Shown piece by piece: positions 1 to 44,240 of a stretch of DNA of 44,240 nucleotides. The translations under genes were made by a program, and so were the position numbers. Source of the DNA: Kiloniella sp. (GTDB taxonomy: Bacteria > Pseudomonadota > Alphaproteobacteria > UBA7985); the NCBI GenBank assembly GCA_002690455.1, contig NZET01000021.1:34227-78466 (forward strand), read 5' to 3'. How positions within the stretch are numbered: the stretch's first letter is position 1; each line of letters starts with the position of its first letter. Under the pieces are notes generated by a model. It worked only from the letters and a program-made list of their open reading frames with translations. It did no database searches and was not told the DNA's origin.

Positions 1-884
1 ACGCTCTGCGCGTTCGCAGCGGCCTGGAAGCCAAAAATCGGTTCTAGCACGCGGAAGGCGTCCATGATGTGGATCAGCAGGACGAAGGTAATCAGCGGCA
101 TCAGGTGGGGCAGGATCACGTAGCGCAGGCGGTCAAAGCGCGGGGCGCCGTCGATCATCGCGGCCTCTAGTTGGTCCTGACTGACGGTCTGCAGTCCGGC
201 GTAGAACACCACGAAGGCGAAGGGTGTGACGTGCCAGATGCCATAGACCGCGATCACCGACCACGTCGCCTGTGGGCTAGCCCGGAGTGAGAAGTCATCC
301 GCCCAGAATGCTAGCGTATTCGTAAGGGTGTAGAGCAGGCCGCCAGTGTTGTCGGTCATCCAGAACAGCACCAACGAGCCGACCAGTGGTGTGACGATGA
401 AGGGCAGCAGGCTGGCAAAGATCGTCGGCCCGCGCAGCGGTCGCCACAGATTATCGACGACCAAGGCCACAATTAGACCCAGCACAATGATGAAAGGCGT
501 GGTGATCAGTGTATAAAACAGGGTGAAGGCCAAGGCCTTATAGAGTGGTAGGTTGAGCACAACCTTGGACCAGTATTTGCCCATCTCGCCCTTGTTTTCC
601 GACCAGCCAGTCGCAAGCTCGCCGCAGGCCAAAACCGACCGTCCACAGAAAAAGTCCAAGCCCCTAAAGATATTCCGGCCCTCGACTTTCTCTATTGTCA
701 CAGTCTTCTCGCAGCTCCGCGTCCCAGTCAGGAAGTTCGTCGAGCAGATTTCCGACTGCACCTCGATGTCCCGCGGTGGCGAAAACAGCGACTGATACCC
801 TACGCTGATCAACGGCAGCAGGATAAACAGCACCATGGCCAGCAGGCTGGGCATCAGAAAGGCAAAGAATGCGCGATGGGGCAT
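1..884 (-). CDS. ABC transporter permease, MalF type (3' part cut by window edge)
   Basis: Inner-membrane permease of a carbohydrate-type ABC importer. About 294 residues are visible from ATG at 884, with no stop before the window edge. A hydrophobic segment lies at residues 5-27. A soluble, presumably periplasmic, insertion of roughly residues 30-110 carries four cysteines (SEIC, RSC, FFC, LAC), and further membrane segments follow (LYKALAFTLFYTLITTPFIIV and later). The cytoplasmic EAA loop that contacts the ATPase is clear (EAAMIDGAPRFDRLRY). It lies downstream of the ATPase and binding-protein genes on the same strand, and a second permease is expected beyond the window. No good ribosome site precedes the ATG, so a start at the inner Met (residue 11) is possible. 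The substrate cannot be read from the sequence. Confidence 0.88.
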   Translation of the reverse strand, partial: MPHRAFFAFLMPSLLAMVLFILLPLISVGYQSLFSPPRDIEVQSEICSTNFLTGTRSCEKTVTIEKVEGRNIFRGLDFFCGRSVLACGELATGWSENKGEMGKYWSKVVLNLPLYKALAFTLFYTLITTPFIIVLGLIVALVVDNLWRPLRGPTIFASLLPFIVTPLVGSLVLFWMTDNTGGLLYTLTNTLAFWADDFSLRASPQATWSVIAVYGIWHVTPFAFVVFYAGLQTVSQDQLEAAMIDGAPRFDRLRYVILPHLMPLITFVLLIHIMDAFRVLEPIFGFQAAANAQS

Positions 885-959
885 GATTGGAAGGACCGGG
901 TCTCAGCTCAGCCACGGCGCGACACCATTTAGGAACGGGCCGGACTGCTTGAAAGAGGA

Positions 960-985
960 ACCGGGGGACGCAGCCGCCCCCCGGT
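960..985 (-). other. stem-loop between binding-protein and permease genes
   Basis: Perfect 8-bp arms (ACCGGGGG at 960-967 and CCCCCGGT at 978-985) around a 10-nt loop, in the gap after the binding-protein stop codon and before the permease start. Read on the minus strand it is followed only by a weak pyrimidine run, so it is more likely an mRNA-stabilising or attenuating hairpin than a full terminator. Such hairpins are known after malE-type genes. Confidence 0.55.
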
Positions 986-1007
986 CAAGACAGGTGTCGC
1001 TGCTGGC

Positions 1008-2201
1008 TTATTCAGCCAGAGCAGCGTTGTAGGCAGCAACAACGTCCGCCAGAGCCTGCTCAGCGCTTTCCTGACCGCTCAGGAACTCGGTGAGTTCAGC
1101 GCCCAGAGCTGTGTGCATCTTACCCATGTGCGAGTACATCGGGTAAGCTGGTACACCGTTGCCAGCGGTCGCGAAGACGCCAGCGGCAGCAGGGGTGGCT
1201 TCGTAGGCGTCCATCATCCAGACCAGCAGGCCCATGTTGTCGCCCCTGGCGAGCATGTCGCCATCAGCAGAGTCAATCGCAAGAGCAACTGCCCGAGCCA
1301 GGTCTTCTTCGGACTGATTAGCCGCGAAGAAGTAACCATCCCACCACAGGGTCGAAGCTGGCGTGGAGCCACCGCCCATGGTTGGTGCCGAGCCCATGAC
1401 GACTTCAACACCGAGGGCTGCACCGCCGTCGATGACCTTCTGAGCGCGAGTGCCCCAGAGGTTGGCGATACCGGCAGTGCCCTGCTCGAACTGAGCCTGA
1501 ACTGCGTCAGAGTTGAAAGTCAGGAAGTCTGGGTTCATGCGTGAGGTCAGCTCTTTCATCATGTTGAGCGTCGCAATACCCGCATCGTTCTGGATGTTGG
1601 CTTCGGTGCCGTTGACAAACATTGGTTCGCCGGTGGCCTGCCACATGTTGACGAATTCTTCGCCGAGGTTCCAGCCAGCAGCGTAGGTGCCGGTCAGTGG
1701 GTATTCCATCAGGCCAGCAGCCTTAGCAGCGTCAGCCAGAGCCAGGACTTCTTCGTAGGTCGAAGGCATATCCATGCCGGTCGCCTCAAGGACGTCAGCG
1801 CGGACCATCAGGTGCTGTGCGTTTGCACCAACGGCGATGGCAACAACTTCGCCGTCCTGTTCAACCTTCATCGCGGTTGGCAGGTCAGCAACGCCAGGGA
1901 CGTCGGTAATGACGGCAACCAGACCTTCGCTGTTCGCTGCGGTAAAGGTGCTGTTGGCACCCAGTACAGCGTTGTAGGCCGAAGGGTTTGCGGCCAGAGC
2001 AGCGTTAATCTTGTCTTTGTGCTCCTGGTCACGCTCGGTTGCAGCACCACAGGCAGCGGACTCGTCCTGAAGCGCTTCTACCGCAGGGAAAGCTGCGGAC
2101 AGAATCGAGAGGCCTGCACCGTCAACGGCACACGCACTTGCATATGATGCGCTGAACAGCGCTGCGGAGGTTGCCACTAGGGCAATACGGATCTTTTTCA
2201 T
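1008..2201 (-). CDS. extracellular solute-binding protein, family 1 (MalE-like)
   Basis: Periplasmic substrate-binding component of the ABC importer, 397 residues. The N-terminus MKKIRIALVATSAALFSASYASA is a textbook signal peptide (KK, hydrophobic core, ASA cleavage box). The start at 2201 is chosen over the longer frame because GGGAGA sits 7 nt upstream and the signal peptide begins there. The mature part has the usual family-1 features: an N-lobe with a paired Cys, a central hinge, and a Trp/aromatic-rich C-terminal half (STLWWDGYFFA) of the kind that stacks on sugar rings. The family binds sugars, sugar alcohols or glycerol-phosphate-type ligands, but the ligand here is unknown. It lies between the ATPase and permease genes and has a stem-loop on each side, consistent with separate control of binding-protein dosage. 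Confidence 0.9.
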   Translation of the reverse strand: MKKIRIALVATSAALFSASYASACAVDGAGLSILSAAFPAVEALQDESAACGAATERDQEHKDKINAALAANPSAYNAVLGANSTFTAANSEGLVAVITDVPGVADLPTAMKVEQDGEVVAIAVGANAQHLMVRADVLEATGMDMPSTYEEVLALADAAKAAGLMEYPLTGTYAAGWNLGEEFVNMWQATGEPMFVNGTEANIQNDAGIATLNMMKELTSRMNPDFLTFNSDAVQAQFEQGTAGIANLWGTRAQKVIDGGAALGVEVVMGSAPTMGGGSTPASTLWWDGYFFAANQSEEDLARAVALAIDSADGDMLARGDNMGLLVWMMDAYEATPAAAGVFATAGNGVPAYPMYSHMGKMHTALGAELTEFLSGQESAEQALADVVAAYNAALAE

Positions 2202-2224
2202 CGTGTTTCTCCCATGAGTTAAGC

Positions 2225-2255
2225 GCGTCACCCGCAATAAGATTGCCGGTGACGC
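2225..2255 (-). promoter_or_regulatory. long inverted repeat in the leader of the binding-protein gene
   Basis: Arms at 2225-2237 and 2243-2255 pair over 13 bp with one mismatch around a 5-nt loop (outer arms GCGTCACC / GGTGACGC). It lies 24 nt upstream of the binding-protein ATG, inside the 157-nt gap after the ATPase gene. No T-tract follows on the minus strand, so it could be an operator, a processing stem or an attenuator. Confidence 0.5.
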
Positions 2256-2358
2256 CCTATCCAGTCCGCCCCCTAAGCCGGCCTGAATGCTGTGATCTGC
2301 CTGTCGCGGTCTTTCGGTCCATCTCGGGCCGGGTCGCGCCGGGCAGGAAATCTGTTTT

Positions 2359-3402
2359 TTACAGGCGGGATCCTGTCTTCAGGTCGAATAGATGGCAGAC
2401 CGCCGGATCGATCTTGAACCCGATGTCCGAACCGATGTCGGCGCGGAAGTCTTTCGGGGCCTTGCCACTGATTATTTCGCTACCTGAGCGGATCGAAACC
2501 TGTGTTGCATCGCCGAGCAGTTCCATCGAGTAAACAGGTGCCTTGGCATTGCCACCGCGCTTAACCACCTCGACATCTTCGGCACGGAAGCCGAGGGTAA
2601 CTGGGCCGTCCCCGGCCTTCAGACCCTTGATGGTCACGTTAGGGCCGGTGAAAGTACCGCCGCTGACAGAGCCGGCGACCAGATTCATGGCCGGAGAGCC
2701 AATAAACCCGGCGACAAAAGTATTGGCCGGACAGTCATAGATTTCCGTCGGGGTGCCAATCTGTTGGATCTCGCCCTTGTTCATCACCACAACGCGGTCC
2801 GCGAGGGTCATGGCTTCGATCTGGTCGTGGGTCACGTAGATCGTTGTCACCGCCAATTCGTGCTGGAGATTCTTTATCTGGGCACGTGTCGAAACGCGGA
2901 GCTTGGCGTCGAGATTGGAGAGCGGCTCATCCATCAGGAACACTGAGGGTCGGCGAACGATTGCCCTCGCCAGAGCGACCCGCTGGCGCTGCCCGCCAGA
3001 GAGCTCCTTTGGCAGTCGATCGAGCAGGTCGCCCAATTCTACCATATCAGCGGCACGGTGTATCATCGCGTCGTGCTCCGCTCGTGGAACGCCCCGAACT
3101 TTCAGCGGGAACCGGATATTCTCACGGACGGTCATGGTGGGGTAGAGCCCATAGTTCTGGAAAACCATGGCAACATCGCGGTCTTTGGGTTCAAGGTCGT
3201 TGATGCGATTGCCGTCGACGCGAATCTCCCCATCTGTCGGGGTTTCCAGCCCGGCAATCATACGCATCGTCGTCGTCTTGCCGCACCCGGAAGGGCCCAG
3301 CAATACAAGGAACTCTCGATCAGAAATGGTAAGGTCGAACTTATCGACACCGACAAAACTGCCCCAGCGTTTACTGAGGTTAAGCAGTTGAATTTCGCCC
3401 AT
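2359..3402 (-). CDS. ABC transporter ATP-binding protein, MalK/UgpC/MsmK type
   Basis: Cytoplasmic ATPase that powers the importer, 347 residues, the normal length for the MalK/UgpC class. All nucleotide-binding motifs are intact: Walker A GPSGCGKT (residues 36-43), Q-loop Gln82, signature LSGGQ (134-138), Walker B ending in DE (158-159) and the H-loop His192. After about residue 235 comes the TOBE/OB-fold regulatory region typical of carbohydrate importers. It is the first gene of the minus-strand transporter set, 157 nt ahead of the binding protein. The 268-nt region behind its start is shared with the divergent NTF2-like gene and holds a perfect 16-bp palindrome. One MalK-type ATPase may serve more than one permease pair. 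Confidence 0.93.
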   Translation of the reverse strand: MGEIQLLNLSKRWGSFVGVDKFDLTISDREFLVLLGPSGCGKTTTMRMIAGLETPTDGEIRVDGNRINDLEPKDRDVAMVFQNYGLYPTMTVRENIRFPLKVRGVPRAEHDAMIHRAADMVELGDLLDRLPKELSGGQRQRVALARAIVRRPSVFLMDEPLSNLDAKLRVSTRAQIKNLQHELAVTTIYVTHDQIEAMTLADRVVVMNKGEIQQIGTPTEIYDCPANTFVAGFIGSPAMNLVAGSVSGGTFTGPNVTIKGLKAGDGPVTLGFRAEDVEVVKRGGNAKAPVYSMELLGDATQVSIRSGSEIISGKAPKDFRADIGSDIGFKIDPAVCHLFDLKTGSRL

Positions 3403-3444
3403 AGGGATCGCAAGCGCCTCTTAGACATGATCAAGTTGTGCCGA

Positions 3445-3474
3445 ATGCTAGACCCGGGTCGAAGTTTTTGGCAA
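3445..3474 (-). promoter_or_regulatory. candidate promoter for the ABC transporter genes
   Basis: On the minus strand TTGCCA (3474-3469) is followed after 18 nt by TAGCAT (3450-3445), a plausible -35/-10 pair about 40 nt upstream of the ATPase start. The palindrome at 3482-3497 lies just upstream. This is consensus matching only, with no other support. Confidence 0.3.
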
Positions 3475-3481
3475 CAGGTTT

Positions 3482-3497
3482 TTGCATGCGCATGCAA
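3482..3497. promoter_or_regulatory. perfect 16-bp palindrome, likely operator
   Basis: TTGCATGCGCATGCAA is perfectly self-complementary with a central CG, the layout typical of LacI/GalR-family operators. It lies in the divergent region between the transporter and the NTF2-like gene, a usual place for control of a sugar-type importer. No LacI-family gene is present in the window. Confidence 0.55.
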
Positions 3498-3670
3498 TAT
3501 AGTTTAACTCTCACAGCCACACGACTTCTGTCTGACGTTGAGTGGCCCAAGTGCGAGGCTCCCGGGGCGAAATTGTCGCTCAACCTTTCTCTGCGAGAAA
3601 GGTGGCTATCAGCGCCGAAAATCGGGTAGAGGCAGGTGAAATCTTTGCGCAGAGCGACCGGAGACAGATA

Positions 3671-4669
3671 ATGGAATTTCAGACCGAGAAGCAGCTGGTG
3701 CTGGAATACTACGCCGCACTGGACAAAGCGCCTCTCGGGGGGAGTGAGTCTGTGCTCCAACGGTATCTGTCGCCATCACTGATTTGGCGTGGTTTCCATC
3801 CCTTTAACGAGATCAGTGATGCCGGCCACCTGGCTTCAACCGTCTGGGAACCGATCAAGACCTCGTTGACCGGCCTGCAGCGTCGCATGGATATTTTCTT
3901 TGCCGGCGGCAACAGCCTCACCAGCGAGGAAGACCGGTCAGCTTGGGTGGTGTCCATGGGGCACCTTATGGGCCTGTTTGACCAACCCCTTCTCGGGATA
4001 CGGCCCACGCGTCGTATTGCCATGCTGCCGTATTGCGAATTTCTGCGCGTTGAAGACGGACGGATCACTGAAGTTGCGTTCTACTTTGACCTGCCAAGCC
4101 TGATGGGCCAAGCCGGCGTGCATCCTTTTCCGCCGCAGACCGGCGCTCAACTGCTCCAGCCCGGCCCACAGGGCCACGGTGGCCTCTTGTTCGACCAGCA
4201 ACCCGCTGTTGAGGGAGAGGCGACATTAGCGGCCATTAACGCCATGATCTCGGATTTGGGCCAGTGGCAGGGCGGGCTTCCTCTCGAAGACGAGCTGGCG
4301 CGAACATGGCACAGCGACATGCTCTGGTGGGGACCGACCGGGATCGGCGCGACCTATACCATCGAGCGCTATGCCAAGCAGCACTCCGGTCCATTCCGTG
4401 CAGCCTTTGCTGATCGGTCAAATACAAACCACGTCTGCCGCACTGCGGAGGGCCACTTTGGCGGTTTCTTTGGTTGGCCCAACTTCACCGCCAGGCATGT
4501 CGGCGGGTTCATGGGGATGCCGGGCAGCGAAACAACACTAGAGTTCCGGGTCATTGACCTTTATCGACGCGAGGGCGACAAACTCGCCGAAAACTGGATC
4601 TTCATCGATTTGCTGCACGTGCTAAAGCAACAGGGTATGGACGTGCTTGCACGTCTGGAGACCCTGTAA
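3671..4669 (+). CDS. NTF2/SnoaL-fold protein with two tandem domains
   Basis: A 332-residue protein made of two SnoaL-like (NTF2-fold) halves. Half one (about 5-150) has YYAALDKA, then LSPSLIWRGFHPF, then FLRVEDGRITEVAFYFD. Half two (about 180-325) has the matching pattern TWHSDMLWWGPTG, then FRVIDLYRREGDKLAENWIFIDLLH. The family includes ester cyclases, dehydratases and isomerases that use the cone-shaped pocket. The specific reaction here is unknown. The start at 3671 is preferred because GGAGA lies 6-7 nt upstream. The same frame extends back to 3542, but that extension looks like leader sequence. It is the first gene of the plus-strand block and lies 59 nt before the kinase/phospho-lyase fusion, so it is probably co-transcribed and acts in the same pathway. 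No signal peptide is seen. Confidence 0.8.
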   Translation: MEFQTEKQLVLEYYAALDKAPLGGSESVLQRYLSPSLIWRGFHPFNEISDAGHLASTVWEPIKTSLTGLQRRMDIFFAGGNSLTSEEDRSAWVVSMGHLMGLFDQPLLGIRPTRRIAMLPYCEFLRVEDGRITEVAFYFDLPSLMGQAGVHPFPPQTGAQLLQPGPQGHGGLLFDQQPAVEGEATLAAINAMISDLGQWQGGLPLEDELARTWHSDMLWWGPTGIGATYTIERYAKQHSGPFRAAFADRSNTNHVCRTAEGHFGGFFGWPNFTARHVGGFMGMPGSETTLEFRVIDLYRREGDKLAENWIFIDLLHVLKQQGMDVLARLETL

Positions 4670-4728
4670 CCCAGCGCCCGCGACCGCCCGCACCCGCGAC
4701 CGGCGTCTGCCGACAAGAGATAAGCCGC

Positions 4729-7700
4729 GTGACAAACAGCACGGATAACCCCACGCCAGCCCACCAAACAGCCGTGTCTGCAGATGCAGCATCGGTGGCG
4801 CATGCTGTGCCAACGGCCCACTGGTCTAGGATGGTTGCAAAGCATTGGGGCGAAGACCGCCCCCCCTCACTGACCCCCTTATACGGTGAATACGACCTCA
4901 ACCTTCTGGCGGAATCAGCCACAGGTTCCGCGAGCGTCGTTAAGATCATGCGTGTGGGTTGCCAACCCGAAGACATCGGTTTTCAGACTTCGATGATGCA
5001 GCGGTTGCAGTCAGTCCAGGGCGTTCCGGTTCCTGACATACTGCCAACCGCCCAAGGAACGCTGGTTGCACACGCAAGCGACGAGCAGGGTCGGAAACGA
5101 CTGATCTGGCGGCTGGCGCTGCTGTCGGGTAGCACGTTGAATCAACATCAGTTGACCGAGGCACTGATCACTGAAATCGGTGCAATGATCGCTCGCATGC
5201 ATGCGGCGCTGGCAGATTTCGACGACCCGGCGCTGGACCGAAGCTTCAAGTGGGATTTGTGTGCGGCGGATTGGATTGTGCCGCATTTGGCTCTGTTCGA
5301 CGACGACACAGCCTTGAAAGGTCAACTCGCTGGGCTGCTGGAATGGTACAGCGACGCAGGAAAGGCGGCGCTGGCCGCACTCCCGCGTCAGCCCATTCAC
5401 AACGACCTGAACCTGCATAACCTGATGGCGGTCAGCCATCCGGGGCAGGGGCCACGCCTGTCAGGTCTCCTCGACTTCGGTGATGCGCTGCATAACCCCC
5501 GTATCTGTGATCTGGCGATCGCGGGCGCCTATCTGGCTAGTGCTAGTGTTCGCCCGGTTGAAGCTCTGGCTGCACTGGTCGAGGGCTACACGCATTTGGA
5601 AACACTGCGCGAAGGGGAAATCGACCTTCTGTGGCCATTGATGCAGACCCGGCTGGCGGTAAGCCTGACGAATTCAGGGCTGCAAAAGCAGGCACGCCCA
5701 GACGATCCCTATGTGGTGATCTCGGAGGCACCTGCGCGGGCACTGTTGGCGACTGTTCGTGATCTCGACCCGCGCTTTGCCGGCGAGCGTCTCCGAGCGG
5801 CGGCTGGGCTGCCCAGCGGCTTGGCGACACTGCCCACAGCCTTTCGTGGCTTGCACCCGATGTTTGAGATTGAGGTGGGTCATTTGCCGGTAGTCGATTT
5901 GACCCCAGATAATTTGCGCCTAGCCGCCAACCAAACTCGTCCGGATGCCGCAGAACTCGACGCTGTTATCGATGCTGCAACCGATCAGGACGAAGGTGGA
6001 AGAAGGGGCTGTCTTGGCCGCTGGGGTGAGGCACGATTGATCTACGGCGGGGAGGGCTTCGGCCGAACGGATCATGTCGCACGACGACGGCGGACAGTGC
6101 ACATTGGGCTAGACGTGTTCTTGCCTCCGGGCAGCGAAGTCCGAGCCGTGCTGCCGGGCCGGGTAGTATTTGCAGGCGACCGCCCCGAGCACCATGACTA
6201 CGGTGGTACACTGCTGCTGGAGCACCACCCCCATGATGGCCCCGTCTTCCGCGTACTCTACGGCCATCTGAGCCGTACGAGCGCCAGCCGTTTCGCCCCC
6301 GGGGATACCTTTGGCGCAGGTGAGGTGATTGCCTGGCTGGGTGATAAGACGGAGAACGGTGGCTGGCCCCCGCATCTGCATCTGCAACTCGGCGGTAGCG
6401 ATGCCCCGGACGATCCGGGCGACTGGCCTGGTGTGGTTGACCCTGACGATTGGGATCTATGGGCGCAGCTCTTCCCCAATCCTGCCGTCCTTGCGGGCGT
6501 TGAGCCAGCACGTGTTGAGGCCCTCCCTCCTGCGCTTTCGCGGATGCAGGAACGCCGGAAAGCGCTGACCAGTGCGAACCTCAAGCTTTCCTACCGCGAG
6601 CCCATCCATGTAATCCGCGGGCAGGGCAGCACGCTTATCGACGCTCAGGGTCGTCGCTTTCTGGACGCCTACAACAACGTGCCACACGTCGGTCACGCCC
6701 ACCCCTATGTTGCCGCCCGTGTGTCGGAGCAGGTGCAGCGGTTGAGTACAAACACCCGGTATCTCTCTGAACTGCAGTTGGACTATGCTGAAGCGCTGCT
6801 GGCGCGGTTTCCTGACGAATTCGATACCTGTTTTCTGGTCAATTCAGGCAGTGAGGCCAACGAAGTTGCCATGCGACTGGCGACGACTTTTACTGGGCGC
6901 CGCGATATGGCTGTTTCTGAAGCGGGCTATCATGGAATCACCCAGAAAGCGCTCGACATCAGTCACTATAAGTTTGCCGGTAAAGGCGGTCAGGGGCAGG
7001 CAGACTGGGTCCATGTCCTGCCTATCCCCAACACCTTTAGCGGACCTTTTACCGGAAAGGACGCCCCCGAACGATACACGGCCCAAGCCGAAGGACTGAT
7101 TTCGGCCATTGGGGCAGGGAGCCGTGACAGGGCACTGGCTGCCTGCCTGCTGGAAATCTTCCCCAGTGTCGGTGGCCAGTTAATCCCGCCAACCGGCTAC
7201 CTATCGGGCCTGCAGCGTGCTGTGCACCACGCTGGAGGACTGTTGATTGCCGACGAGGTGCAGACGGGGCTGGGTCGGTTAGGGCGGCATTTCTGGGCCT
7301 TTGAACAACAAGGGTTGCAGCCTGATATCGTGGTACTCGGAAAGCCTATCGGAAACGGGCACCCCATGGGCGCAGTGCTGACGCGGCGGGAAATCGCCGA
7401 TGCCTTTAGCAATGGTATGGAGTTTTTTTCGACCTTTGGCGGGTCAACCGTTTCCTGTGCGGCGGGTCGTGCGGTGCTTGAGGTGATCGAGGCGGATGGT
7501 CTTGAAGGCCGGGCCGCGCAGACTGGTGCCATGCTGCTTGATGGACTGACTGCCCTGTTCAGCCGCAGCGTGCTGCCCACTGACGTTCGTGGGGTAGGGC
7601 TGTTTATCGGTGTCGAAATCTGCCACGCGGACAATAGCCCTGCGACTGCAATCGTTGGTCAGTTGGTCAATGCCATGCGCCGCCGCAGGGTCCTGATGGG

Positions 7701-7821
7701 CTCGGATGGCCCGCATGACAGTGTGCTGAAAATTCGGCCGCCAATCTGCTTCTGTGCCGAGGATGCGGCCTTCTTCCTCGAAGCCATGGAAGCCAGCCTG
7801 CGCGAGGTGGGACTGACTTGA
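4729..7821 (+). CDS. trifunctional kinase (APH fold) / M23 peptidase / class III PLP ammoniophospholyase
   Basis: A 1030-residue fusion, GTG start at 4729 with AAGAGA upstream. Residues about 35-340 are an aminoglycoside-phosphotransferase/choline-kinase fold with the catalytic loop HNDLNLHNL (Asp226) and the metal site LDFGD (Asp249). Residues about 430-580 are an M23/LytM domain with its zinc ligands present (HIGLD: His458, Asp462; HLHL: His549, His551). Residues about 600-1030 are a class III aminotransferase fold with PLP Lys872 (GKPIGNGHP). The last domain follows vertebrate ETNPPL/PHYKPL closely (NNVPHVGHAHP, STNTRYL, SDGPH, LKIRPP). Bacterial kinase fusions of this type led to the assignment of those enzymes as phospho-lyases. 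The likely chemistry is to phosphorylate a hydroxyl of an amine, then eliminate phosphate and ammonia to give an aldehyde. No signal peptide, so cytosolic. The substrate could be hydroxylysine, ethanolamine or another amino alcohol. Confidence 0.9.
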   Translation: MTNSTDNPTPAHQTAVSADAASVAHAVPTAHWSRMVAKHWGEDRPPSLTPLYGEYDLNLLAESATGSASVVKIMRVGCQPEDIGFQTSMMQRLQSVQGVPVPDILPTAQGTLVAHASDEQGRKRLIWRLALLSGSTLNQHQLTEALITEIGAMIARMHAALADFDDPALDRSFKWDLCAADWIVPHLALFDDDTALKGQLAGLLEWYSDAGKAALAALPRQPIHNDLNLHNLMAVSHPGQGPRLSGLLDFGDALHNPRICDLAIAGAYLASASVRPVEALAALVEGYTHLETLREGEIDLLWPLMQTRLAVSLTNSGLQKQARPDDPYVVISEAPARALLATVRDLDPRFAGERLRAAAGLPSGLATLPTAFRGLHPMFEIEVGHLPVVDLTPDNLRLAANQTRPDAAELDAVIDAATDQDEGGRRGCLGRWGEARLIYGGEGFGRTDHVARRRRTVHIGLDVFLPPGSEVRAVLPGRVVFAGDRPEHHDYGGTLLLEHHPHDGPVFRVLYGHLSRTSASRFAPGDTFGAGEVIAWLGDKTENGGWPPHLHLQLGGSDAPDDPGDWPGVVDPDDWDLWAQLFPNPAVLAGVEPARVEALPPALSRMQERRKALTSANLKLSYREPIHVIRGQGSTLIDAQGRRFLDAYNNVPHVGHAHPYVAARVSEQVQRLSTNTRYLSELQLDYAEALLARFPDEFDTCFLVNSGSEANEVAMRLATTFTGRRDMAVSEAGYHGITQKALDISHYKFAGKGGQGQADWVHVLPIPNTFSGPFTGKDAPERYTAQAEGLISAIGAGSRDRALAACLLEIFPSVGGQLIPPTGYLSGLQRAVHHAGGLLIADEVQTGLGRLGRHFWAFEQQGLQPDIVVLGKPIGNGHPMGAVLTRREIADAFSNGMEFFSTFGGSTVSCAAGRAVLEVIEADGLEGRAAQTGAMLLDGLTALFSRSVLPTDVRGVGLFIGVEICHADNSPATAIVGQLVNAMRRRRVLMGSDGPHDSVLKIRPPICFCAEDAAFFLEAMEASLREVGLT

Positions 7822-10800
7822 GCACTGAAACCACGCCTTCATTTTCGGATCAGCACTGGCAGTTCTGGGTTGACCGCGGCGGCACGTTTACCGATGTCGT
7901 TGGTTGTTTCCCTTCGGGGGAAATCCGCAAACACAAGCTGCTCTCCGAGAACCCCGAGCACTACCCGGATGCCGCCGTTGAAGGCATCCGTGTGCTGTTG
8001 GGCCTTAGCCGGGAACAGCCGATCCCGCCGGGGGTGCTGGATAGCGTCAAGATGGGCACGACCGTTGCAACCAATGCTCTTCTCGAACGGAAGGGTGAGC
8101 CAACAGTGTTGGTCACCACCGCTGGCTTCGAGGATCAACTGCGGATCGGATATCAGAATCGACCAAATTTGTTCGATCTGCATGTTCGCGTACCCGCAAT
8201 GCTTTACAGCCAGGTCATTGGTGCAGATGAGCGGTTAGATCAAGGTGGAGCAGTGCTCCGACCGCTCGATCAGACCCGTCTCCGGATAGGCATGCAGGCA
8301 GCGTTCGACGCCGGTTATCGCGCGGTCGCTATTGCCTTCCTCCATGGCTACCGCTTCCCCCAGCATGAGCAGGTGGCGGGCGAGATTGCTCGTGAAGTCG
8401 GCTTCACTCAGGTCTCGCTCAGCCACGCGGTCAGCCCGTTGGTCAAGTTGGTCTCACGCGGTGATACAACGGTGGTCGACGCCTATCTCTCGCCCGTTTT
8501 GCGCCGTTATGTGAGGCAGGTGCGCGATGCCTTGGGTGAGGCTATGGTCTCCTCATCCGGGCTGATGTTTATGCAGTCAAACGGCGGCCTCGCGGACGCA
8601 TCAATGTTTCAGGGCAAGGATGCCATTCTCTCCGGTCCCGCAGGTGGGGTCGTCGGCATGGTACGCACGGCGCAGCAGGCGGGCTTTGACCGTGTGATTG
8701 GTTTCGATATGGGTGGAACGTCAACCGATGTTTGCCATTTCGCCGGAGCCTACGAGCAGTCTTTTGAAACCGAGGTTGCCGGGGTGCGCCTGCGAGCACC
8801 GATGATGAACATTCACACAGTGGCCGCTGGCGGCGGGTCAATCCTCAAATTCGAGGACGGGCGGCTGCAAGTCGGTCCGGAAAGCGCAGGCGCCAATCCT
8901 GGCCCCGCGTGCTATCGCCGGGGCGGGCCACTGACCGTGACCGATTGTAATGTCTTGCTGGGCAAGGTGCAGGCGCAGTACTTCCCCGCCGTTTTCGGCC
9001 CCGACGGTGCCCAGCCTCTGGACCGTGCCGTTGTGGTGGAGAAGTTCAGCGCGCTGGCTGTTGAGATAGCGAATGCTTTGGAGGAGCCACCGCTCAGCCC
9101 TGAAGCGTTGGCCGAAGGCTTCCTGCGCATCGCGGTCGAGAATATGGCAAACGCCATCAAAAAAATCTCGGTCCAGCGCGGTTACGACGTTACCAGCTAT
9201 ACGTTGAATAGCTTTGGCGGTGCGGGCGGACAGCACGCCTGTCAAGTCGCCGATGTGCTGGGTATGAAGCAGGTTTTTCTCCACCCGTTCGCGGGTGTGC
9301 TGTCTGCTTTTGGCATGGGGCTCGCTGATGTACGTGCCTCTAGACAGTTCCAGTTCGACCGCCCGCTAACAGACCTTGGCGAAGCGGCACCAAGGTTTGA
9401 TGCACTCTCGGCTGAGGTCCGCGCGGCGGTCGCTGCACAGGGCATCTCAGCCGATCAGATTACCGTTCATCAGCGGGTTCACGTTCGCACGGCCGGTGCC
9501 CATCAGAGCCTGCCGCTGAGCCGTGCAGATGAATCGGCCCTCGTCTCGGCCTTTATCGACTCACACCACCAGCGCTATGGTTTCCGACCAGATACCTCAG
9601 CGCTGGTGGTGGAAATGCTGGAGGTCGAGGGCGTGGGGCACACAGGGCAGGACCCGGTGCTCGACCGGCCGCCCCTGCCGGGCCCGGCGCACATTGACGA
9701 TTGTATCGTTCATCAGCGAGGTGCAGCGCAGGCTGTACCGGTGTTCGAACGTGCGCGGTTGTCACTCGGAGATACCATCGACGGACCGGCTCTGTTAACC
9801 GAGGAAACCGGCACCACCATGGTTGAGCGAGGTTGGCAGGCGCAATGCTTAAGTGGTGGTAATCTACTGCTCAGCCGGGTTGAAAGATTGGCACGGCAGG
9901 ATGCGGTTGGAACAGCGGTTGATCCGATAATGCTGGAGGTTTTCAACAACCAGTTCATGACCATCGCGGACCAGATGGGGGCCACGCTGGAAAACACCGC
10001 CTATTCGGTCAATATCAAGGAACGGCTTGATTTCTCGTGCGCCTTGTTTGATGCGCACGGCGATCTGGTGGCCAACGCGCCGCACGTGCCTGTGCACCTC
10101 GGATCGATGAGCGAGAGCGTGAAGAAGATCCTGCACGACAACGCCGGCCTGATCCGTCCTGGCGACGTGTTCATGATGAACAACCCTTTCAATGGCGGCA
10201 CTCACCTTCCGGATGTAACGGTAATCACACCAGTTTTTGGGTCTGGGCCTGAAGGTGGCGCACCGGAGATTGTGGCGACGGTCGCCAGTCGGGGACACCA
10301 TGCGGATATCGGTGGGCGCACGCCGGGCTCTGCGCCGCCGGACAGCCGTCACATCACCGAGGAAGGCGTTGTCATCGATAATTTCCGGCTGGTGTCACAA
10401 GGCGTTCTCGAAGACGCTGCTGCCCGAGCGCTGCTGCTGTCCGGCGACTATCCTTGCCGGAACGTCGAGCAGAACATGGCCGACCTCGCCGCGCAGATCG
10501 CAGCAAACAGCACCGGAGAGCAGGCGCTCCGTGCCCTGATTGACCAATACGGGCTTCAAACCGTCCACGCCTACATGGATCATGTCAAAGACAACGCCGA
10601 AGAGAGTGTTCGACGCGTGATTGACGTGCTCAGCGATGCCAGTTTCACCCATCGATTGGACACTGGCGCTGAAATACGAGTGTCGATCCAGGTCGATCGG
10701 GAACAGCGCAGTGCACAGCTGGATTTTACCGGTACATCTGCGCAGGACGCACTAAACTATAACGCGCCGGCTTCGATCTGCACGGCGGTGGTTCTTTATG

Positions 10801-11480
10801 TCTTTCGGACGTTGGTGGGCAAGAACATTCCCATGAACGAAGGGTGTCTGCAGCCCCTTGAACTGGTAATTCCTGAAGGCTCCATGATAAATCCACGCTA
10901 TCCAGCGGCCGTTATTTCTGGGAACACCGAAGTCAGTCAGGCCATCGCCGAAGCCCTTTATGGCGCGCTAGGGGTGCTGGCGGGCTCTCAGGGAACGATG
11001 AACAACTTCGTCTATGGCAACGCGCGGGTGCAGAACTATGAAACCATCTGCGGTGGCACGGGCGCAGGGCCGGACTTCGACGGCGCTTCGGCCGTGCACA
11101 GCCACATGACCAATACCCGTATGACCGACCCGGAGGTGCTGGAGCAGCGCTTCCCTGTGCGGGTTGAGGCTTTCACCATCCGGCAGGGGTCCGGTGGACG
11201 AGGGCGACACCGTGGTGGGGATGGGGTCGAGCGGCGTCTGCGCTTTCTCGAACCCATGACCGTGACGGTGCTGACATCACATCGGCTGGAGCGCCCCCAT
11301 GGCAGCGCAGGCGGCCAACCGGGTCAGCCCGGCGAGAACTGGGTCGAGCGGGCCGATGGTCGCCAGGAGCGGCTGTCAGGGAACGACCAAACCGAGGTTT
11401 CATCGGGAGATCAGGTGATTATGCTGACCCCGGGTGGGGGTGGATTTGGCCCTGACTCGTCTCGTCCTTCATCTTCGTAG
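7818..11480 (+). CDS. fused HyuA-HyuB ATP-dependent lactamase, 5-oxoprolinase type
   Basis: A 1220-residue protein in which the HyuA half (about 1-690) and HyuB half (about 700-1210) are one chain, as in eukaryotic 5-oxoprolinase (OPLAH/Oxp1, about 1290 residues). HyuA motifs are intact: [53 protein letters not shown] and [11 protein letters not shown]. HyuB motifs include [23 protein letters not shown] and a glycine-rich C-terminus. The known reaction is ATP-driven opening of 5-oxo-L-proline to glutamate, and relatives open hydantoins. The start is TTG at 7818, overlapping the previous stop (TTGA) with GAGGTGGGA upstream, so translation is coupled to the kinase/phospho-lyase gene. That suggests a lactam or cyclised amino acid in the same pathway. 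The closest match by eye is Oxp1. Confidence 0.88.
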
Positions 11481-11531
11481 AGCATCACCGTCCTGTGCTG
11501 TGCCGAATTCCACCAAAAATTTGTGTGACAG

Positions 11532-11598
11532 GTCAACAAAATTGACAGTTCGCCATCACTGGCGTTAACTCTGCTTCATATTCGGGATTCACTGGCGT
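11532..11598 (+). promoter_or_regulatory. promoter region of the first aldehyde dehydrogenase gene
   Basis: TTGACA (11542-11547) and TTAACT (11565-11570) are 17 nt apart, a good -35 and a fair -10. The -35 is the right arm of an inverted repeat GTCAA-N5-TTGAC (11532-11546). A 10-bp direct repeat TCACTGGCGT lies at 11556-11565 and 11589-11598, bracketing the -10 and expected transcription start. So the aldehyde dehydrogenase can be expressed apart from the upstream genes. Confidence 0.45.
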
Positions 11599-11620
11599 CA
11601 GCAAAAGAGAGAGCAGGGCA

Positions 11621-13123
11621 ATGAGCAATATGGATCAAGTCATCACGACCGATATCTTCATCGGCGGTGACCGTCGCCCGGCCTCCGACGGTGGCACCTA
11701 TGACCTCTATAACCCCGCCCGACCGACGGAGTTGGTCGGCCATGCCGCGGCTGCGACACGCGATGATATCGATGACGCTGTGAGGGCGGCACATGCTGCG
11801 TTCCCCGCCTGGTCAGAAATCGGCTATCAGGCGCGCATCGACCTGTTGCGGGAGGTTGCTGAAATGTTGGGCGCAGACGAGGAGGACATCAAGTATCGCT
11901 CTCGACTGTTCACCCGTGAACACGGCAAGATCGCTCGCGAAACGCTGATGGAAATGACCCGGCTGGGCGACCGTTTCCGGCAGGCTGCGGCCTATGGCGA
12001 GCGACTTATGGTCGACGAAGTCATGGGGCCAGCGCCAATCGGCCCGCAATTCGACACGATCGTCACGCGTCAGCCGCGGGGGGTCGCGGCGTTGATCGTG
12101 CCCTGGAACTGGCCGCTGTCCATTCTTGGCGCAAAGCTTCCCCAAGCTTTGGTGACTGGCAACACGGTGGTGGTTAAACCCGCAGAGAATTCAGCCATGG
12201 CGCCAGTGTTGACCCTGCAGATGATCGCTAAAATGCTCCCTCCGGGTGTGGTTAACGTGGTTACAGGATCATCGCGCAACATCGGTGATGCTCTGACCGG
12301 TCATCCGCTTGTGCGGAATGTTAATTTCACTGGCTCGGTTCCCGTGGGTCGCCATGTGATGAAGGTCGCAGCCGAAAATCTTACACCAGTGACGCTCGAA
12401 CTGGGCGGGAACGATGCAGCGCTGGTCCTGGAAGATGCGGACCTCAATGATGACGTTTTCAACAAGATGTACTGGGGGGCCTTTGGTTCTTCGGGGCAGA
12501 TCTGTATGGCAATGAAGCGGCTATACGTTCACGAAAGCCGCTATGACGAAGTGGTTGATGGATTTACGGCCGCTTGTGAGCGCGCGGTGGTGGGCGATGG
12601 TTTGCTGCCTGAAACAACGATGGGGCCGATCAATAACGCCAAACAGCTACGGGTTGTCACCGACATGATTGCCGAGGCTCGAGCCAAGGGTGCAGACGTT
12701 CGAGAGTGTGGGCAGGTGCCGGATGAAGCGCTGTACCACGGCGGTGGCTACTTCCAGCGCCCAGCGCTGGTTTACAACGCTGATCCGTCGCTTTCGGTGG
12801 TGCGCGAAGAACAATTTGGGCCAACCCTGCCGATCATGAAATTCAGCGCCGAGGCCGAGGCCATTGCAATGGCAAATGACAGCGAATTTGGCCTGTGCTC
12901 ATCGGTCTGGACCGAAGACGCCGAGCGCGCGGTTCGCATCGCTAAGAAGCTGGAAGCGGGCTACACCTATCTCAACGGCCATGGCCCCATGGCGCAGGAT
13001 GGTCGGGGACCGTTTGGCGGGTTCAAGAACTCAGGCGTGGGCCGCAATCTGGGCTATGATGGCGTGCTGGCTTTTGCCGAGCCACACTCGATTTCCAGCC
13101 CGGCAGGCTTCCTGGTGGACTAG
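11621..13123 (+). CDS. NAD(P)-dependent aldehyde dehydrogenase
   Basis: A 500-residue aldehyde dehydrogenase of normal family length. It oxidises an aldehyde to a carboxylic acid in the cytosol. Visible motifs are PWNWPL (cofactor site), VVVKPAENS, NFTGSVPVG, the general base Glu260 in LELGG, the nucleophile Cys295 in SSGQICMA, and the C-terminal GPFGGFKNSGVGR. The start follows a strong purine run (AGAGAGAGCAGGG). It lies 140 nt after the oxoprolinase gene with its own candidate promoter. The upstream phospho-lyase domain should release an aldehyde, so this enzyme is the obvious consumer: aminoadipate semialdehyde, acetaldehyde or a similar product. That substrate link is inference; the family assignment is certain. 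Confidence 0.93.
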   Translation: MSNMDQVITTDIFIGGDRRPASDGGTYDLYNPARPTELVGHAAAATRDDIDDAVRAAHAAFPAWSEIGYQARIDLLREVAEMLGADEEDIKYRSRLFTREHGKIARETLMEMTRLGDRFRQAAAYGERLMVDEVMGPAPIGPQFDTIVTRQPRGVAALIVPWNWPLSILGAKLPQALVTGNTVVVKPAENSAMAPVLTLQMIAKMLPPGVVNVVTGSSRNIGDALTGHPLVRNVNFTGSVPVGRHVMKVAAENLTPVTLELGGNDAALVLEDADLNDDVFNKMYWGAFGSSGQICMAMKRLYVHESRYDEVVDGFTAACERAVVGDGLLPETTMGPINNAKQLRVVTDMIAEARAKGADVRECGQVPDEALYHGGGYFQRPALVYNADPSLSVVREEQFGPTLPIMKFSAEAEAIAMANDSEFGLCSSVWTEDAERAVRIAKKLEAGYTYLNGHGPMAQDGRGPFGGFKNSGVGRNLGYDGVLAFAEPHSISSPAGFLVD

Positions 13124-13171
13124 CAAGTTGAGCGCGATGGCCGGTGCCAGCCTCCGTTGTGAGGTCTGCCG

Positions 13172-14815
13172 CTAACCGAGCAGCGCTTTGGCGCGTGCGC
13201 GCAGGTCGGTTTTCAGCACTTTGCCTGTCGATGTCTTGGGCAGGACGGTGAATACCACCTTTTTCGGCCGCTGGAATCCGGCTAGTCCCTTGGCGGCGTG
13301 GTCCAGTAAGTCGGCTTCGCTGGAACCCGGCGCATCGGGCTCGAAGCCTTCGGCTAACTCGACGAAGGCGCAGGGTACTTCGCCCCATTTCTCGTCCGGC
13401 ATAGCCACCACGGCGGCAAGTGCGACGGCAGGATGAGAATAAAGCGCGCTTTCAACCTCAATTGAGGAAATGTTCTCGCCCCCGGAAATGATGATGTCTT
13501 TGGCCCGGTCGCGAATTTCGATGTAGCCATCAGGGTGCTGTACGGCGAGATCGCCTGACCAAAACCAGCCGTCCTTAAACGCCTTATCGGTGGCTTCCTC
13601 GTTCTTCAGATAACCCTTCATCACAATATTACCACGGAAGGCAATTTCGCCTTGAGTCTGCCCATCCCACGGTACGGGTCGTGATGTATCCGGGTCGAGA
13701 ACGGCCACGTCTTCTTCCAGCTCATAGGCCACACCCTGTCGCGCCTTTAGCCGGGCACGCTCGTCCAGAGGCAGCTCGTTCCAGGCATCTTTCCACGCGC
13801 AGACGACGGCCGGGCCGTAGACCTCAGTCAGCCCGTAGACATGGGTGACACGGATATTCAGCTCTTCGATTGCGGCAATCACAGCGGCCGGCGGCGGGGC
13901 GGCGGCGGTCATCATCTCCACCCGCTGCGGGAAGGCGCGCCGCTCGTCGTCCGATGCGCCGCTGATTAGTGACATGATGATTGGCGCGCCGCACAGGTGG
14001 GTCACACCGTGGTCGGCAAAGGCGTCGAAAATGGCACCCGCACGGGGTGCGCGGAGAAATACGTTGACCCCGGCAAGCAGCGTAATCGTCCAAGGAAAGC
14101 ACCAGCCGTTGCAGTGGAACAGCGGCAGAGTCCACAGGTAGACGGGATGCCGGGGCATGTTCCAGGTCAGCGTTTGATTGACCGCATTGGTATATGCACC
14201 TCGGTGAGAGTACACCACGCCCTTCGGCCTCCCGGTGGTACCGGACGTGTAGTTTAGCGCCAGCGCATTCCATTCATCATCGGGCAGAAGGGGTGCAAAG
14301 GCCGGGTCTCCACAGGCAAGCAGATCGTCGTAGCTCATCTCGCCGATAGCCTCACCGCCAGGGCCTTCGCTATCGTGGATATCGATCACTGGGATATCGC
14401 GACCCAACTGAGCCAGGGCCTCGCGCGCGACGGCGGAGAGTTCGGTGTCGACGAGGAAGACCTTGGCCTCCCCGTGGTCCAGAATATAGGCAATGGTGCC
14501 TGCATCCAGACGGGTGTTGTTGGCATTGAGCACAGCGCCGATCATCGGCACCGCCAACGCGCATTCAAAGGCCTCGGGGATATTGGGCGCCAGCAGTGCG
14601 ACAGTGTCTCCCGTTCCGATCCCCCGTCGGATCAAGGCAGAAGCCAGTCGACGGCAGCGCTCCCCGACTTCGCCCCACGTGCGACGGATGCTGCCGTGGA
14701 TCTGGGCGGGCATGTCCGGATAGATGCGCTCTGTACGCCGCAGCAGGGAAACTGGCGAGAGTGGGGTGAAGTTGGCCTCTCGCCTGACCAGTTCAGGTCC
14801 GTCGTACGCGCCCAT
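13172..14815 (-). CDS. AMP-forming acyl-CoA synthetase
   Basis: A 547-residue acyl-adenylate-forming enzyme that activates a carboxylic acid with ATP and loads it on CoA. It shows the AMP-binding loop YTSGTTGRPKG, the middle motif YGLTEVYGP, the hinge motif around GDLAVQHPDGYIEIRDRAKD, and the C-terminal catalytic lysine region PKTSTGKVLK. The overall type is that of short/medium-chain acyl-CoA ligases (AAE1-like); the chain preference is not readable. Its ATG at 14815 directly abuts the stop codon of the crotonase gene upstream on the same strand. It is the last gene of the minus-strand set and converges on the aldehyde dehydrogenase gene with a 48-nt gap. It may activate the acid made by a neighbouring aldehyde dehydrogenase. 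Confidence 0.92.
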   Translation of the reverse strand: MGAYDGPELVRREANFTPLSPVSLLRRTERIYPDMPAQIHGSIRRTWGEVGERCRRLASALIRRGIGTGDTVALLAPNIPEAFECALAVPMIGAVLNANNTRLDAGTIAYILDHGEAKVFLVDTELSAVAREALAQLGRDIPVIDIHDSEGPGGEAIGEMSYDDLLACGDPAFAPLLPDDEWNALALNYTSGTTGRPKGVVYSHRGAYTNAVNQTLTWNMPRHPVYLWTLPLFHCNGWCFPWTITLLAGVNVFLRAPRAGAIFDAFADHGVTHLCGAPIIMSLISGASDDERRAFPQRVEMMTAAAPPPAAVIAAIEELNIRVTHVYGLTEVYGPAVVCAWKDAWNELPLDERARLKARQGVAYELEEDVAVLDPDTSRPVPWDGQTQGEIAFRGNIVMKGYLKNEEATDKAFKDGWFWSGDLAVQHPDGYIEIRDRAKDIIISGGENISSIEVESALYSHPAVALAAVVAMPDEKWGEVPCAFVELAEGFEPDAPGSSEADLLDHAAKGLAGFQRPKKVVFTVLPKTSTGKVLKTDLRARAKALLG

Positions 14816-15655
14816 TTACTCTCCTGTCCATTCCGGCATGTGGTCTTTGTTGATGAAGGCGTTGATACCGGCTTCAGTATCGCGCGCCATCATGTTCTCG
14901 GCCATCACTCGGCCGGCGTAAGCGTAGGCCTCTTCGAGTGGCATTTCGGCCTGACGATAAAAGGCTTCCTTGCCCACCCGCACGGCCACGGGGGACTTTG
15001 CGACAATCATCTCTGCCATTTCTCGGGAAGTGGTTTCGAGGTCTGCATCAGAAACGACGCGGTTGATAAGCCCCAGCGCGTGGACTTGTTCGGCGGGCAG
15101 AAACTCGCCCAGGAGCAGCATTTCCATAGCCTGCTTGCGCGATAGATTGCGGGAAAGGGCAACCATTGGGGTCGAGCAGAACAGGCCGATGTTCACGCCC
15201 GAGGTTGCAAAGGTGGCGTTATCGGCAGCCACGGCGAGGTCACAACTGGCCACCAACTGGCACCCGGCTGCGGTAGCAATGCCCCGGACTTCGGCGATTA
15301 CCGGCTGTGGCAGGCGTACGACCCGCAGCATCATCGCGGAGCAGGTCGCAAACAGGTCCTGGAAATATTGAAAGCCACCATCGGGATCGCTGCGCCGCTC
15401 GCTCATTTCCTTGAGGTTATGGCCGGCGCAAAAGTGCTTGCCCCCGGTACGGAGAATTACAACCTTGACGCTTCGATCAGCGGCGATGTCGTCGAACATG
15501 GTGATTAATGCAGCGAGCATGTCCTCTGACAGCGCGTTGATGCTCCGCGGTGCGTTCAGTGTCAGTGTCGCGATGCCCCCTTGATCCTCGCGCAGCAGCA
15601 GGTCTTCTGTCTTCGTCGCAGTGGGGGGTGGCGATCCGGTCATGGCACTATTCAT
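14816..15655 (-). CDS. enoyl-CoA hydratase/isomerase family protein, ECHDC3-like
   Basis: A 279-residue crotonase-fold protein. The oxyanion-hole regions are visible (GKHFCAGHNLKEM and IATAAGCQLVASCDLAV). The two glutamates of true enoyl-CoA hydratases are not in their usual places: the first position is Gln133 (AAGCQL) and the second lies in SGVNIGLFCST, which has no acidic residue. This matches vertebrate ECHDC3 and its bacterial relatives, so hydratase activity should not be assumed. The start at 15655 is chosen because GAAAGGA lies 8 nt upstream. The ATG sits inside the end of the transporter gene (ATGAATAG, 8-nt overlap), so the two are translationally coupled. It probably acts on a CoA thioester produced by the adjoining ligase. 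Confidence 0.88.
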   Translation of the reverse strand: MNSAMTGSPPPTATKTEDLLLREDQGGIATLTLNAPRSINALSEDMLAALITMFDDIAADRSVKVVILRTGGKHFCAGHNLKEMSERRSDPDGGFQYFQDLFATCSAMMLRVVRLPQPVIAEVRGIATAAGCQLVASCDLAVAADNATFATSGVNIGLFCSTPMVALSRNLSRKQAMEMLLLGEFLPAEQVHALGLINRVVSDADLETTSREMAEMIVAKSPVAVRVGKEAFYRQAEMPLEEAYAYAGRVMAENMMARDTEAGINAFINKDHMPEWTGE

Positions 15656-16538
15656 CAGATACGTCCTTTCCAGTCCGATCATTCGGCGCTGACCGTAGCG
15701 TGATCAGGGCGACCCCTGCAAGGATGACCAAACCGCCGGCGAGCTTTTCCAGTCCCGGCCGTTCACCCAGGAGCACCGCCCCGCCCGCAACGGAGAAAAG
15801 CGGCAGCAGCAGCAAGTACGGGGCTACTTCACCAACGTCATAGCGTCGGATCAGTCGGTTCCAGAGGTAGTATCCGAAGGCGGTCATGATCACAGCCATG
15901 TAGAAGACCGCGCCCCAGACTTCGAAGCCCGCGCGCGTGACAGCGCTGATTTGCCCGGTCTCGAACAGGGCGGACATCAGGAACAGCTGCGGGGTGGCAA
16001 AGACCGCCACCCATGCCGTGACCTGTAGCCCGCTGATATCCTTAAGCCGTCGCACCATAACCTGCCCGAAGGCCCAGGCCATGGCCCCGCCGATCACCAG
16101 TCCGACCGAGGGAAGGCTTGTGCCGAACTGGCCCTGCCAGGTCATCAGGATGATCCCGCAGAAGGCAATGCCGATCCCGAACCACTTGCGCAGGCCGGGT
16201 CTCTCGCCCAGGAGTACCGCACCGAGCATGACTAGAAACGGCACTTCGAGCTGTACAATGATCGCAGCGATGCCCGCTTCCAGCCCCAGCAGCCCCGTAA
16301 AGGTCAGGCTGTACTGGATCGCTGCACCGACGATGGCGATCAGGAACAGGTTCAAGAAATTGCCCCTGGGCAACGGGGCGAAGGCGACGAGGATCAGCGC
16401 TGTCAGCAGGAAGCGGAAAGCCATCAGCAAAATGGGGGGGAAGTCGCTGATCGCGCCCTTGGTGAACACCAAGCCCATAGCCCAGGTCAGCGGCACCACA
16501 ACCGCCATCAGAACTTCCAGTGGTGTCAGCCGCCCCAA
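15648..16538 (-). CDS. EamA/DMT-family transporter
   Basis: A 296-residue inner-membrane protein with about ten hydrophobic segments arranged as two EamA repeats. Each repeat ends in the family-typical GAVLLGERPGL pattern (around residues 106-116 and 255-265). The family exports amino acids, nucleosides or other small metabolites; the substrate is unknown. The start is uncertain: TTG at 16538 opens the frame after an in-frame stop, while ATG at 16508 has GGAAG 6 nt upstream but would trim the first membrane segment. It lies 124 nt after the MetC-type gene and overlaps the crotonase gene by 8 nt, so it belongs to that minus-strand operon and may export an unused or toxic product. Confidence 0.88.
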   Translation of the reverse strand: MGRLTPLEVLMAVVVPLTWAMGLVFTKGAISDFPPILLMAFRFLLTALILVAFAPLPRGNFLNLFLIAIVGAAIQYSLTFTGLLGLEAGIAAIIVQLEVPFLVMLGAVLLGERPGLRKWFGIGIAFCGIILMTWQGQFGTSLPSVGLVIGGAMAWAFGQVMVRRLKDISGLQVTAWVAVFATPQLFLMSALFETGQISAVTRAGFEVWGAVFYMAVIMTAFGYYLWNRLIRRYDVGEVAPYLLLLPLFSVAGGAVLLGERPGLEKLAGGLVILAGVALITLRSAPNDRTGKDVSDE

Positions 16539-16662
16539 CGCGGGCCTGCCTTTATGTCTAAGGTGGCACTGATCCTGATGTTAGCTCGAAAACTGAGGTC
16601 GCCGATGTGGTTCATGATCCGTCGATCCTTGGGAGAACTTGCAAGGCTTTCGCCAAATTCAT

Positions 16663-17817
16663 TTAGAAGGCCAATTCCATTGAGCGCCTGAGGTCGGCGA
16701 TCAAATCATCTGTAGCTTCCATACCTATGTTCAGTCGTACCAGTCGGCCCCCGAAGTTCTGCCCCGGTCGATCAAGATCGGGGTAGACAACGGCCAGCGA
16801 GGTCACGCCGCCCCAACTCAGTCCGATGCGGAAAATTGCGAGGCTGTCGAGGAAGGTTTCGACCTGCTTTGCGGTCAGATTGCCCTTGAAGGTAAACGAA
16901 AATACGCTCGCTGAACCAGTGAAATCGCGCTGCCAGTTGGCATGACCGGGGCAGGAAGGCAGTGCTGGGTGCAGTACAGTTTGCACGTGGGGGCAACCCT
17001 CTAGCCATTGGGCTACCGAAAGTGTCGCGCGCTCCAGATAATCCAGTCGCAGTGCCAGAGTTTGTAGGCCGCGAAGGGCCAATGAGCAGTCGTCGGGTGA
17101 GACCGCAAGACCAAGTTGCCGATATACTGGGCCGAGTTTCTCGAACCCGGCTTCATTCCGCACAGACACTGTGCCAAGCAAAATATCGCTATGCCCGCCT
17201 ACGTACTTTGTCAGCGCCTGCATGCTCACATCTACCCCATGGGCAAAGGCGTCGAATAGCACCCCGGCGGCGTAGGTGTTATCCAGTGCTACCGCTACCC
17301 CCCGCGCGTGAGCCGCAGCGACGATGGCAGGAATGTCCTGTACCTCCATCGTCACAGAACCGGGGCTTTCGGTCCAGATCAAGGTGGTGTTGTCACGGAT
17401 CAGTTCACCAATGCCCGCACCGATCATGGGGTCATAGGGCTCGACCTCAACCCCCAGTCCGGCCATCAGCCCTTCGGCCATTTCTTTGTTCGGGCCGTAG
17501 GCCGAATGGGGCACGAGGGCATGGCTACCAGCGGTACAATAAGCAAAGTAGACAAGGGCAATGGCGGCTTGACCGCCCGGAACAACGAAACTGAAGTGGG
17601 CTTGCTCCAGCTCGGCCATGCGCGCGGCAAGTTCAAGTGTCGTTGGCGTGCCGTACAGACCATAAGAATAGCCATTCTCGGACTGGTTCCAGTGGTCATT
17701 GACAGCGGCTGCGCTTTCAAACACCACAGTCGACCCACGAAACACCGGTGTAGCCAGCGAATTATAGTCGCGGCGGGCCTTTGGGGTGGGGCTTAGCAGT
17801 CGCGTGCGCCAGTCCAT
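16663..17817 (-). CDS. metC: Cys/Met-metabolism PLP enzyme, cystathionine beta-lyase type
   Basis: A 384-residue fold-type I PLP enzyme of the cystathionine beta/gamma-lyase family. The Schiff-base lysine is Lys204 in ALTKYVGGHSD, the ring-nitrogen aspartate is Asp179 in ALDNTYA, and the phosphate-binding GG is at 81-82. SYGLYGTPT (51-59) matches the YxRxxNPT motif region. The GLY...TPT and KYVGGHSD pattern is that of alphaproteobacterial MetC-type beta-lyases, which cleave cystathionine to homocysteine, pyruvate and ammonia. Relatives act on other C-S substrates. It has a clear ribosome site (AGAGGA, 6 nt). It heads a minus-strand set with the DMT exporter, crotonase and acyl-CoA ligase and diverges from the M24 peptidase gene. 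A non-methionine role in this catabolic context is possible. Confidence 0.83.
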   Translation of the reverse strand: MDWRTRLLSPTPKARRDYNSLATPVFRGSTVVFESAAAVNDHWNQSENGYSYGLYGTPTTLELAARMAELEQAHFSFVVPGGQAAIALVYFAYCTAGSHALVPHSAYGPNKEMAEGLMAGLGVEVEPYDPMIGAGIGELIRDNTTLIWTESPGSVTMEVQDIPAIVAAAHARGVAVALDNTYAAGVLFDAFAHGVDVSMQALTKYVGGHSDILLGTVSVRNEAGFEKLGPVYRQLGLAVSPDDCSLALRGLQTLALRLDYLERATLSVAQWLEGCPHVQTVLHPALPSCPGHANWQRDFTGSASVFSFTFKGNLTAKQVETFLDSLAIFRIGLSWGGVTSLAVVYPDLDRPGQNFGGRLVRLNIGMEATDDLIADLRRSMELAF

Positions 17818-17978
17818 GGTTTATCCTCTTTAGTTGCTGCCTAGCTGTAGTTCTGTCATGGAGGTCATGAAAAGAGAAATCACCTCGCCGGGCCCATTTT
17901 GCGTCTGGGCTTTGCCTTACAGCCGGACGGGCGGACAGGCATTTCGTGGCGAAACCACAGATACAGAGAGAGGCGAGC

Positions 17979-19145
17979 ATGCAGGGATTTGAGCCCACTG
18001 AGTATCAGGCACGGGTCGCCGGGTTGCAGTCCGCCATGGTGGCTGAGGGGCTGGACGCGCTACTGCTGACAACGGAAGCTGATGTGCGCTATCTCACCGG
18101 CTTTCTGACCCGGTTCTGGGAAAGTCCCTCGCGGGCCTGGTTCCTCGTGCTCCCCGCCAGCGGTAAGCCTATTGCTGTTATCCCTTCTATCGGGGCCGCA
18201 CTCATGGGCACCACGTGGATCGACGATATCCGCACGTGGCGCGCGCCCGACCTCGAAGACGACGGCATCAGCCTGCTCACCGCCTGCCTCGACGAAGTGC
18301 TCGGCGGCGAGACGGGCAGGGTCGGGCTGCCCGCCGGTCATGAGAGCAACATGCGCATGCCTCTACAGGATTTTTGGAGCCTGCAGATCGCTCGACCGAA
18401 CCGAGCATTCGTCGGTGATGGTAATATCGTCCGCGCAGCACGGTCAGTGAAGTCGGCGGCTGAAATCGAAAAGATCCGCCATGCTTGCGCAGTGGCTGGG
18501 CGGGCCTTTGACCGCTTTGGCGAAATCCTGCGTCCGGGCACCACCAAGGCCGAGCTGTTCCGCGGCTACCAACGGCTTGCACTCGAGGAAGGCGCGGACT
18601 TCGTCCCCTATATTGCGGCGGGCAATGGTGAGTGGGGCTATGGCGATATCATCGCCCCGGCAGACAGCAGCGAGATCCGGGCGGGCGAAGTGGTTATGCT
18701 AGACACCGGCGTGATCGTCGACGGCTACTTTGCTGACTTTGACCGGAATTTCAGCTATGGGCGGCTGCCGCGGCAGGAGGTTCGGGACGCCTTTGCGCAG
18801 CTCGTAGAGGCTTCTGCGGCCGGTTTCGAAGCGGCGCGCCCAGGGGCGCGGGCCTGCGATCTGTTCGCAGCCATGGACCAGGTGGTGACCGGCGGTGAGA
18901 ACAGTGCGGATTCGGGCCGGTTTGGTCACGGTTTAGGGATGCAACTGACCGAGTGGCCCTCGCTCATTCCTGCGGAAACGACAGAACTCAAGCCGGGTAT
19001 GGTACTGACACTTGAGCCATCGATTCAGACAAATAGCCAAGGTGCGCTGTTGGTCCACGAGGAAAACATCGTAATCACGAACACCGGGGCTGCCTGGCTG
19101 ACCTCGCGTTCAGGGCCTGAGATCACGCTGGTTCATCCGGACTGA
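17979..19145 (+). CDS. M24-family metallopeptidase (Xaa-Pro dipeptidase/creatinase fold)
   Basis: A 388-residue pita-bread enzyme with the N-terminal creatinase domain (1-150, LTTEADVRYLTGF) and the C-terminal M24 domain. The five metal ligands are present: Asp242 and Asp253 (MLDTGVIVDGYFADFDR), His317 (FGHGLG), Glu346 (TLEPS) and Glu361 (HEEN). It therefore looks active, hydrolysing an X-Pro or amide bond in the cytosol. The start at 17979 follows GAGAGAGGCG. The gene faces the M20 deacylase gene tail to tail (34 nt) and diverges from the MetC-type gene. The family also contains creatinase, ectoine hydrolase and DddP. The sequence does not look like DddP, and the full ectoine gene set is absent, so a plain Xaa-Pro-type label is safest. 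Confidence 0.88.
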   Translation: MQGFEPTEYQARVAGLQSAMVAEGLDALLLTTEADVRYLTGFLTRFWESPSRAWFLVLPASGKPIAVIPSIGAALMGTTWIDDIRTWRAPDLEDDGISLLTACLDEVLGGETGRVGLPAGHESNMRMPLQDFWSLQIARPNRAFVGDGNIVRAARSVKSAAEIEKIRHACAVAGRAFDRFGEILRPGTTKAELFRGYQRLALEEGADFVPYIAAGNGEWGYGDIIAPADSSEIRAGEVVMLDTGVIVDGYFADFDRNFSYGRLPRQEVRDAFAQLVEASAAGFEAARPGARACDLFAAMDQVVTGGENSADSGRFGHGLGMQLTEWPSLIPAETTELKPGMVLTLEPSIQTNSQGALLVHEENIVITNTGAAWLTSRSGPEITLVHPD

Positions 19146-19179
19146 AGCCATGGTGCCATCGGGCCAAAGTGATCGGCCC

Positions 19180-20340
19180 CTAGGCGCTCCGCATCAACGT
19201 CAGCACCGCGTGATGGTAAATGTCCACGGCCTGCTCTAACTGCTCAATCGAAACGTACTCATCCAGCGAGTGGCACTGTGCCAGCGCCCCTGGACCACAG
19301 ATAACCGCTTCACAGCAGAAATTGGGTGCATCGGTCGACCCGCTAAAAGACCGAACCGGGCTGGGGCTGCCCAGACAAGCCTCGCTGGCCGCGAGTAGAG
19401 CTCGGACCGTGGGCGCGTCCTCTGGGGTTTGCAGCGGTGAGACGTTGAGATCGTAGTGATCGAAGCTGTAGTCCAGATCGGGGACTTGAGCGCGGACGCT
19501 CTCGACCACCGCCTCCAGTTCTGCCCGGACCGCAGCATGATCTTCACCGGGAATAGTGCGGCGGTCGACCTCGATCCGAGCCCAATCCGGCACGGATGAG
19601 GCATTGGTTCCGCCATTGACGACACCGACACTCAGCGTCGGGTGTCCGCAGAGCGCATGTGCGGGACGTTTGGCCAGCGCTGCGGCGTGATCTTCCAGAG
19701 CGCGAAGGATTCGCCCCATATGGAAGATGGCATTCACGCCTTTCTCGGGCAGGCTAGAATGCACAGAGACACCCCGCGTTCGCAGGCCGAACATCATCTG
19801 TCCCTTGTGTACGGGGCAAATGGCGAGCTCGGAAGGCTCAGCGATGATTGCAAAATCAACGTGGGGACCGGTTTGGCCAAAGGCCTGGGAGCCCAGCATT
19901 GCGTGCTCTTCATCAACCACGCCGGCAATGATTAAATCGCCGCTCAGGGACTGGCCGCTGCTCTGCAGCCGTCTAACGACTTCAAGATAGGCGGCCAAGC
20001 CTGCCTTCATGTCACACGAGCCGCGACCATAGACCCGGCCGTTTTCGATCCGCGGGTCGAAGGGCTGGTTGTATCCCGCCACGCCGACGGTATCGAGGTG
20101 CCCAGCGAGCATAACCGTCGGGCCACCGCCCTTGCCCCGCAGCCGACCCCAGACGTTACGTCTGCCATCTCGCACGTCCTGTGAGCCTAGCTCCAGCCCT
20201 AAATCGCTCAGCCGTCGTTCATACAGGGACGCCATCGCGTCTTCGGCCGGGGGCATTGTCGCTGGCCCGTCAAACGGGTTGACACTGGGGGTGGAGACCA
20301 GCGCCTGCAGGTCGGCGATGAGATTGGAATCATGACTCAT
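19180..20340 (-). CDS. M20-family deacylase, acetylornithine deacetylase (ArgE)-like
   Basis: A 386-residue dinuclear zinc hydrolase that removes an acyl group from an amino acid. Zinc and catalytic residues are all present: His81 and Asp83 (AGHLDTV), Asp110 (GSCDMK), Glu144/Glu145 (VDEEH), Glu168 (AEPS) and His357 (CHSLDEY). The dimerisation insert is at about 180-290. The assignment to ArgE/DapE-type enzymes is firm, but the acyl-amino-acid substrate is not. It lies 43 nt downstream of the two-cysteine isomerase gene on the same strand, an arrangement suggesting isomerisation or racemisation and deacylation of one substrate. No signal peptide is seen. Confidence 0.87.
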   Translation of the reverse strand: MSHDSNLIADLQALVSTPSVNPFDGPATMPPAEDAMASLYERRLSDLGLELGSQDVRDGRRNVWGRLRGKGGGPTVMLAGHLDTVGVAGYNQPFDPRIENGRVYGRGSCDMKAGLAAYLEVVRRLQSSGQSLSGDLIIAGVVDEEHAMLGSQAFGQTGPHVDFAIIAEPSELAICPVHKGQMMFGLRTRGVSVHSSLPEKGVNAIFHMGRILRALEDHAAALAKRPAHALCGHPTLSVGVVNGGTNASSVPDWARIEVDRRTIPGEDHAAVRAELEAVVESVRAQVPDLDYSFDHYDLNVSPLQTPEDAPTVRALLAASEACLGSPSPVRSFSGSTDAPNFCCEAVICGPGALAQCHSLDEYVSIEQLEQAVDIYHHAVLTLMRSA

Positions 20341-20383
20341 AGGCTGGAGCCTGGTAGATGAACTGCAACGGAGAAACTCTCGA

Positions 20384-21169
20384 TCACGACAGCCCTGTTT
20401 GGAATAGCCGCCCGCGATCAGGCAGGCGATCGTTTATCCCGCTTAGTCGCAGCATGTGCCAGGCGAGAGCATGGTTGCTCGCAGTGACGGGTTTACCCAG
20501 CGCCGCTTCGGCAGCTTCGATGATGCCAATGGCACGCAGACTGGTGCAGGAAATGAAGACGCCATCGACTGAAGCTGTGCTGCCGACCTCTAGCGCCGCA
20601 TCGAGGATTGACTGCGGTGCGATTTTGCCGACGACTGCATCACTGTCTTCAAAGAATGATCCCACGACGCGCACGTTAAGCCCAGACCGGGCGAAGTTGG
20701 CCTGCATGGCCAGCGTTACGTCGGGGGTATAGGGCGTGAGCAGTGCCAGGTTTTGTACCCCGAGAGCCGAGAACGCAGCCTTTGCGGCGGTTAGTGGGTT
20801 GGTGGCCGCAGCCTTGGGGTGCGCCGTGGTCATGATCTCTGCCACGCGGTCTTCCCCTATGATGGTGGAACCAGACGTACAGCCGTAGCCAACAACGCTG
20901 AGACCCATATAGCCAGGGATCAGACGAGCAGCGACGGGCAGTTCCTCTTCCATCTGGGCGAGGGTTTCCGGGGTGACTTGTGTGTCGTTGGCAAGCCGAG
21001 AATGATAAACGCTTACATCAGGCAGGGGCGCAAGCAGAGTGCGGAATTCAGCTTCTACAGTTTGATCTGACTCCAGGACCAGCAGGCCCATTCGCGCCCT
21101 CGCGCCCTCGCCAGCATCGGTTTCGAACGACAGGCGCTGCAGGCTCGGGCTAAGATGTTCACCGTCCAT
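20384..21169 (-). CDS. Asp/Glu racemase superfamily enzyme, maleate isomerase/arylmalonate decarboxylase type
   Basis: A 261-residue protein of the Asp/Glu racemase superfamily. The two catalytic-type cysteines sit in the expected repeats: Cys97 in GYGCTSGS and Cys208 in ISCTSLR. A linker ATNPLTAAKAA and LLTPYTPDV match maleate cis-trans isomerase and EutA-like proteins. Members isomerise maleate, racemise amino acids or decarboxylate arylmalonates by cofactor-free thiol chemistry. It lies directly upstream of the M20 deacylase gene (43 nt), so the pair probably works on one substrate. The ribosome site is weak. The full ectoine utilisation set (EutB/EutC/DoeB) is not seen, so I do not call it EutA. 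Confidence 0.8.
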   Translation of the reverse strand: MDGEHLSPSLQRLSFETDAGEGARARMGLLVLESDQTVEAEFRTLLAPLPDVSVYHSRLANDTQVTPETLAQMEEELPVAARLIPGYMGLSVVGYGCTSGSTIIGEDRVAEIMTTAHPKAAATNPLTAAKAAFSALGVQNLALLTPYTPDVTLAMQANFARSGLNVRVVGSFFEDSDAVVGKIAPQSILDAALEVGSTASVDGVFISCTSLRAIGIIEAAEAALGKPVTASNHALAWHMLRLSGINDRLPDRGRLFQTGLS

Positions 21170-21268
21170 GACTTATGCTGCTTTCTGCTATGGTCGGCCA
21201 AAGGCCGGAAAGATGGTGCGTAGTTTGACCCAAATCTGCTGCCTGCTCAACGCCTAAGCCAACCGGTG

Positions 21269-21302
21269 CTGGTTTCGCCCCACCCACGTCCGGTGAAACC
21301 AG
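21269..21302. promoter_or_regulatory. inverted repeat in the divergent gap before the SDR gene
   Basis: CTGGTTTC (21269-21276) and GAAACCAG (21295-21302) are perfect 8-bp arms separated by 18 nt. They lie in the 241-nt gap between the divergent isomerase and SDR genes. The spacing would suit a dimeric regulator binding two turns apart or a loose hairpin. Little else stands out in this gap apart from a short CGGCC-AAA-GGCCG hairpin near 21200. Confidence 0.35.
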
Positions 21303-21410
21303 GTTCAAGCGCGGTTGACGCTCAGTGATGGGCGTAGCAAGGTCGCGCTCAATCCCGGGCGGCGGCGGGTAAAGGCTTCTGCCCGCACTTTATTACATGA
21401 GGAGTGTTCG

Positions 21411-22163
21411 ATGAGCTCGATACCTGTCGCGCTGGTTACTGGGGCCGCGCAGGGAATTGGTAAAGCCTGCGCTGAAGCACTGGCAGAGGACGGTTATCAC
21501 GTTGTGCTGGCCGACGTGCAAGACAGCGTGAAGGACGTTGCCGCCGCGCTGGGCGGGACTGGACTGATCTGCGACATGGCGGATCCGGCAGCAATCGCTG
21601 CTCTGTTTGATCACATCGAAGGTGAAATCGGGCCAGTTTCGGCACTGGTCAACAACGCGGGCGTGGCGATGCCCGGAGACTTTCTGAGCTACGACCTGGA
21701 AGCTTTCGAGCGTGTTATTAATATTAATCTGCGCGGCGTGTTTGTTGCCCTGCAGCGCGCCGGACGAACCATGGTGGAGCAGGGAATTCAGGGCGCAATC
21801 GTAAACATGAGTTCGATCAACGCTCTGGTGGCTATTCCCTCAATCCCGGCTTACTGCGCCTCGAAAGGCGGTGTGATGCAATTGACCAAGTCGGCTTCAC
21901 TGGCGCTGGCCCAGCATGGAGTGCGTGTGAATGCTGTTGGACCCGGCTCCATCGATACTGAAATGATGGCTGGTGTTAACGCTGACCCCGGCGCGACGAG
22001 AATGGTTATGTCGCGGACGCCTATGCTTCGGGTCGGAACGCCGCAAGAAATAGCAAACGTTGTCGCGTTTCTTTGCTCTGAAAAGGCCAGCTACATTACG
22101 GGCGAAACCATCTACGTCGATGGTGGTCGCATTGGTATGAATTATCTCTCCCCAGGGATTTGA
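21411..22163 (+). CDS. short-chain dehydrogenase/reductase (classical SDR)
   Basis: A 250-residue classical SDR that oxidises an alcohol or reduces a ketone with NAD(P). The cofactor motif TGAAQGIG (10-17), NNAG (81-84) and the catalytic Ser135, Tyr148 and Lys152 (YCASK) are all present, as is the C-terminal ITGETIYVDGG. Asp35 after the second strand (VVLADV) favours NAD(H). The start at 21411 follows TGAGGAG with 6-nt spacing; the upstream in-frame extension is leader. It is 92 nt ahead of the second aldehyde dehydrogenase gene, so alcohol to aldehyde to acid is a natural reading of the pair. Confidence 0.92.
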   Translation: MSSIPVALVTGAAQGIGKACAEALAEDGYHVVLADVQDSVKDVAAALGGTGLICDMADPAAIAALFDHIEGEIGPVSALVNNAGVAMPGDFLSYDLEAFERVININLRGVFVALQRAGRTMVEQGIQGAIVNMSSINALVAIPSIPAYCASKGGVMQLTKSASLALAQHGVRVNAVGPGSIDTEMMAGVNADPGATRMVMSRTPMLRVGTPQEIANVVAFLCSEKASYITGETIYVDGGRIGMNYLSPGI

Positions 22164-22255
22164 TAGAGGCCGATGGTCGGCAACTGGCGCGAAACCGGCG
22201 CATAGAAAAACCCGCCCTCGGCAGGGGGCTCAACTTCAGTATCGTGGAACAAACC

Positions 22256-23692
22256 ATGCAGCATTGTCAGGAATTTTACATTAACGGCCAATGGGTCGCC
22301 CCGCTCGAAGGCCGTCCCTTCGACGTGATCAACCCTTCGAACGAAGAAGTTGCCGAGACCATTTCGCTGGGTGGCAAAGCCGATACTGATGCGGCGGTTG
22401 CCGCCGCGAAGGCAGCTTTCGCCAGCTGGCGCCTCTCACCGATGAGCGAGCGCATGGATTTGCTGGAGACCATTTTGGGGATCTATAAGCGCCGCGCCGC
22501 CGATATGGCCGAGGCTATCTCAATCGAAATGGGCGCTCCTATTGATATGGCTAAAGTACAGCAGGCTAGCGCCGGCTCGGGTCACTTGCAGGCTTTCATC
22601 AATGCGCTTCGCGTATTCAAGTTCGAAGGCCCATTGCGCGAGGATACGCCCGACACCTACCTGATAAAGGAGCCGATTGGCGTCTGCGCCCTCATCACCC
22701 CCTGGAACTGGCCCATGAACCAGATCACGCTAAAGGTTATTCCGGCGCTGGCCACGGGCTGCACGATGATCCTCAAACCCTCGGAGCAATCGCCGCTGTC
22801 TGGCCTGTTGTTCAGTGAGATCATGCACGAGGCTGGCGTGCCTGCCGGCGTTTATAACATGGTCAATGGTGATGGCCCGGGCGTGGGTAGTCAGCTGTCC
22901 GCTCATCCGGATGTCGACATGGTTAGCTTTACCGGCTCCACGCGTGCGGGGAAGGCAATAACCATTGCCGGGGCAGAGACGATCAAGAGGGTGACGTTGG
23001 AACTGGGCGGTAAGGGTGCGAATATCGTTTTTGCTGATGCAAGCGATAACGCGGTGGCCAATGGTATCAAACGCTGCTTCAACAACACCGGCCAGTCGTG
23101 CAATGCGCCGACCCGGATGTTGGTTGAGCGCTCGCGCTACAATCAGGCGGTCGAAGAAGCCAAGGCCGCCGCAGAAGCGACCTTGGTCAGCACGGCCGCG
23201 GAGGTTGGCAATCACATCGGCCCGTTGGTCTCTGAGTTGCAGTTCAACAAGGTGCAGGATTTGATCCAGAAGGGGATCGATGAAGGCGCACGTCTGGTCA
23301 CGGGTGGGCTGGGTCGCCCAGAAGGCCTCAACCGAGGCTATTACGTCCGTCCCACGGTCTTCGCAGACTGCCATAACGATATGCAGGTCATGCGGGAAGA
23401 AATCTTCGGCCCGGTGCTGTCGATGATGCCCTTTGATACCGAAGAGGAAGCAATTCGCATTGCCAACGACACCGACTATGGGTTGACCAACTACGTGCAG
23501 ACCACCGACCCGGAGAAAGCCCGCCGCGTGGCCCGTGAACTGCGCACGGGCATGGTCGATATGAACGGACGGGCGCGGGCCTCGGGGTCGCCCTTTGGCG
23601 GCATGAAACAGTCAGGCAACGGCCGTGAAGGCGGAGAGTGGGGGATCGATGAATTCCTCGAAGTCCGCGCCATTGGCGGATGGCCAGTCTGA
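22256..23692 (+). CDS. NAD(P)-dependent aldehyde dehydrogenase
   Basis: A 478-residue aldehyde dehydrogenase. Motifs: PWNWPMNQ, ILKPSEQSP, SFTGSTRAG, general base Glu249 (LELGGKG), nucleophile Cys282 (GQSCNAPTRM), and the end motif SPFGGMKQSGNGREGG. The start at 22256 is placed at the Met before QEFYINGQWV, where family members begin; the frame is open further upstream to 22160. It lies between the SDR and sulfatase genes on one strand and ends 61 nt before the sulfatase start. Probably it oxidises the product of the SDR or of the SHMT-like enzyme two genes downstream. The exact aldehyde is unknown. Confidence 0.93.
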   Translation: MQHCQEFYINGQWVAPLEGRPFDVINPSNEEVAETISLGGKADTDAAVAAAKAAFASWRLSPMSERMDLLETILGIYKRRAADMAEAISIEMGAPIDMAKVQQASAGSGHLQAFINALRVFKFEGPLREDTPDTYLIKEPIGVCALITPWNWPMNQITLKVIPALATGCTMILKPSEQSPLSGLLFSEIMHEAGVPAGVYNMVNGDGPGVGSQLSAHPDVDMVSFTGSTRAGKAITIAGAETIKRVTLELGGKGANIVFADASDNAVANGIKRCFNNTGQSCNAPTRMLVERSRYNQAVEEAKAAAEATLVSTAAEVGNHIGPLVSELQFNKVQDLIQKGIDEGARLVTGGLGRPEGLNRGYYVRPTVFADCHNDMQVMREEIFGPVLSMMPFDTEEEAIRIANDTDYGLTNYVQTTDPEKARRVARELRTGMVDMNGRARASGSPFGGMKQSGNGREGGEWGIDEFLEVRAIGGWPV

Positions 23693-23753
23693 GGATAGCT
23701 TTGAAATCGGGCGTGGCGCAGGGATCGAAGGCATTTCTGCGGTTGGGCTTGCG

Positions 23754-25322
23754 ATGACCAGGCAGCCCAACTTCCTGTTCATCATAACGGATCAGCATCG
23801 GGCTGACTGGCTGGGGTGCTATGGCCACCCGGTCCTGCGCACCCCCCACATCGATGCGCTGGCGGCGCGGGGGACGCTGTTCGAGGATTTCCACGTCGCA
23901 GCGCCGGTGTGCATGCCCAATCGTGCCTCGTTGATGACCGGTCGCTGGCCCAGTGTCCATGGCCTGCGTTACAACGGTTGTATCCTGCCGCAGTCCGCTA
24001 CGACTTTTGTCGACCGCCTCGCGTCGGCGGGCTATCGCACCGCTGCAATCGGCAAGAGCCACCTGCAGCCCTTTACCGGGCTGCCGCCGCAGGGGCGGGA
24101 TTTCGACCCCGATGTCGAGCGGATCGAAGCATGGAAGACCAATCTTGGTGACTACGGCCAGGAGGAACCAGACCGGTACACTGGTGAGGTTGGATACTAT
24201 GATTTTCCAACGCCCTACTATGGATTCCAACATGTCGATATGGTCACCGGGCACGGTGATCGCTGTGGTGGACACTATGGCCAGTGGTTTCGACAGACCG
24301 CGCCAGACTGGCAGGCTCTGCATGACCGGACCAACCAACTGCCCCACAACTATCGTTGCCCTCAGGCCTTTCGCACACCCGTCACTGAGGGGATGTACCC
24401 CACTGGTTACATCCGCGACCGAGCGATCGACTTCATCCAGAACCAGTCAGCAGCCAACCAGCCCTTTTTTGCCTTCGTGTCTTTTCCGGACCCCCATCAC
24501 CCATTCAATCCGCCCGGGCGGTACTGGGATCTTTATTCCCCGGATGATTTCGAACTGTCATTGCCCTATAGCGCGCATCGCAACCCAACCCCGCCGATGC
24601 GCTACCTGCACGACCAGTGGCAAGGTGCGGGGGAACAGGCCACACCACAGACGGCGATGATGCTCGACGATCAAGCGTTGAAGGAGATGATGGCCCTGAC
24701 CGCCGGCATGATTGCCTTCATTGATGATGCCGTGGGTGAAATCTTGCAGGCGCTCAAAGCCAACGAACTGGATCAGGACACCGTGGTCTGTTTCACCTCG
24801 GACCATGGCGACCTGCTCGGAGACTTCAACATGGCACTCAAAGGGGCATTGCCGTTTCGCGGAGTGACCCGAGTGCCATTTATCTGGTCAGACCCTCGGA
24901 ACCCGCAGCCCCGCCGGACATCAGCGCTTGCCTCAACCGTAGATATCAGCGCCACCATTCTTGACCGAGCTGGCGTTCGTGCGTTCAACGGCATTCAGGG
25001 TCAGAGCTTAGAGCCGGTTTTGTCAGGTAATCACGCTGAGCATCGTGACGAGTTACTGATTGAATTCAACGACGGCGGTCGTCGGGTCGGCTTCGATGCA
25101 CCCGCGCGACTTCGCTCGCTGGTGACCCGGGACTGGCGCTACACCATTTATCTCAACCAGCCCTGGGGTGAGTTGTACGACCTTCGAAACGACCCAAACG
25201 AAACCCATAACTTGTGGGATGATGCAACCGCTGCTGGAGTCAGGGCACATCTTGCCGGACGGCTCAACCATCATTTGACCGCGCAGATGGACGAAAGCCC
25301 TGAATCGCTTCGTCTGGCCTAA
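23754..25322 (+). CDS. type I sulfatase (formylglycine-dependent), cytosolic
   Basis: A 522-residue alkaline-phosphatase-superfamily sulfatase. It has the N-terminal metal site (Asp13 in IITDQHRADWLG) and the formylglycine motif CMPNR (Cys53 to Arg57, CxPxR) followed by ASLMTGR. The second metal site is FTSDHGD (Asp350, His351). The C-terminus has the usual ELYDLRNDPNETHNLW. No signal peptide is present, so it acts in the cytosol like choline-sulfatase. Cys53 must be converted to formylglycine by an enzyme encoded elsewhere. The start at 23754 is the Met before RQPNFLFIITD. The frame is open upstream into the aldehyde dehydrogenase gene, and 23649 is an alternative start with a better ribosome site. 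Phosphonate or phosphate monoester hydrolysis is also possible in this family. Confidence 0.85.
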   Translation: MTRQPNFLFIITDQHRADWLGCYGHPVLRTPHIDALAARGTLFEDFHVAAPVCMPNRASLMTGRWPSVHGLRYNGCILPQSATTFVDRLASAGYRTAAIGKSHLQPFTGLPPQGRDFDPDVERIEAWKTNLGDYGQEEPDRYTGEVGYYDFPTPYYGFQHVDMVTGHGDRCGGHYGQWFRQTAPDWQALHDRTNQLPHNYRCPQAFRTPVTEGMYPTGYIRDRAIDFIQNQSAANQPFFAFVSFPDPHHPFNPPGRYWDLYSPDDFELSLPYSAHRNPTPPMRYLHDQWQGAGEQATPQTAMMLDDQALKEMMALTAGMIAFIDDAVGEILQALKANELDQDTVVCFTSDHGDLLGDFNMALKGALPFRGVTRVPFIWSDPRNPQPRRTSALASTVDISATILDRAGVRAFNGIQGQSLEPVLSGNHAEHRDELLIEFNDGGRRVGFDAPARLRSLVTRDWRYTIYLNQPWGELYDLRNDPNETHNLWDDATAAGVRAHLAGRLNHHLTAQMDESPESLRLA

Positions 25323-25393
25323 TTTGGAAGAGGGGATACCCATCTTGTGCCTGAGCATACGGCTCTTGACCATCAGCCGCGATCACGTTTCTC

Positions 25394-25411
25394 AAATCCA
25401 AATCCAAATCC
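25394..25411. repeat. three tandem copies of AAATCC
   Basis: Exact hexamer repeated three times in the 158-nt gap between the sulfatase and SHMT-like genes. It is the only low-complexity run in that gap. It could vary in copy number by slippage, but it is short and has no clear relation to a promoter. Confidence 0.5.
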
Positions 25412-25480
25412 GATCAACAAGAGCGAGCGCCTGCTGCGCCGAGATTGCGACCTGATCGCCCCATACTGAGGCAAAACCAA

Positions 25481-26791
25481 ATGACACTTCAATATCGCTC
25501 CTGGGTTTCCGAGCAGAGCGAAACGCTGGTTCAGCGTATCGCGACCGCGACCGCGGGGCAGTCCTCGCCTGAGATATTCGCGCGGTTGCACCTGCTTGCC
25601 GAAGAGAACCGGGCGATCCACGAGCGCGAGTGCTTCAACCTCAACCCGGCGACGAACGCCATGAACCCACGGGCTGAGGCGATGCTTGCCTCCGGCATCG
25701 GCTCTCGTCCTTCGTTGGGCTATCCGGGAGACAAATATGAAATGGGGCTGGAAGCGATCGAGGAGATCGAAGTCATCGCAGCGCAGCTTAGCGCCGAAGT
25801 TTTTGATGCCAAGTTTGCCGAAATCCGTGTGCCTTCGGGTGCGCTGGCCAACCTCTATGGCTTCATGGCAACCTGCGAGCCTGGTGATACCATTATTGTT
25901 CCGCCTGCATCGATCGGCGGTCATGTCACACACCACGGACCGGGGTGTGCGGGACTATTTGGACTACGCATTCTCGAAGCCCCGGTGGAGACGGATGGGT
26001 ATAGTGTGGATGTTGAGGGGCTGCGTGAACTGGCGCTTGCAGAGGCGCCGAAGTTGATAACGCTGGGGGGCAGTCTGAACTTGCATGAACACCCGGTTTC
26101 CGCAGTTCGAGAGATTGCCGATACCGTCGGTGCGCGGATGTTGTTTGATGCCGCTCACCAGTGCGGACTCATTGCCGGGCGTGCCTGGTCCAATCCACTC
26201 GCGCTGGGTGCTGACCTGATGACAATGAGCACCTATAAGAGTCTCGGTGGCCCGGCGGGCGGGTTAATTGTGACGAACAGTCCGGAGATCGCCCAACGAC
26301 TTGATTCCATCGCATTCCCGGGAATGACGGCAAACTTTGATGCTGCCAAATCCGCGGCGCTGGCCGTGACCATGTTGGATTGGCGGGACTTTGGCACAGC
26401 CTATGCCGCTGAAATGATCGCCACAGCCACAGCCTTGGCTGACGCCTTAGCCCACCGTGGTCTGCCCGTGTTTACCGCGCGGGGACAGGCAACTCTCTCT
26501 CATCAGTTCGCTATCGAAGCTGCAGCCTTCGGCGGCGGGCAAACCGCATCAAAGACCCTGCGGCAAGGCGGATTTCTGGCTTGCGGGATTGGCCTGCCGC
26601 GCCCCGCGGTCGCAGGTGACATGAATGGCCTGCGCATTGGCACGCCAGAGCTTGTGCGCTGGGGCATGGTCGCCGCTGACATGCCGCACCTGGCGGACAT
26701 GATTGCCGATACGCTTATCGGTAAACCTAACCCGGGTGCCGTGGCCCAATGGCGCTTAGGCTTTGATCAGATGCGCTTCATTCACGCCTGA
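25481..26791 (+). CDS. serine hydroxymethyltransferase-like PLP enzyme
   Basis: A 436-residue fold-type I PLP enzyme close to the GlyA family. The Schiff-base lysine is Lys253 in STYKSLGGPAGG, where GlyA has a THKTLRGPRGG-type sequence. The ring-nitrogen aspartate Asp223 and His226 are in FDAAHQCGL, matching DxAHxxGL of SHMT. The N-terminal ERECFNLNPATNAMNP and GYPGDKYEMG match the GlyA substrate region (NYPSENxxS / GYPGxRYY), with changes. It is therefore related to SHMT but probably not the housekeeping enzyme. Alternatives are a beta-hydroxy-amino-acid aldolase or 2-methylserine-type hydroxymethyltransferase. The start at 25481 has only a weak ribosome site. It follows the sulfatase gene by 158 nt on the same strand. 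Confidence 0.82.
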   Translation: MTLQYRSWVSEQSETLVQRIATATAGQSSPEIFARLHLLAEENRAIHERECFNLNPATNAMNPRAEAMLASGIGSRPSLGYPGDKYEMGLEAIEEIEVIAAQLSAEVFDAKFAEIRVPSGALANLYGFMATCEPGDTIIVPPASIGGHVTHHGPGCAGLFGLRILEAPVETDGYSVDVEGLRELALAEAPKLITLGGSLNLHEHPVSAVREIADTVGARMLFDAAHQCGLIAGRAWSNPLALGADLMTMSTYKSLGGPAGGLIVTNSPEIAQRLDSIAFPGMTANFDAAKSAALAVTMLDWRDFGTAYAAEMIATATALADALAHRGLPVFTARGQATLSHQFAIEAAAFGGGQTASKTLRQGGFLACGIGLPRPAVAGDMNGLRIGTPELVRWGMVAADMPHLADMIADTLIGKPNPGAVAQWRLGFDQMRFIHA

Positions 26792-26829
26792 AGCGAAGCG
26801 AAGGATCGCTGCTGGCCGGAAATACCATT

Positions 26830-28248
26830 CTACTGCTGATCCCGGGCAGCGGAGAAGGCTGCGACGGCGCGAGTGACGTCGGCTGGTGTCGTTGCCCAGG
26901 AGCAGACGCTGATCCGTACCACAGGCCGATCGAACCACCGCGAGGGACCAATCCACGCTTCGCCGGAGGCCCGCACGCGTGCAACAAAGGCATCGGTCTC
27001 CATATCATCACCGACGTCCATCAGTACCTGATTGAAGACCACATCGTTCAGCACGGTGAAACCAGCTTGCTTCAGCTCTGTTTCGAACTGCTGAGCACGG
27101 GCATGCAGACCTTCGACCAGCGTGGCGACACCGCTACGCCCCAAAAAGCGTAGGGCTGCCCACAGGTCGATCGCGCGCGTCCGGCGCGACATTTCCGGTG
27201 TGTAGAGCATGCCGTCGCGGTGCTCTGATGTTGGAATATAAGCGCCAGAATTCTGCAATGCGGCCACCATGGCTTCTGGATCAGCACAGAGCGACAGGCC
27301 ACTGTCATAGGGGGCGTTGAGCGTCTTGTGGGCGTCCACGCTCCAAGACTGCGCCAGCGCTAGACCGTCGGTGAGGTGGCGTAGGTTGGGGCAAGCCTCA
27401 GCCCAAAGTCCGAATGCGCCGTCAATGTGGACCCACGCGCCTGCAGCCTGAGCGGCTTCACAGCAAGGACGGATCGGGTCGAAGGACCCAGAATTCACGT
27501 TTCCGGCCTGCAAAATAAGGATGCAAGTTTCATCCAACGCAGGCAGGGCTTCCGGGCGCAGTCGCCCCTGTGCATCGACATCGACATATTCGATGCTGTC
27601 GGTGCCGAAGCCGAGCAAGGCGACCGCCTTGATCACGGTCGAGTGAGTGTGACGGCTGGCGATCAGGCGGAGGCGTGGGGCCTGTGCCAGCCCGGCTGCA
27701 TTGATGTCGCAGCCCAGCCTCTCGCACAGCCGCCAGCGCGCCGCAGCCAGTCCGCAGACGATGGCCATGGACGTGCCACTGACGAAACCGGCGACCGTTT
27801 GTTCCGGCAGGCTAAGCAGTTCAATTAACCAGCGCTGACAGATTTCTTCCAGTCTGCTGTTGACCGGTGAGACCGCATACACCACGGCGTTCTGGTCCCA
27901 GCTGTCGGCCAGCAGGCGCGCGGCTAGAGCAGGGGGTAGGATGCCACCGTTGACCATGCCGAAGAATCGTCCGCCAACCTGGGCTGTTGTCGCGGGACCG
28001 CCGAGGCTGGCAAGCTGGTCAAGGATGGCTTCGGCTGTCTCACCCGGGCCCTCAGGCAATGGCCCGTTCAGCCCCTCAAGCGCCGCCAGTGCCTGCGGGT
28101 CAGGGGCCACGGAGCGGTCATCGACTTTGCGCAGATAGGCCAGCGCATGCTCGATCGCGCGGGTAAACAAGCTGCCGCTCTGCATGTGCTCGTGCATGAC
28201 CGTGTGAAGCGTTTTGTGGGCGGTGGGGGGCTGGTTGTTTTCGCGCAT
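26830..28248 (-). CDS. group II PLP-dependent amino acid decarboxylase
   Basis: A 472-residue PLP enzyme of the aromatic-L-amino-acid / glutamate / diaminobutyrate decarboxylase group. The Schiff-base lysine is Lys308 in SWSVDAHKTLN, the ring-nitrogen aspartate is Asp276 in WVHIDGAFG, and His200/His202 (SRHTH) lie where the PLP-stacking histidine is expected. The active-site lid and C-terminal small domain (VVRISVCSWATT) look complete. Substrate preference is not readable. The start at 28248 is uncertain: AGGA lies only a base or so from the ATG, and the frame runs further upstream. It diverges from kynureninase with 142 nt between them and converges on the SHMT-like gene (38 nt). An aromatic amine product, for example from tryptophan or kynurenine, would fit the neighbour. 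Confidence 0.85.
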   Translation of the reverse strand: MRENNQPPTAHKTLHTVMHEHMQSGSLFTRAIEHALAYLRKVDDRSVAPDPQALAALEGLNGPLPEGPGETAEAILDQLASLGGPATTAQVGGRFFGMVNGGILPPALAARLLADSWDQNAVVYAVSPVNSRLEEICQRWLIELLSLPEQTVAGFVSGTSMAIVCGLAAARWRLCERLGCDINAAGLAQAPRLRLIASRHTHSTVIKAVALLGFGTDSIEYVDVDAQGRLRPEALPALDETCILILQAGNVNSGSFDPIRPCCEAAQAAGAWVHIDGAFGLWAEACPNLRHLTDGLALAQSWSVDAHKTLNAPYDSGLSLCADPEAMVAALQNSGAYIPTSEHRDGMLYTPEMSRRTRAIDLWAALRFLGRSGVATLVEGLHARAQQFETELKQAGFTVLNDVVFNQVLMDVGDDMETDAFVARVRASGEAWIGPSRWFDRPVVRISVCSWATTPADVTRAVAAFSAARDQQ

Positions 28249-28291
28249 GTCCTGATCCGTTGTGCTCCACGTTCCGACGTATTGCCGCAGC

Positions 28292-28305
28292 GTGGCTGAT
28301 GCCAC
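28292..28305. other. short hairpin in the kynU/decarboxylase divergent gap
   Basis: GTGGC-TGAT-GCCAC is a perfect 5-bp stem with a 4-nt loop in the 142-nt divergent gap. No convincing -35/-10 pair was found in this gap on either strand. Confidence 0.3.
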
Positions 28306-28390
28306 AGACCCCGGAAACGGCTTGCGCGGGCTGCGAGCAACCCATATGCCAGTACCCGAAACAACTGGATGCAGACAAGAGCGGCAGAGT

Positions 28391-29593
28391 ATGACCCAAA
28401 ACGTCGACCTTCCCCGCAAGCACCTCTTCGACATGCCTGAAGGGCTGATCTATCTCGACGGAAACTCGCTGGGCATGCTGCCAAAAGGGGTGGGCGCACG
28501 CGTCGCTGAGACCATTGAGCAGGAATGGGGTCAGTCGCTGATTCGGGCGTGGAACTCGGCCGGATGGATGGATCTGCCCCGTCTGCTCGGTGATCGGCTA
28601 GGGCGTCTGTTCCTGAATGCGCCTGCTGGCTCTGTATCCGTCGGCGATACATTATCTATCAAGGTTTATCAGGCGCTGACGGCCGCGATGAAAATGCGGC
28701 CAGATCGGTCTGTGATTCTCTCCGACAGCAACAATTTCCCCTCCGATCTCTATATGGCACAAGGTCTGATCCAGACACTGGGGCAGGGCTACAGGTTGGA
28801 GACGGTGCCAGCCGATGATATTGAGAGCGCCCTTTCAGAAGATGTCGCAGCTGTCCTACTTACCGAGGTCGATTACCGCACAGGGCGAAGGCTGGATGCC
28901 GATCGAATCACCCGCGCTGTGCAGGATGTTGGTGCAGTGATGATCTGGGATTTGGCGCACTCATTGGGTGCGGTCCCGGTTGATATGACAGCGAACGGTG
29001 CTGAATTCGCCGTGGGCTGCACGTACAAATATCTGAATGCTGGACCTGGCGCGCCCGGGTTCATTTATATTCGTTCCGACCTGCCTGATGGGGTCCAACC
29101 GGCGCTGGCGGGTTGGATGGGACATGCCAATCCCTTTGCCATGGATCCGGCCTACGAACCCGGACCCGCGGCTGAACGCTTCCGCATCGGCACTCCACCG
29201 ATTGTTCAGATGCGCATGCTTGAGGCTGCTTTGGATGTCTGGGACGGTGTGTCCATGCAGGACTTGCGCGAAGCCTCGCTGGCACTGAGCGAGACGTTCA
29301 TCGTGGAGGTCGAGCGACGCTGCCCCGGGTTGGTGCTTGCCTCGCCCCGCGACCCTCAGCGACGCGGCTCGCAGGTGTCGTTTCGCTTCGACCATGGTTA
29401 CGCGGCCATGCAGGCGCTGATCGCTAATGGGGTGATCGGAGATTTTCGCGCACCGGACATCATGCGATTTGGCTTTACGCCGCTTTATATTGACCAAGCC
29501 GACGTGATGGCGGCCGTTGACGTGCTCGAACGTGTCATCGTCGACCGGCAGTGGGACCGGCCGGAGTTTCAGACCCGGTCCCGCGTAACATGA
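28391..29593 (+). CDS. kynU: kynureninase
   Basis: A 400-residue PLP enzyme that cleaves L-kynurenine (or 3-hydroxykynurenine) to anthranilate (or 3-hydroxyanthranilate) plus alanine in the cytosol. Family signatures are strong: IYLDGNSLG near the N-terminus, SNNFPSDLYM, WDLAHS with Asp187 and His190, Lys213 in YKYLNAGPGAPGF, GWMGH, and FRIGTPPI. The length fits the bacterial family. The start at 28391 has a moderate purine run upstream; a longer frame back to 28262 is not supported. No other kynurenine-pathway gene (tryptophan dioxygenase, formamidase, kynurenine 3-monooxygenase) is in the window. It diverges from a group II decarboxylase gene. Confidence 0.93.
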   Translation: MTQNVDLPRKHLFDMPEGLIYLDGNSLGMLPKGVGARVAETIEQEWGQSLIRAWNSAGWMDLPRLLGDRLGRLFLNAPAGSVSVGDTLSIKVYQALTAAMKMRPDRSVILSDSNNFPSDLYMAQGLIQTLGQGYRLETVPADDIESALSEDVAAVLLTEVDYRTGRRLDADRITRAVQDVGAVMIWDLAHSLGAVPVDMTANGAEFAVGCTYKYLNAGPGAPGFIYIRSDLPDGVQPALAGWMGHANPFAMDPAYEPGPAAERFRIGTPPIVQMRMLEAALDVWDGVSMQDLREASLALSETFIVEVERRCPGLVLASPRDPQRRGSQVSFRFDHGYAAMQALIANGVIGDFRAPDIMRFGFTPLYIDQADVMAAVDVLERVIVDRQWDRPEFQTRSRVT

Positions 29594-29676
29594 GCGCGCT
29601 CGGCGGTGAGCGACGCGTCAGGGTTCGTGGGTCACGATTCGTAGGTCACTGTTAATGGGGTACCGGCGCAGTCTCA

Positions 29677-30984
29677 TCAGACGTCTAGTGTGTAATCTCG
29701 CTCCCATTGGGAGAAGTGGTTCACGTAAGAATTCCACTCCTGCCGCTTTAGCTTGAGGAAAGCAGTCGAAAATTCTGTCCCCATAGCTTCAGTTAGGGTC
29801 GTATCTGCTTCCAGCCCACGCAGCGCATCGAGCAGGTTCAGTGGCAGGCGCGGCGCGTCCGTGATCGTGTGGCCCTCGGCGTACATGTCGATATCGTAGC
29901 GTGGACCAGGGTCGACCTCGCTGGCCAGTCCCAATAGCCCCGCGGCGATAATCACTGCCTGCAGCAAATAAGGGTTGGCGGCTCCATCGGGCAGTCGCAG
30001 TTCGAACCGGCCCGGCCCGGGAACCCGCACCATGTGGGTCCGGTTGTTGCCGGTCCATGTGATTGTGTTCGGCGCCCAACTGGCGCCCGAAAGTGTGCGC
30101 GGCGCATTGATGCGTTTGTAGGAATTAACGGTTGGATTAGTGATGGCGGCCATTGCGCTCGCGTGGGCCATAATCCCGCCGAGGAAGTGTCGCCCGCGCG
30201 TGCTAAGCCCCAGCTCCTTACTATCGTCGGCAAAGGCGTTGGTCGTTCCTGCCTGATCCCAGACCGAGACGTGCACGTGGCATCCATTACCAGTCAGGCC
30301 CTCAATCGGTTTGGGCATGAAGGTCGCGCGGTAGCCATGTTTTTCCGCGACCGACTTAACCATGAACTTGAAGAACGAGTGTTTGTCAGCTGTGCGCAGC
30401 GCGTCGTCGAATTCCCAGTTCATCTCGAACTGGCCGTTGGCGTCTTCGTGGTCGTTCTGGTAAGGCCCCCACCCGAGTTCGAGCATATAGTCGCAAATCT
30501 CGGCGATTACGTCATACCGCCGCATTACCGCCTGCTGGTCGTAACAGGGTTTCTCGGCACGGTCATAGGGGTCGGAAATTTCTGTGCCTTCAGGGGTCAG
30601 CAAAAAGAATTCTGCCTCAACACCGGTCTTGACCCGCAGTCCGTCAGCCTCTGCTTGCGCAAGCAGGCGGTTGAGGACGTTGCGGGGCGCTTGTTCAACC
30701 AGCGCGTCTTGCATGATGAGATTTGCGGCTACCCAGGCGACTTCGCGCTTCCAAGGCAGTTGGATAACCGAGGACGGATCGGGAATGGCGAGCATGTCAG
30801 CGTGCGCCGGTGTCATGTCCAGCCAGCTGGCAAAGCCGGCGAAGCCTGCGCCGTCTTCCTGCATGTCTGCGATTGCCTGTGCGGGTACTAGTTTTGCCCG
30901 CTGCGCGCCAAACAGATCGGTAAAGGAGACCATGAAGTACTTAACGTCATTTTCCTTAGCGAAGGTCGCGAGGTCGGTGGTCAT
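29677..30984 (-). CDS. gmaS: gamma-glutamylmethylamide synthetase / type III (GlnT-like) glutamine synthetase
   Basis: A 435-residue glutamine-synthetase-fold ligase. In this genomic context it most likely joins methylamine to glutamate with ATP, giving gamma-glutamylmethylamide. Visible motifs: short N-terminal beta-grasp part (VSFTDLFGAQRAKLV), metal-binding GVEAEFFLL, NGQFEMNW, GNGCHVHVS, the ATP-site region NSYKRINAP and the FELRLPDGAANPY segment. Its length matches GmaS/GlnT, which lack the adenylylation region of GlnA. The ribosome site is GGAG 7 nt ahead of ATG 30984. It is the last gene of a five-gene minus-strand set beginning with glutaredoxin-MauE and mgsABC, 98 nt after mgsC. An ammonia-using GlnT role cannot be excluded by sequence alone. 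Confidence 0.87.
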   Translation of the reverse strand: MTTDLATFAKENDVKYFMVSFTDLFGAQRAKLVPAQAIADMQEDGAGFAGFASWLDMTPAHADMLAIPDPSSVIQLPWKREVAWVAANLIMQDALVEQAPRNVLNRLLAQAEADGLRVKTGVEAEFFLLTPEGTEISDPYDRAEKPCYDQQAVMRRYDVIAEICDYMLELGWGPYQNDHEDANGQFEMNWEFDDALRTADKHSFFKFMVKSVAEKHGYRATFMPKPIEGLTGNGCHVHVSVWDQAGTTNAFADDSKELGLSTRGRHFLGGIMAHASAMAAITNPTVNSYKRINAPRTLSGASWAPNTITWTGNNRTHMVRVPGPGRFELRLPDGAANPYLLQAVIIAAGLLGLASEVDPGPRYDIDMYAEGHTITDAPRLPLNLLDALRGLEADTTLTEAMGTEFSTAFLKLKRQEWNSYVNHFSQWERDYTLDV

Positions 30985-31000
30985 GTCAATCTCCAGAAGT

Positions 31001-31052
31001 CTGAGGGTTATTTCGGTTATTCGGTCATGGCCTGACGTAACCTGAGGGTTAT
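31001..31052 (-). repeat. 11-bp direct repeat upstream of gmaS
   Basis: CTGAGGGTTAT occurs at 31001-31011 and 31042-31052 (minus strand ATAACCCTCAG), 41 bp apart, or about four helical turns. Both copies are in the 98-nt gap between mgsC and gmaS; the nearer copy ends 17 nt from the gmaS ATG. A small AGCCC-AGAA-GGGCT hairpin (31070-31083) lies at the mgsC stop. Together they suggest separate control of gmaS. Confidence 0.45.
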
Positions 31053-31082
31053 AGATATGGGTTCAGCCTAGCCCAGAAGGGC

Positions 31083-32414
31083 TCAAAAGCCAGCCTTTCC
31101 CGGATACCAGTCGGTGCCAGCGAGCGGCACCCGTGCCATGGCCGCCGCCTCCATGGTCAGGGCGCAAAGATCTTCAGGTTCGAGGTTGTGCAGATGACTC
31201 TTGCCGCAGGCCCGGGCAATGGTCTGCGCTTCCAGCGTCATAACTTTGAGGTAATTCGAGAGCCGCCGTCCCCCCAGAACGGGATCGAGGCGCTGTTGAA
31301 GTGCCGGATCCTGCGTGTTGATTCCCGCGGGATCCTGACCCTCGTGCCAGTCGTCATAGGCCCCGGCCGTGGTGCCGAGCTTTTGGTATTCAGCTTCCCA
31401 CTTGGGGTCATTGTCACCGAGCGCGATGAGCGCTGCTGTGCCGATAGACACTGCGTCTGCACCCAGGGCAATAGCCTTTGCTACGTCAGCACCTGAGCGG
31501 ATGCCGCCGGAGATTACCAACTGCACCCCGTCGCGGTGCAGACCCAGATCCTGCAGCGCCTGCACGGCGGGACGGATGCAGGCGAGCGTTGGCTGCCCGA
31601 CATGTTCAATGAACACGTCCTGGGTCGCTGCCGTTCCACCCTGCATGCCGTCGAGCACCACCACATCCGCACCGGCCTTTACCGCAAGCGTGGTGTCGAA
31701 ATAGGGGCGGGCGCCGCCAACCTTGACGTAGATTGGCACTTTCCAGCCGGTTATCTCTCGCAGTTCGAGGATCTTGATCTCTAGATCATCAGGGCCTGTC
31801 CAATCCGGGTGGCGACAAGCCGAGCGCTGATCGATGCCTTGGGGCAGATTGCGCATTTCGGCGACCCGGTCCGAGATTTTCTGCCCCAATAGCATGCCGC
31901 CACCGCCGGGTTTGGCCCCTTGCCCGACGACAATCTCGATCGCATCTGCACGGCGCAGGTCGTCGGGGTTCATGCCGTAGCGCGAGGGTAAATACTGGTA
32001 CACCAGCTTGTCAGAATGCCCGCGTTCCTCTTCGGTCATCCCGCCATCACCCGTGGTGGTCGAGGTTCCAGCTGCCGTCGCTCCGCGCCCCAGCGCCTCT
32101 TTTGCCGTGCCGGACAGCGCACCAAAACTCATCCCGGCAATCGTGATAGGGATATCCAGACGGATCGGGTTGGCGGCATAGCGCGTGCCAAGGCTTACGT
32201 CTGTTGCGCAGGTTTCGCGATAGCCTTCCAACGGGTAGCGGGAGACTGAAGCCCCGAGAAACAGCAGGTCGTCAAAGTGAGGGACGCGGCGCTTCGCCCC
32301 GCCGCCGCGAATGTCATATATGCCCGTCGCCGCAGCACGTCGGATTTCGGAGTTCGTCCGATCGTCGAAGGTCCAGGATTTTACCGGAATCGTCCGGTGC
32401 GGATGGTCGGTCAT
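31083..32414 (-). CDS. mgsC: N-methylglutamate synthase subunit C (FMN-binding glutamate synthase domain)
   Basis: A 443-residue protein equal to the FMN-binding synthase domain of glutamate synthase large subunit. Motifs include MSFGALSGTAKEALGRG, the glycine-rich TTTGDGGMTEEER, GQGAKPGGGGMLLG (a glutamate-synthase hallmark), VKVGGARPYFDTTLAVKAGAD, VVLDGMQGGTAATQ and ISGGIRSGADVAKAIALGAD (flavin phosphate site). In N-methylglutamate synthase this subunit carries the flavin chemistry that converts the gamma-glutamylmethylamide-derived amine and 2-oxoglutarate to N-methylglutamate. It lies 15 nt after the GXGXG gene and 98 nt before gmaS. Splitting of GltB into three adjoining genes is the defining sign of this enzyme rather than ordinary GOGAT. 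Confidence 0.9.
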   Translation of the reverse strand: MTDHPHRTIPVKSWTFDDRTNSEIRRAAATGIYDIRGGGAKRRVPHFDDLLFLGASVSRYPLEGYRETCATDVSLGTRYAANPIRLDIPITIAGMSFGALSGTAKEALGRGATAAGTSTTTGDGGMTEEERGHSDKLVYQYLPSRYGMNPDDLRRADAIEIVVGQGAKPGGGGMLLGQKISDRVAEMRNLPQGIDQRSACRHPDWTGPDDLEIKILELREITGWKVPIYVKVGGARPYFDTTLAVKAGADVVVLDGMQGGTAATQDVFIEHVGQPTLACIRPAVQALQDLGLHRDGVQLVISGGIRSGADVAKAIALGADAVSIGTAALIALGDNDPKWEAEYQKLGTTAGAYDDWHEGQDPAGINTQDPALQQRLDPVLGGRRLSNYLKVMTLEAQTIARACGKSHLHNLEPEDLCALTMEAAAMARVPLAGTDWYPGKAGF

Positions 32415-32429
32415 ATTCTGTTTCTCCGC

Positions 32430-33128
32430 TCAGTAGGACGAGGCGTTGTCGATATTGAAGGTATAGAGTTGTCGGGCCGAGCCATAGCGGCGGAATTCCT
32501 CCGGCCGGGCATCAGCACCAGCGCGTTTGAGCAGGTCAGAGAGCCGTTCGAGATGCTCGGGGCGCATTTCTTTTTGCACACAGTCCGCCCCGAGGCTTTT
32601 GACCGATCCGCGCACGAACAGCTGTGCTTCATAGAGCGAGTCACCCAGCGCATCGCCTGCGTCTCCGCAGACCACGAGCGTGCCACTCTGCGCCATAAAA
32701 GCCGACATGTGGCCGATACTGCCGTGCACGACAATGTCGATGCCTTTCATCGAGATCCCACAGCGCGAGGCGGCGTTGCCTTTGACCACCAGCAAGCCAC
32801 CACGACCGGTTGCTCCCGCGTACTGGCTTGCGTCACCTTCGATTACCACCGTGCCAGACATCATATTTTCCGCAACGCCGGGCCCAGCCGAGCCTTCAAC
32901 GGTAATGCTGGCTTCTTTGTTCATACCGGCGCAGTAGTAGCCGGTTGAACCGCCCACCGTTACGGCGATCGGGCCATCGAGCCCAACGGCGACGGCGTGG
33001 CTCCCGCGGGGGTTTTCGACCCGCCAGTCGGTTTCGTTTGCCTGTGAGTCGGCGGCCGCGCGGGCGGCGTTCTGCAACTGCTGGTTCAGCGTCCGCAGAT
33101 CATCCTGTGAGAGGTCAATTGTCGGCAT
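32430..33128 (-). CDS. mgsB: N-methylglutamate synthase subunit B (GXGXG domain)
   Basis: A 232-residue protein matching the C-terminal GXGXG beta-helix domain of glutamate synthase. Repeats of the type GGSTGYYCAGMNK, EGSAGPGVAENMMSG, EGDASQYAGATGRGG and HGSIGHMSAFMAQSG run through residues about 50-180. The domain has a structural role, holding the amidotransferase and flavin parts together. Its ATG at 33128 follows the mgsA stop by only 3 nt, and mgsC begins 15 nt after its stop, so the three subunits are made from one message in the standard order A-B-C. Confidence 0.9.
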   Translation of the reverse strand: MPTIDLSQDDLRTLNQQLQNAARAAADSQANETDWRVENPRGSHAVAVGLDGPIAVTVGGSTGYYCAGMNKEASITVEGSAGPGVAENMMSGTVVIEGDASQYAGATGRGGLLVVKGNAASRCGISMKGIDIVVHGSIGHMSAFMAQSGTLVVCGDAGDALGDSLYEAQLFVRGSVKSLGADCVQKEMRPEHLERLSDLLKRAGADARPEEFRRYGSARQLYTFNIDNASSY

Positions 33129-33131
33129 GGC

Positions 33132-34028
33132 TCAGCGCTCCCAGAAATAGACATTGGCGGGTTCAGGCTCCCATACGCGGGCGGTATCAATCCCGGGCAG
33201 GGAGACTAGCGCCCGATACTCTGAGCCGAACGCCACGTACGCGTCGGTTTCCGCCATGACGGCCGGCTTGCAAGCGATAGGGTCGCGCAGCACGCCAAAG
33301 CCATTTTTTGTGCCGACCACGAAGGTAAAGAAGCCATCGAGGTCATCGAGACTGTCTTCGAGTGCCTGTCCAAGATTGCGCCCCTGCTGCATGCGATAGG
33401 TCAAGTAGGCCGCAGCAACTTCGCTGTCGTTCTCAGTTTCGATGTGAACGCCCGCGCGCTGGAGCTTGCGGCGCAGGCTGTTGTGATTGGACAGAGAGCC
33501 ATTGTGCACGAGGCATTGATCGGCACCCGTGGAAAACGGATGGGCGCCCATGGTCGTCACTGCCGATTCTGTTGCCATTCGCGTGTGGCCAATGCCATGG
33601 GTGCCGCCCATGTCAGCCACATTAAAGCGCGTCGACACGTCCCGAGGCAGTCCGATTTCCTTGTAAATCTCCATGGCTTCACCGGTGGACATAATCCGCA
33701 AACCGGTGTGGCATTCACGCAGGTGCGTGATCAAGGTCTCGGCGTTACCGATCGCGGTGGAGATCACTGCATGAGTCGATTTTGCGATGAGGTTGCAGGG
33801 TTGTCCGGTTGAGCCACTGAGGTGGTCGGCCAGCCCGTCGAAGGCGGTCTCGGGATCTTCGGCCTGCACCGTTACCTTGAAGCCTTCGCCAGTCTCCGCA
33901 CCGTAGACGGCGATGCCAGCACTGTCTGGCCCCCGGTCCGTCATGGTTATCAGCATATCTGAGAGCATAGTCCCCAGCCGGGGTGACAGGCTCTCATCTT
34001 TGAGAAACAGGCCGACAATTCCACACAT
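33132..34028 (-). CDS. mgsA: N-methylglutamate synthase subunit A (class II glutamine amidotransferase)
   Basis: A 298-residue class II amidotransferase with the nucleophile Cys2 exposed by removal of Met1 (MCGIVGLF). That fixes the start at 34028 despite an open frame to 34103 and a weak ribosome site. Other family motifs are TDRGPDSAGIAVYG, GIGHTRMATES and LVHNGSLSNHNSLRRKL. In the synthase it hydrolyses gamma-glutamylmethylamide (or glutamine) and passes the amine on to MgsC. It follows the glutaredoxin-MauE gene by 95 nt and precedes mgsB by 3 nt. Confidence 0.9.
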   Translation of the reverse strand: MCGIVGLFLKDESLSPRLGTMLSDMLITMTDRGPDSAGIAVYGAETGEGFKVTVQAEDPETAFDGLADHLSGSTGQPCNLIAKSTHAVISTAIGNAETLITHLRECHTGLRIMSTGEAMEIYKEIGLPRDVSTRFNVADMGGTHGIGHTRMATESAVTTMGAHPFSTGADQCLVHNGSLSNHNSLRRKLQRAGVHIETENDSEVAAAYLTYRMQQGRNLGQALEDSLDDLDGFFTFVVGTKNGFGVLRDPIACKPAVMAETDAYVAFGSEYRALVSLPGIDTARVWEPEPANVYFWER

Positions 34029-34109
34029 TGGGCAGCACTTTTCTTTCTGTTGGGCCTCCACTGAAGGCCCGGTGGGGGCGTAAATCGGAGAGCTCAGGCT
34101 CAATTCGCC

Positions 34110-34127
34110 CTGAGGCTAGGGCCTCAG
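34110..34127 (-). other. hairpin across the stop codon of the glutaredoxin-MauE gene
   Basis: CTGAGGC-TAGG-GCCTCAG is a perfect 7-bp stem with a 4-nt loop spanning the stop at 34124-34126. No T-tract follows on the minus strand. It is more likely an mRNA-processing or stability element between this gene and mgsA than a full terminator. Confidence 0.45.
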
Positions 34128-34900
34128 CTCTGACCGAGCCCCAGTGGGCTCAGCTTGACGAACATCCACACTGCCATAGCGAACATCAGGAGATTTTCCA
34201 TCAGCGACACTGCCCCTAGTGGAACGTTCGAATTGCCGCCGACACAGGCACACTTGAGCTCACGTTTGTCGATATACACGGCTTTGATCACAGAAATACC
34301 CCCAATAATGCTGATGATGAGCCCAACAGGGGCGGCCAGCCAGGGAAGCAAACCTGCAAACATCAATATTCCAGCGCCGGTTTCGGCAAAGGGGTAGCCA
34401 TAGGCGTAAATCACCCGTCGTTGGGCCAGCAGATCGTAATTCAGAAACTGGCTTGCGAAGGCTTCCAAATCGCGCAGCTTGAGCAAGCCAAGCATTATCA
34501 TGGACCCGGCAATAAACTGCTCGACCATGCGAATCACGGCCAGGCCTGGACGCTCGCTCAGCGCCATGACGTTCAGCGCCACCGCTAGCAGTGCTGCTAC
34601 CGCGAACAGCGCAATGACTGGGGTGTAAGTCTTGGCCCCAGGGTCAGGGACGGGGCGACCAAAACGAGCCAAAAGGTCGGTATATCCCCCGATCCGCTCG
34701 TTACCGATGAAGGCCTGCGGGAAGGTGGTAACGTCGAATTCTGCCTTGGCCGCATCGATATCCGCACGTGATGTCAGGTGACGATCATCGACGCTGTAAC
34801 CACGGCGCTGGAGGAGCGCCAGTGCTTTGCGCCCGTGCACGCAGGTGTTGTTTGGAATAACGCGACGGTACAAGACGGCATGTTTTGTTCGGTTGGTCAT
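34124..34900 (-). CDS. glutaredoxin-MauE/DoxX fusion membrane protein
   Basis: A 258-residue two-part protein. Residues 1-85 are a glutaredoxin fold with one active-site cysteine (Cys20 in NTCVHGRKAL, so CxxG instead of CxxC), TTFPQAFIGN and the glutathione-site GGYTDL. Residues 92-250 are a MauE/DoxX-like four-helix membrane domain (helices near 93-114, 124-141, 163-186 and 188-210, with another near 230-250) with a CAC pair (Cys217, Cys219) before the last helix. MauE is needed for methylamine dehydrogenase maturation, but no mauAB is present. Here it is the first gene of the mgsABC-gmaS set, so a redox role for that pathway is a reasonable guess. The start at 34900 was chosen at the glutaredoxin Met; a GTG at 34939 in the same frame is an alternative. 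Confidence 0.82.
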   Translation of the reverse strand: MTNRTKHAVLYRRVIPNNTCVHGRKALALLQRRGYSVDDRHLTSRADIDAAKAEFDVTTFPQAFIGNERIGGYTDLLARFGRPVPDPGAKTYTPVIALFAVAALLAVALNVMALSERPGLAVIRMVEQFIAGSMIMLGLLKLRDLEAFASQFLNYDLLAQRRVIYAYGYPFAETGAGILMFAGLLPWLAAPVGLIISIIGGISVIKAVYIDKRELKCACVGGNSNVPLGAVSLMENLLMFAMAVWMFVKLSPLGLGQS

Positions 34901-34928
34901 GGTGTGTATCCAGTCAGCGACCCTCAGT

Positions 34929-35084
34929 CTGCTTTTTTTCACAGACAAAACCTACCGGTGCAAGGCGTCTTTAGCCGCATCACCCAAACCCATGTCAGCC
35001 GAAAGGCCCGGTCGTCTAGTGATGTACAGTGCGCTGGTCGTGCGGCTAAGCTGCGCCCCGGCATAACACTGTGAAAAAAGGCAG
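34929..35084. promoter_or_regulatory. pair of oppositely oriented 16-bp elements in a divergent promoter region
   Basis: CTGCTTTTTTTCACAG (34929-34944) and CTGTGAAAAAAGGCAG (35069-35084) are reverse complements at 15 of 16 positions. One faces each gene across the 189-nt gap between glutaredoxin-MauE and aconitase X. The right copy covers the purine run that would act as ribosome site for the TTG start at 35090. A shared protein site or RNA leader element is possible. Confidence 0.4.
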
Positions 35085-35089
35085 ATCCT

Positions 35090-36832
35090 TTGCAAACCAA
35101 CCGCCAACACGCCATGCAGGCTCGGCGTCTGCTCTCGACCGGCAGTCCAGCTGAAGCCGTCAGCGGCCCCGTGCTTTCGTGCGAGGAAGGCCTGAGTTTC
35201 TGGGGCGGCGTCGACCCGGCGTCAGGCGTAATTATTGACGCCCATCATCCCAGGGCGGGTACCAAAGTGTCTGGACGCATCGTGATGATGCCGACCTCGC
35301 GCGGGTCGTGCAGTGGCAGCGGCGTCTTGCTGGCACTTGCGCTGGCTGGAAAGTCGCCGACGGCGCTCGTGTTCCGTGAGGCTGAAGAGACCTTGAGCCT
35401 CGGGGCGTTGGTTGCCAATCGACTGTTCGATCGTGCAGTGCCAGTCTTATTCCTGCCAGAAGCGGACTATGCCGCGCTGGAGCAGGCAGAGGAAGCAACC
35501 CTCGACGCCGAGGGTCTGGCATTTAGCCGCGACGGGCAGCGTCAGGCCATCGCGGTCAGGGGATTGGGGGCAGATGCGTTGCAGCTCAGCGACACCGACC
35601 AGGACATTTTGGGCGGTGGACAGGGCCCTGCGGCGCAAATTGCTATGGAAATTATCTGCCAGATGGCAGCGGCTCAGGGGGCCGAGGTGCTGCTCGACGT
35701 TAGCCGAGGCCACATTGACGGCTGCATTCTTGCCCACGACGCCAACCTGATTTTTGCGGAAGCGATGGCCGAGATGGGCGCAGCGGTTCAGGTGCCAACG
35801 ACTATTAACGCCATCTCCATTGATCGACAGGCCTGGCAGGATCAGGGAGTTCCGGCTGACTTTGGCCAGCGCGCCAGCCGGCTCGCCGAGGCTTATGTCC
35901 GCATGGGGGCTGCGCCGACCTTTACCTGTGCGCCGTATCACCGTGAAGACCGTCCTGTGCGGGACGAGGTAATCGGTTGGTCTGAGTCCAACGCCGTCAT
36001 TTTCGCGAACTCAGTCCTGGGTGCGCGGACGACTAAGCACCCGGATTATCTCGATCTGTTCATCGCAATGACGGGCCGCGCGCCGCGCGCGGGAGTCTAT
36101 GAGGACGAAGGCCGCCGGCCTGCACTGTTGGTTCATTTCGACCTGCCCGACCTTGCTGCGATAGACGACAGCCTTTGGCCGCTCGTCGGATGGTTGGCCG
36201 GCAGGGCAGCACCGGACTGCGTGCCATTGATAACCGGCTTCGAGAGCGTTTCGCTCTCCCAGGACGACCTTCGGGCGGTCTGCGCCGCTTTCGGCACGAC
36301 CTCTGGCGCGCCTATGTTGCACGTCGCGGGCCATACGCCCGAGGCGAGCCTTCCGCCACTGGATGGGGCAAAGCGAGTGGTACTGGGGCCGCAGGTCTTG
36401 CGCGAGGGCTGGGCGCAACTCAACCGGGCTAGCGCGCCTGTTGACCTGGTCGCAATCGGGAGCCCTCACGCCTCACTGGCCGAATGTCGCCGGGTTGCCA
36501 GACTGATAAATGGGCAGTCTTGTACCCAGGCACCCATCATCATCACGCTTGCACGCGACGTTCTCGGGCAACTTCGCGCCGACGGTAGTGCGGCGGCGCT
36601 GGAGGCCGCAGGAGTTCGGCTGGTCCCCGACCTGTGCTGGTGTTCCATCACCGAACCAGTGTTCCCGCCCGAGGCCCGCAGCATTCTGACCAACTCCGGC
36701 AAATACGCACACTACGCCAAGGGTCTCTCAGGCAGAGAAGTCCGTCTCGGTGGGCTAGAAACCTGCGTCAAGGTGGCGATCCACGGAGATTCCTCCCTGG
36801 ATCGTCCTGGCTGGCTCAAGGCTTTCGGCTGA
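35090..36832 (+). CDS. aconitase X, single-chain type (candidate cis-3-hydroxy-L-proline dehydratase)
   Basis: A 580-residue protein in which the small swivel domain (DUF126, about 1-150: LSFWGGVDPASGVIID, MPTSRGSCSGSGVLLALA) is fused to the catalytic aconitase X domain (DUF521, about 190-575: SRGHIDGCILAHDA, APYHREDRPVRDEVIGWSESNAVIFANSVLGARTTKHPDY as two adjoining motifs). Fused bacterial aconitase X proteins have been shown to be cis-3-hydroxy-L-proline dehydratases with an iron-sulfur centre. The start is TTG at 35090 with AAGG upstream; ATG 35114 is an alternative. The enolase-superfamily gene 166 nt downstream belongs to a group that also acts on hydroxyproline-type substrates. The family assignment is firm; the substrate is inference. 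Confidence 0.87.
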   Translation: MQTNRQHAMQARRLLSTGSPAEAVSGPVLSCEEGLSFWGGVDPASGVIIDAHHPRAGTKVSGRIVMMPTSRGSCSGSGVLLALALAGKSPTALVFREAEETLSLGALVANRLFDRAVPVLFLPEADYAALEQAEEATLDAEGLAFSRDGQRQAIAVRGLGADALQLSDTDQDILGGGQGPAAQIAMEIICQMAAAQGAEVLLDVSRGHIDGCILAHDANLIFAEAMAEMGAAVQVPTTINAISIDRQAWQDQGVPADFGQRASRLAEAYVRMGAAPTFTCAPYHREDRPVRDEVIGWSESNAVIFANSVLGARTTKHPDYLDLFIAMTGRAPRAGVYEDEGRRPALLVHFDLPDLAAIDDSLWPLVGWLAGRAAPDCVPLITGFESVSLSQDDLRAVCAAFGTTSGAPMLHVAGHTPEASLPPLDGAKRVVLGPQVLREGWAQLNRASAPVDLVAIGSPHASLAECRRVARLINGQSCTQAPIIITLARDVLGQLRADGSAAALEAAGVRLVPDLCWCSITEPVFPPEARSILTNSGKYAHYAKGLSGREVRLGGLETCVKVAIHGDSSLDRPGWLKAFG

Positions 36833-36998
36833 GGCCAAATCGCCGAAAGTGTTTGCTCGAGCGATCGCTTTAGTGCGTAAAGAAACCTGTCCGACTGTCC
36901 ATGCTTCTGCCGCGTCGCGCACGACTGAGCGTCCAACCCAAGTCAGAGCCACAAGGCCAATCAGTCGGAAAGATAAGTGTCAGAGAGAGGTCCAACTT

Positions 36999-38099
36999 GT
37001 GAAAATCGCCAAAATCGCCCTCTATGCCGTTTCCTTGCCGATGAAAGAAGGCGCGTACAGCTGGTCGAACCAGAGCTTTTCGGCGTTTGACAGCACGATT
37101 GTCGAAGTCACAACCGACGAAGGCCTCTGCGGCTATGGTGAAATCTGCCCTCTGGGCCCGGCGTATCTGCCCGCTTATGCCGAAGGCGCTCGTACCGGGA
37201 TAATGAAACTCGCTGACAGTCTGATGGGACTGGATCCGCGTCAGATCGGATCGATCAATCTGGTGATGGACCGCGCGCTAAAGGGGCATCCTTATGTCAA
37301 ATCTGCGCTCGATATCGCCTGTTGGGATCTTCTGGGTAAGGTGACGGGCCAGCCCGTTTGCAACCTGCTAGGCGGACGGGTGCAGGATAGTGTGCGGTTG
37401 TTCAGGGTCGTTTCCCGCGATGACCCAGACGCAATGGCTGAGCGCCTGCAAGCCTATCAGGCGCAGGGTTTCATGCAGTTTCAGATGAAAGTTGGTGCTG
37501 GAGCGGACCTTGATATTGAACGCATCCGCAAGGTAACGGCGGTTTTGAATAGCGGTAACACGCTCGCCGCCGACGCCAATTGTGGTTGGATGCAGCACGA
37601 GGCTGTTCGCGTGGTTTCAGCCGTCAATGACATGCCGTTGTATATCGAACAGCCCTGTGAGACCTACGAGGCTTGTCGGGTGGTGCGTGATGTCTCCAAC
37701 CACCCGATGATTCTTGATGAGTGCATGACCTCGTTGCAGGCCGTGCTCACCGGCCATCAGGACCGGGCAATGGACGCAGTAAACCTGAAGATCAGCCGTT
37801 TTGGGGGCTTAACCAAGACCAAAGTTGTGCGGGATGTCTGCGCCGAACTGGGGATCATCATGACCATTGAAGATACGTGGGGTGGGGAGGTGACCGATGC
37901 GGCCATTGCTCACTTGTCGCACTCAACCCCGCGCGAGCTGCATTTCCAGTCCTCAGCCTTCAGCGAATATGCCACCCTTTCTATCGCCAGCGGCGGGCCC
38001 GTGATCGCTCATGGATTCATGACGGCCTCAGAAGCACCAGGGTTAGGCATTACCCCGAACTGGGATGTGTTGGGGCAAGCAATTGCCGAAGCGTCTTGA
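36999..38099 (+). CDS. enolase-superfamily enzyme, HpbD-like (hydroxyproline-betaine epimerase / hydroxyproline dehydratase group)
   Basis: A 366-residue mandelate racemase/muconate lactonising-type enzyme. Catalytic lysines lie on both sides of the barrel: Lys164 (FQMKVGAG) and Lys264 (LKISRFGG). Metal ligands are Asp192 (ADAN), Glu217 (IEQP) and Asp240/Glu241 (LDEC). The N-terminal cap (SLPMKEGAYSW, GYGEICPLGPAYLPAYAEGA) and length closely resemble 4-hydroxyproline-betaine 2-epimerase, including the two lysine positions. The start is GTG 36999 with GAGAGAGG 8 nt upstream; the frame is open back to 36849, but that extension has no family counterpart. It may epimerise the substrate that aconitase X dehydrates. 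Some relatives dehydrate cis-3-hydroxyproline themselves. Confidence 0.87.
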   Translation: MKIAKIALYAVSLPMKEGAYSWSNQSFSAFDSTIVEVTTDEGLCGYGEICPLGPAYLPAYAEGARTGIMKLADSLMGLDPRQIGSINLVMDRALKGHPYVKSALDIACWDLLGKVTGQPVCNLLGGRVQDSVRLFRVVSRDDPDAMAERLQAYQAQGFMQFQMKVGAGADLDIERIRKVTAVLNSGNTLAADANCGWMQHEAVRVVSAVNDMPLYIEQPCETYEACRVVRDVSNHPMILDECMTSLQAVLTGHQDRAMDAVNLKISRFGGLTKTKVVRDVCAELGIIMTIEDTWGGEVTDAAIAHLSHSTPRELHFQSSAFSEYATLSIASGGPVIAHGFMTASEAPGLGITPNWDVLGQAIAEAS

Positions 38100-38396
38100 T
38101 CACAGGCCTTCGATCACCATCGCGCTCGCTCGCGATACGCGCAGGCGAATGGCTTTTACCGGCGCGTAGGCCTCACTGTCGAGGAAGGCTTTGGCGTGAT
38201 CCACTGACGGAAAGCGGAGCAGCACAATCCGATTGGGTTGCCAAAGTTCGTCCTGCTCGACCGTCATTTCACCGCCCCGAATCAGATATTCGCCTCCGAA
38301 CGCCTCCACGAGTGGCACCACTTGCGCCTTGTAGGTTTCATAGGTTTCAGGGTCGTCAATCACTGTATCGAGCAGCAAATATCCGGGCTTCATCAT
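38100..38396 (-). CDS. DUF1330 family small protein
   Basis: A 98-residue protein with the DUF1330 pattern: YLLLDTVIDDPETYETYKAQVVPLVEAFGGEYLIRGG in outline, then RIVLLRFPSVDHAKAFLDSEAYAPVKAIR. The fold is a ferredoxin-like dimeric alpha/beta barrel; no catalytic role is established for the family. A good ribosome site (GGAG) precedes ATG 38396. Its stop codon abuts that of the HpbD-like gene tail to tail with no gap. It is 45 nt downstream of the aldehyde dehydrogenase gene on the same strand and probably co-transcribed with it. Confidence 0.88.
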   Translation of the reverse strand: MMKPGYLLLDTVIDDPETYETYKAQVVPLVEAFGGEYLIRGGEMTVEQDELWQPNRIVLLRFPSVDHAKAFLDSEAYAPVKAIRLRVSRASAMVIEGL

Positions 38397-38441
38397 TCAA
38401 CTCCTGGGTTTTCTGCGGTTGTGAACAGCCTTGCGCGCGCG

Positions 38442-40196
38442 TTAGCCACGCAGTGCGTTCAGAAAGATGCCCGGCACCTTGAGTAGTGAAGGGCTGTGCG
38501 CGAAATGCGTCATCTGCCGCCCTATAGCAGCTGCCCGGCGGTGCGTTACGAACCAAGGCGGCTTTGGAAGCAGACCGAAACTGCCACTGAACATATTTCG
38601 TGGAAAGGGACGCCATGGCGCTTCTAGCACGCTGCGTTCTACCCCTTCAAGCATGAAGGTATTGTGAACCACCCCGATACCTGAGCCGACATCCTTGAGC
38701 GTTGCGCCGGGGAAGCCGCCCCAGGGAAGTGCGACGGCGAGAAAGTTGACCCCGGTCCACGAGTTGATGGCAATTTCACCATAGGCCAGTTTGTCGATCA
38801 TTTCCTCAAACCGGGCTGCGCCGATGGCGCGCCGGCTGGCGGGGTGAATGACGATGTTGGCACCCAACGTTCCGTCCAGCGACCGGTTGGCGAAGTCGAT
38901 CGCGGATTCCAAAAAGGCAGCCGGGTCTTGGTCTTCCAGCCACTTTATGTTCATCGCCGGGGCGAAGACCTCATGCTCGCCATCAGCCTCGTGTTCAAAC
39001 GTTGTCAGCAGCAGCTCATGTGAGGCACCGCGGCGCAAGCGCTCGACCCCGTTACCCGCTGCGGCCCGGTCGGCAAAGGCACGCATCCGGTCGGTCGAGC
39101 CCGGATAGTAGGCGCCGCGCTCGCCTGCGACCGCAACGACCTTGCGGAACGCGTCAAGGAGGGCCTGCGCCTGATCCCAGCTCTCGGGCATGATTAAGGT
39201 TTGGCAGGCAACACAGTTGTGGCCGCCATTGTGCAGTTTCTGGGTAGCGATCTGCTCGGCCTGATACCGGATATCTGCAGCGCTCCAGGGCCCGGGCACG
39301 ACGATAGTCGGGCACACAGCCCCGAGTTCGGATGTGATCCGACGGGTATTCTGGGGTTTATCAGCTTCACGGCGACGCTGTGCTTCAGCTCCGGAACCCC
39401 AGACAATTGCATCGTGGGTGGATCCTGCGCCGGTAACGTGGATTTCCTCGACCAAATCATGGGTACAGGACCAGGCACCCAATGCCGCATCCCCACGGAC
39501 AATCGCAAGAAAATCACGGTCTATCAGGGGTTTGAAGGCGGCTTCGAAGAATGGCAGAAGGTAGTCATTGACTGGGTTCAGCTTGAGCAACACCACCTGA
39601 TTTTCCAACAACAGCTTTTGGAGCGTATCCAGCAGCGGGATCGCGGCAATGTTACCCGCACCCAGAACGAGTGCCACCCGACCCTCACGCTCGGCCGCCG
39701 GGCGGTCGTAGGCCACCGCTGCGTGGGGCTGGCTCGCCTCAGCCTCGGTCCCCGGTCGCATCCAGACCTCTGCGCGAATTCCAGAGAGCAACAATCGGTC
39801 CCAGAGAGTGTGGGGCAGGACACGCACGGCGGTCTGTCCGTTTCTTAGCCGACGCCGACGCAGAGTGGAGAGGAACGACTTCCCCTCTACTGCTTGTAGC
39901 GTCTCGATAAAGCTGTTGCACGCAGACAGCAGCGCATAGGGGCCGGAAAACCACTCTTCTCCCTCCAATGGCGAGCCCGTCGGCACCTGTTTGGCGCGGG
40001 CGGCTGTTGTAACCCAGTCCTCAGCCACCGGCATGATTGCATCTCTCACCGCATGCAGCAGACCGATCCGCTCAGCTGGGGAAGTTCTGGCCCAAATGTG
40101 TTTGGTGGCTTCGAGCCTGTGCAGCAATGCATCGACTGCCTCTTCATCATTGGCTGCTGTTGGCGTCAGTTCGGTCTTTAGGTTGCTCTCGGACAT
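38442..40196 (-). CDS. atypical long aldehyde dehydrogenase
   Basis: A 584-residue aldehyde dehydrogenase-superfamily protein, about 90 residues longer than the usual enzyme. The general base Glu290 (ITSELGAVCP) and nucleophile Cys328 (GGHNCVACQT) are present. The cofactor lysine region reads VVLLKLNPVN instead of the usual KPSE-type sequence, and GAGNIAAIP replaces the PWNFP-type motif. The C-terminal extension (about 520-584) is Pro/Phe-rich (PPWFVTHRRAAAIGRQMTHFAHSP) and has no match I can name. It may handle a bulky or CoA-linked aldehyde. It diverges from the dioxygenase gene (213-nt gap) and is followed by the DUF1330 gene. Whether it is NAD-dependent is unclear. Confidence 0.83.
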   Translation of the reverse strand: MSESNLKTELTPTAANDEEAVDALLHRLEATKHIWARTSPAERIGLLHAVRDAIMPVAEDWVTTAARAKQVPTGSPLEGEEWFSGPYALLSACNSFIETLQAVEGKSFLSTLRRRRLRNGQTAVRVLPHTLWDRLLLSGIRAEVWMRPGTEAEASQPHAAVAYDRPAAEREGRVALVLGAGNIAAIPLLDTLQKLLLENQVVLLKLNPVNDYLLPFFEAAFKPLIDRDFLAIVRGDAALGAWSCTHDLVEEIHVTGAGSTHDAIVWGSGAEAQRRREADKPQNTRRITSELGAVCPTIVVPGPWSAADIRYQAEQIATQKLHNGGHNCVACQTLIMPESWDQAQALLDAFRKVVAVAGERGAYYPGSTDRMRAFADRAAAGNGVERLRRGASHELLLTTFEHEADGEHEVFAPAMNIKWLEDQDPAAFLESAIDFANRSLDGTLGANIVIHPASRRAIGAARFEEMIDKLAYGEIAINSWTGVNFLAVALPWGGFPGATLKDVGSGIGVVHNTFMLEGVERSVLEAPWRPFPRNMFSGSFGLLPKPPWFVTHRRAAAIGRQMTHFAHSPSLLKVPGIFLNALRG

Positions 40197-40224
40197 GCGC
40201 AGTGGTTCCCAAAAAAGTACGCGG

Positions 40225-40239
40225 GTGAATCCATTTCAC
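40225..40239. promoter_or_regulatory. inverted repeat in the divergent gap between aldehyde dehydrogenase and dioxygenase
   Basis: GTGAA-N5-TTCAC lies about 30 nt upstream of the aldehyde dehydrogenase ATG, next to a TTGACC and an AT-rich ATATAGG run (40241-40254). The rest of the 213-nt gap shows nothing clear. Short arms make this only a candidate operator. Confidence 0.3.
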
Positions 40240-40409
40240 GTTGACCCAATATAGGATGTGAGGGGCGGAGGTCGAGTGTCTGTGCCTGTGCGCCCGTTTC
40301 TCGGATCGGTGGCGGAATCGCGATAGCCAAGGAAACAGCTGGGTTGCTTAATTGCCGCCAAAAGATGTTTGTTCAAATCGGCACGGGACGAAACGAAGGG
40401 GATTTGCTT

Positions 40410-41297
40410 ATGCATCGGAAACAACCGGGACCGCAGATGTTGAGCCAGGAACAGGTCGATACGTTCTGGCGGAACGGGGTGATCGTGGCAGAGGACGCGG
40501 TGACACCTGAACAACTTGCCGGTCTTCGTGAGGTGTTCGATGGCTGGGTCGCAGAGAGCCGTGCATACAGCGAGGACTTCGGCGAGACGGTCGACGGCCG
40601 CGCGCGTTTTGATCTTCAGCCCGGTCATAGCGCCGAAAGACCGGGTCTGCGGCGGGTACAGTCGCCGGAAGAGGTGTCATCGGTCTTTGCCAGCGTCATG
40701 CGCGAGGCGGCGACGGTGGATATGGTTGCCGATCTGATCGGCCCCAATTTGCGCTTTCATCATGGCAAGGTGAATTCCAAACTTCCCGGTACGGCCACTG
40801 AGGTCAAGTTTCATCAGGATTTTCCGTTCCAGCCCATGAGTAACGACGATATCATCACGTGTTTGCTGTTTCTCGACGACGTGACGTTGGAAAATGGCCC
40901 GTTGGAGGTTGTGCCGGGATCCCATCTTGGGCCGCTGTATTCGCACTGGCATGGTGGGCGCTTTACCGGTGCAGTCGCCGAAGAAGTACGAGCAGAGGTG
41001 TCGACGCGGTCAGTGCCTTGCACGGGTAAAGCGGGCGCCGTGTGCCTGATGCATTCAAGCCTGCTGCACGGCTCTGCACCTAATCTGAGCTCTGGTCCTC
41101 GCACGCTCTACATCACCACATACTATGCCGAGGACGCCGTAGAACTGAGCCACAACGCTTTGCCGAGCACTCTGACGCATGAGTTGGTCCGGGGCGAGGT
41201 TACGGGCCGGGTCCGTTGTTCGAGCTACGAGATGCAACTCCCTGAAATTCCCGAGGGTACGTCGTTCTTCGCGCAGCAGGAAACGGCAGGCGCCTGA
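40410..41297 (+). CDS. phytanoyl-CoA dioxygenase (PhyH) family Fe(II)/2-oxoglutarate oxygenase
   Basis: A 295-residue non-haem iron oxygenase. The iron triad is His135 and Asp137 (KFHQDFPF) with His220 (LLHGSAPN), and the 2-oxoglutarate salt-bridge Arg231 follows (SSGPRTLYITTYY). ENGPLEVVPGSH (161-172) is the usual PhyH strand. The family hydroxylates amino acids, ectoine, proline and fatty acyl chains, coupling this to decarboxylation of 2-oxoglutarate. The start at 40410 is preferred over 40344 because AAGGGGA lies 8 nt upstream. It is 2.3 kb from the HpbD-like gene and diverges from the long aldehyde dehydrogenase gene. That location suggests it makes or modifies a hydroxylated substrate, but the sequence does not name it. 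Confidence 0.88.
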   Translation: MHRKQPGPQMLSQEQVDTFWRNGVIVAEDAVTPEQLAGLREVFDGWVAESRAYSEDFGETVDGRARFDLQPGHSAERPGLRRVQSPEEVSSVFASVMREAATVDMVADLIGPNLRFHHGKVNSKLPGTATEVKFHQDFPFQPMSNDDIITCLLFLDDVTLENGPLEVVPGSHLGPLYSHWHGGRFTGAVAEEVRAEVSTRSVPCTGKAGAVCLMHSSLLHGSAPNLSSGPRTLYITTYYAEDAVELSHNALPSTLTHELVRGEVTGRVRCSSYEMQLPEIPEGTSFFAQQETAGA

Positions 41298-41383
41298 ACA
41301 GTATCAGCCTGCCTTTCTTTGCAGCAAGACCGGGCGTTCTTTCATTGATAAGCGTTGCCTGATGGTCCGCCTGAGCCGAGATC

Positions 41384-41412
41384 TTGAAACGAGGTGCAAT
41401 ACGACTGATAAT
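41384..41412 (+). promoter_or_regulatory. sigma-70-type promoter of the LemA gene
   Basis: TTGAAA (41384-41389) and GATAAT (41407-41412) separated by exactly 17 nt, the closest match to consensus seen in the window. It implies transcription starting near 41419 and a leader of about 45 nt before the LemA ATG. Confidence 0.6.
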
Positions 41413-41463
41413 GGCGCTCCTGTACGATAGCTGCAACTTGCATACTTGCTCGGGAAAAACGCC

Positions 41464-42033
41464 ATGCTCTCCGCACTGCTTATCATCGTCATTCTGATCC
41501 TCGTTGGACTGGTCGCGATTGCGATCCTGGCGATCAGCTTCTATAACGCGCTGGTTTCTCAACGAAATTTTGTCTCTGAGGGCTGGAGTGGGATCGACGT
41601 TCAGCTCCGCCGGCGCTTTAACCTCGTTGGCAATCTTGTCTCAACGGTTAAGGGATACGCCAAGCATGAGGCAGAAACCCTTGCGGAAGTGACGAAAATG
41701 CGCACTGACGTGAGGAGCGATGACCCCGTTGCCCGAGCCGCGGCCGAGAACAAAGTCAGTGGCGCGCTCGCCAATCTGTTCGCGGTGTCAGAGAACTATC
41801 CGGACCTTAAGGCCGACGGCAATTTTCTCGAATTGCAGCGCGAACTTAGCGCGCTTGAGGATACGATCCAGAAGGCGCGTCGGTATTATAACGGTGCGGT
41901 GCGCACCTTCAACACTTCTGTTGAGTCTTTCCCCAGCGTCATCATCGCCAACATGTTTGGCTTCGTGAAGGCTGACTTCTTTGAAATTGACGATGACGCC
42001 CAGCGGGCCGTGACTCAGGTCGACTTCTCATGA
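41464..42033 (+). CDS. lemA: LemA family membrane protein
   Basis: A 189-residue LemA protein. One N-terminal membrane helix (residues 2-26, MLSALLIIVILILVGLVAIA) is followed by a long coiled helical domain. The family core is clear: YNALVSQRNFVSEGWSGIDVQLRRRFNLVGNLV in outline, then YAKHEAETLAEVTKMR, ENYPDLKADGNFLELQREL, TIQKARRYYNGAVRTFNT and FPSVIIANMFGF. The biochemical role of LemA is not established. It is very often paired with DUF2207/TPM membrane proteins, as here, where its stop overlaps the next start (ATGA). The start at 41464 is the first ATG after the promoter. Confidence 0.95.
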   Translation: MLSALLIIVILILVGLVAIAILAISFYNALVSQRNFVSEGWSGIDVQLRRRFNLVGNLVSTVKGYAKHEAETLAEVTKMRTDVRSDDPVARAAAENKVSGALANLFAVSENYPDLKADGNFLELQRELSALEDTIQKARRYYNGAVRTFNTSVESFPSVIIANMFGFVKADFFEIDDDAQRAVTQVDFS

Positions 42034-44015
42034 CGGCGCGCCTGAACCAGTTCCGGGACCGCCTTCAGCGCATGCGCCGATACGGTCGCTCTCTCTTCAC
42101 ACTCGTTTTCGCGCTCGCCTGGTTTGGCCTGGCCAGCAGTGCGCAGACCCAGGATTTCAGTCGCGAACACATCGACCGCTACGAGGTCAACATTGACATC
42201 GGCGCGGACGGCAGCCTCGCGATTGAAGAACGCATTCGTGTTTACGTCCTTGGGGACATCTTTAAGCGTGGGATCTACCGCGATTTTCCGCTCTCAAACC
42301 TCGAAAGCTATCAGGACGTTAATCCCTATCAAGGCGTCGAAGCGCGGCGTAACGGTGCCAGAGAAGACATCGCCCGCACCGAGTACACCAGTGACAGCTA
42401 TCGCATTTATCTCGGCCAGGAAGACGTATTTCTGACCACCGGCAAATTTTATGACTACAGCCTGAGCTACCGCATCGACCGCGCGATTCTGCAGTACGAA
42501 GAGTCGGACAATTTTGACTGGAATGTAATTCCACAGTTCTGGGAGGTGCCGATCAGGAACTGGTCGGTTACTGTCACCGCGCCCGAAGGCGCGACTTTGC
42601 TTGAGAGCCGTGTGCTCACCGGTCCGCAAGGTACCAGCGGCAATTCATACAATGGCGCGCTTTCCGCCCAAGAGAATGTCTACACCGTGACGGGCGATAG
42701 TTTGGGGCGCTTTGTGGGGGCGACACTGGTCTTGCGGTTTGCCCCCGAGCTGATCGCACCCGGCGCCAACTATCCCGTACTCAGCGATGCCTACTATGCT
42801 GAGCAGGCTGCCGCAGAGGCAGAGCGCCGTTTGCGTGAGGCTGCACGGGTCCGGATCGCCGGGCTTGCGATGCTGATCGCCGTATTGGTCTTCGCGGTCC
42901 TGGCCGTCCTGCTGTGGATGCGGTTGGGCCGGGAGAAGGCCGTAATGCCGCCGATTTATCCACGCTTTGACCCGCCAAAGTCGGTGGGTGCTGGTGCGGC
43001 CCGCTACATCAGCCGGCAGGGCAATATCAGCAACGTCAAAATGCTCATCACAGTGCTAGTGAGCTTGTCGGTCAAGGGGTATATCCGGCTGGAGGAACGC
43101 TTGATCACCCGGCTTGAAGATGGTCCCGAAGCGCTGACGGCCTCGGAGAAAATGGCGCTGAGCAGCTTGAAGCTGAACCGACCCGACGACACGTACGTAA
43201 TCGTAAAGAAGGACACGACCACGGCGAATGAGCTGAAGAAAGCTGCAAAGGCCGTTGTGGGTGAAATCCGCGAGGAATTCCGCACCAGCTACCGCACAAA
43301 CTGGTTCTGGAGCATCGGGATGATCGTGCTGCTCAATCTGATCTGGTGGATCGGGTTCGGGGCTTCCATGCTTGGCAGTATTTTCGGATGGGCGGCGTTA
43401 ATCACTTTTCTTTCCGTATTTTCGCCGGTCTTCTCCAGCCTTTTCCGAAAGCGGAGTAGGGCCTGGATCGGGTTCATATTGCTGCCGATTTTCCTTATTT
43501 TTCAGCTCGGTGGGTTCGTGTTGAACGCGTTGGGCCAGACTGACATGCAAACAACATTAAACAATGCTCCGTTGATGCTTGCCTTCGCCGTGTCGACCGT
43601 TGCGATGCTCATGATCCCTCGGCACTTCAAGAACTACACCCAATCCGGAGCGGATTCAGCCGCGGAACTCGAAGGTCTGAAGCTCTATATCAAAGCTGCA
43701 GAGCATGGTGAGTTGCAAGAGGAACCCGAGCCTGATTATGTCCGTTTCTCACTGATCTATCCCTATGCCTTTGCACTGGGCCTCAACGCGATTTGGGCGA
43801 CCAAATTTGCTAATGAGTTGGCATCGTGGGCAACAGCTGGCGTCGTTGCGGATCCCTGGTATGGGAGGCACCATTCGAGCTTTGAGGATGATTTGAGCAG
43901 CTTTGAGACCGATTTCCAGTCAGCTGCGGGTTACAGTCCATCTTCAAGCAGCGGTAGTGGTGGGAGCTCGTTCAGCGGCGGCGGCGGTGGCGGCGGCGGC
44001 GGTGGCGGCTGGTAG
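42030..44015 (+). CDS. DUF2207 membrane protein with glycine-rich tail
   Basis: A 661-residue membrane protein. A signal/anchor segment lies at about 20-38 (SLFTLVFALAWFGLASSAQA-like). The extracytoplasmic DUF2207 beta domain covers about 45-245 (YEVNIDIGADGSLAIEERIRV, IYRDFPL, NWSVTVTAPEGA). A membrane helix is near 272-295, then a cytoplasmic winged-helix-like part (MLITVLVSLSVKGYIRLEE), then four further hydrophobic stretches at about 428-530. The C-terminus ends in a Ser/Gly run closing with eleven glycines and Trp, a tail typical of this family. It overlaps lemA by 4 nt, so the two are translated together. Function is unknown; envelope maintenance is suspected for the family. Confidence 0.93.
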   Translation: MTARLNQFRDRLQRMRRYGRSLFTLVFALAWFGLASSAQTQDFSREHIDRYEVNIDIGADGSLAIEERIRVYVLGDIFKRGIYRDFPLSNLESYQDVNPYQGVEARRNGAREDIARTEYTSDSYRIYLGQEDVFLTTGKFYDYSLSYRIDRAILQYEESDNFDWNVIPQFWEVPIRNWSVTVTAPEGATLLESRVLTGPQGTSGNSYNGALSAQENVYTVTGDSLGRFVGATLVLRFAPELIAPGANYPVLSDAYYAEQAAAEAERRLREAARVRIAGLAMLIAVLVFAVLAVLLWMRLGREKAVMPPIYPRFDPPKSVGAGAARYISRQGNISNVKMLITVLVSLSVKGYIRLEERLITRLEDGPEALTASEKMALSSLKLNRPDDTYVIVKKDTTTANELKKAAKAVVGEIREEFRTSYRTNWFWSIGMIVLLNLIWWIGFGASMLGSIFGWAALITFLSVFSPVFSSLFRKRSRAWIGFILLPIFLIFQLGGFVLNALGQTDMQTTLNNAPLMLAFAVSTVAMLMIPRHFKNYTQSGADSAAELEGLKLYIKAAEHGELQEEPEPDYVRFSLIYPYAFALGLNAIWATKFANELASWATAGVVADPWYGRHHSSFEDDLSSFETDFQSAAGYSPSSSSGSGGSSFSGGGGGGGGGGGW

Positions 44016-44140
44016 CAGAATCGGCTGCTTCTTCCGGTAATCTCTGATGTCGCAGCCCCCATGCCCGAAGCGCGGCTTTTCGATGCCTTGTGAGCGTGTT
44101 AGGCAGTCTACCAAACAGCCCGTTGCGCGGAGGATTGCCG

Positions 44141-44240
44141 GTGAATGTCAGCGAGAAAATCGTTGCGGACTTTGTTGCGAACGAAGTCAGTTTCATCACG
44201 ACCGTGCCGTGCAAACAGCTGGGTGGTGTGATTGATGCGG
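44141..44240 (+). CDS. start of a sulfopyruvate decarboxylase alpha-like (ComD) gene, cut by window edge
   Basis: Only the first 33 residues are visible, from GTG 44141 with a strong GGAGGA six bases upstream. The sequence MNVSEKIVADFVANEVSF then TTVPCKQLGGVID fits the N-terminus of the thiamine-pyrophosphate PYR-domain subunit of sulfopyruvate decarboxylase, whose family pattern is SLPC/SVPC followed by xxLxxxI. Phosphonopyruvate decarboxylases usually have VPDS at this point, so the VPC form favours the sulfo-type enzyme. It would convert 3-sulfopyruvate to sulfoacetaldehyde. The call rests on a short fragment. It starts 126 nt after the DUF2207 gene, with nothing recognisable in between. 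Confidence 0.5.
   Translation, partial: MNVSEKIVADFVANEVSFITTVPCKQLGGVIDA

What the first reader, a model, noticed from the sequence alone, without database searches (positions are those of the whole stretch)
4729..7821. Trifunctional amino-alcohol kinase / M23 / ammoniophospholyase fusion
Three complete domains with their catalytic residues (Asp226/Asp249; His458/Asp462/His549/His551; Lys872) in one cytosolic chain. The PLP domain carries ETNPPL/PHYKPL-specific stretches (NNVPHVGHAHP, SDGPH, LKIRPP), so the kinase product is probably passed directly to the lyase. Such bacterial fusions are known and helped assign the vertebrate enzymes, but the natural bacterial substrate is, to my knowledge, not settled.
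Basis: partly seen in the sequence, partly recalled or inferred. Interest (0 to 1): 0.72.

Follow-up and report, generated by a model that had tools for sequence, protein, structure and literature searches.

The report
Three-enzyme amino-alcohol-degrading fusion protein
One bacterial protein carries a kinase, a zinc hydrolase and an ammonia-releasing enzyme that together probably break down small amino alcohols; the type is already catalogued and widespread, but what the middle, zinc-binding part does is still unknown.

Summary
The PLP domain is a phospholyase by kinship: two trees place it with human ETNPPL and Arthrobacter A1RDF1 and apart from all 14 aminotransferase/racemase rows (100/100), and the predicted fold matches ETNPPL best (Z 55). 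The kinase fold is nearest homoserine, N-acetylhexosamine and aminopropanol kinases. Likely core chemistry: amino alcohol + ATP, then aldehyde + ammonia + phosphate. The architecture is catalogued (NCBIfam PRK06148/PRK06149) and, from recall, in print since 2012: a new member of a known kind. New here: the M23 zinc ligands are intact in 83 of 83 full-length fusions, from about eight phyla by record title, and in stand-alone M23 proteins without a signal segment, but the ligand histidines are lost in 6 of 6 PRK06149-type relatives that keep kinase and lyase residues. That points to a real, untested hydrolase step. The substrate stays open: context hints differ between lineages, and the enzyme expected after hydroxylysine breakdown was not found in the window's genus.

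The parts
4729..7821 (+). trifunctional APH - M23 - class III PLP fusion, 1030 aa, GTG start
4930..5589 (+). APH-family kinase domain (aa 68-287 in Pfam; kinase helices and strands of the model run from about aa 29 to 371)
   Evidence: Pfam APH; model; D226, N231, D249, D252 in 83 of 83 fusions; fold nearest 2ppq, 4ocj, 6ef6
6097..6396 (+). M23 zinc-hydrolase domain (aa 457-556) with H458, D462, H513, H549, H551
   Evidence: Pfam M23; lysostaphin-type matches; zinc ligands in 83 of 83, H513 in 82 of 83
6601..7794 (+). PLP phospholyase domain (aa 625-1022), Schiff-base lysine K872
7818..11480 (+). HyuA-HyuB fusion (ATP-dependent cyclic amide hydrolase type); its TTG start overlaps the stop of the trifunctional gene by 4 bp
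   Evidence: Pfam; best PDB match N-methylhydantoinase 7hk5, E 3.8e-132; the same overlap in L040 and L123
11621..13123 (+). aldehyde dehydrogenase, below the cut-off of every NCBIfam model shown; kept in G002 (94% identity)
3542..4669 (+). SnoaL-domain protein just upstream (true start uncertain; homologues 330-342 aa); travels with the ABC cluster rather than strictly with the fusion
2359..3402 (-). UgpC/MalK-type ABC ATPase, divergent from the fusion operon
1008..2237 (-). extracellular solute-binding protein (SBP_bac_1) of the same ABC cluster

Best explanation
The protein is a PRK06148-like trifunctional catabolic enzyme of the cytosol. (1) Inferred: the APH domain phosphorylates the hydroxyl group of a small amino alcohol with ATP. 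(2) Inferred, well supported by kinship: the PLP domain eliminates phosphate and ammonia from the phospho-amino-alcohol and leaves an aldehyde, as ETNPPL does with phosphoethanolamine (and A1RDF1, recalled). (3) Inferred: the aldehyde is oxidised by the aldehyde dehydrogenase of the same operon. (4) Inferred: the M23 domain is a live zinc hydrolase; its likeliest role is to free the amino alcohol from an amide or peptide-like conjugate before phosphorylation. The HyuAB cyclic amide hydrolase gene that overlaps the fusion in this genus fits a conjugated or cyclic starting compound. The exact substrate is not fixed by the evidence; ethanolamine or a short-chain relative is the default for the window's genus.
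For: PLP domain: best PDB hits 6tor ETNPPL E 7.6e-111 (375 bits) and 5g4i A1RDF1 E 3.6e-89 (303 bits), next class III enzymes about 166 bits. Fold: 6tor Z 55.4, rmsd 1.4 A, 393 aligned; 5g4i Z 50.5, rmsd 2.1 A, 420 aligned; other class III enzymes 49.2 and below (model pLDDT 87.7, pTM 0.84). Trees: the 14 aminotransferase/racemase rows lie apart from the phospholyase rows with 100/100 (39 rows; 44 rows). N649, N650, R677, P873, F900 are in 39 of 39 phospholyase rows and each in at most 1 of 14 others. Kinase fold nearest homoserine kinase 2ppq (Z 27.6), N-acetylhexosamine kinase 4ocj (27.5) and, lower, aminopropanol kinase 6ef6 (24.4). M23: zinc ligands in 83 of 83 full fusions, H513 in 82 of 83; the same residues in the two APH-M23, one M23-PLP and three stand-alone forms aligned. 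Pairwise fusions APH-M23, M23-PLP and APH-PLP and separate kinase and lyase genes all occur. Operon: 4-bp overlap with HyuAB in 3 of 3 genus genomes in which both were seen; ALDH in 2 of 2 whose contig reaches it. No EutB in any of 12 fusion genomes, some of them incomplete.
Against: No activity of a live-M23 fusion was seen in the listings (open-licence papers only). The score against NF004799 is below its curated cut-off (1059 against 1128). Neighbours are diverse outside the genus: close homologues of HyuAB and this ALDH were found only in the window's genus, and two genus members at 66-67% identity show other neighbours. Other class III enzymes also fit the PLP fold well (Z 46-49). The PRK06149 branch shows that an M23 remnant can persist without its zinc site, so a purely structural role exists somewhere in the family.
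Confidence: 0.72

Rival explanations
1. The same machine, but the natural substrate is an amino acid with a hydroxyl group, above all 5-hydroxylysine; the product is 2-aminoadipate 6-semialdehyde (P6C).
For: An Lrp/AsnC-type regulator (a family that senses amino acids, recalled) lies within 710 bp of the fusion in 10 of 91 loci; only one other Lrp hit was seen, 5.4 kb away. Three of the ten are the query genes themselves, so 7 of 8 without self-hits, and these seven come from three arrangements; about 9% of the flanks lie that close. L163, fetched for its fusion, shows the order Lrp - fusion - amino-acid SBP. An amino-acid SBP also follows in L156 and L157. A Klebsiella plasmid pairs an APH kinase and an M23-less lyase with a lysine/arginine/ornithine importer. 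P6C dehydrogenase NF050084 is over cut-off in 5 of 8 fusion genomes against 45 of 291 others (Fisher p 0.004).
Against: The co-occurrence is confounded by descent: 3 of the 5 positives lie in one family (f57), in which at least 8 sampled genomes without a live-M23 match also have P6C dehydrogenase. No match to it at E 1e-90 in any of 5 genomes of the window's genus, two of them 94% and 96% complete, nor in G169 and G250. No Lrp match in the 44-kb window.
Confidence: 0.3
2. The M23 domain is only a structural spacer that holds kinase and lyase in register.
For: In PRK06149-type proteins the M23 region persists as a shortened remnant although H458, H549 and H551 are gone in 6 of 6. In the aligned trifunctional forms the M23 domain sits between the other two.
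Against: In the live branch H458, D462, H549, H551, N543 and W546 are in 83 of 83 and H513 in 82 of 83. The same subfamily stands alone as 205-298 aa proteins without a signal segment in 3 of 11 genomes that have it, where no spacing role is possible. APH-PLP fusions do without it.
Confidence: 0.28
3. The PLP domain is an ordinary omega-aminotransferase and the kinase acts on something else.
For: Same fold and superfamily; Pfam names it Aminotran_3.
Against: Both trees separate it from all 14 aminotransferase/racemase rows with 100/100; nearest kin are two characterised phospholyases.
Confidence: 0.04

Closest known systems
NCBIfam NF004799 / PRK06148.1 'hypothetical protein' (subfamily, 1015 positions)
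   Same: Same three domains in the same order over the full length, 1059 bits
   Different: Just below the curated cut-off of 1128 bits; the family carries no function name
Human ETNPPL (AGXT2L1), 6tor
   Same: PLP domain fold (Z 55.4, rmsd 1.4 A, 42% identity); shares Y747, K748, E809, Q817, G896, E898 with the live-M23 rows
   Different: Stand-alone; no kinase, no M23
Arthrobacter aurescens A1RDF1 phospholyase, 5g4i
   Same: PLP domain fold (Z 50.5, 39% identity); the five all-lyase signature residues
   Different: Stand-alone; belongs to the M23-less clade (98/100)
NCBIfam NF004800 / PRK06149.1 'aminotransferase'
   Same: Kinase and lyase domains with their residues
   Different: M23 region is a remnant: H458, H549, H551 lost in 6 of 6, D462 kept in 4 of 6; PLP positions 748, 817 and 898 differ
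APH-fold kinases of amino alcohols and hydroxy amino acids: homoserine kinase 2ppq, microcompartment aminopropanol kinase 6ef6
   Same: Kinase fold, Z 27.6 and 24.4
   Different: 18-20% identity, no fusion; N-acetylhexosamine kinase 4ocj scores as high (27.5). That 6ef6 works beside a phospholyase in aminopropanol breakdown is recalled, not read
Lysostaphin-type M23 endopeptidases (4qp5)
   Same: HxxxD, YxHL and HxH pattern
   Different: Secreted cell-wall enzymes (recalled); here no signal segment, and the last motif has the form NG[GD]Wx[PS]H[LV]HxQ

Membership tests
PLP phospholyases (ETNPPL/PHYKPL/A1RDF1, EC 4.2.3.2 type) | Groups with characterised phospholyases, not with aminotransferases | tested here: met
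   100/100 in both trees; no PHYKPL sequence was at hand
PLP phospholyases (ETNPPL/PHYKPL/A1RDF1, EC 4.2.3.2 type) | Residues that separate lyases from aminotransferases (N649, N650, R677, P873, F900; derived here, not taken from print) | tested here: met
   F900 lies in a motif that was used to find the loci, so among those its conservation is partly by construction
PLP phospholyases (ETNPPL/PHYKPL/A1RDF1, EC 4.2.3.2 type) | Phosphate and ammonia release from a phospho-amino-alcohol | not testable with these tools
   needs an enzyme assay
Ordinary class III omega-aminotransferases | Clusters with GABA-AT, AcOrnAT or omega-TA rows | tested here: not met
NCBIfam NF004799 PRK06148 | Curated score cut-off 1128 bits | tested here: not met
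   1059.2 bits
NCBIfam NF004799 PRK06148 | Full-length three-domain match | tested here: met
   profile 5-1011 of 1015
APH-type small-molecule kinases | APH domain over cut-off with HxD catalytic Asp and the DFGD metal site | tested here: met
Hydroxylysine kinase (HYKK/AGPHD1) | Closer to HYKK than to other APH kinases; activity on hydroxylysine | not tested
   no HYKK sequence was at hand; no PDB relative of the domain at E 0.01 by sequence
M23 metallopeptidases | H-x3-D, catalytic YxH, HxH | tested here: met
M23 metallopeptidases (cell-wall type) | Export by a signal peptide | tested here: not met
   no hydrophobic N-terminal segment (hydropathy only)

The most novel reading that the evidence does not exclude
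The M23 domain is the first enzyme of a complete three-step catabolic chain in one polypeptide: a cytosolic zinc amidase/peptidase that frees an amino alcohol from a conjugate, which the kinase then phosphorylates and the lyase breaks down. It would belong to an M23 subfamily (NG[GD]Wx[PS]H[LV]HxQ) that works in metabolism rather than on the cell wall. The three-domain form would be ancestral to the phospholyase family: the deep PRK06149 branch keeps a dead M23 remnant, while stand-alone lyases, human ETNPPL included, would have lost kinase and M23.
Probability: 0.4. Interest if true: 0.65.

Novelty: new member of a known kind. Interest (0 to 1): 0.45.

Why it matters
Bacterial kinase-phospholyase fusions gave the clue to the vertebrate enzymes ETNPPL and PHYKPL (recalled), yet their own substrate has stayed unknown and the role of the M23 domain unexplained as far as my searches show. 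The results make both testable. The M23 site is under strict constraint in one branch and lost in another, with the PLP residues at 748, 817 and 898 differing between the two, so paired assays of a live-M23 and a dead-M23 fusion could reveal the missing substrate. If the M23 domain is a metabolic amidase, a family known for cutting cell walls has a second career inside the cell.

Tried and rejected
Conserved gene neighbourhood across all loci: rejected. Apart from the fusion itself (82 loci) and generic ABC ATPases (21), the largest shared neighbour cluster held 9 loci, and those that I annotated are small clades with unrelated genes such as ferrochelatase or a DUF4097 protein (20 neighbours annotated).

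Peptide importers as a partner of the M23 module: seen beside the stand-alone M23 of L143 and the M23-PLP protein of L145, but elsewhere only scattered hits, so not claimed.

Claim that live-M23 rows plus human ETNPPL form one clade: supported 97/95 in tree 1, but not kept when five PRK06149 rows were added (live-M23 rows are one side of a branch in 44% of bootstraps, and ETNPPL is unplaced among them). The AU test on tree 1 did not reject live-M23 rows without ETNPPL either (p 0.121). I therefore do not claim where ETNPPL branches.

Hydroxylysine as the window's substrate: kept as a rival only, because P6C dehydrogenase was not found in the genus.

EutB absence is weak evidence, as the base rate was not measured.

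Sampling limits. Of these 80, 76 gave one full ORF in my simple gene caller; L075 and L119 came out as two ORFs each, L084 and L087 were missed by the caller. The 85 rows are the window, these 76, three plasmid loci and five loci of relatives; two duplicates (L120 = L041, L122 = L040) were dropped for the 83-row count. Phyla are read from record titles only.

M23 fold search: the VIA list for the APH+M23 model was filled by kinases, so the M23 fold is shown by sequence only. In the dead-M23 proteins the remnant aligns loosely; and disagree on position 513 of the 976-aa protein.

Papers: the 2012 JBC paper and the 2020 structure paper are not held. PMC8154272, PMC12138971, PMC13406643 and PMC9283133 were seen as passages only; all other papers as listings.
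Full report
What is there. The + strand ORF 4729-7821 encodes 1030 aa from a GTG codon. Pfam finds, above cut-off, APH (68-287), Peptidase_M23 (457-556) and Aminotran_3 (625-1022). NCBIfam gives a full-length match to PRK06148 (1059 bits, cut-off 1128) and a weaker one to PRK06149 (583 bits, cut-off 973). The window lies in a 1.69 Mb, 63% complete genome; 4 of 5 other genomes held for the genus carry an orthologue.

The lyase domain. By sequence the best solved relatives are human ETNPPL (E 7.6e-111) and A1RDF1 (3.6e-89), far ahead of racemases and GABA aminotransferases. An AlphaFold model (pLDDT 87.7, pTM 0.84) aligns best to the same two (Z 55.4 and 50.5; next 49.2). In a 53-row tree the phospholyase rows (39) part from the 14 aminotransferase/racemase rows with 100/100; a 58-row tree repeats this (44 against 14). 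Five positions are fixed in the 39 lyase rows and nearly absent from the 14. Activity itself is not shown.

The kinase domain. It has no PDB relative by sequence at E 0.01, but the predicted APH+M23 part (pLDDT 90.4) is closest to homoserine kinase 2ppq (Z 27.6) and N-acetylhexosamine kinase 4ocj (27.5), with aminopropanol kinase 6ef6 lower (24.4). A kinase that makes the lyase's substrate is the natural reading; hand-over between domains was not tested.

The M23 domain. Its sequence matches lysostaphin-type endopeptidases weakly (4e-7). In 83 full-length fusions (window included) H458, D462, N543, W546, H549 and H551 are in 83 of 83 and H513 in 82 of 83. By record title they come from Alpha-, Gamma- and Deltaproteobacteria, Gemmatimonadota, Acidobacteria, Bacteroidota, Chloroflexota, Planctomycetota and Acidimicrobiales. 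A profile of this M23 subfamily was found in 11 of 299 Pseudomonadota genomes at E 1e-25, 12 places: eight in fusions of about 1000 aa, one in an M23-PLP protein, three in stand-alone proteins of 205, 224 and 298 aa without a signal segment. I also fetched APH-M23 proteins without a lyase from two genomes (G006, G008) and APH-PLP proteins without M23 from four (G006, G026, G044, G047). The six M23-bearing variants aligned keep all five residues. Against this, PRK06149-type fusions (5 of 299 genomes over cut-off, plus the 976-aa protein beside a live fusion in Sinorhizobium meliloti Ak57) keep the kinase and lyase residues but have lost H458, H549 and H551 in 6 of 6, while D462 remains in 4. 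Pfam finds no M23 domain in the 976-aa protein. Five of these PLP domains, the 976-aa one among them, form a separate clade (100/100), and positions 748, 817 and 898 differ from the live-M23 rows in all six. In the 83 live-M23 fusions K748 and Q817 are invariant, outside the motifs used for finding them. So the state of the M23 site goes with a class of lyase pocket, which argues for a catalytic role in the live branch.

Evolution. M23-less rows form one clade (98/100) and dead-M23 rows another (100/100). With the aminotransferases outside, the dead-M23 branch splits first (91/98, not fully supported), which would make the three-domain form ancestral. Tree 1 put human ETNPPL with the live-M23 rows (97/95), but tree 2 leaves it unresolved, and the AU test does not decide (p 0.121).

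Context. In the genus the fusion is preceded by a SnoaL-domain gene and followed by a HyuA-HyuB fusion whose start overlaps the stop codon by 4 bp in the window, G005 (L040) and G002 (L123), then by an aldehyde dehydrogenase (window and G002; the G005 contig ends earlier). HyuAB matches N-methylhydantoinase best. An aldehyde dehydrogenase after a lyase that makes an aldehyde is what one would expect. Genus members at 66-67% identity (L041/G004, L121/G001) show other neighbours, so HyuAB is not essential to the machine.

Substrate. Hints differ by lineage. In Rhizobiaceae, Microvirga and Aestuariispira an Lrp/AsnC regulator adjoins the fusion (10 of 91 loci; 7 of 8 hits lie near after removal of three self-hits), and amino-acid binding proteins follow in three loci. 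This suggests a hydroxy amino acid such as hydroxylysine. P6C dehydrogenase, the expected next enzyme, is commoner in fusion genomes (5 of 8 against 45 of 291) but in a confounded way, and none of the five genomes of the window's genus has a match at E 1e-90. For the window, ethanolamine or a short relative is therefore my default. EutB, the usual ethanolamine ammonia-lyase, was not found in any of 12 fusion genomes tested; its base rate was not measured.

Novelty. The listings of my paper searches showed no study of this fusion's activity and none of a cytosolic M23 role (open-licence papers only). PRK06148 appears in one Mycoplasma secretome paper, seen in the listing only. I recall that the 2012 JBC abstract mentions bi- and trifunctional bacterial homologues; it is not held, but a 2025 review lists the paper among its gene-fusion references. 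The architecture is therefore known; the window adds a member. The constraint on M23, its loss in PRK06149 proteins and its stand-alone forms are what I would report as new observations.

Noticed in passing
L158 5011-14299 (G004:C4, same genus); L155 5974-11858 (Rhizobium leguminosarum plasmid): An M23-less phospholyase plus APH kinase lies inside a 4-hydroxyphenylacetate operon in the window's genus (NCBIfam: HpaB, HpaD, HpaE, HpaH over cut-off, HpaI below it), and beside hpaR/hpaE/hpaD in R. leguminosarum. This suggests a kinase-lyase route for octopamine- or noradrenaline-type amino alcohols into 4-hydroxyphenylacetate. Three plasmid relatives looked at (Ruegeria pomeroyi, R. conchae, Shinella HZN7) show no hpa gene within 7 kb.
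   Followed up: partly
L157 7947-15129 (S. meliloti Ak57 pSymB): A live-M23 and a dead-M23 (976 aa) fusion lie one gene apart on opposite strands, next to hut genes: a natural pair for comparing substrates.
   Followed up: partly
L124, L145, L146, L147 (genome G047): One genome holds four forms of the module: full fusion, M23-PLP, APH-PLP, and split kinase plus lyase.
   Followed up: no
L143 9395-16185; L142 8581-9477; L144 9238-9855: Stand-alone M23 proteins of the same subfamily without a signal segment; the one in L143 lies 2 bp from an MFS transporter gene on the same strand and near an oligopeptide-type ABC importer.
   Followed up: partly
window 1-4669; L040 221-9958; L073 1030-9576: A cluster of SnoaL, histidinol-dehydrogenase-like and sugar-type ABC genes (with a LacI regulator in L040) beside the fusion in the genus, and in similar form in L073 where the fusion is only 40% identical; an unassigned catabolic cluster.
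   Followed up: no
L154 838-7254 (Klebsiella pneumoniae plasmid): Lysine/arginine/ornithine-type ABC importer with an APH kinase and an M23-less lyase, on a plasmid typed as conjugative; 42 Klebsiella plasmid records match the window's lyase domain at E 1e-60.
   Followed up: no
L128 9123-11799; L129 9613-12052: APH-M23 proteins without a lyase domain, each tail to tail with a gene that looks like a threonine-dehydratase-type PLP enzyme (judged from its sequence, not searched).
   Followed up: no
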